DNA from: Treponema sp. Marseille-Q3903
GTDB lineage: Bacteria > Spirochaetota > Spirochaetia > Treponematales > Treponemataceae
Direction of reading: 5' to 3'
Length of the DNA stretch: 64,000 nucleotides
Assembly: GCF_014334335.1 (NCBI RefSeq)
Contig: NZ_JACSEU010000001.1
Coordinates: 1,488,001 to 1,552,000, forward strand
In this document: positions 1-64,000 of the stretch, piece after piece
How positions within the stretch are numbered: position 1 is the first letter of the stretch
Layout: each line of letters starts with the position of its first letter
Notes under the pieces: generated by a model
The model's database searches: none
What the model was told of the DNA's origin: nothing
The model's input: only the letters and a program-made list of their open reading frames with translations
Made by a program: the position numbers and the translations under genes

Positions 1-466
1 TATCAAGGAGATAAGTAACGGAAAGTTCTACATTTCCGGGAAAGCCCTGTTCTCCATCCGGCGACAACCTTGTAAATTTAACGCCGCAAGATTTTTCATC
101 ATCTATGATTTTTGCTTTCCACATCATTTTGTCGTATCCGTCAAAACCTCCATGAAGAGTATTTTGACCGTCATTTTTGTCGAGGTTATATTTTTCCCCA
201 TCCAAAGAAAACTCCGCTTTAGCGATGCGGTTTGCAAATCGTCCTACGATTGAACCGAAAAAGAAATGAGAATTTATGTATCCGTCCAATGTTGAATATC
301 CGAGCAAAACGTCTGTTTTTGACCCATCTTTATTTTTAAGGATTATACTTGTGAGGATACAGCCATAATCAGTGCAGGAAAATGACATATCATCATTTTT
401 TACAGTATAAAGGTTTACTTTAGTTCCATCAGACAGCATACCGAACTTCTGCTTTGTAACTTTCAT
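1..466 (-). CDS. galM: Aldose 1-epimerase (galactose mutarotase), partial
   Basis: The N-terminal 155 or so residues of a mutarotase are encoded; the rest lies beyond the left edge of the window. The translation from the ATG at 464-466 shows the family's GRFANRI motif, then NDGQNTLHGG followed by DKMMWKA, and SPDGEQGFPGNVELSVTY, all hallmarks of aldose 1-epimerases. The enzyme interconverts alpha and beta anomers of sugars such as galactose in the cytoplasm. A Shine-Dalgarno-like AGAGGT sits just upstream of the ATG. The gene reads in the same direction as the flagellar genes, 40 bases after the preceding stop, so co-transcription is possible but there is no functional link. Family assignment is secure; the exact substrate is not visible. 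Confidence 0.9.
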   Translation of the reverse strand, partial: MKVTKQKFGMLSDGTKVNLYTVKNDDMSFSCTDYGCILTSIILKNKDGSKTDVLLGYSTLDGYINSHFFFGSIVGRFANRIAKAEFSLDGEKYNLDKNDGQNTLHGGFDGYDKMMWKAKIIDDEKSCGVKFTRLSPDGEQGFPGNVELSVTYLLD

Positions 467-506
467 TATATCTACCTCTCTAAATGCTAAAATCCAATAA
501 AAAGCA

Positions 507-1211
507 CTATTGTAACATGTCTATTATAAACTGAACTTCTGAAATTGAACAAGATAGTTCTGATGCAATATCTTCAATCTGCATGCCGGAATTAAAAAGT
601 TTTTCAATTTTAGTGTTGAGAAAAGAAGGCGATTTTTGTTTATCTATCATTTTTTCATCGTATACTTTTGTGATGATAAGAGGCACTTCTTTATATGCGG
701 CGCCATCTTTTGTAACTTTTGTCTCATCTTTTAAAACAGACGTTTCTTCCTGTTCAAAAAGCGATTGCTGTCCGTTTTCATCGATTTTTTTTGTCACAGA
801 AAATGAATCATCAGGATTGATATAAGATTTGGAAAAAGATTGCTTTATCTGTCCGACAGGTTTTATGCCACCGAGCTTATCATTTTCAACATAGACAACC
901 CTGTTGCTTTTTTTTGCGCCGAATTTTTCGGCTTCGGCAATCATCTCTCTAAGCCTTTGAGTCGCTTCGTGAAATTCTTTCATTTTTTTGTTTGCTTCGT
1001 TCATAAATTCTGAAGTGCGCCTTGTAGCTTCATTGATTAATTCAAGGTCGCGTTTTGTATTGTTGTTTACATCTATGATGATTTGATTCATCTTGTTTTT
1101 TGTTGTATCGATGATTGAATCTGTAGAAAACAATTTTTTGAAACGTACGAGAATTATCAGCATCAAAACAATGCTTATACATGAAAGAATTATCGCAATT
1201 ACAGAAAGCAT
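507..1211 (-). CDS. DUF6115-like membrane-anchored coiled-coil protein with C-terminal HTH
   Basis: This 234-aa protein starts with one membrane segment (about residues 3-23), followed by a charged, probably coiled-coil stretch (about 30-95) rich in E, K and N. A low-complexity linker leads to a short C-terminal helix-turn-helix-like motif (IEDIASELSCSISEVQFI). The same architecture is known from the DUF6115 family, which is repeatedly found at the end of flagellar loci in Firmicutes and spirochaetes. It follows the 111-aa gene after 3 bases, so it is the last gene of the sigma-factor unit. Function is unknown; a role tethered to the membrane near the flagellar machinery is inference from position only. 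Confidence 0.7.
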   Translation of the reverse strand: MLSVIAIILSCISIVLMLIILVRFKKLFSTDSIIDTTKNKMNQIIIDVNNNTKRDLELINEATRRTSEFMNEANKKMKEFHEATQRLREMIAEAEKFGAKKSNRVVYVENDKLGGIKPVGQIKQSFSKSYINPDDSFSVTKKIDENGQQSLFEQEETSVLKDETKVTKDGAAYKEVPLIITKVYDEKMIDKQKSPSFLNTKIEKLFNSGMQIEDIASELSCSISEVQFIIDMLQ

Positions 1212-1214
1212 ATT

Positions 1215-1550
1215 TTATCCTGTTATATCTATGACTGTGCCTAAGTTTGAATTGTCGCTTTTTAGTGGTCTATTTATAAAATCATCTGTTTGTTCTTGAT
1301 TTTCCGGCTTTTTTCTTTTTTGTTGTTCAGTAAAATCGGTGGAATTTGAACCGTTTTGATTTATGGAATTTGCTTTAGCTTTTTCGTTTGAAGTTTCTTG
1401 AACTTTTTTATTTTCTTCAAGTTTTCGCTGAATATTGCTTTGCTGATGCATAGCTTCTGTAAGCTGAGTTTGCTGTGACGCAGATAACGTTTTTGCAACA
1501 TTCTCTAGCTGCGAGTACATTGTCTGGAGGTCAATTGGTGATATAGCCAT
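1215..1550 (-). CDS. Small hydrophilic flagellar-locus protein
   Basis: This 111-aa protein has no membrane segment. Residues 5-70 are Q/E/K-rich and probably helical. The C-terminus ends in GTVIDITG, an ending seen in small proteins of treponemal flagellar operons. The start is supported by a GGAG Shine-Dalgarno about 7 bases before the ATG. That start lies inside the 3' end of the FapA-like gene, giving a 20-base overlap and so probable translational coupling. It resembles the small conserved hypothetical found at the same place in other treponemes (recalled, not checked). No function is known; conserved position between the FapA-like gene and the DUF6115-like gene is the only clue. Confidence 0.7.
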   Translation of the reverse strand: MAISPIDLQTMYSQLENVAKTLSASQQTQLTEAMHQQSNIQRKLEENKKVQETSNEKAKANSINQNGSNSTDFTEQQKRKKPENQEQTDDFINRPLKSDNSNLGTVIDITG

Positions 1551-3498
1551 CTGTCTGCTCCTCAGTTAATGAAGGTGGCTCATAAGGACCACGTTTACTG
1601 AAACTCTTGTCATAGTAGAAAGTAACATTTTTAGTGTCGAGTTTAACTTCGTCTAAAACATCTCGAACATAAACTTTTACGCCGGCGTAAACATCGCCTT
1701 CAACTTTCACCTTGCCAACCGCTTTAAGTTCTCTAAGATGTGCTTGTATTGCATTTATTTCTTTTGTCATTTCTTCGAGGTCTGTACTTATGTGTTCGCA
1801 GTGCTCTTTCAATGATTTGAGTTTTTCTTCTTTTTCCTGAGGCAGTTTGCGGCGTACCTTTTTTTGTTGTTCAAGCGTCTGAATATCCAAGTCGCAGTTT
1901 TCATACTCTTTTGTCGCTTTTGCCTGCATATTCTGAAGTTCTTCAAGCCGCTTTTTTGCTCGTGGGTCAATTCCAACTTCGAGGATTGTCTCTGTACCGC
2001 CACCCGGAGAACCTAACTTGCGTGCACATATTTCCTCCGTAGCAAGAAGATGCCCACCTATGATTTGAGCTTTTTTACCGCGCAAAATGATATTTTTCAT
2101 AGCCGTTACATTAGAGTTTACGATTGAATCATATACAATTACGTTTTCTTCAACTTCTACTGTTGTGTCGTTTATAAACTTTGCCCAAAGCGATTTGCCG
2201 GCTTTTATGTAGCCTTCACCTTTTCCAAATATGCCCTGACGGACAATCACGTTTCCTGTTGCCTCAAGGCGAGATTTATCTACAATGCCGTTGACTTCGA
2301 TATTTGTTGCTTCAATCTTGTATCCTTCTTCGACATTTCCTTTTATTACAACTGTTCCGACAAATTTTATATCGCCAGTCTTAACGTTTACTGCATCAAG
2401 ATATTTTACAGGGTCGACTGAAACTTTGCCGTTTACAAGCATGACTTCGCCGTCAATCTCGGCTTTGATTGTCAAACCGTCACGGTCAAGCCGCACATTA
2501 TGACCGAGCTGAATCTGAATGTCTTTTCCATTTTTTGCTTCAAGATAGCGCCCGAACAAAGTCTTTCCGCCTTTACCGCGTTCAGCAGGTATTTTTTGAG
2601 CAAGAGGCTGGTCGGCTATAACGTTTTGAATCTGATTGAGTTCCTTATAGTTTATCTGACCGGTATCAGATATTTTTGCCTTGAGTTTCTTCGGATCAAT
2701 TTCAAAGTTGTATGAAATATATGCGTCGCGTCCATCAACAGGCATTATAGCTTCGCAAACTTCATAAGGAGTATTGTAAACAGGATTATCGACAAATTCA
2801 TTGACTTTTTCTTCATTGATGCACTGCTCTACAACGCCTTGAGAAATGATTACGCGTTTTATCATATCGAAAGATGCTTCCGAACCGCTCATAGCAGGTG
2901 GAGATACAATTATAGAGCCTTTGAGCTCGTCTTTTGAAACTTCGATTCCGATTACAACATCGCCAGCTGGAACGTGTTTATATGCGCCAATCTGCAAATA
3001 AGTATTGTCTGTTCCTTGCTTTACATATTTTTTAATTAAATCTTCATCAAAATCAAGAGTGTCAGGGCGTTTTACTTCAGCTATAACATCTTTTAGCTCT
3101 ATCGGAAGTCCATTTCCAAGCGGAAGAATAACCTTAAGCATGATATCGGCTTTAAAATGTCTGATATAGAACATTCCATCGCGGTTAGTAACTTGCTTAA
3201 CAGCAGTTTCGCTTTCTTCATCAAACAACCCTTCAGAAGCAAGTTTTGCAGTTCTCTTAACTGTTTTCGGATCTTGATAAACCACGATTTTCCAAGGTTT
3301 TTTGCCTATTCCAAAAAATCCGTCACTTCCCTTTTCTATAACTTCATAATGCAAATTTACAACTTTTGTATCTAGCTGGACAACTGCATCGGCGAGAGCT
3401 TCATCAATCGTGTCTGCATTGACTTCAACAGAATGCAGATTCTTGTCAACATCGAGTAAGTTTTTCATGTCTTCGCGAACTTTATCAAGATTTACCAT
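1531..3498 (-). CDS. FapA/DUF342 family protein with N-terminal Jag-N-like domain
   Basis: This is a 655-aa cytoplasmic protein. Residues about 20-75 resemble a Jag-N domain (a VEVNADTIDEALADAVVQL segment, then GFFGIGKKPWKI). The centre and C-terminal half carry the glycine- and valine-rich repeating strands of the FapA/DUF342 beta-helix, ending with KVEGDVYAGVKVYVRDVLDE. A helical insert of about 80 residues lies between the beta-helix and the final strands. FapA-type proteins are linked to polar or cell-pole organisation in other bacteria; a motility link here is inferred from the neighbours. It follows fliA by 18 bases and overlaps the next small gene. Family is well supported; role is not. 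Confidence 0.85.
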   Translation of the reverse strand: MVNLDKVREDMKNLLDVDKNLHSVEVNADTIDEALADAVVQLDTKVVNLHYEVIEKGSDGFFGIGKKPWKIVVYQDPKTVKRTAKLASEGLFDEESETAVKQVTNRDGMFYIRHFKADIMLKVILPLGNGLPIELKDVIAEVKRPDTLDFDEDLIKKYVKQGTDNTYLQIGAYKHVPAGDVVIGIEVSKDELKGSIIVSPPAMSGSEASFDMIKRVIISQGVVEQCINEEKVNEFVDNPVYNTPYEVCEAIMPVDGRDAYISYNFEIDPKKLKAKISDTGQINYKELNQIQNVIADQPLAQKIPAERGKGGKTLFGRYLEAKNGKDIQIQLGHNVRLDRDGLTIKAEIDGEVMLVNGKVSVDPVKYLDAVNVKTGDIKFVGTVVIKGNVEEGYKIEATNIEVNGIVDKSRLEATGNVIVRQGIFGKGEGYIKAGKSLWAKFINDTTVEVEENVIVYDSIVNSNVTAMKNIILRGKKAQIIGGHLLATEEICARKLGSPGGGTETILEVGIDPRAKKRLEELQNMQAKATKEYENCDLDIQTLEQQKKVRRKLPQEKEEKLKSLKEHCEHISTDLEEMTKEINAIQAHLRELKAVGKVKVEGDVYAGVKVYVRDVLDEVKLDTKNVTFYYDKSFSKRGPYEPPSLTEEQTDGYITN

Positions 3499-3516
3499 GT
3501 TCAGTCCGTTTTATCA

Positions 3517-4299
3517 TCAAATAATACCTTTTCGCAGGTTTGTAAGTTTTGCACGAAGCCTTAAGTTCGCTTTTGTATGCAATTGAGAAATACGCGATTC
3601 ACTCACTTTAAGAACTTCACCAATTTCTTTAAAAGTCAAATCTTCATGATAGTAAAGTACAATCACTAATTTTTCTTTTTCCGGCAATTCACTGATAGCT
3701 TGTGCAATAACTTTACGAATCTCTTCACGTTCTGCAATTACATCAGGATTAAGGCTCGATGGAGACTCGATGTTGTTCCCGATCGACATATTGTCGTTAT
3801 CATCACCCGCATACCAGACATCATTTAAAGAAAGAACGCTTGTTCCTGAAATTTTCATAATAGTTCTGTGATATTCATCTTCACTCATATTCAAAGAACT
3901 AGCGATTTCGCTATCTGTTGCAGTTCTGCCAAGCCTTGATTCTAGTGTCACGATTGCATCTTCAATCTCTCTCGATTTTTGACGAACAGAACGTGGAACC
4001 CAGTCGATCTGCCTCAACTCATCAAAAATTGCACCGCGGATACGAGTGACCGCATAAGTTTTAAATTTTACGTTTTTTGCTGTATCGTATTTATTTATGG
4101 CGTCAAGAAGTCCAAACTGTCCGTAGCCGACAAGGTCGTCAAATTCGACAGATGCCGGCAAACCGACTGCGACTTTTCCCGCTACATATTTCACAAGAGG
4201 CATGTATTGTCTGATAAATTTATCTCTCAGGGCAGGAGATTTTGTTTTTTTAAATTCTTCCCAAAGCTCATCTTCTTCTTTTTCATCATTAATTGGCAT
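3517..4299 (-). CDS. fliA: RNA polymerase sigma factor FliA/WhiG
   Basis: This is a 260-aa sigma-28-type factor. Region 2 is clear at about residues 24-85 (RQYMPLVKYVAGKVAVGLP, FDDLVGYGQFGLLDAI, then FKTYAVTRIRGAIFDELR). Region 3 follows with WVPRSVRQKSREIEDAI, and region 4 (about 205-255) contains FKEIGEVLKVSESRISQLHT, the -35-recognising helix-turn-helix. In motile bacteria this sigma factor transcribes late flagellar genes such as flagellins and chemotaxis genes. No anti-sigma FlgM gene is visible in the window. It is the first intact gene after the frameshifted membrane gene, separated by 16 bases, and probably shares the promoter proposed at 5072-5100. No convincing sigma-28 promoter was found in the window. 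Confidence 0.95.
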   Translation of the reverse strand: MPINDEKEEDELWEEFKKTKSPALRDKFIRQYMPLVKYVAGKVAVGLPASVEFDDLVGYGQFGLLDAINKYDTAKNVKFKTYAVTRIRGAIFDELRQIDWVPRSVRQKSREIEDAIVTLESRLGRTATDSEIASSLNMSEDEYHRTIMKISGTSVLSLNDVWYAGDDNDNMSIGNNIESPSSLNPDVIAEREEIRKVIAQAISELPEKEKLVIVLYYHEDLTFKEIGEVLKVSESRISQLHTKANLRLRAKLTNLRKGII

Positions 4300-4315
4300 T
4301 TATTTAACCCTCTTA

Positions 4316-5042
4316 TTATGAATTTTCATCTGCTAATATTGAACTTATCGCTTTTGCCATAAGTTCAGCATCTTTTACTTCCGGCTGTGCTTTAGAAGAC
4401 GAACTTGATGAAAAATCAGACTTACCGATTATTTCGGAATTGCCTTCAAAACTTGATGGTTCACCTTCATTGCTTTCTGTAAATGCAAAATTTTCCATAT
4501 CGGGAAGTGTATCCAAACCTATTCCTTCTCCGGAGCTTGCAACATTGACATTAGCGTCCGGTTCTGTTCCCGCTTCTTTTGGCGAAACAGCCTCTGTCCC
4601 TGAAACATTTTCTATATTTTCTTTTGCTCTCAAAGGAACAAATCCTGAATCACCACTTTCTGCTGATTTTTTTACACCAGTTGCATTGCCGATGTCAGAG
4701 TCATTTAGCATCTGGTGATTTTCGCCCACAACAAAGTGATTTTGACTTTCACTTCGCTCAAGCTCTTCATCTTCAATCGTGATATCAACGACATTCCCGG
4801 TTTTTGGAGAATCGGAAGCGGTTGACGTCGAAGTTGAATAATCAGAGGATTCACCAGAAGAATCCTCGCTTAAAAATTTTTTGAAAACAAAGTTTATCGC
4901 AAATCCAAGCAGCGCAAAACAAACGGCAAAAAAAAGCTTTAAGTAAGATTGATAAAAAGGAAGAATGTGAAGTTAGACCGAATACGAAGGACAAAATAAA
5001 TCCGCATGATGCAAATATAATAATATTTTTGATACTTCGCAT
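4316..5042 (-). pseudogene. Frameshifted two-TM acidic flagellar-locus protein
   Basis: Two overlapping reading frames join into one sensible 241-aa protein if one base is removed from the run of eight A (plus strand) at 4928-4935. The first frame starts at the ATG at 5042 behind GGGAGG and gives MRSIKNIIIFASCGFILSFV, then SSFLSILLKAFF. The second frame continues AVCFALLGFAINFVFKKF, an acidic Ser/Thr-rich linker, and ends ELMAKAISSILADENS. The result is two adjacent membrane segments and a long cytoplasmic acidic tail. As sequenced, the first frame stops after 63 codons. This may be a sequencing error, a true pseudogene or a slippery switch. It sits between flhG and the sigma-factor gene. Function is unknown. 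Confidence 0.75.
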
Positions 5043-5071
5043 TTTTCCTCCCAATTTAAAAAATCGAATAT

Positions 5072-5100
5072 ATTATACTACAATATGTGAAAAATAACAG
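5072..5100 (-). promoter_or_regulatory. Candidate sigma70-type promoter for the sigma-factor unit
   Basis: On the minus strand a perfect TATAAT (5077-5072) is preceded at 17 bases by CTGTTA (5100-5095), a weak -35. It lies in the 95-base gap after flhG and about 30 bases before the ATG at 5042. It would let the fliA-containing unit be transcribed separately from the main flagellar operon. The -10 is good; the -35 is poor, so this is a candidate only. Confidence 0.4.
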
Positions 5101-5137
5101 TTTAATTTAAATTTTTAATGAAACTATACATCACTGA

Positions 5138-6034
5138 TTATTTTCCCTTTCTGCTTAAGAATTTTTTTAAGAAACTTGAAACTCCTTCATTGTATTCGGG
5201 CTCGTTTTTTTCAATTCTTCCGACGATATGTTTTAAATAAACTGACGGTTTTGAAGTTGGATTTACAATAATGAACGGTTTTTGCCTTATTACGGAAGCC
5301 ATGACAAACGGATCTTCTGGAATGCAGCCGAGATATTCGATTTTATAGCCAAGGAACTGTCCGACAATTGTGATTATGCGCTCTGCAATTCGTTTACCTT
5401 CATCAGGCGAATGGACTCTGTTGACAATCAGTTTGATCGTAACTGTTCTGTCGACAATTTCTGTCGTGATGATTTTAATAATACCGTAAGCATCTGTGAT
5501 CGCAGTCGGTTCTGGAGTCGTAATTACAAAGACTTCATCAGCGGCAGCAACAAACTGAAGAACGTTATTTGCAATACCTGCGCCTGTATCTATTATGATG
5601 ATATCTGCATTTCCAAGCGTTGCAAACTGATTTGCAAAATATTCGAGTTCTTCAACACTCAAGTTTGCAATTTTTGAAAAACCGTTTGCTCCGGCGATGA
5701 ATTTGATTCCAAATTCTGTGTCCATAATGATTTCTTTCATCGTCTTTTTTTTGTTGATTACGTGCATCAGGTTGTAATCGGGAACAATATTCAGAAGAAC
5801 ATTTACGTTTGCCATTCCGAGGTCGCCGTCGATCAAAATTACTTTTTTGCCAAGTTGAGCGTATGCAATAGCCATATTTACGGCTGTATTTGTTTTTCCA
5901 ACACCACCTTTTCCACTTGTGATTGCGATTATTCGTGTATTATGTTCTTGTTTTTTTAAAGTTTTAGTCGAATCTTTATCTCCAGCTGGCTTGTCGCCAA
6001 ACAATTCACTTAATCCTTCTGCCTGCTCTTCCAT
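5138..6034 (-). CDS. flhG: Flagellar number regulator FlhG (YlxH/FleN), MinD-like ATPase
   Basis: This is a 298-aa MinD/ParA-type ATPase. The deviant Walker A motif GKGGVGKT is at residues 41-48 and the switch region follows (VILIDGDLGMANVNVLL). The IIIDTGAGI segment supplies the Walker B aspartate. FlhG is known to control flagellar number and placement by stimulating the FlhF GTPase and by contacting C-ring components. The N-terminus has a short charged extension before the ATPase core, where the FlhF-activating motif is usually found. It begins 2 bases after the flhF stop, so the two are almost certainly co-translated. This looks like the last gene of the main flagellar transcription unit. 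Confidence 0.95.
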   Translation of the reverse strand: MEEQAEGLSELFGDKPAGDKDSTKTLKKQEHNTRIIAITSGKGGVGKTNTAVNMAIAYAQLGKKVILIDGDLGMANVNVLLNIVPDYNLMHVINKKKTMKEIIMDTEFGIKFIAGANGFSKIANLSVEELEYFANQFATLGNADIIIIDTGAGIANNVLQFVAAADEVFVITTPEPTAITDAYGIIKIITTEIVDRTVTIKLIVNRVHSPDEGKRIAERIITIVGQFLGYKIEYLGCIPEDPFVMASVIRQKPFIIVNPTSKPSVYLKHIVGRIEKNEPEYNEGVSSFLKKFLSRKGK

Positions 6035-6036
6035 AC

Positions 6037-7266
6037 TTATTCTCCAAATTTATCTTCTATGTGTATTCTATCTACCTTAAAGTTTTCAAGGCGAATTAAA
6101 AAATCAACTACATTTGATTTTTTTATATCTCGGGACGCAACTTGTCCGTGAGCAATATACGAGATTGATTTGTGCTTATCGTTTAAAACGCTTATTACGT
6201 TTCCAAACTGTCCGGATTCATCACATTTTGTAATTATAACAGATTTATAACCGAATGGTTCATAGTTCTGCATTATGTTTTGCAAATCTCGGTATTTTGT
6301 CGAAGCTGTGAAAGCAAGATAAATGTCAGGATTCATGCCCGGTACATCGAGCAAGAGTTTCATCTGAGCAATATGTGTAGCATCATTAGGGCTAAAACCG
6401 CTTGTATCTATAAAAATTGCATCTACGTTATTTTTATATTGGTCATAGAGCGTTTTTAAGTCTTCAGAGCGCTCAGCTTTGTACACAGGTGCACACATTC
6501 GTTCGCACCACCTTTCAAGCTGTTCCATAGCGCCAACGCGCATTGTATCTGTAGTTATAAAACAAATCTCAGGGCGTTTTCCGTCGTTATCAACAGCAAA
6601 TTTTTTTACAAACTGAGCGGCAAGTTTTACAAGGGTTGTCGTTTTTCCGACTCCTGTAGGTCCTACAATGATAAAAACATGAGGAGGACGGTATACATAT
6701 TCGTTTGCAATAGAGATAGTCTCTCCAATCCAGTCGACAACGCGCCTTTCAACAAGGTCAAAGTTTTCTAGGTCTTCGAGAGAAAACTCATTTCGTATTT
6801 TTTCTTCAATCATTTGGATGAATGAAAAAGAAAACTCATTTTGCTCAAGAAGTTCATCAATTTTTTTTATTGTTTGATGTTTATCGCTTGAGCCCAACGA
6901 AATATTTTTAAGTTGTTTGCTCAGCTCTTCTTTTAATTGAGCAATATTGTTGTTCATCTGATTCATCTGAGAGTTGATCAGCACTGAACTTTGATTTTGC
7001 AAAATTGCTGCCCGATTTTTTTCAAGAGTTTGTTTCTCTGCTTCTTCATCATACCGAAAATCAGAATTAAATGACTTTTGGTGATTTACGACATACGTTA
7101 CAATGATGACCGGTTTGTGCTGCAAAAATAAAAATCCACATCGCTTTTCAGTAACATTTTTATCTGTTATTCTGTAACCGTTTTTGCCGTATCTTTTAAA
7201 GAGTTTTGTCCTAATCTCTTCAATTGATTCTCCATATTCTTTTAATTCTATGTCATCATAAGCCAT
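6037..7266 (-). CDS. flhF: Flagellar biosynthesis GTPase FlhF (SRP family)
   Basis: This 409-aa protein has a basic N-terminal domain, a Q/N/K-rich middle (about 75-130) and a C-terminal SRP-type NG domain. The G1 loop is GPTGVGKTT at residues 202-210. Further G motifs are visible in ICFITTDTMRVGAMEQLERW, DAIFIDTSGFSPND and SVIITKCDESGQFGN. FlhF marks the site of flagellar assembly at the cell pole in many bacteria, consistent with the subpolar periplasmic flagella of spirochaetes. A GAGGAA Shine-Dalgarno precedes the ATG. It lies 37 bases after flhA and 2 bases before flhG. Confidence 0.95.
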   Translation of the reverse strand: MAYDDIELKEYGESIEEIRTKLFKRYGKNGYRITDKNVTEKRCGFLFLQHKPVIIVTYVVNHQKSFNSDFRYDEEAEKQTLEKNRAAILQNQSSVLINSQMNQMNNNIAQLKEELSKQLKNISLGSSDKHQTIKKIDELLEQNEFSFSFIQMIEEKIRNEFSLEDLENFDLVERRVVDWIGETISIANEYVYRPPHVFIIVGPTGVGKTTTLVKLAAQFVKKFAVDNDGKRPEICFITTDTMRVGAMEQLERWCERMCAPVYKAERSEDLKTLYDQYKNNVDAIFIDTSGFSPNDATHIAQMKLLLDVPGMNPDIYLAFTASTKYRDLQNIMQNYEPFGYKSVIITKCDESGQFGNVISVLNDKHKSISYIAHGQVASRDIKKSNVVDFLIRLENFKVDRIHIEDKFGE

Positions 7267-7303
7267 AACGTCTTATTCCTCTTTGCCGCTTTTATAAACA
7301 TTT

Positions 7304-9436
7304 TTACTGATCATCTGTAATTTCAGCAATCACTTCAACAGAAATATTATTTCCCGCTGCATATAGTTCCATATCCGATAGAACAACGACTCCCGGCTGT
7401 TCTCGTTCAATAGAGGCTCTTACAAGTTGCCTAACTTGACTTACACAAAGTATGATAGGCATATATCCCATCTGATTTATCTTGCTGAGAGAGCTGCTGA
7501 CTGCGTTAATCCATCTGCGGCGATCTACAGGATCAAGAGCAACATAAGGTTTTGAACCGTCTGGCGGATTATACGCGTGTTCAAGAATCATCTCTGAAAG
7601 TTCTTCGGAAAGGCGCATAACACGGAGTTTTTTATCGTTTGGATCTGCATACTGCATACATATTTGCAAACCTAGAGCTTCACGAACTTTTGCAGTAAGT
7701 TCCCAGATATTGTGTGTTACGCCTGAATAATTTGCCATCGTCTCAAGAATTTTTACATAATTTCTGATTGAAACTTTTTCTTCCAAAAGATTTTTCAAAA
7801 CTTGCTCGATTGTACCGTAAGATATTTTTGCAGTGTTCAACACTTCATCGACTAGCACAGAATTTCGCTGTTTTACAGTATCAAGGATAACCGAAACAGA
7901 CTGACGATCGAGCAATTCGGCAGCGTGAGAACGGATGATTTCTGTAATATGAGTTGAGATGATTGTTGGCGGATCGACAACAATATAACCTGCGCTTTCA
8001 GCTTCGCTTCTGCGGCTTTCCGGTAACCAAATTGCATCCATGCCGAATGCAGGATCTTTTGTACGCTCTCCATCAAGCTGTTCAGTGACAGAGCCCGTAT
8101 CCATACACATAAGATATCCTATGCGAACAGTTGCGTGCCCCGCTTCAATTCCTTCGATTTTGAAACTATAGTCGTTCGGTTCAAGGGTCATATTGTCCTG
8201 AATTCTGATTTTTGGAATATCAAGACCTATATCGTGACGTGCCTCTGTCCTAATCCTATAAATTCGTTCAAGAAGTTCTGCCCCTTTTTGTTTGTCTACA
8301 AGAGGAATCAGACCATATCCAATCTCGAGGGAAAGAGGATCTAGCATGACAATTCTCTCTGAATCGTTTGCTCCTGAGCCCTGAGCGCCGCTATTTTTCT
8401 GAGATGCTTCTCTTTCTGCCAACACTTGCTTCTGCTTGTCGCGAGTCATTTTATATCCGATAAATATCAGCAATCCGCCGACTGGAACCAAAAGAAATTG
8501 AGTGTTGCTTCTGAGAATAAATCCCGCAACTATTAAAACTGCACCGACAATTTCATAAAGGTGACCATCTGCTGTAAATTCGCTTTTCAGTTGTTTATCA
8601 AATGTTTCATCACCTTTCGTACCGGTTACAAGCAAACCTGTAGCAAAAGAAATAATCAATGAAGGAAGTTGAGATGTAAGGCCGTCTCCAATCGTGAGCG
8701 ATGAATATGTAGACATCGCTTCGCTGATTCCCATCGATTTGTTTCCAAAAAAACTTGCAAGGGCAGTTCCCATCAAAATTCCACCGATAAGGTTTACAAC
8801 AGTGATCACGATACCAGCTTTTACATTTCCGCTTACAAATTTTGAAGAACCGTCCATGTTTGAATAAAAATCTATATCTTTGCGGACGGCAATTTTCAGC
8901 TGTTCTGCCTGCGCTTCATCTATTGCGCCGGTGTTGAGTCTGTTGTCTATATCAAACAGTTTTTGGTTCATAGAGTCCAAACTGAATCGCGCAGCTACTT
9001 CCGATACACGTCCGGCCCCTTTTGTAACTACTAAAACCTGAACTACAATCAAAATAATAAAGATGATAAAGCCTACAAGCAGATTGTTTCCTGCAACAAT
9101 GCTCGCAAAAGCCTGAACCATGTTGCTCTGACCTTGAAGAGTTCCGTTTACTATTTTTCCGGTCAAAATAAGCCTTGTCGAAGAAATATTGATTGCAAGG
9201 CTGAACAAAGTTTGAAGCAAGATAACGCGTGGAAACGTCTGAAAATCAGACGGACGCGGCAACTGAACAACTACCAGCAAAATGATTATAGAAAATGCAA
9301 GATTAAGAATCATGCTTAAGTCTACTAAAAATTTTGGAATCGGGATAAACAAAAGAAATACAGCAAGCACTACTGCAACCGGTACAATATTACTCTGTAA
9401 AAATTTTATAACTTTTCCACGACTTTCGTTTGCCAT
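7304..9436 (-). CDS. flhA: Flagellar export gate protein FlhA
   Basis: This 710-aa protein has the family's usual length. About eight membrane segments fill residues 15-330, with the FHIPEP-family loop at GRVSEVAARFSLDSMNQK. The large cytoplasmic domain (about 360-710) includes PLSLEIGYGLIPLVD and the region that binds export chaperone-substrate complexes. FlhA forms the nonameric ring of the type III export gate and helps couple proton flow to export. A G-rich Shine-Dalgarno (GTGGGGAC) precedes the ATG, 18 bases after flhB. In the signature loop the family's usual LDAMPGK reads LDSMNQK here, a conservative-looking variation. Confidence 0.97.
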   Translation of the reverse strand: MANESRGKVIKFLQSNIVPVAVVLAVFLLFIPIPKFLVDLSMILNLAFSIIILLVVVQLPRPSDFQTFPRVILLQTLFSLAINISSTRLILTGKIVNGTLQGQSNMVQAFASIVAGNNLLVGFIIFIILIVVQVLVVTKGAGRVSEVAARFSLDSMNQKLFDIDNRLNTGAIDEAQAEQLKIAVRKDIDFYSNMDGSSKFVSGNVKAGIVITVVNLIGGILMGTALASFFGNKSMGISEAMSTYSSLTIGDGLTSQLPSLIISFATGLLVTGTKGDETFDKQLKSEFTADGHLYEIVGAVLIVAGFILRSNTQFLLVPVGGLLIFIGYKMTRDKQKQVLAEREASQKNSGAQGSGANDSERIVMLDPLSLEIGYGLIPLVDKQKGAELLERIYRIRTEARHDIGLDIPKIRIQDNMTLEPNDYSFKIEGIEAGHATVRIGYLMCMDTGSVTEQLDGERTKDPAFGMDAIWLPESRRSEAESAGYIVVDPPTIISTHITEIIRSHAAELLDRQSVSVILDTVKQRNSVLVDEVLNTAKISYGTIEQVLKNLLEEKVSIRNYVKILETMANYSGVTHNIWELTAKVREALGLQICMQYADPNDKKLRVMRLSEELSEMILEHAYNPPDGSKPYVALDPVDRRRWINAVSSSLSKINQMGYMPIILCVSQVRQLVRASIEREQPGVVVLSDMELYAAGNNISVEVIAEITDDQ

Positions 9437-9454
9437 AAGTCCCCACCCAGCAAT

Positions 9455-10528
9455 CTACGAATTTTGTTTTTTGAATTTATCTAATTGAGAATAAATTACA
9501 GCTATAGTTTTATAATATATTTGAGGTATTATATCACCAACTTCAACGTTTGTATATAAATCTCGTGCGACAGGTCTATTTTCTACAATTGGAATATCAT
9601 TTTCCCGTGCAATTCTCTTTATTGTCTGAGCAAGATTATCTTCACCTTTTGCATTGACTACAGGCGGAGCATCTGCAATAGTCGGATCGTACTTTAAGGC
9701 GACAGCAAAATGTGTCGGGTTTGCGATTACAACATCTGATTCTGCAACAGCCTTTGGAATATTTTGCTGCAAAAGTGCTCTTTGCATCTGCTGAAGTTTG
9801 CTTTTTACCTCAGGGTCTCCTTCCATCTCTTTGTATTCTTCTTTCTGTTCCTGTTTTGTCATCTTCATTTCCTGCATAAAATCATGACGCTGGACAAAAT
9901 AATCAGGGATAGAGATTGCAAGGAATATAATTGCGACTGTAATCATGATTTGGGCAGCCATCTTCGCAACTTTTCCAATAGCCATACCGATGTCACCGTT
10001 GTCGATTATATCGATTAGGACAAATATATCTTTGCGAATGCAGATGTACGCTACAAAAACTATTATTGCAACTTTTCCAAAAGACTTCGCAATATTAAAC
10101 AAACCTTTTGCAGAAAAAATAGTTTTCTTGAGATATTCTCCGATATGAGGAATTATTTTGTTAAATTTTGGCTCAATCGGCTTTAAGCTGAAAATAAAGC
10201 CTTTTGTTTGAATGATATTTCCAGCAATTGCAGAAACAGCGCTGACTAGCCCGACAGGTAAAACACATTTTATAATGATTTCAAAAAAAATAGATATAAA
10301 TGCAGGATTTTTGATTTCCGTAGTGCTGCATTGTGAAAAATAAAATCTGAAACTTGTTACGACTTCGCCCAAAATCCATTTTGACAGAAAAATTAAAGTG
10401 ACAACGCATAAAAGCAAAATTAAGGCGCTGCTGACTTCCTGACTTTTTGCGACACGCCCCTCTTTTCTCGCTTTTTCAAGTTTATATTCTGACGGTTCCT
10501 CTGTTCTTCCTTCATCTTCGGCAGCCAT
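9455..10528 (-). CDS. flhB: Flagellar export switch protein FlhB
   Basis: This 357-aa protein opens with the typical hydrophilic stretch (EDEGRTEEPSEYKLEKARKE) followed by KSQEVSS. Four membrane segments span about residues 30-215, then comes the cytoplasmic autocleavage domain. The NPTH cleavage site is present in VVIANPTHFAVALKY. FlhB switches export specificity from rod/hook to filament proteins after self-cleavage between N and P. Its ATG shares one base with the fliR stop (TAATG), implying coupling. Spirochaete motility genes upstream and downstream fit. Confidence 0.97.
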   Translation of the reverse strand: MAAEDEGRTEEPSEYKLEKARKEGRVAKSQEVSSALILLLCVVTLIFLSKWILGEVVTSFRFYFSQCSTTEIKNPAFISIFFEIIIKCVLPVGLVSAVSAIAGNIIQTKGFIFSLKPIEPKFNKIIPHIGEYLKKTIFSAKGLFNIAKSFGKVAIIVFVAYICIRKDIFVLIDIIDNGDIGMAIGKVAKMAAQIMITVAIIFLAISIPDYFVQRHDFMQEMKMTKQEQKEEYKEMEGDPEVKSKLQQMQRALLQQNIPKAVAESDVVIANPTHFAVALKYDPTIADAPPVVNAKGEDNLAQTIKRIARENDIPIVENRPVARDLYTNVEVGDIIPQIYYKTIAVIYSQLDKFKKQNS

Positions 10529-11334
10529 TATTTAATTCCTCCCGAAATCTCTCGAAACAATTGTTCCAACTCGGAAAAGCCTTTATTAAAAGACCTGATA
10601 AAAAAGTCTATCAAACTCGGCATGAATATCGCAATCATAAAAAATGCGACTAAAATCATGACCGGAAAACCTTCCGACAAAAGATTCATCTGAGGTGCAG
10701 CTTTAGTCAAAAGTCCTGTGCACACCGTGATTAAAAACAAAGTTCCAATGACAGGAAGCGCAATCACAAGCGCATCTGCAAAAAGGCTCGACAGTCCTTT
10801 TACCATAAAACGTGCAATATGTTCGTTTGCAGTCGCAATGCTCAGTGCATTCAATGAAGAAAAACTCGTCACCAATCCTTTAAAAAACAATCTTTGGAAC
10901 CAGTGCGTCTGCATAAAAACGAGCATCGCTACTAAGTTAAAAAACTGTCCCATCAAAGGGTTTTCAACTTGAGAAAGCGTATCATAAGAGCTTGCAGCCG
11001 AAAGCCCCATCTGAAATGCAACAAACTGACCGGCTGTACTGAAAGCTGCAAAGATGATAGAAATAAAAAAACCAATCAAAATGCCGATTAAAACTTCGCC
11101 GGCTAGAACAAGAACGTACTGCAGAGAAAAAACGCCGTCTTGATTTATAAATTGAGAATAAGAAGTCAATTCTATTCTTCCAAGTATAAAAAAAGCCATA
11201 TAGCCTGCAAAAGCAACTTTTGCGATTCGAGAAGCTGAACGCATTGAAAACATAGGAAGCGTAAAAACCAAAGCCATGCATCTTGCAAGAATGAGAAGAT
11301 AAAAAGGTGCATTTATCAAAATATTATCAAGCAT
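10528..11334 (-). CDS. fliR: Flagellar export gate protein FliR
   Basis: This is a 268-aa integral membrane protein with about six hydrophobic segments. It shows the FliR pattern: an LARCMALVFTLPMF start, a central FISIIFAAFSTAGQFVAFQMG stretch and a C-terminal FPVMILVAFFMIAIFMPSL helix. With FliP and FliQ it forms the helical export-gate channel. A GGTAAT-like ribosome site precedes the ATG. It follows fliQ by 22 bases and its stop overlaps the flhB start by one base. Confidence 0.95.
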   Translation of the reverse strand: MLDNILINAPFYLLILARCMALVFTLPMFSMRSASRIAKVAFAGYMAFFILGRIELTSYSQFINQDGVFSLQYVLVLAGEVLIGILIGFFISIIFAAFSTAGQFVAFQMGLSAASSYDTLSQVENPLMGQFFNLVAMLVFMQTHWFQRLFFKGLVTSFSSLNALSIATANEHIARFMVKGLSSLFADALVIALPVIGTLFLITVCTGLLTKAAPQMNLLSEGFPVMILVAFFMIAIFMPSLIDFFIRSFNKGFSELEQLFREISGGIK

Positions 11335-11356
11335 CTATTACCTTTCCAATTTTCAG

Positions 11357-11626
11357 TTACTTTGCAAAATCAGGAATTCTTTTGAACAATTCAATTGTGT
11401 ATTCACCGAGAGATGAAAACATCGTTCCTCCAAGCAAAGCAAGCACGATTAAAATTACAATCAATTTCGGCAAGAATGTCAGAGTCTGCTCCTGAATAGA
11501 AGTCGTAGCCTGAAAAATAGCAACAACCAAACCGACTATCAAAGCTAAGAGAAGAACCGGGAGCACAGCAGATATAACTTGAACAATTGCGCCTTGCATT
11601 AAGCTTGAAATTATACCTTTTGTCAT
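11357..11626 (-). CDS. fliQ: Flagellar export gate protein FliQ
   Basis: This 89-aa protein has two membrane helices (about residues 15-38 and 52-75), the normal size and topology for FliQ. The family segment ALIVGLVVAIFQATTSIQEQ is followed by TLTFLPKLIVI. FliQ wraps the FliP/FliR channel in the export gate. GGTGG lies a few bases before the ATG. It sits 10 bases after fliP and 22 before fliR. Confidence 0.96.
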   Translation of the reverse strand: MTKGIISSLMQGAIVQVISAVLPVLLLALIVGLVVAIFQATTSIQEQTLTFLPKLIVILIVLALLGGTMFSSLGEYTIELFKRIPDFAK

Positions 11627-11636
11627 TTTTTACCAC

Positions 11637-12461
11637 CTATTTTATTACAGAAACAAACAATTGCTGAGTCAAAAGACCCCATCCGTCTACAAGCACAAAT
11701 AAAACAAGCTTAAACGGCATAGAAATCTGGACAGGAGGAAGCATCATCATCCCCATAGACATCAAAATGCTCGCGACGACCATATCTATTATGATAAACG
11801 GAATGTACAATATGACACCGATTTTAAATGCAACTGTAAGTTCATGAAGGATATAAGCTGGAACGAGTATGTATGTTTTTACATCTGCAAGAGTATTAGG
11901 TTTGTCGAGCTTTGCCATGTTCATAAACATTTTTATATAACTCGTATCATCTGCCATCTGAGAATACATAAACATTCTAAGAGGAGATTCGGCTTCCTGA
12001 TATGCTTGTTCAATTGTGATTTCATTGTTTGAAAGAGGTTTATACGCGTTGTCGTAAATTTTTGTAAAAGTCGGCCACATCGCAAAAAGAGTCATAAAAA
12101 AAGCGATGCCATTTAAAACGGAAGTCGGAGGCACTTGCTGCAACGAAAGCGCTCGTTTTATAAAATCCAACACGATTGAAAAGCGCAAAAAACACGTTAC
12201 GAGAATTAAAATGCTTGGCGCAAGAGTTAATACTGTAAGAAGGAGCAAAAGCCTTATGCTGAATGCTGTCTGAGCCCCTGTCGTGGGATTTGTAACTTCT
12301 ACAGAGATGTTTGGGACTAAAGGAGCACGTAAATTAGGGTTTACCTGCATCGTTCCTTGTGAAGAGCCATTTGGAAAATTGTTGTTTTGCGCAGAAAGTC
12401 CTTCAGAAAAGATAAAAAAAATGCTCAATATCAATAAAACTTTTCTCAATTTTCTTTTCAT
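11637..12461 (-). CDS. fliP: Flagellar export gate protein FliP
   Basis: From the ATG at 12461 this encodes 274 aa. A cleavable signal peptide (MKRKLRKVLLILSIFFIFSE) is followed by the membrane domain, including LTLAPSILILVTCFLRFSIV, RALSLQQVPPTSVLNGIAFF and MGMMMLPPVQISMPFKLVLF, all FliP signatures. An upstream in-frame ATG at 12539 would bury the signal peptide and run into fliO. The internal start has GAGGG about 7 bases away and fits FliP, so it is preferred. FliP forms the pentameric core of the export channel. Confidence 0.95.
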   Translation of the reverse strand: MKRKLRKVLLILSIFFIFSEGLSAQNNNFPNGSSQGTMQVNPNLRAPLVPNISVEVTNPTTGAQTAFSIRLLLLLTVLTLAPSILILVTCFLRFSIVLDFIKRALSLQQVPPTSVLNGIAFFMTLFAMWPTFTKIYDNAYKPLSNNEITIEQAYQEAESPLRMFMYSQMADDTSYIKMFMNMAKLDKPNTLADVKTYILVPAYILHELTVAFKIGVILYIPFIIIDMVVASILMSMGMMMLPPVQISMPFKLVLFVLVDGWGLLTQQLFVSVIK

Positions 12462-12474
12462 GTCATGTCCCTCA

Positions 12475-13119
12475 TCAGATATTGTTTTCCGAAGAATTAT
12501 CGATGCCTTCCCTTTGTGTCTTTGATAGAACATCTTCAACTTTTTTTTCAGAATCGCTGAATATGTTTTTTTGCTTATTTCCTTTGATAAGGAACATATC
12601 GAGGACTTCAGAAAAAGAAGTCGCTTTTTTGATGTTAGTTTTTTTGTCCGCAGTAAGATTCATTGCTTTTATCAATTCATCGTCATCAATTTCTCCGAGC
12701 ATAGTAATGCTATCCTCTGTGACACCGATTAAATATGCTTTATCAATTAAAGTGATCACTTCTATAGTTTTTCCCGGAGCGATGTTGATATATGCTGCGC
12801 GGCGTAAATATTCATCATCAGTCTTTACGACGTTAGTTTTTTTCTTTACAAACCACAAAACGCCATATATAAGAGCGACGACTATTATCAATGCGACGAT
12901 CATCCTCACAAAAGTAAGCACTGTTGAAGGTCTTTTGTTTTGAGTTGTCAAATTGTTGGAATCAGTCCCGGCTGCATCATCAAAATTCAATGAAATTTGA
13001 GATTCGGTCACAGACTGATTGTCCTGAGTTTTTTCAGATTGATTATTTTGCGAATAAATACAGAAAACTGAGGCAAAGAATAAAATCGTTGCCACAATTA
13101 TTTTTTTTGATTTTCCCAA
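12475..13119 (-). CDS. fliO: Flagellar biosynthesis protein FliO (FliZ)
   Basis: This 214-aa protein has an N-terminal signal-like segment (residues 5-22), a low-complexity N/Q/S-rich periplasmic linker and one membrane helix (about 68-90). A cytoplasmic domain follows with NIAPGKTIEVITLIDKAYLI, the FliO hallmark. FliO assists assembly of the FliP/Q/R core. The C-terminus is charged and runs 13 bases short of the fliP start. Divergent sequence is normal for FliO; position between fliY and fliP makes the call firm. Confidence 0.88.
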   Translation of the reverse strand: MGKSKKIIVATILFFASVFCIYSQNNQSEKTQDNQSVTESQISLNFDDAAGTDSNNLTTQNKRPSTVLTFVRMIVALIIVVALIYGVLWFVKKKTNVVKTDDEYLRRAAYINIAPGKTIEVITLIDKAYLIGVTEDSITMLGEIDDDELIKAMNLTADKKTNIKKATSFSEVLDMFLIKGNKQKNIFSDSEKKVEDVLSKTQREGIDNSSENNI

Positions 13120-13145
13120 TTTTTCCCACCCATTAAAAATCGGTT

Positions 13146-14300
13146 TTATTTTAAATCACTTACACGTTCCATCGGAGAAAGAATTTCTGTTACACGAACA
13201 CCGAAGTTTTCATCGATAACAACAACTTCTCCTTTGGCAATCGGTTTATGATTTACAAGAATATCTACCGGTTCACCGGCAAGTTTATCAAGCTCAATGA
13301 TTGTTCCTTCGCCCATCCCAAGAATATCTTTTATAGATTTCTTTGTACGACCGAGTTCTACAGTCATCTCCATCAGTACGTCCATGATCAAACTGATGTT
13401 ACCTTGTTCGCCTGCATTCAAGCCTGCCTGTAGATTAGGAAACTGTAGCTGTTGAATATTCGGAACGTTCATTCCCATGTTCGGCATCTGCATCTGAGCC
13501 ATTCCGCCCATATTAGGCATTTGCATTTGAGCCATACCACCCATCTGCTGCATGCCTGCCATGTTCATTCCCATATTTTGTGCTGGGTTTGAGGCTTGCG
13601 TTGCAGCCATTCCGTTCAAATCAATTGGGTTCAACGCTTCAGCTTCAGAAGCTCCTCCGCCTAGTGCCTTTGTAATGCCTTCAGCAGCGTCTCCGCCGAT
13701 ACATTCCCACAATGTATAAGCGTTTCCATCAAGAGTCAATGGATAGCTTGCAAGTACAAAATCACCTTGAGGCAGCATGATCATCGCTTTTGATTCGTTT
13801 AGAGTCTCCGGCGTTGCATAAGCGAGACCAGGCACCTTTCCTTTGCTCTCAATTTCCGTTATTTCAGAGCTGATATGCGTAGCAACGAATTCAGAAACGA
13901 CAGACAAAACCATATCATCAACTTCTGTCGCTTCTTCAGAGCTCACAAGCTGGAAAATTTTTAATGCAAACTCAGGAGCCATAAGATACAAGTGTGCACC
14001 TTTGATTCCTTCGTTGTAATCTGCAACAACCCCGATTACGACTTCAGGCAATTTTGACAAAACTCTGTCTCGGTTTGTTTCTTCCACAACCGGAGATTCA
14101 CATACAAAGTTTGAACTTGTAGTCTTATTGATATTTTCTTCAAGTTTTGGACGCAAATCATTTGCTAAGTTCTGAAGCGTTGTGATATCAAAATGATATG
14201 TCGGACCGTTTCCAACATGTCCTGATGAATTTAATCCGTCTATTGCAACACCTGAAAGCAAAGCATCGATTTCATCCTGTGAGATTGCACCATCACTCAT
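13146..14300 (-). CDS. fliY: Flagellar motor switch protein FliY (FliN)
   Basis: The 384-aa form starts at the ATG at 14300, whose product opens MSDGAISQDEIDALLSG, the conserved switch-protein N-terminus. A CheC/CheX-like middle domain (about 45-220) precedes a Met/Gln/Asn-rich linker with two exact 11-residue repeats. The C-terminal SpoA/FliN domain follows (SIKDILGMGEGTIIELDKLA, then GEVVVIDENFGVRVTEI). It is the C-ring component typical of spirochaetes and Bacillus. The CheC-like acidic-Asn signature could not be confirmed, so phosphatase activity is uncertain. The start overlaps the end of fliM by 8 bases. A longer reading from 14348 is possible but unlikely. Confidence 0.93.
   Translation of the reverse strand: MSDGAISQDEIDALLSGVAIDGLNSSGHVGNGPTYHFDITTLQNLANDLRPKLEENINKTTSSNFVCESPVVEETNRDRVLSKLPEVVIGVVADYNEGIKGAHLYLMAPEFALKIFQLVSSEEATEVDDMVLSVVSEFVATHISSEITEIESKGKVPGLAYATPETLNESKAMIMLPQGDFVLASYPLTLDGNAYTLWECIGGDAAEGITKALGGGASEAEALNPIDLNGMAATQASNPAQNMGMNMAGMQQMGGMAQMQMPNMGGMAQMQMPNMGMNVPNIQQLQFPNLQAGLNAGEQGNISLIMDVLMEMTVELGRTKKSIKDILGMGEGTIIELDKLAGEPVDILVNHKPIAKGEVVVIDENFGVRVTEILSPMERVSDLK
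13479..13544 (-). repeat. Two-copy 33-bp in-frame repeat in fliY
   Basis: Two adjacent 33-base units (13512-13544 and 13479-13511) each encode MGGMAQMQMPN. They differ only at synonymous third positions, so the duplication is old enough to have drifted or is maintained at protein level. They lie in the Met-rich linker of FliY. Confidence 0.85.
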
Positions 14301-15330
14301 ACGTTTCGTCTCCTTCAACAGAAAGCTCTTCAAAATCGTCGGAATCAACGTTTTCTACTTTTCCTGTAATCTGTACTGCCATTTTTTTCCCGACAACACC
14401 CGGCTGGCAATAAAACTTTTTTTTGTTTCCAACACTTAGAGAAATCGGGTCTCCTATTTTTATATCTGAAAGACGTACTACATCGCCGACGCGTAATGAA
14501 AGTACATCCCTGATTGACAAATTAACTGTTCCGATTTCAGCGACCACGTCCATATCGACACTTGTGAGCTGCTGTTTGATTGTTCCCAAATATTGCGTAG
14601 TCGAACTTTTACGAACAGACGAAAACCAGAACTGTGATGAAAGTTTTGAAATGATAGGTTCAAGGACAAGATAAGGAATACAGAAGTTCATCATACCTTC
14701 TTCATCGCCGACTTTTGTTTCAAGCGTTACAAGCACGACCATTTCCGTAGGAGGTACAATCTGCGCAAATTGAGGATTTGTTTCAATCTGGGCAAATCGC
14801 GGTCTTAAATCGATTACGCTTGTCCAAGCTTCACGGATATTAGCTAGGATTCTGACAATGACAGTCTCCATTACTTCCTGCTCAATATCTGTAAGGTCAC
14901 GGTTTTTATTTCCTGTTGTCGCCCCTCGTCCACCAAACAGGCGGTCAATCATACAAAAGGTGATTGCAGGGTCAATTTCCAAAACTGCGTTTCCTTTGAG
15001 CGGATCCATATTGATTACAGCCAAAGTTGTCGGAGTTGGGATTGAACGAATAAATTCTTCATACGTCAGCTGATCTACAGAGGCAACGTGGACATGAACA
15101 AGAGAACGAAGCTGCGCAGACAGTGACGTTGTCGTCGAACGCGCAAAAGTTTCGTGCATACTTGAGATGGTACGCAATTGCTCCTTAGAAAATTTATCAG
15201 GACGCTTAAAATCGTAGATTTTAATTTTTCGAGCACTGTTGACCGGTTTAAAATCATCAGCTTCCGATTCACCCGAACTGATAGCTGTGAGTAACTGGTC
15301 AATTTCGTCCTGCGAAAGAACTTCGTTCAT
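14293..15330 (-). CDS. fliM: Flagellar motor switch protein FliM
   Basis: This 345-aa protein begins MNEVLSQDEIDQLLTAI, the EIDxLL motif that binds CheY-P. The middle domain (about 45-240) contains GGRGATTGNKNRDLTDIEQE and YLVLEPIISKLS. The C-terminal SpoA domain ends near the FYCQPGVVGKKMAVQI segment. FliM links CheY binding to rotor switching and joins FliG to FliY. The stop overlaps the fliY start. It is 16 bases downstream of fliL. Confidence 0.97.
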   Translation of the reverse strand: MNEVLSQDEIDQLLTAISSGESEADDFKPVNSARKIKIYDFKRPDKFSKEQLRTISSMHETFARSTTTSLSAQLRSLVHVHVASVDQLTYEEFIRSIPTPTTLAVINMDPLKGNAVLEIDPAITFCMIDRLFGGRGATTGNKNRDLTDIEQEVMETVIVRILANIREAWTSVIDLRPRFAQIETNPQFAQIVPPTEMVVLVTLETKVGDEEGMMNFCIPYLVLEPIISKLSSQFWFSSVRKSSTTQYLGTIKQQLTSVDMDVVAEIGTVNLSIRDVLSLRVGDVVRLSDIKIGDPISLSVGNKKKFYCQPGVVGKKMAVQITGKVENVDSDDFEELSVEGDETYE

Positions 15331-15346
15331 GCTTTCTCACTCCAAC

Positions 15347-15901
15347 CTAATTTTGCTCAATTACATCTTTCTGCTGGAATACAACATCACGGATACGAGA
15401 ACTGCTCAAAATCTTGTCGTTTATGCCATTTTTGATTTCGTTTTCCAAAGCATCTTCGTTATTTGTATTGCGAAGCTCAGCTGCTGTTTTTCCACTGAAA
15501 TATCGGCGCAAGAATGCTTTTAATTCTACAGTTCTCTGTGTGATTTCCGTAGACGTTGTCTTATCATCTTTTTTATAAGCGAGAGCTACATCAACCCTGA
15601 CAGTTGCAGGGGGATCGTCACTTGTCGTAGTCTGTATAACACCAAGCGATGTATACCAGTCATAAATTTCTCGTTGACCTGAAACATATTCTTCAGATGC
15701 AGGGATTGCCGTTATTTGAGTAGAATTTTTGCTTGTAATTTTTACAGTCACTATTACAACTACAACAATTACAATAATTGCAGCAAGTCCTATAATTATC
15801 CATTTTAAAAGACCGGAAAAAAGTCCGCCTAATCCACCTTTTTTTGACGGTGCAGCACTAGCTCCGCCATCTTCAAGATTGATGTCATCATCGTCTGCCA
15901 T
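15347..15901 (-). CDS. fliL: Flagellar basal body-associated protein FliL
   Basis: This 184-aa protein has an acidic cytoplasmic N-terminus, one membrane helix at about residues 33-54, and a periplasmic FliL domain ending SSSRIRDVVFQQKDVIEQN. FliL surrounds or stabilises the MotAB stator; in spirochaetes it influences flagellar orientation and torque (recalled). A GGAGGGG ribosome site lies right before the ATG. It is 39 bases downstream of motB. Confidence 0.93.
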   Translation of the reverse strand: MADDDDINLEDGGASAAPSKKGGLGGLFSGLLKWIIIGLAAIIVIVVVVIVTVKITSKNSTQITAIPASEEYVSGQREIYDWYTSLGVIQTTTSDDPPATVRVDVALAYKKDDKTTSTEITQRTVELKAFLRRYFSGKTAAELRNTNNEDALENEIKNGINDKILSSSRIRDVVFQQKDVIEQN

Positions 15902-15940
15902 TTCCCCTCCAGCAAATCAACAATAATAAATATTGTAACA

Positions 15941-16672
15941 TTAAAAGTGTCCTTCGTCTAGAATTATAATATCCACACGCCTGTTATACGCCCTACCTTC
16001 AGGCGTATCGTTTGAAAACTTTGGTCTGGTGTCTGCATAACCGGCAACAGAAAAAACATTTTCCTTTACTCCATAATCGGCAAGATAATGAAGAACATTA
16101 ACAGCTCTTGCAGCAGAAAGTTCCCAATTGCTAGGAAATTTTGACGATTCAGGTACAGGAATATTGTCTGTGTGCCCTTCTATACGGAATCTGCGCCCTT
16201 TTAATTCATCTGATTTAAAAAAATCTGCAAGTCTAAGCAAAGTTTCTCGAGTATCGTTTATGTTCAAATCAGCCTTTCCTTCATCAAAAAAATTATCAGA
16301 AAGAAGAGTGATTATAAGTCCGCGTTCATCACTTGTAATTGTAATTCTATTAGATTTTACATCGGGGGCAAAAAGGCTTACTGCTTTTTTCCTTGCAAGC
16401 CCTAGAGACCTTCCTTTTTCCATAGACGGAAGGGAGTTTATATTGTTGCCTAAATCAGAAAGTTGACCCGCAGACAACGACATGCCGCCGGAAGTAGTCT
16501 CTGTTTCTGTCATCTGCAAACTTTGAGTGATTGTCGCCATTTGAGTAACATCTACCTCAGAAGGATTGTACAGCATTACAAAGAAGCACAACATAAGGGT
16601 GATCATGTCACCGTATGTACCTTGCCAGGCCGTTGATGGTTTTTCAGGGGTTTTAGTAGTTTTTTTTCCCAT
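15941..16672 (-). CDS. motB: Stator protein MotB (OmpA-like peptidoglycan-binding)
   Basis: This 243-aa protein has a basic N-terminus and a single membrane helix with the proton-channel aspartate in [17 protein letters not shown] (Asp22). A plug/linker region follows, then an OmpA-like domain (about 120-240). The latter shows [36 protein letters not shown] and [20 protein letters not shown], the peptidoglycan-binding signature. With MotA it forms the proton-driven stator. The gap to motA is 26 bases. Confidence 0.97.
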
Positions 16673-16698
16673 TTTTTATTTAAACCTTAAATATAAAA

Positions 16699-17481
16699 TT
16701 AATCTTTCAAAACATCAGCTTCAATTGCTTTTCTTGTAACAGGATCAAGATAAGTAAGAAGTTTTTGAGCCATAATTCGAGGGTTTTCTCCGGCTTGAAT
16801 AGCAAGTACACCTTCTATGATCATTTCCTTTGTGCGCATTTCCATACTGTTGTGTGCAAGTAGTTTTGTAGAAAAAGGAGCGATTAACCAGTTTGCCATC
16901 ATGGAACCGTACAGGGTTGTAATCAAAGCAACAGCCATGTTAGGACCAAGAGATGATTTATCTTCAAGGTTGCGAAGCATACCGATAAGACCTACTACAG
17001 TACCCATCATACCAAAACCGGGAGCAAATCCAGACCATGTATTTATGATACCGATCCATTCCATGTGACGAGCTTCAACTTGGTTCATTTCATTTTCCAT
17101 TATTGAACGAATTATATTGCCGTCAGTTCCATCTACAACAAGGCGAAGACCCATTTTCATAAACGGATCTTCAAGGTCATCAAGTCCATCTTCCAAAGCA
17201 AGAATACCTTCTCGACGAGCTTTTTCAGAAAGAGCTTGCATATTTATTACAATATTTTTTTCACCGAAATCAGGAATTTTAAATGCACGCCCCATAACCT
17301 TGAACATTCCAAGAACTTTTTTTAACGGGCATGCAATGAACATAGCAAAGTATGAACCGCCAATTGTCATCGCCACAGAAGGAATATCGATAATCCCCCC
17401 CAAAGAACCACCAGAAGTGATAACTGAGATGCTAATCATGGCAGCACCACCCACAATACCAATAATCGAAGCTATATCCAT
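16699..17481 (-). CDS. motA: Stator protein MotA
   Basis: This 260-aa protein has four membrane segments. The first pair is at residues 1-55. The second pair lies around WSGFAPGFGMMGTVVGLIGMLR and AVALITTLYGSMMANWLIAP, with the conserved prolines of the MotA channel. The cytoplasmic loop contains the ARREGILALEDGLDD stretch. It conducts ions with MotB and contacts FliG. Its ATG shares one base with the flbD stop (TAATG). Confidence 0.97.
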   Translation of the reverse strand: MDIASIIGIVGGAAMISISVITSGGSLGGIIDIPSVAMTIGGSYFAMFIACPLKKVLGMFKVMGRAFKIPDFGEKNIVINMQALSEKARREGILALEDGLDDLEDPFMKMGLRLVVDGTDGNIIRSIMENEMNQVEARHMEWIGIINTWSGFAPGFGMMGTVVGLIGMLRNLEDKSSLGPNMAVALITTLYGSMMANWLIAPFSTKLLAHNSMEMRTKEMIIEGVLAIQAGENPRIMAQKLLTYLDPVTRKAIEADVLKD

Positions 17482-17681
17482 TATAAGACCTCTTGTCGAT
17501 CAACACCGATATTTTTTCGGTATTCAATAATTTTTTTTATTAAATCTTCTGGGGAATTTTTGACAATGATTTTACGACCCGACAACATCGTTAATGTTAA
17601 ATCGGGAGTAGTTTCCATACTTTCAATCATGTGCGGGTTCACCCAATATTTTTTCCCATCTAACCGCATTACATCAATCAT
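17481..17681 (-). CDS. flbD: FlbD family flagellar protein
   Basis: This 66-aa protein matches the short FlbD family: MIDVMRLDGKKYWVNPHMIE, METTPDLTLTMLSGRKIIV, then a basic helical C-terminus. This family is encoded next to motA in spirochaetes and Clostridia; its biochemical role is not established. It should not be confused with the NtrC-type FlbD of Caulobacter. It appears to be the first gene of this transcription unit, about 33 bases after a good promoter. In Treponema pallidum the homologue follows flgD and flgE, which are absent here. Confidence 0.93.
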   Translation of the reverse strand: MIDVMRLDGKKYWVNPHMIESMETTPDLTLTMLSGRKIIVKNSPEDLIKKIIEYRKNIGVDRQEVL

Positions 17682-17714
17682 AGGATTTCCGATTTTTTAA
17701 AATTTTACACTATA

Positions 17715-17742
17715 ATTATAATCGTATTTTTTTATATTTCAA
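17715..17742 (-). promoter_or_regulatory. Sigma70-type promoter of the flbD-flhG operon
   Basis: On the minus strand TTGAAA (17742-17737) and a perfect TATAAT (17720-17715) are 16 bases apart. They lie in the gap between hemW and flbD, with a leader of roughly 27 bases before the flbD ATG. This is the best candidate for driving the flagellar operon, and it agrees with the known housekeeping-sigma control of the treponemal fla operon. Confidence 0.7.
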
Positions 17743-17774
17743 TTACATTTTTTAATAAGTAGTGCATTTTTTTA

Positions 17775-18965
17775 TCATATTTCTTCAAGAAATGAATTTA
17801 AAAACAAAATTCCTTCAGAATTAAGGCGATAAACAACATCTTGATCAATGTTTAGCACATCGCATAAACCTTTTTTTTGCCATTTTTTTGCAGCACAGAC
17901 AAAACTTTTCGGAAGATTTTGCCCAAAAATCTTTTTAAATTGAACTGATGATATCCCTGAAAGTTTTCTCATCCCCATCATAAAAAACTCAAAAATCGAC
18001 GTCCGGATATCAATTGTTTCTACAGTCTCAAACTCCCGTTCTATATCATCTGTTTTGATAAAAGCATTTTCAGAAAAATTATTCCAAACATCTATATATT
18101 TTTTAAGATTTTTCGTGTTTGTCCATCGGACACCGCATCCATCTTCATTGTAAAAAGTACCTGTTGCCCCGCTTCCACATCCTATATAGCTTTGATGATT
18201 CCAATATTTCATGTTGTGTCTGCATTCAAAACCTTGTTTTGCAAAATTTGAAACTTCATATTGCTCATACCTTTTTTTTTCAAGGATTTTGCGCGAGTAA
18301 AGCCAAAGTTCATCTGAAAAATCAAAATCGTAATCAATTTTGCCTTCATCTAATGCACTACAAAACGGAGTATTTTTTTCAAAAGTAAGGGAATACATAG
18401 AGATGTGGTCAGGTGTATAATCGCACACAGTTTGAATCGTTTTTGTAAAAGTTTCAACAGTTTCAAATGGAAGCCCGCATATTAAATCGATTGAGATATT
18501 TTTTTTCCAGTTGTCTTTCAAAACGTTTAATGCATTTAAATTTGCGTTTGTGTCTGCCCTGCGAAAAACGTACTCAAGTGATTTTTCATTCATCGTTTGA
18601 ATGCCACAAGAAATTCTGTTGATTCCGACTTTCGAGTATAAATCTAGCAAGTTTACATTTATATCGTCCGGATTTGTTTCTATAGTTACTTCGCTATCTG
18701 AAAGCGCCAAAGATTTATCTCTAAAAACTGAAAAAATTCTTATAAGTTGATTTTCTTTTAGCAAACTGGGAGTTCCGCCACCGATGTAGAGAGTATCAAT
18801 GGAAGAAACATCGTATTTTTTTATGCGGTATTTTATTTCACTGCAAAGAGCGTCTACAAAATTGTCAGGGACGAGCGTTTTACCGCACCGAACACTGTAA
18901 AAATCGCAGTAACTGCATTTAGAAATACAATACGGAATATGAATATAAAAAGACGCTTTTTCCAA
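17775..18965 (-). CDS. hemW: Radical SAM protein HemW (heme chaperone / HemN-like)
   Basis: This 396-aa protein has the radical-SAM cluster motif CISKCSYC (Cys13, 17 and 20) in an HIPYC context. GGGTPSLL (SAM-binding GGE-like region) and ISCGIQTMNEKSLEYVFRR follow. The pattern fits HemW more than true HemN, because the extra fourth cysteine of HemN is missing. HemW proteins bind and deliver heme in other bacteria; the substrate in an organism with no visible heme synthesis genes is unclear. The start is TTG with a weak ribosome site. It begins 8 bases after lepB, so the two are likely co-transcribed. Confidence 0.9.
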   Translation of the reverse strand: MEKASFYIHIPYCISKCSYCDFYSVRCGKTLVPDNFVDALCSEIKYRIKKYDVSSIDTLYIGGGTPSLLKENQLIRIFSVFRDKSLALSDSEVTIETNPDDINVNLLDLYSKVGINRISCGIQTMNEKSLEYVFRRADTNANLNALNVLKDNWKKNISIDLICGLPFETVETFTKTIQTVCDYTPDHISMYSLTFEKNTPFCSALDEGKIDYDFDFSDELWLYSRKILEKKRYEQYEVSNFAKQGFECRHNMKYWNHQSYIGCGSGATGTFYNEDGCGVRWTNTKNLKKYIDVWNNFSENAFIKTDDIEREFETVETIDIRTSIFEFFMMGMRKLSGISSVQFKKIFGQNLPKSFVCAAKKWQKKGLCDVLNIDQDVVYRLNSEGILFLNSFLEEI

Positions 18966-18973
18966 TCTATTTT

Positions 18974-19672
18974 TTAATAAACCCTAAACTTATTAAATGG
19001 GAAATAGCACAGCAGTGCACGTGCAGCGATATCACTTTTCTTTACCATTCCCCACAAACGAGAATCGTCTGATGATTTTCTATTATCCGCTAACACAAAA
19101 TATTCATCATCTGCCAATGTAACTTCTCCAAACGCTCCTTTTACTCCGATGTCGCTTTCCCAGTCTGAAGTTGCTGTAAAAAACGTCACATTATACGCTT
19201 TCTTTGTCGTCTCAAATTCTGTCAAAAAATGTTTTTCACCGGCAGGCTTAATATACAAAACATAGTCGCGCATATATATCGTATCTCCGGGAATTGCAAC
19301 GATTCGCCGTAAATGAGATTTTGTTGACGGTTTTAAAGCGCTTTCATCTGGATTTATTTGTTGTCCTGTAAACAACTTCACAATTTTTATACAAAGGATG
19401 TGAAATTTACCGAATTTCAGATTGTTTCTTGGTTTCATCAAAACGACATCACCGCGATTCATAGATTTCATCGCAGGAGAAACCATAATAAAAGAATTAG
19501 AAGGAACGTCTGGAATCATTGAAACTGATTTTTGATTTACTGGATAGAAAAAAAATGAAAGGATAACGTTTATAAATATACAAAGAAAAATAAAAAACAA
19601 TATCCACGAGCTGATTTTTCTCTGATTTTCTTTTTTTAATTGGTATGAAAACTGAACTAATTTCTGACTCAC
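18974..19672 (-). CDS. lepB: Signal peptidase I family protein with Lys-to-Arg change
   Basis: This 232-aa protein has one N-terminal membrane anchor (about 22-43) and an extracytoplasmic S26 fold. Conserved boxes are visible: DVPSNSFIMV around the nucleophile (Ser60), NRGDVVLMKP, RRIVAIPGDTIYMRD, and LADNRKSSDDSRLWGMV. The position of the catalytic general-base lysine (KR in E. coli LepB) reads RR here (Arg122), and the residue after the serine is Phe instead of Met. Activity is therefore uncertain; it may be a specialised or inactive paralogue. The start is GTG behind AGGAAAA. The normal role would be removal of signal peptides at the outer face of the inner membrane. Confidence 0.82.
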   Translation of the reverse strand: MSQKLVQFSYQLKKENQRKISSWILFFIFLCIFINVILSFFFYPVNQKSVSMIPDVPSNSFIMVSPAMKSMNRGDVVLMKPRNNLKFGKFHILCIKIVKLFTGQQINPDESALKPSTKSHLRRIVAIPGDTIYMRDYVLYIKPAGEKHFLTEFETTKKAYNVTFFTATSDWESDIGVKGAFGEVTLADDEYFVLADNRKSSDDSRLWGMVKKSDIAARALLCYFPFNKFRVY

Positions 19673-19729
19673 TTTTATTTTCCTGTATTTTCATAAAATA
19701 TCATAAAGATTGCTTACTTTCAACTTATC

Positions 19730-19758
19730 TTGTAATCAATTAATGTATAGTTTATAAT
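19730..19758 (+). promoter_or_regulatory. Promoter of smpB, probably giving a leaderless mRNA
   Basis: TTGTAA (19730-19735) and a perfect TATAAT (19753-19758) are 17 bases apart. The smpB ATG begins at 19767, only 8 bases after the -10, so transcription should start within 0-3 bases of the start codon. There is no Shine-Dalgarno in between. Confidence 0.75.
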
Positions 19759-19766
19759 AATCGAGT

Positions 19767-20228
19767 ATGTCGGACAGAAAAGTCATAGCAGAAAACAGAA
19801 AAGCCGGATTTGACTACTTTATTGAAGAGCGTTACGAATGCGGAATTGCTCTTGAAGGAACAGAAGTAAAATCCGTAAAAAACGGGAATATCTCGTTTCC
19901 CGATTCATTCGCCGAGATAATCAACGGAGAAGTCTGGGTAAAAAACTTTCACATTTCAGAATATTCTTTTTCTTCTGTTTTTAATCACAACCCTGACAGA
20001 CCGAAAAAATTGCTTTTGCACAGAGAAGAGATAAAAAAATTGACACGAAAAGTCGAAGAAAAAGGCTACACTTTAATTCCGCTCAATTTTTATCTAAAAG
20101 ATGGACTTGTAAAAATGACTCTAGGCGTTTGCAAAGGTAAAAAACAATTTGATAAAAAAGCTGCAATAAAAGACCGCGATGTTCAGCGCGAAATACAGCG
20201 AGAATTCTCGAATAGATTGCGAGGATGA
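19767..20228 (+). CDS. smpB: SsrA-binding protein SmpB
   Basis: This 153-aa protein matches SmpB end to end: KVIAENRKAGFDYFIEERYE, GTEVKSVKNGNISFPDSF, and a C-terminal helix with KKQFDKKAAIKDRD. SmpB binds tmRNA and brings it to stalled ribosomes for trans-translation. The tmRNA gene (ssrA) is not in the window. The ATG lies so close to the promoter that the message is probably leaderless. The start is fixed by the conserved N-terminus. It is followed after 24 bases by a secreted-protein gene on the same strand. Confidence 0.96.
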   Translation: MSDRKVIAENRKAGFDYFIEERYECGIALEGTEVKSVKNGNISFPDSFAEIINGEVWVKNFHISEYSFSSVFNHNPDRPKKLLLHREEIKKLTRKVEEKGYTLIPLNFYLKDGLVKMTLGVCKGKKQFDKKAAIKDRDVQREIQREFSNRLRG

Positions 20229-20252
20229 TTTTTATATAAGGTTTGGGTTTAG

Positions 20253-21149
20253 TTGAAAATAAATGTAAAATATTTTAAGACAGCTCTATTTTCACTTATA
20301 TTTTTTTTGGGAAACTCTTTATTTGCTCAAACTTTTTATATCGACTATTACGGGATTGTCTCTGAAGATCTCGATTCAAATATGTCAAAAATGACAAGCG
20401 ATCTGTACTTCACTCAACTTTCAGAAATCAACAATTTTTCAGTTTCCGATAAAAGAACCGCTTCAGTCCAATCTTCGCCACCTGATTTTTCATCTTTATC
20501 AAAAAGTGCCCTTTCATTTTATACAACAATAAAAAAAGATGCCAATTCTGAAAAATGGAATGCAATTTTTCATGTTATTGACAAAGCAAAAAATGAAGAA
20601 CATTCACAAAACAAACAATATGATTCTTTTTATAAAATACTGATGGAACCAAAAAACACTCTTCAGGAAACTATAAGACTGTTAATCGAAAATAAAAGTG
20701 AAATAAAAACAGCATCGGCAAATGAAAATACAAAAGAAAAAAATCAGCCGGACAAAGACTTTTCAATAAAAATAAAAATTGACTCAACAGAAAACTTATC
20801 AGGAACGTGGAATTCAATAGACAGCAATATAAATAAAATTGTAATTTTGAGAGGCGGTCGCGGTTTTGTGATTTTCAAAAATGGAGCCTCAATGAATATC
20901 TCTGTGGAATTGAGCAACACAAACAACCAGAAAATAATCATCACACAAAAAGGTCGTTCAAACGCTTCTTTTTATCCAGAGCTTCCGCGCAATGTCGCTC
21001 TTGCAGCCGCAGTTTCCGCTCCTCCGATAACATGGACGCTCAACGTAATAGATTCGAACACTCTTATCGGAAATAAAAATTCGCTCGGTCCTGATGGGGA
21101 TTCTTACAAAGAAACTTCGACAGATGACAAATGGATAAAGATAAATTAA
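20253..21149 (+). CDS. Secreted protein of unknown function
   Basis: This 298-aa protein starts with TTG behind an AAGG-containing leader. A clear signal peptide (TALFSLIFFLGNSLFAQ) covers about residues 10-26. The centre is S/K/N-rich. The C-terminal 120 residues look beta-rich and folded (GTWNSIDSNINKIVILRGG, then PRNVALAAAVSAPPITWTLN), suggesting a small ligand-binding or lipocalin-like domain, although no family was recognised. It probably shares the smpB transcript. Its TAA stop overlaps the stop of the converging septum-initiator gene on a shared TTAA. Confidence 0.75.
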   Translation: MKINVKYFKTALFSLIFFLGNSLFAQTFYIDYYGIVSEDLDSNMSKMTSDLYFTQLSEINNFSVSDKRTASVQSSPPDFSSLSKSALSFYTTIKKDANSEKWNAIFHVIDKAKNEEHSQNKQYDSFYKILMEPKNTLQETIRLLIENKSEIKTASANENTKEKNQPDKDFSIKIKIDSTENLSGTWNSIDSNINKIVILRGGRGFVIFKNGASMNISVELSNTNNQKIIITQKGRSNASFYPELPRNVALAAAVSAPPITWTLNVIDSNTLIGNKNSLGPDGDSYKETSTDDKWIKIN

Positions 21150-21643
21150 ATCTGCTGTAGATCGTAGATAGGGATTCCTGTCACTATCGGCTTTTTATTT
21201 TTAGAAGTTGTTATGTTTCCGCAATTGATGTCATAGAGAATAAAAATTACAAGTATACCAAAGAAAAAAAATATACCGATTATTTTGCAAGTTTTTTCAG
21301 AAATATATTCAGCTTCCTGATGGCGCAGCACAGTTCCAATGTCATATAACGTTGTCTGTGCAGGTTTTAATCCTTTCACTTTTACGAGTTTTTCGCCGTC
21401 GCTGACGTAATCAAGTTTACGAGCGTAAGCCGCAATCACAGCTTTGTCGTTTTGGAGAGCAGTCAATTCAAGTGCAAGTTCGCTATTTATATTTTGAATT
21501 TCAGAACAACGTATACTGATAAGTCTTTTCTGTTCTTCCATTTTTGAATAACAGCGAAAGCTGTTTTGCCCAAATAAAACAGAAAATAATACGTAAACTA
21601 AAACACTAAAAAATATAACAAACAAATATTTAGCGCGTTTCAT
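21146..21643 (-). CDS. Septum formation initiator family protein (DivIC/FtsB-like)
   Basis: This 165-aa protein has an N-terminal membrane helix (about 5-25), a coiled coil (about 33-70) and the typical short motif ARKLDYVSDGEKLVKVKG. These are the hallmarks of DivIC/FtsB, which link early and late division proteins. Unlike the usual single-pass family, a second hydrophobic segment lies at about residues 122-140, so this version may be double-pass. It is a single-gene unit, converging on the secreted-protein gene with a 4-base overlap. Confidence 0.8.
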   Translation of the reverse strand: MKRAKYLFVIFFSVLVYVLFSVLFGQNSFRCYSKMEEQKRLISIRCSEIQNINSELALELTALQNDKAVIAAYARKLDYVSDGEKLVKVKGLKPAQTTLYDIGTVLRHQEAEYISEKTCKIIGIFFFFGILVIFILYDINCGNITTSKNKKPIVTGIPIYDLQQI

Positions 21644-21694
21644 AATATAAATTGATTATCGGCAACGATTTCTATTTTCTGAAAGAAAAAGTTA

Positions 21695-21703
21695 TGTTAT
21701 AAT
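21695..21703 (+). promoter_or_regulatory. Extended -10 promoter for the acidic-protein operon
   Basis: TGTTATAAT (an extended -10, TG-N-TATAAT) lies about 105 bases before the ATG at 21810. No good -35 is seen at 16-18 bases, as is common for extended -10 promoters. The gene itself has AGAGGA as its ribosome site. The rest of the 166-base gap shows no other structure. Confidence 0.5.
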
Positions 21704-21809
21704 ACGTATACTTTCTATTTAACAACACAGATAAGAATTTTATCTAAATTTTTAGAATATTTATTCCGATAATTTAAATGAATATTTTTATCTCAATGAG
21801 AGGAATTTT

Positions 21810-24302
21810 ATGGGTAAATCTGACGATAATACAAATGAACTTGAAAGTTACGGTGTCTGGGTAAAAAACTCAACTGAAAATGACAAAATTTTTGACAACG
21901 AAGAAAATAAAACAGATGATTTGACTTTAGATGACGGAACTTTAGATTTACCGGACTTTGATGATTCTGACTTTTCGGATATGTTTAAAGATGATTCACA
22001 ATTTTCGACAGAGACTAAAATAGATATTTTTGATACTGGCAGCACAACTCTCAGCACTGATGAACTTACAAATATAACAGAAAATGAAGATGTATCAGTT
22101 GAACAAGTTGAGACACCGCTAAAAGAACATGATGAAAAAATAGACGACAGCGATGTAGACGTAACCGATACAATTTCAGATTCATCTGAAGTTGAGTTAG
22201 ATGATTTTGATACATATTTGGAAGACACCAACTCTTCTGATGAGCCGGTAGCAGAAGAAGCAGACGAAGAAGAAAACAAAGAAGAAGAAAGCGGGCACAA
22301 AACAGACTCGTTTGATTTAGACGAAGTCACAGAAACTACAGACTCAATTGACACTGCAGCAGAAGATACAGAAGAAGACAATGCAGAAGAAGACAATGCA
22401 GAAGAAGAGATTTCTCTTGACGACTTTATGGATGGAGGTTTTTCTGATGAATCTGTTGCCTCAGGAAACAATGGATATGAAGCTGGAAATGAGCCTGTCT
22501 CAACAGAGAGTGAAACCGAAGAACTTTCTCTTGACGACTTTATGGACGACGATTCATTTTCATCTGCACCTGATTCTCCTAAAGAAGACAATACAATTGA
22601 AGACGAACCTCCTCTTGATATGGACATATCGTTTGATGATTCGGAAGATGAAATAAAAACAGAAGACAGTATCATAGACGATGACTCTTATGAAAATATG
22701 GATACTGCCGATGACATCGAAAGCACAGAAAGTTCTGAACCCCAAGAAAGCTCTGCGACAGAAACAGAAGTTCCTTTTGATGATTTTGCAAACGAAACAG
22801 TAAATATGGAATCAGATGATGGTTCGACAGAAGAAATCGACCTTTCTGACTTCGGTATCGATGCAAATGCAGAAGAAATTCCGATTACACAAGATGTTGA
22901 AGCTTCTAAAGCAAAAGATAAAATTATCGATTATGACCTTTCTGTAGGAGATGAAGACACAGCTTCCGCCCCTGTTGTAAATGAAGTTAAACAAACAGAC
23001 GAGCAGCCTTCAAAAACTGCTGAATCTGAAAAAACGACAAAAGTCGATAATTCGCTCCTTGAACAAATTGTTTCAGAACTTTCAAGCTTAAAAAATGAAA
23101 TGAATGTTTTGAAGAAAAACATCGAAGACATAAAATCGGAAGAGCACGCATCAAAACAAGAATTTTCTGAAAAAGAAAACGATGACACATCTGAAGAAAA
23201 AAATGAAGGCGGTTTTTTCAGTTCCGATGATGAAGACGACACAATTGCGTTGTCAGGCGATGAATTGAACAATATTTTCAATACTGCGGATTTTGGTCCG
23301 GTTGAAGATGTCTCTACAGGAAAAACACCGAATGTTGAAGATAGCAATGAGGAGCCTCTCGCTGCAGAACCAGTCGGCGAAGATTCGGAAATTGACGATG
23401 ACATTAAAGATCTCAACACAATTGATGAGCCTGTAATTGATGCAACAACAATTTCCGAAGACGAAAAATTCATTGACCAGACATCCGACGCAAATACAGA
23501 AATTGAAGATGCTCCTGTCTTTGATTCTGACGATTCCGATACACAAAATGATATAGATTTCAAATTTTCAGATGAAAATCTTGAAGAACCGGAAATCGAT
23601 GAAACGACAGTAGAAAGCAACATAGAAGATTTTGAAGAAGACGCCGAAGATTTACCGAGTGAAATTTCAATTCAAAAAGATGATGACATGTTTGTCGAAT
23701 CTAATTCTTCTGATTTTATGGATTCCGTAAAAGATAGTACAGAAACTTTTAATCAGGAAGAACAGACAGAGATAGTTGATACTGAAGACATTCCAGAGGC
23801 TCTTCCTGAAGATGCAGTTGAAGAAAATGCCGAAAGAACTGAAGAAAACGGCATTGATGACAGCGATAAAAAAGATGACGAAAACAGTTCGGATGACGAC
23901 ATCCCTACTGTAGACAAACTGCTCTCTTCCGACTCGGAGAAACGACCAAGTGAAGAGACTGTAACTGTTGACGAAGAACAAGCAGAACCTGTCATTGAAG
24001 AGACTTCGGTCGATATCCCTGAGAGCGACGATACGGAAGATGACTTTTTAGAAGTTGATAATCTTGATAACAACCTTACAGACAGCAATATCAATTTTCT
24101 TTCTGCAGAAAGAGCTTCAGATGAAAACGATTCATCTGAAGCAAAAGCCGACAATTCTGACCTTAAGCAGGATATAAAATCAGTTCTTCTTTACATGGAT
24201 CAGTTGCTCGAAAATCTCCCTGAAGAAAAGATTATTGAATTTGCTAAATCAGATGAATTTGTAACTTACAAAAAATTGTTCAATGAATTAGGTTTGAACT
24301 AA
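21810..24302 (+). CDS. Very acidic, low-complexity 830-aa protein
   Basis: This protein is dominated by D, E, S and T with almost no hydrophobic segments, so it is probably cytoplasmic and largely disordered. Short motifs recur, such as SLDDFMD (twice), DDFM, and EEDNA units. A coiled-coil segment lies at about residues 418-450 (LLEQIVSELSSLKNEMNVLK). The last 50 residues form a conserved-looking helical module (SVLLYMDQLLENLPEEKIIE, then FAKSDEFVTYKKLF). No family was recognised. It heads a unit with an unknown gene, two MptE-like genes and a membrane GGDEF-like gene. A scaffolding role is guesswork. Confidence 0.8.
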   Translation: MGKSDDNTNELESYGVWVKNSTENDKIFDNEENKTDDLTLDDGTLDLPDFDDSDFSDMFKDDSQFSTETKIDIFDTGSTTLSTDELTNITENEDVSVEQVETPLKEHDEKIDDSDVDVTDTISDSSEVELDDFDTYLEDTNSSDEPVAEEADEEENKEEESGHKTDSFDLDEVTETTDSIDTAAEDTEEDNAEEDNAEEEISLDDFMDGGFSDESVASGNNGYEAGNEPVSTESETEELSLDDFMDDDSFSSAPDSPKEDNTIEDEPPLDMDISFDDSEDEIKTEDSIIDDDSYENMDTADDIESTESSEPQESSATETEVPFDDFANETVNMESDDGSTEEIDLSDFGIDANAEEIPITQDVEASKAKDKIIDYDLSVGDEDTASAPVVNEVKQTDEQPSKTAESEKTTKVDNSLLEQIVSELSSLKNEMNVLKKNIEDIKSEEHASKQEFSEKENDDTSEEKNEGGFFSSDDEDDTIALSGDELNNIFNTADFGPVEDVSTGKTPNVEDSNEEPLAAEPVGEDSEIDDDIKDLNTIDEPVIDATTISEDEKFIDQTSDANTEIEDAPVFDSDDSDTQNDIDFKFSDENLEEPEIDETTVESNIEDFEEDAEDLPSEISIQKDDDMFVESNSSDFMDSVKDSTETFNQEEQTEIVDTEDIPEALPEDAVEENAERTEENGIDDSDKKDDENSSDDDIPTVDKLLSSDSEKRPSEETVTVDEEQAEPVIEETSVDIPESDDTEDDFLEVDNLDNNLTDSNINFLSAERASDENDSSEAKADNSDLKQDIKSVLLYMDQLLENLPEEKIIEFAKSDEFVTYKKLFNELGLN
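22369..22410 (+). repeat. 15-bp in-frame tandem repeat in the acidic gene
   Basis: Two perfect copies of CAGAAGAAGACAATG and a partial third are in tandem, encoding repeated EEDNA units. Copy number change would keep the frame, so length could vary between strains. Confidence 0.85.
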
Positions 24303-25096
24303 TGGGGTTGCTCACAAAGGCCAGTCTTCTTGAATTAGAAGACGGTCTTTCTTTTTTTGAACTGATTAGTAAACATTCTCTTAAAATCTGTGCCGTTTTT
24401 GACAAAGTTTGTGATAAATATTTTATATCTGACAGCATTGGTTTTGACTTCGATTCTATAATCTCTTCATTTTCAACTGTTGATTTTTGGAACGGCATCT
24501 GCCCAAAAACAGAAATGATATATAGTTTTTCTGCTGATGAAAATTCAATCTCCCCTTTTTTGCAATTTTTTTCTTTTGAAATCAAAGATGACATAACATC
24601 TGTTTCAGTCTATAAAAACAAATGCGACGACAAGATAATCGTCTGCTGCAACAAAAAACTCGATGATAAAATTATTTCCGACTTTCAGCAAACTTTAAAA
24701 AATAGTTCAAAAAATATTTTGCTTCCCCAAAAAAATCAACCAAATCATTCTTTTTTTATGTTTAAAATACACTTAAGCGAAGCTGTAAATAATTTTATAA
24801 ATCAAAAATTTTCAAGCCATGACGATATCAAAACTCTAGCAAAGAAAGCGCTTGAAAATGAAATAAAAAACAGATTGAGTTGCTTTTTTGAAAAACCCGG
24901 AATCTCAGTCGAAAATAATAAAAACATTCTTGCAGTTTTTTCATTGCAGTCAGATTTTCCGTCAACCTTACTGATATCACACATTGTTGAAAACTACAAA
25001 GACGTATCAGCTACTTTGGCAAAATCATTAAAAATTGATTTTATCGGTAAAACAGATTCTTTTGATGAAGTTTCAGCTTTTCTAAAGGTGGAATAA
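24302..25096 (+). CDS. Conserved-context protein of unknown function
   Basis: This 264-aa protein has no signal peptide or membrane segment and no recognised motif. It is rich in Phe, Ser, Asp and Lys, with an unusual number of cysteines (for example CDKYF and IIVCCNKK). Its ATG shares a base with the stop of the acidic-protein gene, so the two are probably translationally coupled. Its stop lies just before an MptE-like gene. It may be a partner of the neighbouring proteins, but nothing in the sequence gives a mechanism. Confidence 0.7.
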   Translation: MGLLTKASLLELEDGLSFFELISKHSLKICAVFDKVCDKYFISDSIGFDFDSIISSFSTVDFWNGICPKTEMIYSFSADENSISPFLQFFSFEIKDDITSVSVYKNKCDDKIIVCCNKKLDDKIISDFQQTLKNSSKNILLPQKNQPNHSFFMFKIHLSEAVNNFINQKFSSHDDIKTLAKKALENEIKNRLSCFFEKPGISVENNKNILAVFSLQSDFPSTLLISHIVENYKDVSATLAKSLKIDFIGKTDSFDEVSAFLKVE

Positions 25097-25098
25097 TT

Positions 25099-26583
25099 TT
25101 GGAAGTTTTATTTCAAAATGCAAAAAACGGCGAGAAGACAGCTTCAGTAAACGGACTGTTTATAAATTCATCATACAATCCATCAAAAGAAGCAGAGCGC
25201 TTTATAGAGCAGCTGCAAATATCTTGGATTCCGCTTATTTTTTTTATACTTGAACCAGGGATTCCATATATTTTGTCTTTTTTAAAAGAGAAATTTCCTT
25301 CTTCAAAGTTTTGTGTAATTCACTTTTCCAGCGATTTTAGCGATTACGATTTTCAATATGACTTTGTTCTCAACGCATTCGAATTTGATTTTGAAAAAAA
25401 ACTTGTAAACTCATTCAGCGAAGAGCTGCTGCTCAGTTCATTTTTTTTAAACTGGGTTCCTTCTTCAAAAATATATTCAAAAATATGTGAAGAAACAAAT
25501 ATAATAATAAAAAAAACACTCGAACGCTCTAAAACTCTATTGATAACGCGCCAGTATTTTGAAAAAAAATGGCTCATAAACGCATGCAATTTTATCAGAT
25601 ATATAAAAAAACCGCTTTTTTTAAATTCAAAAATCGACAAAAACATATTGATAATTTCGTCTGGACCAAGCCTTTTTGATTCGATTGAATTGATAAAAAA
25701 ATACCGTCAGATTTTTTACATCATCTGTCTTTCTTCTGCAATAACAGTTTGCCTTCACAACGATATTATTCCTGATTTGTGCCTTTCTACAGACGGAGGA
25801 TATTGGGCTGGCGAACACCTGAAAAAATTAAACAAAAAAAATATTCCATTAGCACTGCCTTCAGAATCATTTTGCAAAAAGAATATACTGACCGGCAATA
25901 AAATTTTGCCGCTTGATTACGGAGATGGGCTTTCTTCAAAGCTGTTAGAAGATTCCGGCATTAAATTTGCAAAAGCCGAACGGAATGGGACAGTCAGCGG
26001 AACAGCACTTTGCTTTGCATTAGCAAACAGCGATAAAGATATCTTTTTTTGCGGACTCGATATGTCAAACCAAAAAGGGAGGCAACACTGCTATCCGAAT
26101 GAAATCGAAGATAATAATTGTTTAACAGATAATTTTTTAATGTCTTTTGAACTGCGTTCTGTTCAAAGTGAATATTCAAAAGGAAGCCTAGACATATATA
26201 AATCGTGGTTTGAAAACTTTGATTTAAAAGGACGAAATGTATATCGAATCATCGAAGAAAAATATAAAAAAAACAGTCTTGGGCAGGTAAAAGACATAAA
26301 CCGCTCCCAGTTTGAATATGCAGCAAAAGACATTTATTCAAAAAAAATAACGTCGGAAAATAAAGAAGTTTTGACGCATCAGAGCGCCGAAAAAGACTTC
26401 CCAAAAATAATAAAAAAAATCAATTTAATTTTTGATTCAAAAGAAACGATAAAACAGCTTTTTCCTCTCGACTACACTGTACTTCTTCATCAGCCTGATT
26501 CTGTAGAACTCAAGACGAAAATTGAAAAAGAAACAGCACAATTATCTGCGAAAATACGGAAAATATTCGATGAGTATATATAA
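25099..26583 (+). CDS. MptE-like (DUF115) / motility accessory factor family protein, copy 1
   Basis: This 494-aa protein starts with TTG behind GGTGG. The core motif of the MptE-like DUF115 domain is visible at about residues 180-235: ILIISSGPSLFDS, then ICLSSAITVCLHN and PDLCLSTDGGYW. A further NSDKDIFFCGLDMS segment near residue 310 is also typical. The N-terminal 170 residues resemble the Maf-type N-terminal domain. In other bacteria Maf proteins transfer nonulosonic acids to flagellin; whether treponemal members do this is not established. Copy 2 follows directly with a 14-base overlap. Confidence 0.82.
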   Translation: MEVLFQNAKNGEKTASVNGLFINSSYNPSKEAERFIEQLQISWIPLIFFILEPGIPYILSFLKEKFPSSKFCVIHFSSDFSDYDFQYDFVLNAFEFDFEKKLVNSFSEELLLSSFFLNWVPSSKIYSKICEETNIIIKKTLERSKTLLITRQYFEKKWLINACNFIRYIKKPLFLNSKIDKNILIISSGPSLFDSIELIKKYRQIFYIICLSSAITVCLHNDIIPDLCLSTDGGYWAGEHLKKLNKKNIPLALPSESFCKKNILTGNKILPLDYGDGLSSKLLEDSGIKFAKAERNGTVSGTALCFALANSDKDIFFCGLDMSNQKGRQHCYPNEIEDNNCLTDNFLMSFELRSVQSEYSKGSLDIYKSWFENFDLKGRNVYRIIEEKYKKNSLGQVKDINRSQFEYAAKDIYSKKITSENKEVLTHQSAEKDFPKIIKKINLIFDSKETIKQLFPLDYTVLLHQPDSVELKTKIEKETAQLSAKIRKIFDEYI

Positions 26584-28054
26584 ATCTATAGAAACTGCAA
26601 AAAATGGAACTCAAATACCTGTTTTTCAAAGCGGAAAAACAATGGAATCAAGATATAATCCTGAAAGGGACGCAGAAAATATCTGCAAATCTCTAAACAA
26701 AAATTATAATTTTTTCTTGGTTACTGGAATCGGGAGCGGTATTTTAATAAAAAAACTTTCAGAATCATACCCGAATGCAAAAATCATCTGTTTTGAAATT
26801 TCAGAAGATGATGTATTTTTTCTAAAACAGCTTCCGGTTATAAAAAAATTATCCGAGAATAAAAATATTTTTTTTGAAAATCTTGCGTCTCTGCCACAGG
26901 CTATTCTTGACAATTATCTTCCGGCAAAATATGGAGAATTGAAAATAATAGAACAGAAAAACTGGCTTCAAGAAAATGCTACTTTTATTCCGCAAATTCA
27001 AAAAACAATAAACTGTGCAATCGGTCTCGTTTCGGCAGATTATTCTGTGCAGTCTCATTTTGGAAAAATATGGCAGACAAACATAATCAACAATTTAAAA
27101 CTGATGTCAAAAATGTCGGAAGATGAAATAGCTAAAGTAAACAGTTTTTCTATCGATGAGAAAAAAACTGCTGCCATAGTCGCTGCAGGACCTTCTTTAG
27201 ATAAAACAATTGCACAATTGAAAGATAACAATGAGCTTTTTATCATTTCCACAGATACTGCATATCAGACTTTGATTAAAAATGATATTCGCCCTGATGT
27301 AGTTATTTCTATTGACGGTCAGAGCGTTTCCTATAACCATTTTTGCACCTCAATCATTTCTTCTAAAACGATATTTGCATTTGACTTGTGCAGTAATTTT
27401 TCTGCCGCAAAATACATTTTTAATAAACACGGAAAAGTTTCATTTTTTATAAGCGGACACCCTTTGAGCTCTTTTGCTAATATCTTTTGCGGATCACAAT
27501 TTCCATTCTTATTTTCTGGTTCGGGAACTGTGACTATTTCCGCAATAGATTTTGCCGTGAAATCAGGATTTAAGAATATAAAAATTTATGGAGCAGACTT
27601 CGCTTATTCAAAAGGTAAATCGTACGCAAAAGGAACGTATCTTGAAAAGCTAAACGATTTTTCGTCCGACAAAATAAAAACAAATGAATTCTATTACAGC
27701 AAGTTGATGTACAGGACAAAACTTGTGCAAAAAGACGGCATGACATCGACAGATATATTAAACGCTTACAAAACGTCGATGGAAAAATATCTTCTTGAGA
27801 GGAACATTTTATTTGAATTGAAGAACAACGTGTATAATCTGAAAAACAGTTTCTGTAAAAAAAATGATTGCGTTAAAAGTTTTAAGTTTAATTACAGCGA
27901 CTTTATAGAACTGATAAAAAAAACTGCGCCAGAACAGCTAGAAACTCCACTGCTTCCTTACATCGCATGGCTAAGAAAAGGAATTGACAACAACGATTTT
28001 GCTGCATGGAAATTCTTAAATCTTGCATACTCTTCTATTGTCAGCTATAATTAA
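26570..28054 (+). CDS. MptE-like (DUF115) / motility accessory factor family protein, copy 2
   Basis: Started at the ATG at 26570, this is a 494-aa paralogue of the preceding protein with the same order of motifs. The N-terminal MESRYNPERDAEN stretch parallels NSSYNPSKEAERF of copy 1. The GPSL loop is at about residue 206 (AIVAAGPSLDKTI), followed by PDVVISIDGQSV and IKIYGADFAYSKGKSYA. The N-terminal 100 residues contain an FFLVTGIGSGILIKKL segment resembling a nucleotide-binding fold. The start inside copy 1 suggests coupling. A reading from 26522 is possible but matches copy 1 less well. Flagellin glycosylation is a plausible but unproven role. Confidence 0.83.
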   Translation: MSIYKSIETAKNGTQIPVFQSGKTMESRYNPERDAENICKSLNKNYNFFLVTGIGSGILIKKLSESYPNAKIICFEISEDDVFFLKQLPVIKKLSENKNIFFENLASLPQAILDNYLPAKYGELKIIEQKNWLQENATFIPQIQKTINCAIGLVSADYSVQSHFGKIWQTNIINNLKLMSKMSEDEIAKVNSFSIDEKKTAAIVAAGPSLDKTIAQLKDNNELFIISTDTAYQTLIKNDIRPDVVISIDGQSVSYNHFCTSIISSKTIFAFDLCSNFSAAKYIFNKHGKVSFFISGHPLSSFANIFCGSQFPFLFSGSGTVTISAIDFAVKSGFKNIKIYGADFAYSKGKSYAKGTYLEKLNDFSSDKIKTNEFYYSKLMYRTKLVQKDGMTSTDILNAYKTSMEKYLLERNILFELKNNVYNLKNSFCKKNDCVKSFKFNYSDFIELIKKTAPEQLETPLLPYIAWLRKGIDNNDFAAWKFLNLAYSSIVSYN

Positions 28055-28058
28055 ACAC

Positions 28059-29426
28059 ATGAAAAATCGATTTATCATTATTTACAGTGTGTTCGCTTCA
28101 TTAATTTTTGTCTTTTCCATCTGTTTTTTCGGATATAATCTTTACAGCGAATATTCATTCAATCAAAACAGAGCTGAAAAAAAATATAAATACTTGGTTA
28201 CAACTGTTGATAGAGCGTTTTCAAATCAAGAACAGACATCGGAACAGGCTTTGATTTCAATAAAAAAAATGATTGGAGATGGAGCTGATTTTTCATATAT
28301 TGAGATTAGAGAAGATAATAATTCGATTCTCCTCTACCCGACCGGAACAAAAAAAAAAGAAACTGAATCAAAACTGACAAAACCTTTTCAGTCATTGATT
28401 AAAATCAACGATACATATTACAAAATCGCTGCAAATATCTATCTTATAAAACCATCATCTGTTTATTATTACGCGAGAACGTCGTTCCTCATCGTTTTAA
28501 TCATCACAGTTATCACAATCATAATGATTGTTTACATCGGCATGACCGAATCAAAATCGGAATTTGAGAATGAAGAGGAAAAAAATGATCAGCTATCTGA
28601 AGAAAATAAATATGCGGATTCAGATGAAGATTATTTAAAAGATGATGAAAATGCAACTATCGATTTGAATGATGAACAGTCAATTTCAGATAAAAACGAC
28701 GATATGCAAACAGAAGCGACAAGTGAAACTGCAATAGAAACGACAAAAGAGATAGATTGTTTAGAACAAAAACAGGAAGTTGACGAATCGCTTACAAAAA
28801 CAGAAGATGTTCCGCAATTAAGCTCCGAAAAAACTCAGCAACAATCAGAAGAATATCAACAGCTCGATGAATCTCAACAAAAAGCGGAACTGCCATATGC
28901 AGAGGTTGAGCCGCTTGAAATTAAAGAAAACAATTCTCCTTCCGGTTTATTTGATCCTGAAACAGGAATCGGATGGGAATTGTATTTGATGACACGCCTC
29001 GATAACGAGATAGACAGGGCTATAGCATCTGAAATCGACCTATCTATCTTTGTTATAAAAATCTCTGGGGAAAATCACTCTACAGAAAAGTTTAAAAATG
29101 TTTGTAATTATCTTTCGATTCAGTTTCAGTTCAAAGATTTGATTTTTGAATACAAAGATGACTGTATTGTGTGCATAAAACTGAGCACAGATATAGAAGA
29201 GGCCTTGATTTTTGCAGATAAAATTTACGAAGATATTTCTGACATGATTGAAAAAGATAGATGCAACATCGGGATTTCGTCTCGTTCAATCAGGATTGTA
29301 TCTGGTGAAAGGATTTTGCTTGAAGCAACACAAGCGCTTGAACATTCTTTAAGAGAAAAAGACTCTCCTGTAATTGCATTTAAAGTCGATTCTGAAAAAT
29401 ACAGGAAGTTTCTTGAACAAAATTAA
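28059..29426 (+). CDS. Membrane protein with degenerate GGDEF domain
   Basis: Started at the ATG at 28059 (455 aa), it has membrane helices at about 4-25 and 141-162 around a short extracytoplasmic sensor region. A long E/D/Q-rich linker follows. The C-terminal domain (about 297-455) has the GGDEF-fold outline: DPETGIGWELYLMTRLDNE, DLSIFVIKISG, and a final NIGISSRSIRIVSGERILLE with ATQAL. The catalytic GGDEF loop is replaced by YKDDC, so diguanylate cyclase activity is not expected. It may be a sensor or a c-di-GMP-free signalling scaffold. It ends on a TTAA shared with the converging gene. Confidence 0.75.
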   Translation: MKNRFIIIYSVFASLIFVFSICFFGYNLYSEYSFNQNRAEKKYKYLVTTVDRAFSNQEQTSEQALISIKKMIGDGADFSYIEIREDNNSILLYPTGTKKKETESKLTKPFQSLIKINDTYYKIAANIYLIKPSSVYYYARTSFLIVLIITVITIIMIVYIGMTESKSEFENEEEKNDQLSEENKYADSDEDYLKDDENATIDLNDEQSISDKNDDMQTEATSETAIETTKEIDCLEQKQEVDESLTKTEDVPQLSSEKTQQQSEEYQQLDESQQKAELPYAEVEPLEIKENNSPSGLFDPETGIGWELYLMTRLDNEIDRAIASEIDLSIFVIKISGENHSTEKFKNVCNYLSIQFQFKDLIFEYKDDCIVCIKLSTDIEEALIFADKIYEDISDMIEKDRCNIGISSRSIRIVSGERILLEATQALEHSLREKDSPVIAFKVDSEKYRKFLEQN

Positions 29427-30049
29427 GAAACAGGAGCCTGATTTTCAGTCTTCACTTCACCTTTTAGCTTCTTATAAGATTCCTCAAATCTTTCAATATT
29501 CTTGCTGTCTGCAAAATCTGTCTTGAGAGTTTCCATCAGTGAAATATAAAGCTCTTCATTTTTTTTAAAGTTTTTTTCATCAGCAAGAATAACCGCTATA
29601 TAATTTTCAAGAAACTGCGAATTTTCCGGTTGTTCTTCTACAAGGAGCTTGTAAGATTCTTTTGCATTTTTATAATTGCCCTGCATTGAATAAATATATG
29701 CAATGCTTGCTTTTATTGAGGCATTTTTTGGGTCTCGTTTGAGCATTATCTTATACATAGGCAATGCGTCGTCCCATTTAGAAAGATATGAATAACATTT
29801 TGCAAGCTTATAAAAAGCTGTCCAATAAAGTTTTTTATTACGCATAGCTTTTTCATAATAATTAGATGCGTTGGAATAATCTTCAAGTTTAAAATAAGTG
29901 TCGCCTATGTTTATATATTCCGCATAGATGTTTTGAACTTTTGCATACTCCTGTCCAGGAACAGGAGTTGGGATACTCGCGCATGAAAAAAATACTGCAA
30001 TTACGAGGACGGTTAATATATTAACCAAGTACAATCTTTTCAATTTCAT
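29423..30049 (-). CDS. TPR-repeat lipoprotein
   Basis: The 208-aa reading from the ATG at 30049 gives a signal peptide with lipobox FFSC, then [11 protein letters not shown]. At least three tetratricopeptide repeats follow, including [39 protein letters not shown] and [23 protein letters not shown] lipoproteins of spirochaetes sit in the periplasm as protein-interaction platforms. The start lies within the end of the uracil phosphoribosyltransferase gene (29-base overlap), so it is the last gene of that unit. Earlier in-frame starts would bury the lipobox. Confidence 0.82.
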
Positions 30050-31055
30050 AGAGCTGAGATTTGTATAAACCTGAAATATTGTGTCCGTAGTCTGCAATCA
30101 GCTGAATCATATTTCTTGGAGCATCTTGTGTGTCGCATCCGTTTAGACGATCTCCAGCATCTCCAAGTCCCGGCATTATGTACGCTTTTTCGTTCATCAC
30201 AGGGTCCATCCAAAGTGTGTAGCAAGTACAGTTTTCAAGCGCTCTAGTTACGCGTATGCTTCCTTTCAAAGTTGAAATTGTATTAAAAAATGAAATAGAT
30301 TTTGGTTTTACGCCCTGACTTTGAAGATATTTTACTACAGTGACGAGAGAGCCGCCTGTAGCGTTCATCGGGTCGGCAAAAATCAAATCTTTTCCGTCGA
30401 GTTGCTCGAGATTAAAAAACGACTTGTTCAAATCCATGATATATTCCATATTTGACTCATTTTTAGTATCGTTGCGTGAAATCTTGAACAAGGCAAATGG
30501 AGTTTGGTATTTGTGCGATGAATATGCCTGAATCTCCTTTGACATTATCATGCTCGGTAAAAGCGCTCCACGAAGCATAACGCACATCACGGAATTTTCA
30601 ATTTTGTGGTCTATATCGGGAATTTTGTGGACAGCGTAGTTCTGAACAGGAAAACGAACTGGAGTTTTTACGAACATGTATCCTTTTTTGTCGCTGTGTT
30701 GATCAATATATGCCATTTTAAAAAGCATTTCGTATGCACGTTGACTGTAATACATAAATTCTTGATGATCTGTATTTTCATCTCGGAGTTTTGAAATCAC
30801 TCGTGAACATTCTGCGTGAGCACTTTCTTCTGTTACAAAAGAAAATACTTTGATGTTTGGATGTTTTGCACAGATATTCTGCATTTCATGCCCGAGCTTG
30901 TCGTAGCCTTCAATAACCTTTTTTTTGTCGAGCGGCTCAAAGTATTTCATAGTTTCTTTGAACATAGCGTCAAGTTTGTGAAGATCTGCGCTGTCTTCCG
31001 CAGTCAAATAACCATCTAAGTCTTCAGCTTTAAGAATGATTTTGTTATCTGTCAT
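30021..31055 (-). CDS. upp: Uracil phosphoribosyltransferase-like protein with long N-terminal extension
   Basis: The C-terminal 200 residues have UPRTase features: [16 protein letters not shown], the PRPP loop [14 protein letters not shown] (about 225-238), and [14 protein letters not shown] near residue 315, which is the uracil-binding ending. The enzyme makes UMP from uracil and PRPP. At 344 aa it is far longer than the usual 209 aa. The extra 130 residues at the N-terminus contain no recognised domain. The gene lies 24 bases after a lipoprotein gene in the ileS unit and its 3' end overlaps the TPR gene. Confidence 0.85.
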
Positions 31056-31079
31056 ATAATTCCCCTTTATATAATGATC

Positions 31080-31973
31080 TTATAATACAAGAACTTTGTA
31101 AAGTTGATTTTTATCTATTCTGATTCCGTTGATTTTTAAGACGTTGTTTCCAATAATCTCTTCCTGTGAATCAGTAAGACCGAAAGCAAGGATCAAGAGC
31201 CCTCTGCCGACTTTTAAAAACTTTTCATTTTTAAAATTAAATTCCAAGCTTAAAAGATATTGTGAATCAAAATTCGGGTCTGTAACAAAAAAACCTTTCA
31301 CATCAAACAATTTTAGGTCGAGATTTGTACCCGTTAAAATCGTCAAAAAAGATTGAGGCTTGTTCGCAAAAAATCTTATTTCGTCTTCCGCAGATTTAAG
31401 ATAATCGATCAGCTGCTCGTCCAATTCAGAATATATTTGATTTTCAGTATCTTCAGGCATTTTACAAAGCATATCGTAGCGGTCAATCATGTAATTTACA
31501 TTCCTTCCAAGACACACAATTTTTGATTCTGGAAATGATATTGAAATCTTACTTTTGTAAACCGGATAAACAGACTGCGATTGCTCAGGAGCGTATTTTG
31601 AAACTTCCCAGCCGTTTTTTTCATTTAAGACTTTTGGAATATAATTAAGCGGAATCGAAGCATCTATAGCTGCTTGAAATTCCAAAACATTTCTCGAACG
31701 ATTGATTCCGATATATGCTTTATCAATTCTTTGAGCGATTGCCTTTGCTTGTGATTCGGGAATTTTATCGATATTATTCTCGATAATTCTTTCAATCAAG
31801 TCTGAATCGGCTTTTTTTGGAATCGCAATATAAAATGCACTTCGATCATCGAGCAATTCAATTGCATCTACTTTTCTTCCTTGAGGAAGCGTTTTACAGC
31901 TTGTCGCACTCGCCACAATAACAAAAATAAGAGCGACGAGTATTATAAATAAATTAGATTTATGCTTTAGCAA
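31080..31973 (-). CDS. Lipoprotein of unknown function
   Basis: This 297-aa protein has an N-terminal hydrophobic signal (residues 8-25) and lipobox ATSC, followed by KTLPQGRK. The mature part has no recognised domain. It starts 14 bases inside the end of ileS, so translation is probably coupled to the synthetase. The mature part has long stretches of alternating charged and hydrophobic residues (for example IELLDDRSAFYIAIPKKAD). A surface or periplasmic role is all that can be inferred. Confidence 0.78.
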   Translation of the reverse strand: MLKHKSNLFIILVALIFVIVASATSCKTLPQGRKVDAIELLDDRSAFYIAIPKKADSDLIERIIENNIDKIPESQAKAIAQRIDKAYIGINRSRNVLEFQAAIDASIPLNYIPKVLNEKNGWEVSKYAPEQSQSVYPVYKSKISISFPESKIVCLGRNVNYMIDRYDMLCKMPEDTENQIYSELDEQLIDYLKSAEDEIRFFANKPQSFLTILTGTNLDLKLFDVKGFFVTDPNFDSQYLLSLEFNFKNEKFLKVGRGLLILAFGLTDSQEEIIGNNVLKINGIRIDKNQLYKVLVL

Positions 31974-34900
31974 TTACAAAACTCCATTTTTTATCATCAG
32001 CTTCTACTTCTGTCGCATCGGACAAAGAGGAAGCCCATTTGATTGAACAAGCCAAAGTCTCATTAGAAATAAAACTTTCGAACATCATGTATGCCGACTT
32101 GAGGTCAGCATCTCCAGAAAGCTCAATCTTGATTCTGTCTGTAACGTTGTATCCATTTTCCTTACGCTTGTTCTGAATACCGCGAATCAAGTCGCGAATA
32201 TAGCCTTCTTTTTTTAATTCATCTGTGACTTTAGTTTCGAGCCCGACTGTCAAAGTTCCATCGTTTATAACTTTCAAATCATCTTTTTCAAAACGTTCGA
32301 CGATAACTTTTTCTGTATCTAAGTCAACTTTTGTTCCATCAACGTCGATCGAAAGAGGTTTTCCGTCGAGGATTGCAGCAATCTGATCGTTTGTCAAAGT
32401 CTGAATGACGGCGGCAGTCGCTTTCATTTTTTGCCCGAGCTCTTTCCCAAGAACTTTAAAATTTGCTTTTGCTTTGTATTCTACAAGTTCATCTTCACGG
32501 TCGTGGAATTCAACTTTTTTGACGTTCAACTCTTCACTGATTGTGTCCTGCATTTCAGCAAGAACTGCTTTTTCTTCAGGGTTACGAGTGACCAATGCGA
32601 CAGAAGCGAGCGGCTGACGATTTTTTAAATTGAACTGATTGCGCAAACTGTGCCCCATTGAAACAGCTTTTTGTACAGTTGCCATCTTAAATTCAAGCCC
32701 TTCATTTTTCCAATTTTTATTCGAAGTCGGATAATCGCAAAGGTGAACAGATTCTTTGTCTTCAGGATTTTTTAGATTTTGGTACATCTCTTCAGTTATA
32801 AATGGAACAAATGGCGCCGAGACTTCTGAAAGAGTTTTCAAAGCTATATACAGTGATTCATAAGCTTCTGCTTTGTCGCTGTCATTTTCCGATTTCCAAA
32901 AACGACGGCGGCTTCTGCGGATATACCAGTTGTTGAGTTGATCTATAAACTTAACAATCGGGTCAATCGCTGCGGATAAATCATAATCGTCGAGCGCTTT
33001 TGTAACATCTTCGACTAAAGTTTGCGTAATAGATAAAAGCCATGCGTCAAGCGGATTTGAAGGCAAGTTGCTGTCGAACATGTGTCCGGTAGGCTTTGCG
33101 TTGTCGATATTAGCATAAGTTACAAAGAATGAATAAGAGTTCCACCATGGAATTATGATAGATTTTAAAACATCGCGAACACCGTCATCTGAATAACGAA
33201 GGTCATCTGCTTTTACTACAGCTGAGTGAATCAAAAACAGTCGTAGTGCATCTGCGCCGAATTTTTCGATTGCCTCAACAGGATCTGTGTAATTTCTCAA
33301 AGATTTAGACATCTTGCGACCGTCTGATGCAAGGACAAGTCCGTTTACAATACAGTTTTGGAAAGCAGGTTTGTCAAACAACAATGCTGCCAAAACTGTC
33401 AGCGTGTAAAACCAACCTCGAGTCTGGTCGAGACCTTCGGAGATAAAGTCCGCAGGAAAATGTGATTCAAAATATTCTTTATTTTCAAAAGGATAATGTT
33501 GTTGCGCGTAAGGCATGCTTCCCGATTCGAACCAGCAGTCAAAAACTTCAGGTATACGATGCATTGTGCCGCCACATTTTTTGCACTGAATTGTGATTTT
33601 ATCTACGAACTGCTTGTGTAAATCATCAGGATACGTTCCGGACAAATCTGCAAGTTCCTGTCTGCTTCCTACACAAAGTACATTTTTACATTTAGGGTTG
33701 TCACATTTCCAAATCGGTATCGGATTACCCCAGTAACGATTGCGGCTAACAGCCCAGTCGCGGGAATTTGCAAGCCATTTTCCAAAGCGACCATCTTTTA
33801 TATGTGAAGGTTGCCATTTAATCTTAGAGTTTGCACGCAAAAGTTCGTCGTGATGTTCTCCAACTTTTATAAACCACGAAGAGATTCCGCGGTAAATCAA
33901 CGGTGAACCGCACCTCCAGCAATGTGGATAAGAGTGCATGTGCTGTTCTTTTTTTATCAATTTATTTTCTTTTTTAAGTCGATCCATTATGTCTTTATCA
34001 CAATCTTTTACAAAGCGTCCTTCATAATCGGGAACTTCTTTCGTAAATTTACATTCTGCGTCAATCGGTTCAACTTCAGGAATTCCGGAACCTGTAAAAA
34101 CTATGTGGTCGTCTTCACCGAAAGCAGGGGCAATGTGGACGATGCCGGTACCGTCTTCTGTAGAAACGTAGTCTGCATTTAATACACGGAAAGCTCCTTC
34201 GGTACATTTTTGTTTTGAATCACGCTCGCAAGTTGCAGCATCAGCATATTTTGCAAAATAAGGGAACAAAGGCTCATAACGAGCTCCAATAAAATCTTTA
34301 CCTTTGTGACGGTAGATTATCTCGTAAGCCTCAGGGTCTTTGTAATAAGCCGAAAGACGAGCTTCTGCAAAAATATAATATTCGCCGGATTCCTTATCGC
34401 GGATTTTGACGTAATCGAGCTCAGGTCCCATACAAAGCCCCAAATTTGAAGGAAGCGTCCAAGGTGTTGTCGTCCATGCGATAAAATAAGTTTTACCGTT
34501 TGCCATATCAGGATCGTTTACACCAGCTGGAGCTTTAGTTATTTTAAATCTGACTGTAACAGTCATATCGTTTACATCTTTGTAACCTTGAGCAAGCTCG
34601 TGTGTAGAAAGGACTGTTGAGCAACGTGGGCAATACGGAAGAATATATTTTCCTTCATAGATAAGTTTTTTATCCCACAAAGCTTTTGCAATCCACCAGA
34701 TTGATTCCATGTATTGTGGACTCATCGTTTTATAATCATTGTCAAAATCAACCCAACGCCCCATCCTTGTGATCGTTTTACGCCATTCAGCTGTATAACG
34801 AAGTACAGATGCCTTGCAAGCGTCGTTGAATTTATCTACGCCAAGCTCTTCAATCTCGTGCTTTGAGTTTATTCCAAGCTCTTTTTCAATTAGGTTTTCA

Positions 34901-35178
34901 ACAGGAAGTCCATGGCAGTCCCAACCGAACCGGCGTTCGACTTTTTTGCCTTTCATTGTCTGATATCGTGGGATGATGTCTTTTATAGTAGATGGAATAA
35001 AATGCCCAAAGTGCGGAAGTCCGGTTGCAAACGGAGGTCCATCAAAAAATACAAAATCCTCTGCACCTTCACGTTGGCTGATAGACTTTTTGAAAATATC
35101 ATTATCTTGCCAAAATTTTAATACACTTTCTTCCTGTTTTGAAAAATTAACTTTCGGATCAACCGGTTTAAAACTCAT
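31960..35178 (-). CDS. ileS: Isoleucine--tRNA ligase, eukaryote-like type
   Basis: This is a 1072-aa class I synthetase. The HIGH-type motif is PHFGH at residues 55-59 in PPFATGLPHFGH, and KMSKS lies near residue 620 in GRKMSKSLRNYTDP. The editing (CP1) domain is recognisable between them, including the FTGSGIPEVEP region, and zinc-like cysteine pairs occur at CPRC, CWRC and CKKCGG. The length and the ATGLPHFGH form fit the eukaryote-like (type 2) IleRS known in several spirochaetes and in mupirocin-resistant bacteria. AAGGA precedes the ATG. It is the first gene of a four-gene unit. Confidence 0.96.
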   Translation of the reverse strand: MSFKPVDPKVNFSKQEESVLKFWQDNDIFKKSISQREGAEDFVFFDGPPFATGLPHFGHFIPSTIKDIIPRYQTMKGKKVERRFGWDCHGLPVENLIEKELGINSKHEIEELGVDKFNDACKASVLRYTAEWRKTITRMGRWVDFDNDYKTMSPQYMESIWWIAKALWDKKLIYEGKYILPYCPRCSTVLSTHELAQGYKDVNDMTVTVRFKITKAPAGVNDPDMANGKTYFIAWTTTPWTLPSNLGLCMGPELDYVKIRDKESGEYYIFAEARLSAYYKDPEAYEIIYRHKGKDFIGARYEPLFPYFAKYADAATCERDSKQKCTEGAFRVLNADYVSTEDGTGIVHIAPAFGEDDHIVFTGSGIPEVEPIDAECKFTKEVPDYEGRFVKDCDKDIMDRLKKENKLIKKEQHMHSYPHCWRCGSPLIYRGISSWFIKVGEHHDELLRANSKIKWQPSHIKDGRFGKWLANSRDWAVSRNRYWGNPIPIWKCDNPKCKNVLCVGSRQELADLSGTYPDDLHKQFVDKITIQCKKCGGTMHRIPEVFDCWFESGSMPYAQQHYPFENKEYFESHFPADFISEGLDQTRGWFYTLTVLAALLFDKPAFQNCIVNGLVLASDGRKMSKSLRNYTDPVEAIEKFGADALRLFLIHSAVVKADDLRYSDDGVRDVLKSIIIPWWNSYSFFVTYANIDNAKPTGHMFDSNLPSNPLDAWLLSITQTLVEDVTKALDDYDLSAAIDPIVKFIDQLNNWYIRRSRRRFWKSENDSDKAEAYESLYIALKTLSEVSAPFVPFITEEMYQNLKNPEDKESVHLCDYPTSNKNWKNEGLEFKMATVQKAVSMGHSLRNQFNLKNRQPLASVALVTRNPEEKAVLAEMQDTISEELNVKKVEFHDREDELVEYKAKANFKVLGKELGQKMKATAAVIQTLTNDQIAAILDGKPLSIDVDGTKVDLDTEKVIVERFEKDDLKVINDGTLTVGLETKVTDELKKEGYIRDLIRGIQNKRKENGYNVTDRIKIELSGDADLKSAYMMFESFISNETLACSIKWASSLSDATEVEADDKKWSFVIAKA

Positions 35179-35319
35179 GCTTGCGTCCTTGTCATCATAC
35201 TTAATATTTTGAATTATATGTAATTTACTGATAGTATCATTTTTTTTTTGTTTATTCTATAATCGTGCAAAAAGTTGAATGCGTAAAAATGAAACAGATT
35301 TTTCAAAAAATCGGATTTT

Positions 35320-36162
35320 CTAATAAGATTTTTCTACTCTGTTTTCATCTTTTGCCTTTTTTTTGCTGTAAGAAAAAAGAGAATATCCTTTATTGTTGTA
35401 TTCTTGTATTTCATTCAAATATACACTTTTTGGAAACAACGCTTTTGCAGAGTCAAGATAATTTTGAGCATCTGATTTATCTTTATTTTCATATAAAAAC
35501 TGCGATAAAAATATCAAAGCGTAAAATTTCTCAGCATTGTTTTTTGCAGCATTCAAACCTTTTTCAAAATAATGCAATGCTTTTTTTCCGCTTCCACCTG
35601 CAATCCCCGGAGCCCAAAAATACCACTGCCCGATATGTGTGAGACAGTAAGAATTTTCTGCGTCTAATTTCAAGCATTCTTCGTAAAACTCTTTTACCTT
35701 TGTCCCATATTTTATTGCACCGCTGACAGGACTGTAAGACATATAGCACGAAATCGTATCAGCTGTGATAACATAAAGCCATTCATTTACATTGCCATTG
35801 TTTTCTGAAATAAATTTGAAATTTTCATCCATTTGGGAAAGCAGAGCGTTTTGGAGATATTTGTCATTTTCTTTGTTTTCCCAAATATAATTGTATTTTT
35901 CCAAAAGATAAAATGAATCGATTATCAGCTTTTCCTGTTCGGAAAAATCGGTGTAAGCATTTTGAATGCGATATTTTTCAAGTTCTTCAGCTGCAAAGCT
36001 TTTGTCCTTGAACTGCGTCAATTCCACACGAAAATTCATAAAAGAATCTATATAGCTTTCAGCTTTTTCAGAGATGTTTTTGTTACAAAATAGATTAAAA
36101 TTCAAAATAAAAATAAATAAACTTGATAAAAAAAAAGACTTAAAAAAACGAAAGTTGCTCAT
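35320..36162 (-). CDS. TPR-like lipoprotein
   Basis: This 280-aa protein has a signal segment (residues 7-25) and the lipobox-like LFC, then NKNISEK. The second half has a TPR-like layout (HIGQWYFWAPGIAGGSGKKA, HYFEKGLNAAKNNAEKFYAL and FLYENKDKSDAQNYLDSAKA). The AGGSGKKALHYFEKGL segment is reminiscent of the TatT family of treponemal TRAP-transporter-associated lipoproteins, but that match is from memory. A TATAAT on the minus strand at 36181-36186 lies 18 bases before the ATG. The 141-base gap between its stop and ileS holds no clear terminator or hairpin. Confidence 0.78.
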   Translation of the reverse strand: MSNFRFFKSFFLSSLFIFILNFNLFCNKNISEKAESYIDSFMNFRVELTQFKDKSFAAEELEKYRIQNAYTDFSEQEKLIIDSFYLLEKYNYIWENKENDKYLQNALLSQMDENFKFISENNGNVNEWLYVITADTISCYMSYSPVSGAIKYGTKVKEFYEECLKLDAENSYCLTHIGQWYFWAPGIAGGSGKKALHYFEKGLNAAKNNAEKFYALIFLSQFLYENKDKSDAQNYLDSAKALFPKSVYLNEIQEYNNKGYSLFSYSKKKAKDENRVEKSY

Positions 36163-36336
36163 AGTGCGCTATTTTCGCATATTATAATTTTTTTTTCTAT
36201 TATTTTAGATATAATTTTTTGATTTGCCAATGATTTTATTCTGTGCATTCCGAGTTGACTAAAGATTAGACTGCATTCCTACAGCATAGACATGCATATT
36301 GATTATTTTTATTTATTTAATTAATATAAAAAAAGC

Positions 36337-37371
36337 GTGAATAAAAAATTTTATAAACAAAAAATACCAGTCTGTTTTGCGACAGATGACAATTACACTC
36401 CATTTATTACAGTCGCTATTGCATCTCTGCTCGATAATTCCGATAAAGAAAATTTTTACAGAATTATTATTCTTACGACTGATTTAAGTCAAGAAAGTAT
36501 AGCAAGTATTACAAAACTTCAAACTGAAAACTCTTCAATTGAATTTATTTCACTTTCAAATGAGCTTGGAAAAATTAAAACAATGTTTCATCTTCGTGAT
36601 TATTATTCAATGGCAACTTATTTCAGATTTTTTATTCCAAACCTTTTTCCACAGTATGAAAAAGTCCTCTATCTTGACTGCGATATTGTTGTACTTTCCG
36701 ATATCACAGAACTCTACAACACTGACATCAAAAAATATCTTGTTGCAGCAGCTCCTGAAGAAGTTATGACAACTTATGATGTCTTTGGGACTTACGTTGA
36801 AAAAGCACTTGATATCGACAGAAAAAAATATTTTAACGCCGGCATTCTTTTGCTGAATTGCAAAAAATTTAGAAAGGAAAAGATTGCCGAAAAATTTGTA
36901 GATTTACTCAACAGATATAGATTCCGTGTAACACAAGACGAAGATTATCTCAACGTTTTATGTAAAGACCGCGTAAAAATTGTTTCGCTCGGCTGGAATA
37001 AAACTGCATACAAAGCTGATGATTTTGATGATAAAGACATTAAAATTGTGCATTACAAAATAAACTGGCGACCATGGAAATACAAAAACGTTCTCTATGA
37101 AGAATATTTTTGGAAATATGCAAAAATGACTGATTATTATGACAGATTAATCAACATGAGGGATTCCAGAACTGCCGAAGATGAAAAGCAAGATCAAATT
37201 TTGATGGAAAATCTTTCAAAAATGGCGGAAGAAGATTCTGCTGACCCTAAAAATTACAAAAATACACAAGGAAAAACTGGATTTGTCTCTAATATTTTTG
37301 AAAAAATTAAAAAAATCAAAAGGATAAAAAAACTTATCAAAATAAAAGCGTATAAAATTAAACGAAGATGA
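36337..37371 (+). CDS. Glycosyltransferase family 8 protein
   Basis: This 344-aa protein has the GT8 layout: VCFATDDNYTPFITVAIASL at the N-terminus, the DxD metal site in LYLDCDIVVLSD (about residues 113-122), NAGILLLNCKKFR and the late IVHYKINWRPWKY. GT8 enzymes transfer a hexose or hexosamine from a UDP-sugar with retention. The C-terminus is a strikingly basic amphipathic stretch (KKIKRIKKLIKIKAYKIKRR), likely a membrane contact. The start is GTG. A weak TTGATT-17-TAATAT lies 9 bases before it. It overlaps the next acyltransferase gene by 4 bases. Confidence 0.9.
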   Translation: MNKKFYKQKIPVCFATDDNYTPFITVAIASLLDNSDKENFYRIIILTTDLSQESIASITKLQTENSSIEFISLSNELGKIKTMFHLRDYYSMATYFRFFIPNLFPQYEKVLYLDCDIVVLSDITELYNTDIKKYLVAAAPEEVMTTYDVFGTYVEKALDIDRKKYFNAGILLLNCKKFRKEKIAEKFVDLLNRYRFRVTQDEDYLNVLCKDRVKIVSLGWNKTAYKADDFDDKDIKIVHYKINWRPWKYKNVLYEEYFWKYAKMTDYYDRLINMRDSRTAEDEKQDQILMENLSKMAEEDSADPKNYKNTQGKTGFVSNIFEKIKKIKRIKKLIKIKAYKIKRR

Positions 37372-38246
37372 ACAAAAACGTAAATAATGTTGTTGAAAAA
37401 GACAAAGGAAGACTTGCCATCATCTCCCGTATTGAAGAATACGAAAAAAAAGGCTGGTTTTCAAAAGATGTAGAAGATGATCCTCCTACAATTTCTCTGA
37501 CAGAGGATAAAGTCGATTATCTAAATGAAAATTTGATAAACAGATTGCTCGCAAAAGTTATAACTACTTATGCGTATCATTTTATTAAAAAGCTGCTAAA
37601 AACTAAGCAGATGATTATCAAGGAAGTTCGAGGAATTGAAAACTACGAAAAAATTGCCGATAAAGGAGCAGTTTTAACTTGCAATCATTTCAATCCGTTT
37701 GATAATTTTGCAATCCACATCACGCTAAAAAAATACTTAAAAAAACACCATGGAGAACTTTACAAAGTAATCCGCGAAGGTAATTTTACAAATTTTAAAG
37801 GGCTTTACGGGCTTTTCTTCAGGCACTGCTATACTTTGCCGTTGAGCAGCAATTTCAGCTGTATGAAAAAATTCATGGCTTCTGTAGACACGCTCCTTAA
37901 ACGCGGTGAAAAAATCTTAGTTTATGCTGAACAGGGAATGTGGTGGAATTACAAAAAACCTCGCCCATTGACAAGCGGTGCGTTTAATTTTGCAGTAAGA
38001 AACGATGTGCCGATTTTACCTTGCTTTATCACGATGGAAGATTCAAATATAATAGGTGGAGACGGATTTCCTATCCAAGAATATACAATTCACTTTCTGA
38101 AGCCAATCTACCCAGACAATACGAAATCTTATAAAGAAAACGTCGCAGAGATGAATGAGAAAAATTACCAGATGTGGAAAGAAGTTTACGAAAAAACTTA
38201 TGGGATCCCTCTCAAGTATTCTTGCGACGAGAATGAATCTAAATAA
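37368..38246 (+). CDS. PlsC-like acyltransferase 1
   Basis: This 292-aa protein carries an HX4D acyltransferase motif in LTCNHFNPFDNFAIH. An EQGMWWNYKKPRPLTSGAF segment occupies the place of the usual EGTRS block. These identify the lysophospholipid acyltransferase superfamily, which transfers fatty acids to glycerol phosphate or glycolipid acceptors at the membrane. A hydrophobic patch near residue 60-75 may be the membrane anchor. It lies between a GT8 gene (overlap 4) and a second acyltransferase gene, so glycolipid or lipoglycan synthesis is likely. Confidence 0.85.
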   Translation: MNKNVNNVVEKDKGRLAIISRIEEYEKKGWFSKDVEDDPPTISLTEDKVDYLNENLINRLLAKVITTYAYHFIKKLLKTKQMIIKEVRGIENYEKIADKGAVLTCNHFNPFDNFAIHITLKKYLKKHHGELYKVIREGNFTNFKGLYGLFFRHCYTLPLSSNFSCMKKFMASVDTLLKRGEKILVYAEQGMWWNYKKPRPLTSGAFNFAVRNDVPILPCFITMEDSNIIGGDGFPIQEYTIHFLKPIYPDNTKSYKENVAEMNEKNYQMWKEVYEKTYGIPLKYSCDENESK

Positions 38247-38275
38247 TCCGAGTGAAAAAAAAGCTTTAAAAGCGT

Positions 38276-39055
38276 ATGGGAAAACAGCAGATTATCTATT
38301 ATTCAGATGAACTCAACGACGAATTTTCAAAAATAAAAATTACGCCAAAACAAATTGACGGAAATTGGGATTACGGCGGTGATTTAAAATGGTCAATCTT
38401 GAGTTTTTTCTGGTATAAAATGGTTTTTCGTCCAATCGCTCAGTTTATTTTTAAGTTTATACTTCACCATAAAATCGTAAACAGACAAGTGCTTAAGCCT
38501 TTTAAGCACAAAGCATATTTTATGTATGCAAATCACACAAATACTGCGTGCGATCCTTTTATTCCATCAATGGTGATGTTTCCATCTCACCCTTTTGTCA
38601 TAATTCATCCAAATAACGTTTCCATGCCAGTTTTAGGACATATAATCCCATACCTTGGCGGTCTTCCATTGCCCGACAATCTTGAAGCTACAAAAAACTT
38701 TATCGACATAATCAAACTGCGCATTTCACAAAATCATCCTATTATGATTTATCCTGAAGCGCACATCTGGCCATATTACACAAAAATAAGACCTTTTTTA
38801 GATTTGTCTTTTAGATATCCTGTTCAGTACGATGCCCCGGTCTTTTGCTTTACTAACACTTATCAAAAACAAAAAATGTCTAAAAAGCCACACATTGTGA
38901 CTTATGTCGACGGACCATTTTACGCTGATAAAACACTTTCTTCAAAAGAACAAAAAACTGATTTACGCAACAGAGTTTACGATGTAATGACAGAAAGAGC
39001 AAAAAACAATAATGTTGAAATTATAAAATATATCAAAGTTGAGAGGAAAAAATGA
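38276..39055 (+). CDS. PlsC-like acyltransferase 2 (variant HX5D)
   Basis: This 259-aa protein is related to the preceding one. The acyltransferase motif reads NHTNTACDPF, with five residues between His and Asp instead of four. YPEAHIWPYYTKIRPF takes the place of the EGTR block and parallels EQGMWWNYKKPRP of copy 1. An N-terminal hydrophobic stretch (about residues 45-65, SFFWYKMVFRPIAQFIFKFI) could be membrane-embedded. The start has only a weak ribosome site and lies 29 bases after copy 1. It overlaps the next GT8 gene by 4 bases. Confidence 0.83.
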   Translation: MGKQQIIYYSDELNDEFSKIKITPKQIDGNWDYGGDLKWSILSFFWYKMVFRPIAQFIFKFILHHKIVNRQVLKPFKHKAYFMYANHTNTACDPFIPSMVMFPSHPFVIIHPNNVSMPVLGHIIPYLGGLPLPDNLEATKNFIDIIKLRISQNHPIMIYPEAHIWPYYTKIRPFLDLSFRYPVQYDAPVFCFTNTYQKQKMSKKPHIVTYVDGPFYADKTLSSKEQKTDLRNRVYDVMTERAKNNNVEIIKYIKVERKK

Positions 39056-39897
39056 TAAATTTACTTTTTGCCGGCAATTGCAAAGTTTTTGATGGGATTC
39101 TTTCATGTGCCATCTCTATTTTTAAAAGAACATCGACAAAAGAACCGTTTAATTTCTATATTTTAACGATGGACGTTCACCATATCCGTGAAGATTATAC
39201 TCCGATTACAAACGAGCAGATTGAATTTTTAGAAAAAGTAGCAAAAACATACAATCCAGAAAATAAAGTTAAAAAAATCGATGTGACCGATTTATATGAT
39301 AAAGAATTTGCAAACAGTCCGAACGAACAGTGTTATTGCTCTCCGTACACACTGCTCCGCCTTTTTGCCGATTTAATTCCTGAAATTCCTGAAAAGATTC
39401 TATATCTTGATGCAGACCTTTTGTTTGCGAGAGACATCACACTTTTATACAGTATCGATATCTCTGATTACGAATATGCGGCAGCCCCTGACCATTATGG
39501 GAAAATAATTTTGTTTTGGCAGAAAAAATTTATAAATGCAGGCGTAATTTTATTCAATATCGCAAAATGCAAAAAGACTGGACTATTTTCAAAATCACGC
39601 GGACTCATAAAAACGCGGAAGCTAACGTTTGCAGATGAAAGTGCAATAATCAGAAGCACGACGATGCAGAAAAAAATCTCGCAGCGTTTTAATGACCAGA
39701 AATTTTTATATAAAGGCACTGTCATCAGACATTTTTCAAAGCGACTTTTTTATACGCCTTATCCACATACTGAAAATATTAAGCAGTGGAATTACGCAAA
39801 GATGCTCGCAAAGTTCAAATACACTTGTTTTGAAGACATCATAACAGAATTTATTTATTACAGAGAATCTTTGGCGCGTGGAAAAAATCCGTTTTAA
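39052..39897 (+). CDS. Glycosyltransferase family 8 protein 2
   Basis: This 281-aa protein has the GT8 motifs ILYLDADLLFARDI (DxD as DAD), FINAGVILFNIAKCKK and, near the C-terminus, IRHFSKRLFYTPYPH. It is diverged from the first GT8 and lacks the basic tail. The N-terminus (MINLLFAGNCKVFDGILSCA) has the family's cofactor-binding start. The start overlaps the acyltransferase-2 stop (ATGA). The gene is the last of the cassette and its stop is shared with the converging gene on a TTAA. Confidence 0.88.
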   Translation: MINLLFAGNCKVFDGILSCAISIFKRTSTKEPFNFYILTMDVHHIREDYTPITNEQIEFLEKVAKTYNPENKVKKIDVTDLYDKEFANSPNEQCYCSPYTLLRLFADLIPEIPEKILYLDADLLFARDITLLYSIDISDYEYAAAPDHYGKIILFWQKKFINAGVILFNIAKCKKTGLFSKSRGLIKTRKLTFADESAIIRSTTMQKKISQRFNDQKFLYKGTVIRHFSKRLFYTPYPHTENIKQWNYAKMLAKFKYTCFEDIITEFIYYRESLARGKNPF

Positions 39898-40790
39898 TTT
39901 TTTGAATTTCGGCTGTTTACAATTTGAATCAACTCTTCGACTGTCGACTTATCTGCAAGTTTTACTAAATACGGTTCTTTATCTGTGATTAAAACAGAGC
40001 GGTCTTGATTAAAAATGTAGTTTTCATTAATAAAAACAGCCGGCTTTAAAACATTTCGAACTTTTTTGCTTTTTCCGGATACAGATGAATAAATTTTGTC
40101 ACCTGATTTTATATGGCGGTCAACATAAAATGTTTTATCATCATAAGTTACTCCAACTTTTTCAGATGAATAATCCATATCTGTAAGCCAGTATCTTATA
40201 TCAAAGATTTGAGAATCAATTGTAGAACTATTTGAGGAATCGCTTTGCCCTTCGGAAATAATATAAAGACAACAGATGTCGTTTTTTACGTTTTGTTCAG
40301 AAGCTAAAAAACCTTTTGAAAAAGAATTGCCACGGTAATAATTTTTGTCTGATGAATCTTGAATATAAAAATTTAAATACATTTTACCGTCTATCACAGC
40401 AACCGGAACATAATTTTTCTGATATTTTGAATAGTCAAGTTCAATCTCCCAGCAATCAGGCTGAAAATTTTCTTCATCTTTTGAAGGCGATTTTTTTAAT
40501 TGAAAAATTTTATAGTGAACATGTTCAGGTGTTTTGTGCGTTGCGGAATTTCTTTTTCTTTCATATTGTTGGCTGTAAGATTCCGGTTCAGCAGCCCTGT
40601 CGATATACAAACCGTAAAACGCTTTCAAAAAAATCACAATTTCGTCTTCTTCAAAAAAAACAAAACGGTCTTTTCCTTCCCAAACACCGGACAATTCGGA
40701 AGGAAATACACTTTGCTCAGAAAACAGTCTTATATTGAAAAAAATAAGAATAAAAATTGCAAAGAAAATATTTTTAAAAATCAGTCGCAT
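39894..40790 (-). CDS. Secreted protein of unknown function
   Basis: From the ATG at 40790 this encodes 298 aa with a signal peptide (LIFKNIFFAIFILIFFNIRL, then SEQ). No family was recognised; the mature protein is aromatic- and Lys-rich with many short beta-like stretches. The upstream in-frame ATG at 40829 would put 13 residues before the signal peptide and is less likely. It is the last gene of the unit that starts with the conserved 407-aa gene and includes ligA. It shares a TTAA stop with the GT8-2 gene. Confidence 0.72.
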   Translation of the reverse strand: MRLIFKNIFFAIFILIFFNIRLFSEQSVFPSELSGVWEGKDRFVFFEEDEIVIFLKAFYGLYIDRAAEPESYSQQYERKRNSATHKTPEHVHYKIFQLKKSPSKDEENFQPDCWEIELDYSKYQKNYVPVAVIDGKMYLNFYIQDSSDKNYYRGNSFSKGFLASEQNVKNDICCLYIISEGQSDSSNSSTIDSQIFDIRYWLTDMDYSSEKVGVTYDDKTFYVDRHIKSGDKIYSSVSGKSKKVRNVLKPAVFINENYIFNQDRSVLITDKEPYLVKLADKSTVEELIQIVNSRNSKN

Positions 40791-40835
40791 ATAATATTTA
40801 TCGTCATTTTGAGTTTTTTTTATATACACAACGGC

Positions 40836-41453
40836 TTATAATTCCGAAATTACAAACTCACCGTTCGATTTGCAACTTATTGAATAATACTTGTCCGGTT
40901 TGCAGCCTGACAAATCGACTGTGTAATTTGTCGTAAGACCGAAATTTATTGAAGGATATTTTTGAAGGGCAAAAACTGCGAGTCTGTATAATTTGCGTCT
41001 CTCGCCGAAAGTCGAATCATAACCTAAAAGCATGCACTGTCCATAATCATTGTAATACTTTTCAAGATAAGTACCTTTCCGCCGCTCTGCCCGCTCTTCT
41101 ATTATTCTGTTTTTCCCGTAGATTCTGTATGGAAAAACATAAAACTTGCTGTTTATTTTTAACTGCGAAAATTCAACTGCAAGATAAGAGCCTCTCCACG
41201 AACGCTCAATTTCTGCAATCTCATTTCCTTTTGAATCTATGATTGCGAATTTCCCGCTGACGGTGTTGTTGTTTTCCATAGAAGAAGAACCGTATATGTT
41301 GATTCTCAAAAATTCCTGAGGAATATTCTCCGGCATAGTTGCAGAACTGTTTACACATAAAAGATACGCACAACAAGTATAAACTATGTAAGATAAAATA
41401 AAAACAATGAAAAGAGAAATCAATAAACTGACAAATGGATTTTTCTGCTTCAT
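40836..41453 (-). CDS. Single-pass membrane protein of unknown function
   Basis: This 205-aa protein has one N-terminal membrane segment (about residues 9-34) and a soluble domain with no recognised family. Its ATG overlaps the ligA stop (ATGA), so translation is coupled to ligA. The C-terminal 60 residues are beta-like (LAVFALQKYPSINFGLTTNY). It is not known to be related to DNA repair; co-expression with ligA may be coincidental. Confidence 0.7.
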   Translation of the reverse strand: MKQKNPFVSLLISLFIVFILSYIVYTCCAYLLCVNSSATMPENIPQEFLRINIYGSSSMENNNTVSGKFAIIDSKGNEIAEIERSWRGSYLAVEFSQLKINSKFYVFPYRIYGKNRIIEERAERRKGTYLEKYYNDYGQCMLLGYDSTFGERRKLYRLAVFALQKYPSINFGLTTNYTVDLSGCKPDKYYSISCKSNGEFVISEL

Positions 41454-43366
41454 TTTGACATATTTATAAGTTCAAGGAATTGTTTTTCATCGATAACCGG
41501 AATTCCAAACTTTGCTGCTTTGATATTTTTCGAAGACCCGCTTGAAGTGTCGTTTGTAACAAGATAGCTCAAATCTTTAGTGACAGAAGATTTTATTGCT
41601 CCGCCTTCTTTTTTTACAAGCTGTTCAGCATCAGAACGTTTCATTGTAACAAGTTCGCCGGTAAAGCAAAAAGATTTTCCTAAGAGCTTCCCTTCACTTT
41701 CCGATTCAAGTATTATAGTGCCGTCTGAAACTAATTTTTTCATCTCGTCTGAATTTTCTGCAAGCCCTTCCACGATTATGCGCGCCATTATTTCACCAAA
41801 CCCGTAAACGCGTGAAATCTCCTCTTGAGTTGCGTTCAACAATTTCGAAAGCGTATTAAAACCTGCGGCTACGAGTTTTTCGGCAGAAGTTTCCCCAACT
41901 CCTTCAATATCAAATGCACCGACAAAAACAGACAGTTTCATTTTTCTGTGAGACTGTATAGAATTGTATACTTTTTGTGCTCCTAAAGATTTTTTATCAG
42001 CTTCCATGCTCTCTTCATTCAAAAAATATGGAACTAAATCTTCAACCGTAAGTGAATAAATATCTGAAACGCACTTTAGACGTTTGTCGTTGAATAAAGA
42101 AGTTATCAAAGTTTCACCAAGGTCTCGTATATCGACAACCTGTTGATATTTTAAAAGCTGATGAAGGATGCGTTTTGGACATTGTTTGTTAGGACAGAAA
42201 AGTCTGCTTCCTTCATCTATGAGGCTAGAACCGCACGTCTCACAGTGATGAGGGAATTCAATATCCGATGTTTGAATATTTTTTTCTTCAACGACACTCT
42301 CGATTTTTGGAATTATTTCGCCGCGTTTTACGACAAGAACATGGCTTCCAATTTTTACACCGAGTTTACGCATAGTATCGGGATTTGAAAGGCTTGCTCT
42401 CTGAACTTTAGTCCCATTTAATTCAACTTCATCAAAGATTGCGACCGGTGTATAAGTTCCACCGCTTCGACTCCATTCAACTTGGCGCAAAGTAGAGACA
42501 GCTTCTTCAAGGCTGAATTTAAAAGCAATCTGACGGTCAGGTCTGTCGCGGCTTGCATCTTCAAGATTGATATTGCGTTCCTTTATAACAAGTCCATCTA
42601 TATCGTATTCAATTGAAGTTTTTCGTTCTTCCATCACCTTTGCGCGATAAGCGATCACTCGCTCCTGTGAACGGCAAATCACAAGTTTTACTGCATTGAA
42701 ACCGCAATCCATGAGCCATTTTATTTTTTCTTCTTCATTTGTAAAAAAGATTTTATCATCGGTTGAAAGTGCGTCATAAACAATCAGCTTTAGATACTCG
42801 CTACCTTGCCCATCTTTTCGTTTCATGATGCCGTTTGCAGCGTTCCGGCAGTTTGCCTTGTCCGGAAAATATTTTTTGTGAACTTCATGAGTCATGATGA
42901 CTTCACCACGAATACCGCCTGTAAATGGGACAAGTTTTCCATCACGATAAACTGCGTGATTTACACCTGACATTTTTTTTGCATTCGCAGTTATGTCGTC
43001 TCCAATTGTCCCGTCGCCGCGAGTTACAGCGCAAACTAAATAGCCGTTCTGATACTGAAGCTCAAGAGAAGCTCCGTCTAGTTTATACTCAACAAGATAT
43101 TGATCGTAATTATGTTTTTGTGCCCAAGCGATAAACTGTTCGGGATTCGCTGCCTTTTCCTGACTACCCATCGGCATTATATGTTTTACTTTTGGAAAAT
43201 TGCCGGAATCTGCACCGACACGGTGGAGGATCTCGTTTTGAGGATCAAGTTCTTTCAGTTCATCCCACAGTTTATCAAATTCTGCATCAGAGATTTCTCC
43301 TTCGCCGTCGTAGTATGATTTTTGATATCTTGTGATCAATGATTTTAATTCTTCAACACGTGTCAT
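41450..43366 (-). CDS. ligA: NAD-dependent DNA ligase LigA (divergent)
   Basis: This 638-aa protein shows the LigA domain order. An Ia domain (SYYDGEGEISDAEFDKL) comes first, then the KxDG nucleotidyl motif with Lys95 in YKLDGASLEL. The OB fold follows (RGEIIPKIESVVEE), then a four-Cys zinc finger (CETCGSS and CPNKQCPKR), helix-hairpin-helix repeats and a C-terminal BRCT domain (LLGKSFCFTGELVTMKRSDA). The enzyme seals DNA nicks with NAD. It is somewhat short and several family motifs are altered (for example PDRQIAFKF). It is 67 bases after trmB and overlaps the next gene by 4 bases. Confidence 0.92.
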   Translation of the reverse strand: MTRVEELKSLITRYQKSYYDGEGEISDAEFDKLWDELKELDPQNEILHRVGADSGNFPKVKHIMPMGSQEKAANPEQFIAWAQKHNYDQYLVEYKLDGASLELQYQNGYLVCAVTRGDGTIGDDITANAKKMSGVNHAVYRDGKLVPFTGGIRGEVIMTHEVHKKYFPDKANCRNAANGIMKRKDGQGSEYLKLIVYDALSTDDKIFFTNEEEKIKWLMDCGFNAVKLVICRSQERVIAYRAKVMEERKTSIEYDIDGLVIKERNINLEDASRDRPDRQIAFKFSLEEAVSTLRQVEWSRSGGTYTPVAIFDEVELNGTKVQRASLSNPDTMRKLGVKIGSHVLVVKRGEIIPKIESVVEEKNIQTSDIEFPHHCETCGSSLIDEGSRLFCPNKQCPKRILHQLLKYQQVVDIRDLGETLITSLFNDKRLKCVSDIYSLTVEDLVPYFLNEESMEADKKSLGAQKVYNSIQSHRKMKLSVFVGAFDIEGVGETSAEKLVAAGFNTLSKLLNATQEEISRVYGFGEIMARIIVEGLAENSDEMKKLVSDGTIILESESEGKLLGKSFCFTGELVTMKRSDAEQLVKKEGGAIKSSVTKDLSYLVTNDTSSGSSKNIKAAKFGIPVIDEKQFLELINMSK

Positions 43367-43433
43367 TTTTTTATTAGGATAGACTGATTCACATTATTTT
43401 GTGTTTATCAGCCGATTCCCTGCCATCTATAAA

Positions 43434-44198
43434 TTATTCCTTTTCAAAAAGTATTTCAGTGATTTTGCGGTCTGCCGCCAACCCTTTTCTCTCAAATTTT
43501 GTTTGCACTCTCCACGGCTGAGGTTCTGCAAAACCTTGATATTTGTTTTTCAGATGCGGAGTTGCATTCAACTCATTCAATGCAAATTCTGCATATTCTA
43601 TTATATCTGTTACAAAATACAGATATCCGCCGGGAGCCAACTTTTGAGCAAAAATGTCAGTATGTGGGCGTTTCAAAAGTCTGCGTTTATGGTGACGTTT
43701 TTTTTGCCATGGATCTGGGAAAAATATGTGAAACCCGTTGACTGAGTTACAACCTATCATCACTTGTAAAACTTCGAGAGCATCGTGTTCTATGATATAA
43801 AGATTTTTTAATTCTCTTTTTTTTATTTCGGAAAGAACGCGACCTACTCCAGGGGTGTGAACTTCGATCCCAAGATAGTTTATATTTGGATTTGCCTGTG
43901 CGATAGCGACTGTTGCGTCTCCCATACCAAACCCGATTTCGATCACAATAGGATTTGTGTTTCCAAAAACATCTATAAAATTAAGTTTTTTATGTTCAAA
44001 AGGGATACACCATTGTGGTGAAAGTTCATTGTATGCTTTTTCTTGTGCTGTAGTCATGCGACCTGCACGCAACACATAAGTTTTGATTTCCCTTTTATAT
44101 TCTATTGGGATTTCGCTATCTAAATTACTCGAGGGAACTGATTCTGGCGGATTGTCAGAGTCAGTTGTCTTTTCAATGTTTGTATCTATGTTCATCAT
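43434..44198 (-). CDS. trmB: tRNA (guanine-N7-)-methyltransferase TrmB
   Basis: This 254-aa protein has the TrmB motifs: VIEIGFGMGDATVAIAQAN (SAM site), YLGIEVHTPGVGRVL, and FPDPWQKKRHHKRRLL, followed by LAPGGYLYFVTDIIEYAEFA. It methylates G46 in the variable loop of tRNA. The N-terminal 40 residues are an acidic, poorly conserved extension. ATG at 44198 or the immediately following ATG could start it. The gene lies 21 bases after a lipoprotein gene. Confidence 0.94.
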   Translation of the reverse strand: MMNIDTNIEKTTDSDNPPESVPSSNLDSEIPIEYKREIKTYVLRAGRMTTAQEKAYNELSPQWCIPFEHKKLNFIDVFGNTNPIVIEIGFGMGDATVAIAQANPNINYLGIEVHTPGVGRVLSEIKKRELKNLYIIEHDALEVLQVMIGCNSVNGFHIFFPDPWQKKRHHKRRLLKRPHTDIFAQKLAPGGYLYFVTDIIEYAEFALNELNATPHLKNKYQGFAEPQPWRVQTKFERKGLAADRKITEILFEKE

Positions 44199-44219
44199 TT
44201 TTCCTTGCTATATTCAATC

Positions 44220-44921
44220 TCAATCATCTGCAGGCTTAATTTCAGGCATAACTTTTATTTCCGGCATTATAAAAATAACATTGCTGTTTTTAGAGTTCCA
44301 AACATCTTTATAATAATCAGCGTCGACATAAGCATTTTTGATGCTGTTATCAGTTTGAAATTCCTCAGTTTTTTCACCGAAATATATCATCAGCTTTTCT
44401 TTATTGTATATGGCTATCTTTAGAATTCCGCCATTTTCTTTCATAATTTTTTCAATTTCAGTTGCTTTTATATCATAAAAACTTGTGTCATATTCAACTT
44501 CTATTGACGAAGAAACGTATTTTTCATCTGCATTGTAATAGGTGACTTCATATTTTCCAGTTGGAATAACTTCATTTTCCGGAGCTTTTAGGTTTGTATT
44601 TCCTGCCCATTGGGAGCCGCCATCAGATTCTAAAACCATTTCAATATTGTCAAAATCCCAGATAAAACCTGTCTCGAGAGATTTTATTTTAATGCGGGAA
44701 AAACGCCTGACATCGGATTTTGATTCCATAAAAATTGCAAGCCGAACATCGGGGGGGATATTTTCATTTTTGTAATCAAAGATGACAGAATAATCCGATT
44801 GCTCAAGTTCTGGAGCAACATTTGAGCAGCTTAAAAGAAAAAATTGAATAATGAGCAACGATACTGGTAGAAAAAATGATGCATGTATAAAAAACTTGAT
44901 TTTTTTTATAAAACAATTCAT
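44220..44921 (-). CDS. Lipoprotein of unknown function
   Basis: This 233-aa protein has a hydrophobic signal ending in lipobox FLLSC, then SNVAPELEQ. The mature region contains a beta-sandwich-like stretch (LAIFMESKSDVRRFSRIKIK, later VIPTGKYEVTYYNADEKYVS) with no recognised family. The C-terminus has a short repeated MPEIK unit. It lies 4 bases after the 407-aa gene and 21 bases before trmB, all on one transcript. Confidence 0.76.
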   Translation of the reverse strand: MNCFIKKIKFFIHASFFLPVSLLIIQFFLLSCSNVAPELEQSDYSVIFDYKNENIPPDVRLAIFMESKSDVRRFSRIKIKSLETGFIWDFDNIEMVLESDGGSQWAGNTNLKAPENEVIPTGKYEVTYYNADEKYVSSSIEVEYDTSFYDIKATEIEKIMKENGGILKIAIYNKEKLMIYFGEKTEEFQTDNSIKNAYVDADYYKDVWNSKNSNVIFIMPEIKVMPEIKPADD

Positions 44922-44925
44922 AAAA

Positions 44926-46149
44926 TCAGAAATTGAAATTCAAATTGATGACAGTTAAATCGCTTGCGGAGAATTGATTTACAAGAGATTCAAATTTTAC
45001 GTTTACTTTTTTGCAGGCATCATCAAGATAAGAAAGATAGTATACACCAAGGTCTGTACCTTCCTGACCTTCCGGCAATTCACGATAAAAGTCAATCAAT
45101 GATTTTTTATTTGTATTTGAAGATTTAGCCGATTCGATATTTTCCTTTACTTCTTGGAATTCATCGTCTTTGTTGTAAAGCGTTATCGAAAGTCGTCCCT
45201 GTTTACCGATAGAAGATGAACCTCCTCCGAGTTTCCATGAGACAAAAACAAGCTCGTGTTTTCGCTGCAACTCCTGAACAATCTTTGCACGAACTTCAGG
45301 ATCAAAAATCAGAGAATCTATATCATCAATCCCGTGATACATGTTTCTCGCTTCTTTTCTGATATTTGTATTTTCATTGTTCAATGCGAGTTCCATGACC
45401 ATTACGGATATATATTCGGCAACTTTTGATTTATCCATGTAAGAGCTTAAAAGATTACGAATCGCAACATGCATCTCTGCTGCACCTTCATTTTTTGCAA
45501 ACAGAGTGATGATGTACCAGTTCATAAGACCAAGTCGATTCATAAACTTCTCTGACATAAGGATATAGATATTTTTTTCTTCTGATGAATAGTCTTTGTT
45601 TGTCATTATAGATTTCCAGATCGGGTCAAGAATCTGACGCCTTGTGTTTTGAATTATAGATTCTTTATTCATCAAGATTGTCCGAAGCTGACGCTCAGAC
45701 ATTTTTGTACGTTCATCGATGAGATGCGACGGATTAGCCCTGTTATGCTTTCGGACACAATTGCATTGAATCAATGCAGAATAGACATCGCGGTCAAATT
45801 GTTTGTAGAGCAACGAATAAACTATTACTTTAGAGAGATCCATAACTTCCTGCCGCGAAGAAACAAATTCGGACATGGAAATTTCAATTTTAGAAATGTA
45901 ATCCAAAAGAATCATGTTCTGAATAGATTGCGGAGAAAATTTCTCCATAGATATTCCATATTCTTCTACATTATCTGCTAAGCGGAAACGTAAGAGTTTT
46001 TTGTTATGACTTATAAAATTGGATGCGCCGTCTTCTGTCAGTATGACTTTTAGAGGAAGCTCTAACATGAATTTTTTATCAGATCCCATAATTCCCACAA
46101 ACAAAACTTTATCTAATTCATTTACGATTATACACGATAGGACTTGCAT
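44926..46149 (-). CDS. Conserved protein of unknown function (407 aa)
   Basis: No family was recognised. The protein is soluble, with long helical stretches and no membrane segment. N-terminal short hydrophobic patches (SCIIVNELDKVLFVGIMG) precede LELPLKVILTEDG. Because later ATGs at 46089 or 46068 could also serve, the start is uncertain. A TTGATT-16-TATATT promoter candidate at 46191-46164 (minus) would leave a leader of only a few bases for the 46149 start. The promoter overlaps the first codons of the divergent membrane-protein gene. It is the first gene of the trmB-ligA unit. Confidence 0.68.
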   Translation of the reverse strand: MQVLSCIIVNELDKVLFVGIMGSDKKFMLELPLKVILTEDGASNFISHNKKLLRFRLADNVEEYGISMEKFSPQSIQNMILLDYISKIEISMSEFVSSRQEVMDLSKVIVYSLLYKQFDRDVYSALIQCNCVRKHNRANPSHLIDERTKMSERQLRTILMNKESIIQNTRRQILDPIWKSIMTNKDYSSEEKNIYILMSEKFMNRLGLMNWYIITLFAKNEGAAEMHVAIRNLLSSYMDKSKVAEYISVMVMELALNNENTNIRKEARNMYHGIDDIDSLIFDPEVRAKIVQELQRKHELVFVSWKLGGGSSSIGKQGRLSITLYNKDDEFQEVKENIESAKSSNTNKKSLIDFYRELPEGQEGTDLGVYYLSYLDDACKKVNVKFESLVNQFSASDLTVINLNFNF

Positions 46150-46180
46150 TGTAAACTATAAAAAATATAAACTGTCGATT

Positions 46181-48112
46181 ATGGAAATCAAAAAGTTTTT
46201 ATCGTTTATAATACTATTGATTTTGCTACTCTTCTCTCCTATTTATGCAGAAGGAATTGACCTCTGTAATTCCGTTTTTTCATATCTTCAAAAAGAAAAT
46301 TTTAATCCGATAAAACAAAATCTTCTTTCAACAGGAGAGAATACTTTTCCATTCAACGTCGTTGTAAACATAGATTCAGAAGAAAAAGCATCGAAAAATC
46401 TTATCCTCGTATTTTTTCAGGAAGATGTTTTGGGCAATGAGAATGTTATTTCCGATTCAATCACAAAAATAAAAGATTCAAAATATCAGTTTAATATAAG
46501 CATTCTTTTTGCATACGGCGAAAAACAGATTTTTTCAAAACAAGGCATGATTTTTGGAACGCAAGTTTACCTTGACTCAATAAACACGAATGAAGATTTC
46601 TCTGCAATCATCATCGATTTGATGAACGAAGAAAATTCGGTGATAACAAAGAGCGATAAAATCACTTCACCTTCATGGCTTATTCAAAACTCGTACAATA
46701 TATACACAGAACAAAACATCGACAATAAAATTCCAACGGTAGTTTTGAGCCAGCTTTCAAGTTTTAATTTTTTTGAGGATAAATGTCTTTCACGATTTTT
46801 TGACAAAGAGATTCCTGCAATTAAATTAAATCTTAAAGACAGCAAAGAAAATAAAGAGATTGCTTTGAATGTTGTTTCACAATCTGTAGAAAAATATTCA
46901 CAAACGCCAGATAGAGTTTGGGATTTCCACTTTGTCATGATAAGGCTTTTCAGGCGATATTTTAAATTATCAGAGATAAACCTCCTCAGGATTATAATCG
47001 TAATTATTTTCTTTTGGGTATGTTTCATTTTTTTATTTTTTTTCGTAAACAGACATCTTCAAAAACGTGCGTGGAATACAATCAAAAATATCTGGTATCT
47101 TGTACCGGGAACTTTTTTTATAAGTATTTTTTCTTTCATTTTAGGAAAAGTTTTATATCAATTTTTCTTTTATAGCTCATCAGATATCGGGAAAATATTT
47201 ACGTTGCTTTCTGTACAATTGGTAACAGTTTTTTTCTTTATCTCCGCTTTTTACGCTTTGATTTTACTGTTGAATTACAAATATGAAGAAAAGTCTATTG
47301 ATTATCTGCTCGTATTCAGCTGTTTTATAAATCAGTCGTTGTTTATACTTTTTGATATTTCGCTCTGCCCGATTTTTATTGTTATATGTTTTTTTTCTAT
47401 TCTTGCAATTACATTAAAGGATAACTTTATCCACATAGTTATCTTTGCTTTAATGATGTTGCCGTTCTATCCTTATATAAGCACTTTGTTCTCTGACTGC
47501 GATATTTCTCTGCTTTCCAGATATGTATTCAGCAGCAAAACTACGTTTATAATTCTTCCTCTTGTTTTTTATCCTTCAATGCTTATATATTTTAGAATTT
47601 TAACTTCCCTGAAAATCTATTTTAACAATACAAGAAAAACAGTGATATCTGTTTCCGTATTTTTTGTGATTTTTACAATATTTACTGTTTCTTTTTTGAT
47701 TGTTCAGGCAAACACGTTCAGCGCAAAGCTAAAACCTCCTGTTCAAATCGCAATGAAAAATGATGCGAAAGATTTTATAATTCTTTCATACAGCGACAAA
47801 CAGATTTTTGACGATACAATCAGAACTATTTTTATAAATCTAAAAGACGATGTTGAAATGTGTGAAGTTCAGATTAAGACAGACAGGAACAACCCGATTC
47901 TCTATACAGACAATGATTACACAATCGCTTCAAACGGCTTTGTTGCATTTACAATACCGAACAATCCTCCCAAAAACATGTCATTCAGCTACGGAACAAC
48001 TAAGACACCATCTATAATTACAGTTTCTGTCATATACAAGTCTGGTGATTCTGAAAATCGAGAACAGAATTACAATCTCCAAAGCAAATCTATCACGACC
48101 GGAGCTTTTTGA
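46181..48112 (+). CDS. Multi-pass membrane protein with large extracytoplasmic N-domain
   Basis: From the ATG at 46181 this encodes 643 aa. A signal-like segment (LSFIILLILLLFSPIYAE) is followed by about 240 residues outside the membrane. Six to eight membrane helices start near residue 265 (NLLRIIIVIIFFWVCFIFLF), and a soluble C-terminal domain of about 110 residues ends the protein. No family was recognised. Its TGA overlaps the dinB ATG by one base. It may be a transport or assembly component for exported proteins, but nothing shows this directly. Confidence 0.75.
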   Translation: MEIKKFLSFIILLILLLFSPIYAEGIDLCNSVFSYLQKENFNPIKQNLLSTGENTFPFNVVVNIDSEEKASKNLILVFFQEDVLGNENVISDSITKIKDSKYQFNISILFAYGEKQIFSKQGMIFGTQVYLDSINTNEDFSAIIIDLMNEENSVITKSDKITSPSWLIQNSYNIYTEQNIDNKIPTVVLSQLSSFNFFEDKCLSRFFDKEIPAIKLNLKDSKENKEIALNVVSQSVEKYSQTPDRVWDFHFVMIRLFRRYFKLSEINLLRIIIVIIFFWVCFIFLFFFVNRHLQKRAWNTIKNIWYLVPGTFFISIFSFILGKVLYQFFFYSSSDIGKIFTLLSVQLVTVFFFISAFYALILLLNYKYEEKSIDYLLVFSCFINQSLFILFDISLCPIFIVICFFSILAITLKDNFIHIVIFALMMLPFYPYISTLFSDCDISLLSRYVFSSKTTFIILPLVFYPSMLIYFRILTSLKIYFNNTRKTVISVSVFFVIFTIFTVSFLIVQANTFSAKLKPPVQIAMKNDAKDFIILSYSDKQIFDDTIRTIFINLKDDVEMCEVQIKTDRNNPILYTDNDYTIASNGFVAFTIPNNPPKNMSFSYGTTKTPSIITVSVIYKSGDSENREQNYNLQSKSITTGAF

Positions 48113-51100
48113 TGGCAGAAGTTGAGCATTGGTATTTGCATGTCGACCTCGACGCTTTTTTTGCTTCTGTTGAACAACTTGATCATCCGGAATATAGAGG
48201 TAAACCGCTGATTGTTGGCGGCAAACCGGAAGACAGGCGGAGTGTTGTTTCAACGGCGTCTTACGAGGCGAGAAAATACGGTGTTCATTCTGCGATGCCG
48301 ACTTTTCAGGCTTACAAACTGTGTCCAAACGGGATATTTGTCCGTGTCAGGATGGAGCGCTATTCAGAGATGTCTTACAAAATCATGAATATCTTCCGCG
48401 ATTATTCTCCTGATGTAAAACAGATATCTATAGATGAAGCTTTTATAGATTTGACAGGTACTGAAAAATTGTTCGGACCACCGGAGAAAACCGCAATCGA
48501 CATAAAAACACGTGTAAAAAATGAGACAGGGCTGACAGTCTCCGTAGGTCTTGCGACAACAAAATATCTTGCAAAAATTGCATCAGGATTTTCGAAACCT
48601 GATGGATTTTATCACATTAAACGCGGAGATGAAAAAGCTTTTATTCTCAATCTTCCTCTGAACAAAGTTTGGGGGCTTGGGAAAAAATCTATTGAATTGA
48701 TTCATTCAAAGGGAATGAGGACGACTCGTGATATATACGAAAAAGATTACACAATACTTGAGTTTTTATTCGGGAAAAATATGGCAACATTTTTGTACAA
48801 TGTTGTGCGTGGGACTGAAACTTCATCTTTTGACAGGGAAACGAAAAATCACTCTATAAGTTCCGAAACTACTTTTCCTTACGACCTTACAGATGTCTAT
48901 TTAATCGAGACGGAACTCCTTGAACTCTCACAAAGTGTTTTTTTCAGGCTGATGAAGCATGAATCGTACTCGCCAACAGCTTTTGTAAAAATACGCTATG
49001 ACGATTTTTCGACATGCTCGATTCAAGAAACTTCTGACAGAAACATAATGACGCTCGATTCTTATTTTGAAATCGTAAAACGGCTGTTTGAAAAAAAATA
49101 CCAGATTGGACGAGGAATCAGACTTCTTGGCGTCGGATTTGAAAACGTCGTAAAAGATTCAAAACCTGAGCAGCAGGAACTTTTTCCAAACAATGACGAA
49201 AAAAAACATAAAGTTGAACAGGCAATCTTAAACCTTTCAAAAAAGCATCCTGAAATCAAAATCAGAAAAGCAAGGACTTTTAAATGCTTCTTTTTGTGTT
49301 TTTTGATTGGAATATCAGGCGGATTGAAGAACAATTTACAGTCTGAAGATTTTAAGGCTGAAAAAAAAGTTCAGGAAAATGGAGCCGGTGCTGCACTTCC
49401 CGACACTTTTTATACTCCGCAAACTTTTAAAGAAGCACCCGACTCTCTTTTTAATTGGGCAATCGATGATAAAAATAACGTAGATTTTTTAGTGCACGGA
49501 CATTGGAAAGGCGCATTTTTATACAGCATTGATTCTTCTTTCGGAGCCGGCACAAATTTTGTTATAGCTCCTTCATCCGCAGTTTTTAGACAAGATGTAG
49601 AACTCTACACATGGGCGATGTTGAACAATCGCTGGTATTTCGAATCGGATTTTGCAGATGAATTTACAAAAAATACGATTGCGATGGGATATATCGGAAA
49701 CGGTCTTGTAAAGTCGTTTAGAGTTTCAAACAGAGGAATTACAATGCCTTCAGGTTATTCTTCCGAAATGTTCGGATATTCATTAAAAGGTGGAAATAAT
49801 CAATCTCCGGGGATTTCTTTGAATATCGGCGGAACGGAAAACAGTTGGAAAGCAGATTTTTTAATCAGATACGATATGACATCGACTAAAAGCGCAACAT
49901 TTTATGGGATGAACAGCGTTTCAGATACAAAGCTCTCGCCTGCTGATTTTTTGTATGGAAATGAATTTTATTTTCCAAAAGAGTCGGAACAAGCCGTTTT
50001 TGACATACTCGATGTCTATGTAGAAAATAAATCAGGGACGTACTCCGACAATTACGGTAAAAAATACAAAAAACTATCTTCCGGAGAATACGCTGTTTTA
50101 GCAAAAAAACAAAGGCTTTTTATCTCTGAAAGAGCCGGCGGCGGAAAAAGCAAAGGAAAGATTCCTCAGATTTTGCTGACTTTCAAAAATGACGCAAATG
50201 TCTCAAAAATTATTTCCGATTCGGGAAGCTATTCAGATAATTCAAGTTTTTTAGGAAAGATTCAAAAAGCGTTTGACAGCTCCGGGAAAAATTACAGATT
50301 AGATGATTTTTCGTGTACGCAATCGTGCCAAATTGAAGGAAAGACAGCGCTTGTGATTCAAAGTTCAAAAGGATTTTGCCCGTACATTTTTTCAAGTTCT
50401 TACGATTGCGGACTAAAATCTGAGGGAGACATCTTTGTAATTTCTTCAAAAAACGAAAAAAAGCTTAATAATTTTTCAGCAAGCGTCGGAGACGAATCAT
50501 ATACATCGATTTTTGAAGATTTATTTAATGAAAAGCACATGTATGCAAAAATTGTAAATGACGAATCTTTGGAGAGTCATCCTTTTGTAAGATATGCGCC
50601 GGAGATATATTTAAATCTGGCGGAAAGCTCTGACATAAAAATCGTCGTGCGAAAATATCAGCCTGTAAAAAATATTCAAATTGCCACTTCCGCAGTTCCA
50701 AATTCGGTTTCTGTTTACATAAACGGAACGCTTGTGGCAGGTTGTTCATTCAATCAAGAAACAGGCGTTGTAGAGCTGCCAGTCTCAGTTTCTGCAACAG
50801 ATAAAATCTATATAACGTGGCAGGAAGATTCCTCAGATTTTTCAAGAGGAGCTTTGGCAACAGGGCTTGGGTTTAAGACATTTTTTACACCTTCTGTTTT
50901 GTTTGATGCTTCTTTTACTGCCAGATGGCCAATTTCTATAAACACAAAATATTCTTTACAAAATGACATGCATAAAGGTTTTGCGGCTTTTTCTTTTGGA
51001 ATATCTTTTGAAAAAAAAGGAATTGCAGGGGAACTAAAAATTTCTGAAAAATCTTCCGTTTCTGTAAATCAAGAAAATACGACAAAAGGACTTATTGTAA

Positions 51101-53769
51101 ATGCTCAAAAACAAAATGTTCCTCAAAAATATTATCCAAAAGGTTATAATTCATCTCAATCGCTCAGCTTTTCGTTAAAAAATTCAGGCGAAGAATCTTT
51201 TTTAGATATCAAGCTTCAAAACGGAGAGCTTTTGAAAAACAGTTCGGAAGTGGAAATCGAAATTACACCAAAAATTGAGTTCGGGACTGCGGTGGGAAAA
51301 CTGAAAGTTTTTCTGATTGTTGGTGTCGATGCTGCTGACGAAAGTTTTACAGTTTCTGAAAAGCTGCCAAAATGGGAATTGTCAAGGTTAGGATTAAATC
51401 TCACAGAAAACAAACCTCAGACGCTCAAAATTACGCTTTCAGATAAAGAGCGCTCACTTTTGACAGGTGTTTATGATGCGCGCCTTATTGTGAAAACAGA
51501 TGATGATTTTGACAGCACAATAGATAAAGCTGACGGAACAATTTCTTTTGTTTCCTATAAGCCGATTGTCCAAAACATTTTTACAGAGCACGACGAAAAT
51601 ATAAACGTAAGAGCAATTTCGAGATTATCCGAATTACAAATAAAAAAAACAATTGAAAAAAACTGTTCTACCCAAATAAACTGGAACATGGCAAGCTCTG
51701 TAAATAAAGAAGATTTAAGTCAAACAAAAATCAAAACAATTTCTTATTTTGAACAGCAAGATTTTTCATCGTATAAAACTGTCGAATTTAATTTTGCTTT
51801 AGAAGAGGCTTCTCCAGCGCTGACTTTTATACTTGATAATTATTCAGATGATTTTGAAGACAATTCTGAATATGCGCTTAAAGTTGAATTAAAATCGACA
51901 AAAAATCTCATAAAAAAAGACGGAGCGCTTACATATCATACGCTTCAAGTCAATCTAGATGACAGTGATGTTTTTGTTGACGGAACAAAACTCACTAAAG
52001 ATGAATTTTCTCTAAAAATCAATCGCGATAAAGTTCCGTCTCGCCAGATAATTTTGATAGACACATTCTCTGACGGAAATTTGATTAAAAACGGCTCATT
52101 TTATATCGATAACCTTTTGTTCACAAATTCTAAAGTTTATTTTTTGGGGCAAAATTACGCATCTCTTGAATACAAAAAAGATGGAACTTTTGTAAAAACC
52201 GGCGATTTTGAAATTTTTAAAGACGCATATTTTGATGTAAACTCATATCAGACAGCAGGGACATTAAAACATGAGGAATTTCAGCTCAACTCAAATGTAA
52301 AATGTGGCATAACTGTGACCGGAATAAAAATTTCAGCAGATGCTTCTTTTAACAAGGCTGAACTTTCAAACGCAGGATATTACATCAAATCTGAAAACGA
52401 ACGTTTTCGTTTTATGAAAGCCGGAGAGAGTTTTCGTTATCTGAAAAAAGAAAGTTTTTACAGCAAAAATGATGAAGTGAGTTTTGATTTTTCAAAATTG
52501 TCAATTCTCATTCCGTTAAAAATAGATTTTAAGTCGATTGCAGAAGATAACTCCATTACAAAAAAACAAAATACAGAAGGAATCATATCGTTAGATTTTA
52601 AAAATGATAGTCTTGGAATAAATTTTTTGTCAAAATTAAACGTCAATCAAAAGATAAAAAATGATAAGATTTTTGATTCTTTTTTAAAACTCAGCGGACT
52701 TCAGTTTTCTGCGGGTGAAAATACTGCAAATCATCGCGTGGTTGATTTTTCAACAACGATTTCTGGAGACTTCCCTTTTGCCCGGTTCAAACCTGTTTTG
52801 GAATACGGTTTAAATGGAACTTATAACTTTGCAAAAGAGGCTGCAATCAAAGATAATTCAAAGATTTATCTGAAATTGCCATTTTTGTTTGACTCTCAAA
52901 GTTTTGAATTTTCTATTCTAAGAAATGCCGGTGGAAAAACGGAAGTCAATCCCGGCGGTTCATATATTTTTGACGGAAATTGCGTTTTAAAAAAGCAAAT
53001 TGAAAGAAAGGCGCTTTACGATTCTATTCCTTTTTTCGAACTATTTGATTTATCGTTGAAAGATAGAGTCTTTGCAGATTATTCAACAAAATATCAGTTT
53101 TTATATAAACGAAAAATATTCAATTCGTATGCAGACATTTTTGTTCCATCATCCGCATCGCTTTCTGTAATTAGAGATGTCAAAAATATTTCATCTTCAT
53201 CAAGCACATATCAGTTTAAAATCGTGCTCTCAAATACATCTGTAAACAATTTCGGTTTGGACAGCATAAACAAAACATTTAAATGGTTTAAGCAGGATGA
53301 GTTGTTTTCGAGCATAACCGGAATTATAAAAATCCCGGAAGATAAAATTGAAAACACAACTTATCAGATAACAGTGTATTCGCAGCTTTTTTTGATGATT
53401 ACAGATAAATCGAATCTTCTTTCTTCTTTTGATGCCGCTTTTGAAACAGATGGAAACTTTTCGAGTCACGCAACTTTAGTTTATAAAAGACCATCAAAAT
53501 CGAATATAATATCTGCAATCGCAGCTTTATTTACAACGCAAGAACAGCAGAAAAATTTTAAAATCACCAGAAATGAAACGATGAATCTTGAAGCAAAAAC
53601 TGTGTCATCACGCTTTAGCGGAAAACTTTCATATCTACATTCAACAGACTTGAGTTTTTTGGAATACTTTACAGTTTCGATTGGAATTGGAGGGAGTTAC
53701 AATTATATTCAGGGGAAAGCACATCGGATTGGATTAGATTTTTCTATTGGGGCAAAAGCCGAGTTTTAA
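48112..53769 (+). CDS. dinB: DNA polymerase IV (DinB) read through into a giant exported protein
   Basis: As read, one 1885-aa frame. Residues 1 to about 388 are a complete Y-family polymerase: HVDLDAFFASVEQLDHPEYR, GKPLIVGGK, the catalytic ISIDEAFIDLTG and GLATTKYLAKIASGFSKPDG. The little-finger domain follows and the usual end is reached at IRKARTF. DinB copies damaged DNA. The frame then continues for about 1,495 residues of unrelated, beta-rich, exported-type protein. A run of six T at 49299-49304 with one T fewer would stop dinB at once and open a separate gene at 49284. I therefore think two genes are fused by one extra base. Confidence 0.85.
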   Translation: MAEVEHWYLHVDLDAFFASVEQLDHPEYRGKPLIVGGKPEDRRSVVSTASYEARKYGVHSAMPTFQAYKLCPNGIFVRVRMERYSEMSYKIMNIFRDYSPDVKQISIDEAFIDLTGTEKLFGPPEKTAIDIKTRVKNETGLTVSVGLATTKYLAKIASGFSKPDGFYHIKRGDEKAFILNLPLNKVWGLGKKSIELIHSKGMRTTRDIYEKDYTILEFLFGKNMATFLYNVVRGTETSSFDRETKNHSISSETTFPYDLTDVYLIETELLELSQSVFFRLMKHESYSPTAFVKIRYDDFSTCSIQETSDRNIMTLDSYFEIVKRLFEKKYQIGRGIRLLGVGFENVVKDSKPEQQELFPNNDEKKHKVEQAILNLSKKHPEIKIRKARTFKCFFLCFLIGISGGLKNNLQSEDFKAEKKVQENGAGAALPDTFYTPQTFKEAPDSLFNWAIDDKNNVDFLVHGHWKGAFLYSIDSSFGAGTNFVIAPSSAVFRQDVELYTWAMLNNRWYFESDFADEFTKNTIAMGYIGNGLVKSFRVSNRGITMPSGYSSEMFGYSLKGGNNQSPGISLNIGGTENSWKADFLIRYDMTSTKSATFYGMNSVSDTKLSPADFLYGNEFYFPKESEQAVFDILDVYVENKSGTYSDNYGKKYKKLSSGEYAVLAKKQRLFISERAGGGKSKGKIPQILLTFKNDANVSKIISDSGSYSDNSSFLGKIQKAFDSSGKNYRLDDFSCTQSCQIEGKTALVIQSSKGFCPYIFSSSYDCGLKSEGDIFVISSKNEKKLNNFSASVGDESYTSIFEDLFNEKHMYAKIVNDESLESHPFVRYAPEIYLNLAESSDIKIVVRKYQPVKNIQIATSAVPNSVSVYINGTLVAGCSFNQETGVVELPVSVSATDKIYITWQEDSSDFSRGALATGLGFKTFFTPSVLFDASFTARWPISINTKYSLQNDMHKGFAAFSFGISFEKKGIAGELKISEKSSVSVNQENTTKGLIVNAQKQNVPQKYYPKGYNSSQSLSFSLKNSGEESFLDIKLQNGELLKNSSEVEIEITPKIEFGTAVGKLKVFLIVGVDAADESFTVSEKLPKWELSRLGLNLTENKPQTLKITLSDKERSLLTGVYDARLIVKTDDDFDSTIDKADGTISFVSYKPIVQNIFTEHDENINVRAISRLSELQIKKTIEKNCSTQINWNMASSVNKEDLSQTKIKTISYFEQQDFSSYKTVEFNFALEEASPALTFILDNYSDDFEDNSEYALKVELKSTKNLIKKDGALTYHTLQVNLDDSDVFVDGTKLTKDEFSLKINRDKVPSRQIILIDTFSDGNLIKNGSFYIDNLLFTNSKVYFLGQNYASLEYKKDGTFVKTGDFEIFKDAYFDVNSYQTAGTLKHEEFQLNSNVKCGITVTGIKISADASFNKAELSNAGYYIKSENERFRFMKAGESFRYLKKESFYSKNDEVSFDFSKLSILIPLKIDFKSIAEDNSITKKQNTEGIISLDFKNDSLGINFLSKLNVNQKIKNDKIFDSFLKLSGLQFSAGENTANHRVVDFSTTISGDFPFARFKPVLEYGLNGTYNFAKEAAIKDNSKIYLKLPFLFDSQSFEFSILRNAGGKTEVNPGGSYIFDGNCVLKKQIERKALYDSIPFFELFDLSLKDRVFADYSTKYQFLYKRKIFNSYADIFVPSSASLSVIRDVKNISSSSSTYQFKIVLSNTSVNNFGLDSINKTFKWFKQDELFSSITGIIKIPEDKIENTTYQITVYSQLFLMITDKSNLLSSFDAAFETDGNFSSHATLVYKRPSKSNIISAIAALFTTQEQQKNFKITRNETMNLEAKTVSSRFSGKLSYLHSTDLSFLEYFTVSIGIGGSYNYIQGKAHRIGLDFSIGAKAEF
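49284..53769 (+). CDS. Probable separate gene: very large outer-membrane or surface protein
   Basis: This alternative reading assumes one T fewer in the run at 49299-49304. An ATG at 49284 has AAGGA seven bases upstream and would encode MLLFVFLIGISGGLKNN, a short signal-like start. About 1,490 residues then follow in the frame now joined to dinB. The body is rich in Ser, Lys, Phe and Asn with alternating beta patterns. It has an early folded segment (YTWAMLNNRWYFESDFADEF, NIGGTENSWKADFLIRYD) and ends SIGAKAEF, a terminal Phe typical of outer-membrane beta-barrels. No family was recognised. If the base is real, this part could be made only as a DinB fusion or by internal initiation. Confidence 0.6.
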
Positions 53770-53776
53770 TTGTTAA

Positions 53777-53805
53777 TTGTAACATCTTGTTTTTTTATAT
53801 ATAAT
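53777..53805 (+). promoter_or_regulatory. Promoter of thiI, probably giving a leaderless mRNA
   Basis: TTGTAA (53777-53782) and a perfect TATAAT (53800-53805) are 17 bases apart. The thiI ATG starts at 53813, so an adenine eight bases after the -10 is the first base of the start codon. No Shine-Dalgarno is present. The same arrangement is seen in front of smpB. Confidence 0.75.
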
Positions 53806-53812
53806 ATAAAAT

Positions 53813-54988
53813 ATGACTTATTTAGCAAAAATCGGAGAACTCACTCTTAAAGGGTCAAATATCAAGGAATTTGAAAATCTTTTAAAACACAATGCTGCAA
53901 AATACATTGAAGGGCTTGGATGCAATATAACTTTGCGTGCCGGACGTCTTTACATCGACTGCGATGAGTCTGCTGCACAGAGAGTTGAGTTTATGCTCTC
54001 TCATCTGATTGGTATTACGGGATGGGCAAAAGCTGCTGTGTGCGAAAAAACTATTGAAGATATAAACCGCACTGTATTTGAAATCGCTAAAAAAGAAGCT
54101 GAACGCGGCTGCAAAACTTTTAAAATCGATGCACGTCGTTCAGATAAAAATTTTCCGCTCAATTCTTATCAGATTTGCTGTGAAGCGGCTGGAGATGTTG
54201 AAGCTATTATGAAAGTCGATGTTCACAAACCTGACACAATTTTGTATGTTGAAGTTCGTGAACGCGTATTTGTTTTTGCCGACTCAAATATCGGTTGCAG
54301 AGGGCTTCCTGTCGGGTCAAGCGGAAAAGGACTTTTGCTGCTCTCTGGCGGTCTTGATTCACCTGTCGCAGGTTACAGAATGCTCCGCCGCGGAATGAAG
54401 ATTGAATGCTGCTATTTTCATTCTTATCCTTATACTTCAGAAGAAGCAAAACAAAAAGTAGTCGATTTGGCTCAAAAACTCGCATATTACGGAATTACGA
54501 CATATCTAAACGTAATCCCGTTCACAGAAGTTCAGATGAGGATTAAAGAAAGAGCTCCAGACAGCTGGTCAACTTTGATGCTGCGAGTCTGCATGATGAA
54601 GCTTGCAAATCGTCTTGCGCGCAGATGCAACGCAAAATGCATAATCACTGGTGAAAGCGTCGGGCAGGTTGCAAGTCAGACGATTGAAAACATGACAGTT
54701 ACAGAACATTTTGCAGAATTTCCCCTTCTCCGTCCGCTGTGCGGCATGGATAAAGAAGAGATAATAAGGGATTCATATTTTATCGGCACTTATGATATAT
54801 CAATTTTACCATACGAAGACTGCTGTGTGCTTTTCAGCCCGCGCCATCCTGTTTTGCGTGCGACATCTGAAGAGGCAGAAAAAATATACAGCTCTCTCGA
54901 AGTTGAGCAATTGATAGATAAAGCTTACAAAGAACGCGAAATAATCAAACTCAGCGTATACTGCGCGCCAACAAAAAAAACTGTGTAG
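53813..54988 (+). CDS. thiI: tRNA 4-thiouridine synthase ThiI (no rhodanese domain)
   Basis: This 391-aa protein has an N-terminal ferredoxin-like and THUMP region (LAKIGELTLKGSNIKEFE, then EVRERVFVFAD). The PP-loop ATPase domain follows with SGGLDSPVAGYRML (residues 178 onward), and then TGESVGQVASQT and LPYEDCCVLFSPRHPVLRA. It adds sulfur to U8 of tRNA, and in some bacteria also supplies thiazole synthesis. It lacks the C-terminal rhodanese domain of E. coli ThiI, as in Bacillus. The conserved N-terminus fixes the ATG start right behind the promoter. It is followed after 15 bases by the glycosylase gene. Confidence 0.95.
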   Translation: MTYLAKIGELTLKGSNIKEFENLLKHNAAKYIEGLGCNITLRAGRLYIDCDESAAQRVEFMLSHLIGITGWAKAAVCEKTIEDINRTVFEIAKKEAERGCKTFKIDARRSDKNFPLNSYQICCEAAGDVEAIMKVDVHKPDTILYVEVRERVFVFADSNIGCRGLPVGSSGKGLLLLSGGLDSPVAGYRMLRRGMKIECCYFHSYPYTSEEAKQKVVDLAQKLAYYGITTYLNVIPFTEVQMRIKERAPDSWSTLMLRVCMMKLANRLARRCNAKCIITGESVGQVASQTIENMTVTEHFAEFPLLRPLCGMDKEEIIRDSYFIGTYDISILPYEDCCVLFSPRHPVLRATSEEAEKIYSSLEVEQLIDKAYKEREIIKLSVYCAPTKKTV

Positions 54989-55003
54989 AATCGGGAAGAC
55001 GCT

Positions 55004-55729
55004 ATGAACGCTCAAGAAAAAAAGTTGATTTACAGTCTTCTCAAAACAGCAGATGCATTTTTATGTGGGTATACACGCAAAGAATTTCAAAATGAGATGA
55101 TTTTTGAAGAAGACAAAATAAAAAATACTATCTGTGACAAAATTTTCTCTCCTACTGATGACACGACTTTAAGAGAACTTTCTGCAAAAATCATGAGATG
55201 CACACGATGCGGTCTAGCGCGTACACGAAACAACGTCGTACCCGGAGAAGGTGTACCAAATCCTGACGTCATTGTCATAGGAGAAGCTCCCGGATATGAT
55301 GAAGATATGCAAGGACGTCCGTTTGTAGGAAAAGCAGGAATGCTTTTGGATAAAATGCTCGATGCAATTCAACTTGACAGAAAAACTAACTGTTTTATTG
55401 CAAATATCGTAAAATGCCGTCCTCCTGAAAACAGAAACCCTTTCCCGGATGAACAGTCTGTCTGTTTTTCTTTTCTTGAGGCTCAAATAAGCATACTGAA
55501 ACCAAAAATGATCTTGTGCATGGGCAAGGTTGCAATTGAAAAACTGATCGAGCAAAAAATCTCAGTTACAGCTTCTCACGGACAGTTTTTTGATTATAAA
55601 GGAATCCCTGTCATGGTAACATATCACCCGAGTGCTTTGCTCAGAAATCAGGAGTTAAAAAGACCTGCATGGGAAGATTTAAAGAAATTCAAATCGAAAT
55701 TAAGTGAAATGAAAGCAAATTCTGTGTAA
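55004..55729 (+). CDS. Uracil-DNA glycosylase, family 4 (iron-sulfur)
   Basis: This 241-aa protein has the family-4 UDG core. [18 protein letters not shown] provides two Fe-S cysteines, [20 protein letters not shown] is motif [18 protein letters not shown] holds the third cysteine, and YHPSALLRN is motif B. The fourth cysteine is in [10 protein letters not shown]. The enzyme removes uracil from DNA. An extra N-terminal stretch of about 60 residues precedes the first Cys pair. It sits between thiI and priA on one transcript. Confidence 0.94.
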
Positions 55730-55782
55730 AGTGAGATGAGTTTGGCGAATGAAAAAATATATCAAATATTAAAACAGTCGAC

Positions 55783-57780
55783 ATGAAATATTTAGAGATA
55801 ATCCTTAACCTCCCAATCAATCAAGGGTTTACATATTCTTATGTTCCTCCTGAAAATGAAAAACCGGAATTTGTGCCGGAAATCGGCAAACGTGCAGAAA
55901 TAATGTTCGGCAACAAAAGGACGGAAGGTTTTATCATAAACATTTTAGATAAGATTCCTAAAAATTGTCCTGTCGATGAATCAAAAATAAGACCGATAAA
56001 ACGTGTTATAGATAAGGAACCTCTTTTCGGAACCGAATTGATAGAGATGGCAAAATGGATAAGCCATTATTATCTTTGTGCTTTCGGAGAAGCTATTTTT
56101 TCAATGCTCCCGAGTGGACGAAGAGAATCAAATGCAGGAGGATTTTCATTTGAAGATGAAATCACCTCCTCAACAAAAAACAATCTTTCAGACGAACAAC
56201 AAAAAGCTGTCGATGATATTTTGAGTTCGCCTACATCATCTTCTTTGTTCCACTACATCTACGGAGGGACAGGAACTGGGAAAACAGAGGTTTTTCTTTC
56301 TCTTGCAGAAAAAATGCTCCAAAAAGGAAAAGGGATAATATATCTTGTGCCTGAAATCGGGCTGACAGGTCAAGTTATAAAAGTTGTTTCAGAAAGATTT
56401 GGAAACACGGCCGCAATCATTCATTCGGGGCTAACCCCTTCTCAAAGACTTTGTGAATGGCACAGAATTATGCACAAAGAAGCACGTGTTATAATCGGCA
56501 CTCGTTCAGCGATTTTTGCGCCTGTTCCTGAGCTCGGACTTATAATAATAGATGAAGAACACGACGGCTCATATAAATCAGGGAACAACCCGCGATATCA
56601 TGCACGCCAAGTTGCAATGCACAGATGTTCATCTCTCAAAATAAAACTTGTGATGGGAAGTGCGACTCCTTCTGTTGAAGCGTGGTATGGAATACAAAAA
56701 GGGACAATTTTACGCCACACACTTTCAAAACGGCTCGCAGGCGGAGAGCTGCCAAAAATTTCATGCATCGATTTGAATATTTATCAAAACGGCGGCTGTA
56801 TTTCAAAGCCTCTTGAGCAGCAGATAAAAAAAACTCTCGACGAAAAACATCAAGTTATTTTATTTTTAAATCGCAGAGGTTTTACACATTTTTTTAGGTG
56901 CAATACTTGTGGCTATGAAATCGTCTGCAAAAACTGTTCAGTTCCTATGACGTATCACAAAAATGAAAACAAACTCAAATGTCATTACTGCGGATGGTCA
57001 ATTCATCCTCCTTCTAGCTGCCCAAAATGCGGCTCAATTGATATCGGGACGAGCGGTTTCGGGACGGAATTTATAGAAGCGGAAACACGTTCAAAATTTC
57101 CAAATGCAAAAATTATCCGCATAGATACAGATACAGTAAAAAATAAAAAAGAACTTCTTGCATATTTAGATGATTTTAGAGATGGAAAATACGATATAAT
57201 GCTTGGAACGCAGATGGTCGCAAAAGGGTTAAATTTTCCAAATCTTCAGCTTGTCGGCGTTATCATGGCGGATGCCGGACTTCACATGCCTGACTTTCGC
57301 GCAGGAGAGAGGACATTTTCGTTGATCACACAAGTTGCCGGACGAGCGGGACGTTATTTTCCTGACGGGAAAGTGATTGTCCAAACTTACAGCCCAACTC
57401 GTGAACCTGTTTTATACGCATGCACAAACAGAATCAGCGATTTTTACGATTACGAAATAAATCAGCGCGATATCTTAGACTTTCCACCTTTTACAAGGCT
57501 TTTGAGAATTGTTTTTAGAAGCTATAACAAAACAGCCGCAGAAGATACAGCGTATGATGCAGTTAAAATATTAAAGCAGAACGCACCAAAAGGAATGGAA
57601 CTGATTGGACCTGCTCAATGTCCGATTGAAAAAATCAATTCGTCGTGGCGGTATCAGATTTTACTAAAAGGAACGTCAATTGTACCGTTGCAATCAGCCG
57701 CAAGAAAATTATTATTCGATTACAGACACGACAATAAAGTCTACATAGAATACGATGTTGACCCAGTCAGCCTGCTTTAG
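55783..57780 (+). CDS. priA: Primosomal replication restart helicase PriA
   Basis: This is a 665-aa helicase. The N-terminal DNA-binding domain precedes Walker A GGTGTGKTE (161-169) and the DEEHDGSYK box (from about residue 256). An eight-Cys zinc region follows (CNTCGYEIVCKNC, CHYCGWSIHPPSSCPKCG). Later motifs are GTQMVAKGLNFPN and QVAGRAGRYFPDGKV. PriA reloads the replisome at stalled forks. The ribosome site is weak, and the gap from the glycosylase is 53 bases. It ends 10 bases before the converging trpS stop, leaving no room for a classic terminator. Confidence 0.97.
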   Translation: MKYLEIILNLPINQGFTYSYVPPENEKPEFVPEIGKRAEIMFGNKRTEGFIINILDKIPKNCPVDESKIRPIKRVIDKEPLFGTELIEMAKWISHYYLCAFGEAIFSMLPSGRRESNAGGFSFEDEITSSTKNNLSDEQQKAVDDILSSPTSSSLFHYIYGGTGTGKTEVFLSLAEKMLQKGKGIIYLVPEIGLTGQVIKVVSERFGNTAAIIHSGLTPSQRLCEWHRIMHKEARVIIGTRSAIFAPVPELGLIIIDEEHDGSYKSGNNPRYHARQVAMHRCSSLKIKLVMGSATPSVEAWYGIQKGTILRHTLSKRLAGGELPKISCIDLNIYQNGGCISKPLEQQIKKTLDEKHQVILFLNRRGFTHFFRCNTCGYEIVCKNCSVPMTYHKNENKLKCHYCGWSIHPPSSCPKCGSIDIGTSGFGTEFIEAETRSKFPNAKIIRIDTDTVKNKKELLAYLDDFRDGKYDIMLGTQMVAKGLNFPNLQLVGVIMADAGLHMPDFRAGERTFSLITQVAGRAGRYFPDGKVIVQTYSPTREPVLYACTNRISDFYDYEINQRDILDFPPFTRLLRIVFRSYNKTAAEDTAYDAVKILKQNAPKGMELIGPAQCPIEKINSSWRYQILLKGTSIVPLQSAARKLLFDYRHDNKVYIEYDVDPVSLL

Positions 57781-57790
57781 AAAATCAATA

Positions 57791-58891
57791 TCATATGACC
57801 ATATTCATTCGTTCGCGGACTTCTTCAAGAGTCTTTTGAGCGATCTCTCTTGCCTTTGCGGCGCCGTCTGTAAGAACTTTTCTTATATATTCAGGTTCTT
57901 TTTCAAGTTGAGCACGTTTTGTGCGAAGAGGACGGAGATTTTCATTCAACGCTTCAGTCAAAGTATTTTTGAGCATTCCCCCTCCACCGTCGCCGATTCT
58001 CTCTGCAATTTTTTCAGGAGATTCTCCGGTGCAAAGGGAAATCAAAGTCAAAAGATTTGCAACTTCCGGCCTGTTTACAGGATCATAAGTTATAAAACGT
58101 TCCTGATCGGTTTTTGCTTTTTTAATCACTTTTGCGGTTTCATCTTCTGTGGCGCAGAGCATGATTGTGTTATTTCGCGATTTAGACATTTTCTGAGAAC
58201 CGTCAAGCCCCATAATCATAGGAGTTTTAGATAGCAAAACTTCAGGCAGCGGAAACACAGACTCTTTTCCGACGTCAGTGCAGAATTTTTTGTTAAAACG
58301 GTTTGCAATTGTGCGAGTCATTTCAATATGAGGAAGCTGGTCTTTACCTGCCGGAACAACATTACCTTTGCAAAAAAGAATATCTACAGCTTGATGAACA
58401 GGATACGTATACATTCCCGCATTGACATTTGTGAGCCCTGCCGACAGAATCTCTTCTTTTACAGTTGGGTTTCGGCTCAATTCCGCATTTGAAACCAATG
58501 TCAAAAAAGGAATCATAAGCTGGTTTGCTTCAGGCACATAACTGTGCGGATATATGATTACATCCTGTTTTTCAACGTCAATTCCGGCAGCAAGATAATC
58601 TATTACAAGTTGTTTTGTATTTTGACTGATTTTGTCAAATGCATCGTGGTCTGTCAGAACTTGATAATCTGCAATCAAAATCATAGTTGGAACGCCTAGT
58701 TTTGCAAGTCTTACACGATTTTGCAGTGAGCCAAAATAATGACCGATATGTAGACGACCTGTAGGACGGTCTCCTGTGAGAACTCTATATTTTTTAGGAT
58801 TTTTGATCAAATCCTCTTCAAGTTTTTTGCTGCGTTCGATTGCGGCTTCATAACTTTTATTTATATCTGTGTACTGAATTTCGTCGCTCAT
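57791..58891 (-). CDS. trpS: Tryptophan--tRNA ligase
   Basis: From the ATG at 58891, preceded by AGGA, this encodes 366 aa. The HIGH motif is GRLHIGHYFG (HIGH at 48-51) and KMSKS is in GSQKMSKSRNN. It charges tRNA-Trp. An in-frame ATG at 58987 would add 32 unconserved residues and is not favoured. The N-terminal extension of about 35 residues before the catalytic core is normal for this subgroup. The 196-base gap to the LeuD-like gene holds a TATAAT at 59045-59050 but no clear -35. Confidence 0.95.
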   Translation of the reverse strand: MSDEIQYTDINKSYEAAIERSKKLEEDLIKNPKKYRVLTGDRPTGRLHIGHYFGSLQNRVRLAKLGVPTMILIADYQVLTDHDAFDKISQNTKQLVIDYLAAGIDVEKQDVIIYPHSYVPEANQLMIPFLTLVSNAELSRNPTVKEEILSAGLTNVNAGMYTYPVHQAVDILFCKGNVVPAGKDQLPHIEMTRTIANRFNKKFCTDVGKESVFPLPEVLLSKTPMIMGLDGSQKMSKSRNNTIMLCATEDETAKVIKKAKTDQERFITYDPVNRPEVANLLTLISLCTGESPEKIAERIGDGGGGMLKNTLTEALNENLRPLRTKRAQLEKEPEYIRKVLTDGAAKAREIAQKTLEEVRERMNMVI

Positions 58892-59087
58892 AACTGTTCC
58901 TGTCATAAAAAGATGTTTCTTCAAATGATAACAGAAAAAGCCTCCAGTTACAACAATTTTTTGTTTTCCTGATTTTTTGTGCGACAAGATATTTTGAATA
59001 TAACTTCAAGGTATTTTTATGTACACTTTTGAAGTAAAAGATGATATAATTTTCAATATCACTACAATTTAGGGAGTAATAATAAAA

Positions 59088-59588
59088 ATGAAAACATTTG
59101 GCGGCTCTGTGCTGTTTCTGGATCGCTCAGATATAAACACTGACGAAATTATTGAAGCAAAATATTTGGAGGAACTTCCAAAACAGGAACTGGAAACTTA
59201 CCTTTTTCAGAATCTTAAAATTGAAGGTTTTAACCCGGCAACTGATGTTGCAGGAGTAAAAGTTATAATCACACGTGAAAACTTTGGCTGCGGTTCTGAA
59301 AGAAAAAATGCTCCATGGGCGTTAGAAGTGAACGGCATCAATACAGTTGTTGCTCCCACTTTTGCTAAATCATTCAGACAAAATATGTTTGAAAATGGAC
59401 TTATGGCAATTGAAATCGATAAAAAATCTATTGCAGATATGTTTCGCACATTTGCAGATAAAGAGACAGAATGTAAAATAGTATTAAATGACGACGGAAC
59501 TGCAAAAGTAAAACTGATTGCAGGCTCTCTTTCTAAAAGCTATCAGTTCAATGTCGATGAAGCGGAAAAAGCTTTGTTCAATAAATAG
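59088..59588 (+). CDS. leuD: LeuD-like (3-isopropylmalate/homoaconitate dehydratase small subunit) protein
   Basis: This 166-aa protein has the swivelling small-subunit signature: FLDRSDINTDEIIEAKYLEE, ITRENFGCGSERKNAPWALE, VVAPTFAKSFRQNMFENGLM. The family closes the active site of an aconitase-type dehydratase whose Fe-S large subunit (LeuC) is elsewhere or absent. The usual GCGSSREHAP is changed to GCGSERKNAP. AGGGAG lies about 10 bases before the ATG. It stands alone between trpS and a terminator. Confidence 0.85.
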   Translation: MKTFGGSVLFLDRSDINTDEIIEAKYLEELPKQELETYLFQNLKIEGFNPATDVAGVKVIITRENFGCGSERKNAPWALEVNGINTVVAPTFAKSFRQNMFENGLMAIEIDKKSIADMFRTFADKETECKIVLNDDGTAKVKLIAGSLSKSYQFNVDEAEKALFNK

Positions 59589-59626
59589 AAATTAAATAAA
59601 TTTTTCAAGCAGATTAAATAATAAAA

Positions 59627-59658
59627 AAAAGCGGTTCAAAGTTTTCTGAACCGCTTTT
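59627..59658. terminator. Bidirectional intrinsic terminator
   Basis: A perfect 12-base stem (AAAAGCGGTTCA with TGAACCGCTTTT) has an 8-base loop. On the plus strand the tail is TTTTCTTATTTTC, serving the LeuD-like gene. On the minus strand the stem is followed by a run of eight T, serving the purine permease unit. It lies between the two converging genes. Confidence 0.92.
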
Positions 59659-59683
59659 CTTATTTTCACCTATTTTATAAAAC

Positions 59684-61111
59684 CTAAGCGACTAAAAAGA
59701 ATTTTACCAAGAAAATCACAGAAAGAATAAATGTAAGGATAGATACATCTTTTGCTTTTCCTGTAAACAGTTTGATTACAGTATATGTGATCAAAGCAAG
59801 CCCAATTCCGTGTCCGATAGAACCTGAAACAGGCATTGCAAGAAGCATGATGAACACAGGTGCTGTCTGTGTAATATCATTAAAATCAATGTTTTTCAAA
59901 CCGCTCAGCATTAAAATACCGACGTAAATTAACGCAGAAGAAGTTGCAGCAGCCGGAATGATTGCCGCGATTGGTGCAATAAACATACAAAGAAGGAAGA
60001 TAATTCCCGTAGTCAAAGCAGTAAGACCTGTACGTCCACCAGCTTCAACACCAGATGCAGATTCAACGAATGTAGTCACTGTTGAAGTTCCTGTACATGC
60101 ACCGGCAACTGTACCAACAGCGTCGGCAAATAAAGCTTCTTTCATGTTTGGCATGTTGCCATCTTTATCAAGCATATTAGCTTTTGAAGCAGTTCCGACC
60201 AAAGTTCCAATTGTATCAAACATATCTATGATACAGAAAGTAACAATCAAAGTGATGATTGTAAACCAACCGATCTGAGCTGCGCCTTTGAAGTTGATTT
60301 TGAACAATGTGTTTTCAGCCATGTCTTTAAACTGCGGAACCCAAGATGCGCTAGAAAGGCTTGCAAACGGATTTGTGTGGAAAAAAACAATCTCACCGAC
60401 CCAGTAGATGATAGACGCAACGAGCATTCCAATAATTACACTTCCTTTTATTTTATAACGAGAAAGGATGATGATTGTGAACAAGCCCACAAACATTGTT
60501 ATCACTGTCAAAACCATCATACTGTAGCCGGAACCCATTGAAATTTTTGCAAATCCGGCAGTCAAAGCTCCAAAGAAATCTCTCAAAACAAAGAACGGAC
60601 CGCCTTTATCAGAATATATTCCGCAATTAGAACCAAGCCCGATATTCATAAGCATAAGACCAATTGCAGGTCCAATTCCAAGTCGAACGCCAAGTGGTAT
60701 TGCATTTACAATTTTATCGCGGATATTCAAAACAGAAAGAAGAACAAAAATAATACCTTCAATAAGGATTATCACAAGACCAGTCTGAAATGATTCTGTA
60801 TATGAAAGACCTGTAATCGACACAATCTGTGCTGTAACAAAGGCAAAAAAGCTATTTAAACCCATGCCAGGAGCCATTGCAAAAGGTTTGTTAGCAAGAA
60901 ATGCCATTACAAACATACCGATTGCCGAAGCGATACATGTGGCAAGGAAAATACCGTTCCATAACCCCTTGCCACCATTCTGGCTAAAACCTGTAAGAAG
61001 ATTTGGGTTTAAGGCAATGATATAAGCCATTGTCATAAAAGTTGTAAGACCGGCAACAATCTCTGTTTTTACAGTAGTCCCGTTCTCCTTAAGTTTGAAA
61101 AACTTTTCCAT
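59684..61111 (-). CDS. NCS2 family purine permease (AzgA-like)
   Basis: From the ATG at 61111, preceded by AAGGAGG, this encodes 475 aa with about twelve membrane segments. It shows MAYIIALNPNLLTGFSQN, the MAPGMGLNSFFAF motif and ASGVEAGGRTGLTALTTGI of the AzgA-type branch. Such proteins import guanine and hypoxanthine (or adenine) by proton symport. It is separated from rnfB by 67 bases, so it may be read from its own promoter or from the Rnf transcript. No purine riboswitch is visible in the gap. Confidence 0.9.
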   Translation of the reverse strand: MEKFFKLKENGTTVKTEIVAGLTTFMTMAYIIALNPNLLTGFSQNGGKGLWNGIFLATCIASAIGMFVMAFLANKPFAMAPGMGLNSFFAFVTAQIVSITGLSYTESFQTGLVIILIEGIIFVLLSVLNIRDKIVNAIPLGVRLGIGPAIGLMLMNIGLGSNCGIYSDKGGPFFVLRDFFGALTAGFAKISMGSGYSMMVLTVITMFVGLFTIIILSRYKIKGSVIIGMLVASIIYWVGEIVFFHTNPFASLSSASWVPQFKDMAENTLFKINFKGAAQIGWFTIITLIVTFCIIDMFDTIGTLVGTASKANMLDKDGNMPNMKEALFADAVGTVAGACTGTSTVTTFVESASGVEAGGRTGLTALTTGIIFLLCMFIAPIAAIIPAAATSSALIYVGILMLSGLKNIDFNDITQTAPVFIMLLAMPVSGSIGHGIGLALITYTVIKLFTGKAKDVSILTFILSVIFLVKFFLVA

Positions 61112-61178
61112 AAAATTTTCCTCCTTTTTTATGGATAACAATATTTAACATACCTATCTAATCAATTTACAGACTCAA

Positions 61179-61976
61179 TTAGAGAAGTACTAAAACCTTG
61201 TCAACACAAGCTTTTACACATTCTCCGCAGCTTGTGCATTTTGAGTAGTCAATAATCGGAATACCGCTTGAAAGATCGATTGCATTTTCTGGACATTTTC
61301 GGACGCACATGCCGCACTTAAAACATCCGGCAGAACAATCTTTACGGATCTGAGGTTTGTTGTCTGAATAACATGAACAACGCGCAATTGCACCTTTAGT
61401 ATCGGCGTCAATAAGCCTGAAAAGATTTTTTGGACACGCCTTTGCGCATTTTCCACATCCTGTACATTTAGATTTATCTACGACAGGAATACCGTCTTCA
61501 CTCATGTGCAGCGCATCGAATGGGCAAACTTTTACACAGTCGGCAAGCCCAATACATCCAAAGGCACATTTTTTTGTACCATTCATGACAAGGTTCGCAC
61601 CTTTACATGTCTGAAGTCCATGGTACTCACCTTTAGACAAAGCGCACTCTTTTGTGCCGTGGCAGGCAAGAAAAATGATTTTAGGTTTTACTTCCACACC
61701 GGCAGTTCCAAGTATTTTTGCGACTTTTTCTGCACATGAAGCACCGCCGGCAACACATCCACTTGCAGGAACATCACCTTTAACTACGGCGCGGGCAAAA
61801 GCGTCGCAACCTGCAAGCCCGCAGCCTCCGCAGTTAGCTCCCGACAAAACTTCACGAACTCTGTCAACTTTCGGGTCCGTATCTACGTGGAAAATCTTTT
61901 TAAAAAGACCGAGCAAGACTCCGAGAACAAAAGCGATTACGACTGCACAAATAATTGTATAAATTATTGTATTCAT
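61179..61976 (-). CDS. rnfB: Rnf complex subunit RnfB (multi-cluster ferredoxin)
   Basis: This 265-aa protein has an N-terminal membrane helix (about 5-25), a four-Cys cluster domain GANCGGCGLAGCDAF, and further ferredoxin-type pairs (CTGCGKCAKACP, CFKCGMCVRKCP and CTSCGECVKACV). RnfB accepts electrons from ferredoxin and passes them to the membrane part of the complex, which pumps Na+ or H+. It is the last subunit gene of the operon, 8 bases after rnfA. Confidence 0.95.
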   Translation of the reverse strand: MNTIIYTIICAVVIAFVLGVLLGLFKKIFHVDTDPKVDRVREVLSGANCGGCGLAGCDAFARAVVKGDVPASGCVAGGASCAEKVAKILGTAGVEVKPKIIFLACHGTKECALSKGEYHGLQTCKGANLVMNGTKKCAFGCIGLADCVKVCPFDALHMSEDGIPVVDKSKCTGCGKCAKACPKNLFRLIDADTKGAIARCSCYSDNKPQIRKDCSAGCFKCGMCVRKCPENAIDLSSGIPIIDYSKCTSCGECVKACVDKVLVLL

Positions 61977-61984
61977 TTTGCTAC

Positions 61985-62572
61985 CTATTTTATCAATCCC
62001 TTGAAGCCGAGAAATGCCAAGCTCAAAAGCGAGGCTGCAATAAATAAGACAGGAGTTCCTTTAAAACTCTGTGGAATCTTTGCGATTTTAATGCGGCTGC
62101 GGACACCGCTCATGATTACCATACTGATTAAAAATCCGAATGCTGAGCCAAATGCGTAAACAAGACTCTGCCCGTAATTGTAATTTTTATTTATACAATT
62201 GATAGTCACTCCGAGCACAGCACAGTTAGTCGTAATCAAAGCGAGATAAACGCCCATCGCACTGTACAGTCCCGGAACCATTTTTTTAAGGAAAAATTCG
62301 ACGAGCTGCACTAAAGACGCAATCACTAAAATAAATAATAAGGTTTGAAGAAATTGAAGCCCAAGCGGAACCATAACAAAATAATAGATAGGCCACGTAA
62401 CGGCTGTTGCAAGAATGATTACGAATGTCGTCGCAAGCCCCATTCCTGTCGCTTTTTCCGAATCGTTTGTCATTCCAATAAACGGACAGATTGCCAAATA
62501 CTGAATGAATACGACGTTATCTATGATAGCAGATTTTATGAAAATCTTGAGTGTCTCGATCAATATGTCCAT
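61985..62572 (-). CDS. rnfA: Rnf complex subunit RnfA
   Basis: This 195-aa protein has about six membrane segments, including NNVVFIQYLAICPFIG-like IIDNVVFIQYLAICPFIG and LITTNCAVLGVTINCINKN, both RnfA signatures. The membrane cysteines (NCAVLG, ICPF) match those that bind the shared Fe-S cluster with RnfE. An AAGGAGG site precedes the ATG at 62572; the TTG in front is not needed. It follows rnfE by 12 bases. Confidence 0.95.
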   Translation of the reverse strand: MDILIETLKIFIKSAIIDNVVFIQYLAICPFIGMTNDSEKATGMGLATTFVIILATAVTWPIYYFVMVPLGLQFLQTLLFILVIASLVQLVEFFLKKMVPGLYSAMGVYLALITTNCAVLGVTINCINKNYNYGQSLVYAFGSAFGFLISMVIMSGVRSRIKIAKIPQSFKGTPVLFIAASLLSLAFLGFKGLIK

Positions 62573-62584
62573 CAATCTGCCTCC

Positions 62585-63205
62585 TTATCTATTTTTTTTT
62601 GTTTTACGCGCGTTGTAAAATTGAACAGCAGCGCCAATCACACCGAAAACCAAAAAGCCGCCCGGAGCGCTGTTGAATAATCCGATTCTGTAAGATTCAG
62701 GGATAACTTCAATTTTAAGCGATGTGCCGGCGAGCAAAGTCCCCGCGCCCAAAAGTTCACGGAACAAAGAAATCGATACCATAACGATAGTGTAGCCTAT
62801 TCCCATTCCAAGTGCATCTAAAATTGAATCTCCTATGCTGTTTTTAGACGCAAATGCTTCTACACGTCCCATGATGATACAGTTTACAACAATCAGCGGT
62901 AAAAAAACGCCAAGCGCATTGTAAAGAGAAGCTACATATGCCTGCAAAACAAGCTGAACAATTGTAGTAAAAGCCGCAATTATGATGATAAAAACAGGAA
63001 GACGAATCGCGGATGGAATAAGTTTTTTAAAAATACTGATGACAATTTCACTCATCATCAAAACGAACGTCATGCTGACTCCCATTCCAAGTCCGTTAAA
63101 AATGCTTGTTGTGACACCTAAAGAAGAGCAAAGTCCGATATTCAGAACAAGAAGAGGATTCTCCACAAGGAAACCTTTTGTAAAGATTTTAAATTTGTTA
63201 CTCAT
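62585..63205 (-). CDS. rnfE: Rnf complex subunit RnfE
   Basis: This 206-aa membrane protein has ENPLLVLNIGLCSSLGVT and LIVVNCIIMGRVEAFASKNS, the RnfE hallmarks that mirror RnfA. It is a mirror-image half of the membrane core with RnfA. Its start overlaps the rnfG end by 8 bases (63198-63205). The 3' end has a hydrophilic KTKKNR tail. Confidence 0.95.
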   Translation of the reverse strand: MSNKFKIFTKGFLVENPLLVLNIGLCSSLGVTTSIFNGLGMGVSMTFVLMMSEIVISIFKKLIPSAIRLPVFIIIIAAFTTIVQLVLQAYVASLYNALGVFLPLIVVNCIIMGRVEAFASKNSIGDSILDALGMGIGYTIVMVSISLFRELLGAGTLLAGTSLKIEVIPESYRIGLFNSAPGGFLVFGVIGAAVQFYNARKTKKNR

Positions 63206-63803
63206 AGTCGTGCTCCTTCATGTACTTTATCAAAGATTGAGTTCCTTCAGAAACCATATCTCCAAGCCCCTTGCTCGTGATTGTAGCGCCTGAAATTGCA
63301 TCAAAATTCGAGCCATCTTTAAATCCATTTATTGCAGATTTTCCTGTGAACTGACCGTAAAAAGTTTTACCGCTTGGAAGTTTGAATGTCGAATCATTTG
63401 CTTTTAGACCAAAACCCGGAGAATCTGAAAGTTCAAGAACTTGCATTCCCGTGATTGTTCCGTTTGTGTCGATGCCGACTATTATTTTTCCCTTATCATA
63501 AGTTGGACCTGAAACTTGGGCAACACCGCCGATCACTTTTCCGTCTTTTTTGGCAAGATAAAAATCGCTTATTGTAATCGCATTTGTAGAAGCAGGTTCA
63601 AAATCGGAGATTTGTGCAAAACTGTCCGCACTTTCAAAAACTTGACGCATAGCTTCATTTGCTTTATCAATCTGATTCTGAGCGATTTTTGGAGCGGTAA
63701 AATTATTCACAACAGCAAGGACTGCGCACGAAACGACAGCATAACAGACCAGAATAAGCCCAAGTCTGAGCATTTCTCCTATGCCTGAATTTTTAAGGCT
63801 CAT
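63198..63803 (-). CDS. rnfG: Rnf complex subunit RnfG (covalent FMN)
   Basis: This 201-aa protein has an N-terminal membrane helix (about 12-34) and a periplasmic FMN-binding domain with the covalent-flavin motif in FDAISGATITSKGLG; the Thr of SGAT carries FMN. It contributes to electron transfer across the complex. Its ATG overlaps the rnfD stop (ATGA). An AGGAGGAAC ribosome site lies upstream, within rnfD. Confidence 0.95.
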   Translation of the reverse strand: MSLKNSGIGEMLRLGLILVCYAVVSCAVLAVVNNFTAPKIAQNQIDKANEAMRQVFESADSFAQISDFEPASTNAITISDFYLAKKDGKVIGGVAQVSGPTYDKGKIIVGIDTNGTITGMQVLELSDSPGFGLKANDSTFKLPSGKTFYGQFTGKSAINGFKDGSNFDAISGATITSKGLGDMVSEGTQSLIKYMKEHDYE

Positions 63804-64000
63804 CTTGTTCCTCCTTTTTTTACAACTTTACCGTAACCGTATTTGCGCACTGTAAGGTTATTTAAAAATGGGGCAATTGAATTCATAATCAGAATGCTGA
63901 ACATAACTCCTTCAGGATAGCCGCCGAATTTACGGATAAGAAAAGTTATTAAGCCGCATCCTGCTCCAAAGACAAGCCTGCCTGTTTTTGTAAGAGGCGT
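63800..64000 (-). CDS. rnfD: Rnf complex subunit RnfD, C-terminal part
   Basis: The last 66 residues are encoded; the rest is beyond the right edge. The segment shows GYPEGVMFSILIMNSIAPFL, the RnfD C-terminal signature, then a basic tail. RnfD is a membrane subunit with covalent FMN. The order rnfD-G-E-A-B predicts rnfC further upstream outside the window. Confidence 0.93.
   Translation of the reverse strand, partial: TPLTKTGRLVFGAGCGLITFLIRKFGGYPEGVMFSILIMNSIAPFLNNLTVRKYGYGKVVKKGGTR

Follow-up and report, generated by a model that had tools for sequence, protein, structure and literature searches.

A DinB polymerase and a giant exported-looking protein joined in one conserved open frame in Treponema

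In Treponema sp. Marseille-Q3903 the frame that encodes the repair polymerase DinB does not stop where DinB ends but runs on, through a signal-peptide-like segment, into a giant exported-looking protein for which a SprA-like fold is predicted. Sequence comparison across the genus and its neighbours indicates that this fusion is old and conserved, and is not a sequencing slip. The gene likely gives rise to one precursor composed of DinB, an internal signal peptide and a SprA-like barrel, of which the barrel would be exported and DinB left inside. The frame lies in a 64,000-nucleotide stretch of that genome, referred to here as the window (NZ_JACSEU010000001.1, positions 1,488,001 to 1,552,000), and positions are those of the window unless a locus or contig is named.

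One frame, two proteins

An earlier note on this DNA had described an open frame joining the two parts, and this frame is present at 48109/48112-53769 on the forward strand. It encodes 1,885 residues from the ATG at 48112, has its stop at 53767-53769 and ends in Phe, and a frame check finds no stop between DinB (Pol IV) and the ~1,480 residues of exported-looking protein that follow it. The features of the region are:

46019..48112, forward strand: upstream open frame, the TGA of which shares one base with the dinB ATG (TGATG)
48112..49275, forward strand: DinB / DNA polymerase IV part, residues 1-388 (Pfam, NCBIfam, alignment)
49272..49286, forward strand: AAGGA with an out-of-frame ATG, a pair present in 2/57 fused genes
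49276..49344, forward strand: junction, residues ~389-411, signal-peptide-like (sequence comparison)
49345..53766, forward strand: SprA-like giant barrel protein, residues ~412-1885 (matches; fold predicted on the relative L165)
51064..52161, forward strand: 366-residue insert (985-1350) predicted to form beta-sandwiches; weakly CBM11-like
53813..54988, forward strand: downstream gene (ORF list), presumably ThiI-like

Pfam and NCBIfam scans of the upstream frame (from 46181) were without match, and a scan for promoters and terminators stayed near shuffle levels and was uninformative.

The complete DinB that the earlier note had placed up to about codon 388 is borne out by the Pfam domains IMS (PF00817, residues 12-159, 182.9 bits) and IMS_C (PF11799, residues 248-358, 69.3 bits) and by the NCBIfam model of DNA polymerase IV (NF002677), for which the score of 328 bits passes the cut-off of 256. 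Judged by their motifs, the active sites of the fused DinBs are intact: the metal-binding acidic motif DAFFAS occurs in 57/57 fused proteins of the genus, and a second, stricter metal-site pattern in 50/57, with S-x-DEA still present in the seven exceptions. The DinB part in the window also contains QQELF at residues 354-358, which we take to be a beta-clamp-like motif, and has the tail ..KKHPEIKIRKAR. Its own genome holds a single match to the Y-family model PF00817, so that no Y-family polymerase besides the fused DinB is detected there. In its domains, its NCBIfam score and its active-site motifs the protein resembles DNA polymerase IV (DinB), from which it differs in that its frame runs on into an export signal and then into a barrel protein.

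What, then, is the giant? The description of this half as beta-rich, exported-looking and ending in Phe holds. Pfam scans of the giants were empty, and a profile of the giant found no match among PDB chains. The fold, which was predicted on L165, a naturally shorter relative, and not on the longer copy in the window, matches SprA over its whole length (PDB 8gl6, 8gl8, 6h3i), with 885 of 1,129 residues aligned. Generic barrels reach Z values close to that of SprA (OprC 14.4, CymA 13.6), and it is the aligned length, not Z, that distinguishes SprA. On this model the giant is a SprA-like beta-barrel, probably of the outer membrane. A SprA_N (PF14349) profile gave no match in the own genome, and the controls gave none either.

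The likeness to SprA (Sov), the outer-membrane translocon of the type IX secretion system, lies in the whole-length predicted barrel fold and also in the company kept, since SprA is found with PorV and the Treponema giant co-occurs with the PorV-like UPF0164. Unlike SprA, the giant belongs to Spirochaetota and not Bacteroidota, gives no sequence match to SprA in profile searches, is shorter, and is fused to DinB or encoded in overlap with dinB. Nearly the whole insert at residues 985-1350 is missing from L165, and the T. bryantii group has it in shortened form. Foldseek ranks 1-16 for the insert are long alignments with a TM of ~0.2; CBM11 comes in at rank 17, SprA at rank 33, and the identity of the insert is accordingly loose. 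A NusA-like match within it scores 19 bits where the cut-off is 253, and is taken as chance.

Distribution and ancestry of the fusion

The genus was sampled with 98 genomes, from which 90 loci were fetched in addition to the window. The DinB part is matched in 95 of these genomes and the giant part in 64; both are found in 62, and in 57 of the 62, window included, they share one open frame. The loci sort into 57 that are fused, 32 with an unfused dinB and 2 with a giant but no dinB. In the other nine genomes dinB is cut by contig ends (G042, G053, G090) or has no close orthologue; G012, G025 and G033 give only weak DinB matches, and G013, G037 and G061 none. DinB identity within the genus is 53-80%, and 27 of the 32 unfused dinB loci come from genomes in which no giant was detected.

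Five genomes are unfused despite having both parts. G002 has an N at the junction, the two genes are convergent in G041, and in G067 and G095 they lie on different contigs. The fifth, G028 (T. zioleckii kT3; L167 / L097), has a frameshift inside the DinB tail that leaves the giant in another frame, through either draft error or a real split. Among named records 63 of 79 loci are fused, including those of three T. bryantii strains, T. porcinum and T. ruminis (a complete genome), although many of these records overlap the 98-genome set and the two counts are not independent; the named Treponema sp. JC4 and C6A8 are fused too.

Some copies depart from the common form. The fused frame of L182 ends after 803 residues while the giant match goes on, indicating an interrupted copy. 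In L094 (G097:C216) the frame runs, after ~320 giant residues, into what by eye is a GH25-lysozyme-like start before the contig ends, and the contig is probably chimeric. L139 (Treponema sp. RGIG3210) has its two genes unfused, overlapping by ATGA, within the fused genus, where the ancestral state has been either retained or re-evolved.

In the family as a whole, a giant of this kind is present in 13 of the 20 genera sampled. DinB was searched for in 30 family genomes, 28 of which matched, and a shared frame was judged by equal frame length in the giant and DinB searches. Fused frames occur on this basis in eight further genera (g2, g4, g8, g9, g10, g12, g17, in which it is cut by a contig end, and g19), and two adjacent genes in g3, g7 and g15. 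Fifteen of 18 unfused adjacent pairs overlap by four bases (ATGA or TTGA), two by one base (L226 being counted here by its TGATG) and one not at all. In the DinB tree g3 forms the outgroup, g15 branches off next, and all fused rows fall within a clade of 78 rows (SH-aLRT 99), inside which g7 and unfused g1 rows are also found. Read from these arrangements, the ancestral state is two genes, mostly overlapping by four bases, as kept in the deeper branches. The two overlapping genes proposed in the earlier note are thus upheld as the original state by the outgroup genera, and set aside as the present one by the single frame of the genus. The outgroup arrangement is that of translationally coupled, 4-base-overlapping gene pairs, from which the fused genes differ in having lost the stop and, mostly, the separate start.

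The most economical history is a single fusion that followed the split of g15, with repeated losses later, usually of the whole giant. The fusion would have arisen, probably once, when the overlapping dinB and sprA-like genes came to share a frame, and its later losses, mostly along with the giant, would have left stand-alone dinB. The DinB tree is a quick one in which forks among genera are mostly open, and the starred branches require four or more state changes; one origin is therefore the most economical reading rather than a proven one. The stand-alone giants of g15, which lie beside dinB mostly with 4-base overlaps, have only ~1,140 residues and leave the middle of the model unmatched. 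One g15 genome, G151, has its giant spread over two open frames of 817 and 368 residues (C1:1656717-1660015), unlike the other five g15 genomes listed.

The junction and the fate of the precursor

At the junction in the window a basic tail, KIRKARTFK, is followed by the hydrophobic CFFLCFLIGISGG (49285-49323) and then by a GLKNNLQS-like end. Stand-alone DinBs of the genus mostly have no more than ~30 residues beyond the ..KAR motif, and in the fused DinBs this motif leads into the hydrophobic stretch, a signal-like segment that separates two proteins which also exist independently. In L066 (G058) a proline-rich linker of ~80 residues (residues ~388-470) connects DinB to the signal with one frame kept. 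After the hydrophobic core x-x-A-[QED] occurs in 41 of the 57 fused proteins against 19.9 expected by shuffling, and the looser [AVSTGLIC]-x-A in 50 against 46.2, which is hardly above shuffle level. The window copy has neither pattern, and its A-x-A cleavage motif is weak. Whole-codon indels at the junction were left out of account, being a product of the protein alignment itself, and many of the synonymous distances approach saturation.

A junction of this kind suggests that the cell probably cuts the fused protein in two. Directed by the hydrophobic segment, the C-terminal 1,480 residues would pass through Sec, with signal peptidase I cutting near a small-x-Ala/Ser site, and the barrel would cross the periplasm to the outer membrane, probably partnered by the PorV-like UPF0164. 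DinB would remain cytoplasmic, with a short hydrophobic C-terminal tail tethering it to the inner membrane until that tail is degraded. A comparable precursor is the fbcH cytochrome b/c1 preprotein of Bradyrhizobium, a bacterial fusion that is divided at an internal signal sequence. Both products of fbcH belong to one complex, whereas the repair polymerase and the barrel protein here have no obvious joint function.

Could the giant be made mostly from an internal in-frame start within the single frame, the long fusion protein being minor or absent? Unfused relatives do have a separate start for the giant, and in 12 of the 57 fused genes an ATG lies in frame within the 40 codons that precede the hydrophobic core. 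However, 26 of the 57, the window among them, have no in-frame ATG, GTG or TTG in those codons, and a start codon with a Shine-Dalgarno (SD) core is found there in none of the 57, compared with 11 of 18 unfused giants. A start that needs no SD, or a rare one (ATT, CTG), may still be used; the other 7 of the 18 unfused giants likewise have no SD core. As a conserved mechanism, internal initiation is unsupported by this survey, and we regard it as unlikely to be the main source of the giant.

A cytoplasmic domain before a single hydrophobic segment and an exported-looking domain after it are also what an uncleaved signal anchor would present, in which case DinB would stay covalently joined and the protein would span from the inner to the outer membrane. 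The weak cleavage motif of the window copy fits such an anchor; against it stand the enrichment of the cleavage-site-like x-x-A-[QED] in the relatives and the ordinary signal peptides with which, by eye, the unfused giants of the outgroup start, making it a rather improbable outcome.

The features that the earlier note picked out are present: AAGGA at 49272-49276, an out-of-frame ATG at 49284 and a run of six T at 49299-49304. However, such an SD core and out-of-frame ATG near the junction occur in 2 of the 57 fused genes, and the pair is probably coincidental. A T6 run near the junction is found in 17, and its combination with the pair in the window alone. That an extra T, through sequencing or assembly error, joins two separate genes in this genome, as was proposed from this combination, is hardly credible even though the outgroups do carry two overlapping genes, since the comparison with related treponemes that the earlier note itself named as a refuting check finds the same single frame in diverged relatives, among them cultured strains sequenced separately and one complete genome, as well as in other genera.

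A PorV-like partner and the meaning of the fusion

A solved complex contains SprA together with PorV, according to its PDB title. The own genome encodes one UPF0164 protein (L249:7044-8417; C1:1762043-1763416), which the PorV family model NF033709 matches from end to end, although the 72-73 bits fall short of its cut-off of 90. Treponeme UPF0164 proteins are PorV/PorQ-like over their whole length and have a TPR-like C-terminus. UPF0164 is present in 65 of the 98 genus genomes; it occurs together with the giant in 62, and 31 have neither. Five are discordant, with a giant alone in G033 and G088 and UPF0164 alone in G006, G025 and G061 (Fisher p 9e-20, overstated as the genomes are related). In a draw of 145 family genomes each was found in 79; counted by hand, both occur in 73, giant only in 6, UPF0164 only in 6 and neither in 60.

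Four complete genomes (G141, G161, G180, G182; ~99% complete) have UPF0164 but no giant, and a search of their dinB loci (L242-L245) for a diverged giant left the giant query unmatched within ~1.5 kb on each side; the link between giant and UPF0164 is thus strong but not absolute. G117, a 1.1 Mb genome of another genus, has five UPF0164 matches with neither a giant nor a DinB match, so UPF0164 has other roles too. A secreted-looking protein of 2,070 residues in the own genome (L248:927-7139) has a C-terminal FlgD_ig domain with a weak resemblance to a T9SS sorting domain; FlgD_ig fits it better than the sorting-domain model does (24.7 bits for the latter in six-frame translation, 18 as protein, cut-off 23).

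The T9SS has been reported from 60 of 97 genomes of Bacteroidetes, with no occurrence in any other clade (PMC4793230). The likeness in treponemes consists of the SprA-like predicted barrel and the PorV-like UPF0164 alone, and membership of the T9SS is not claimed. Tentatively, treponemes might possess a reduced type-IX-like translocon of SprA-like barrel and UPF0164, with the barrel synthesised as the C-terminal portion of a precursor that begins with DinB; there would then be one membrane-tethered, error-prone polymerase per exported barrel, and export and mutagenic synthesis would be locked one-to-one.

The titles and abstract openings of the openly licensed PMC papers covered contain no report of a DinB-giant fusion or of a spirochaete SprA, and excerpts of a 2026 survey of bacterial polymerases mention Treponema only for DnaQ (PMC12926913). 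For annotators there is a caution that such frames should not be 'corrected'. The fusion makes testable the function of an internal signal peptide after a 390-residue cytosolic enzyme, the tethering of DinB to the membrane, and a translocon of the SprA/PorV type outside Bacteroidota. A polymerase and a barrel protein destined for different compartments have been kept as one frame across many genera, which suggests that overlapping genes can fuse, and remain fused, without obvious functional kinship.
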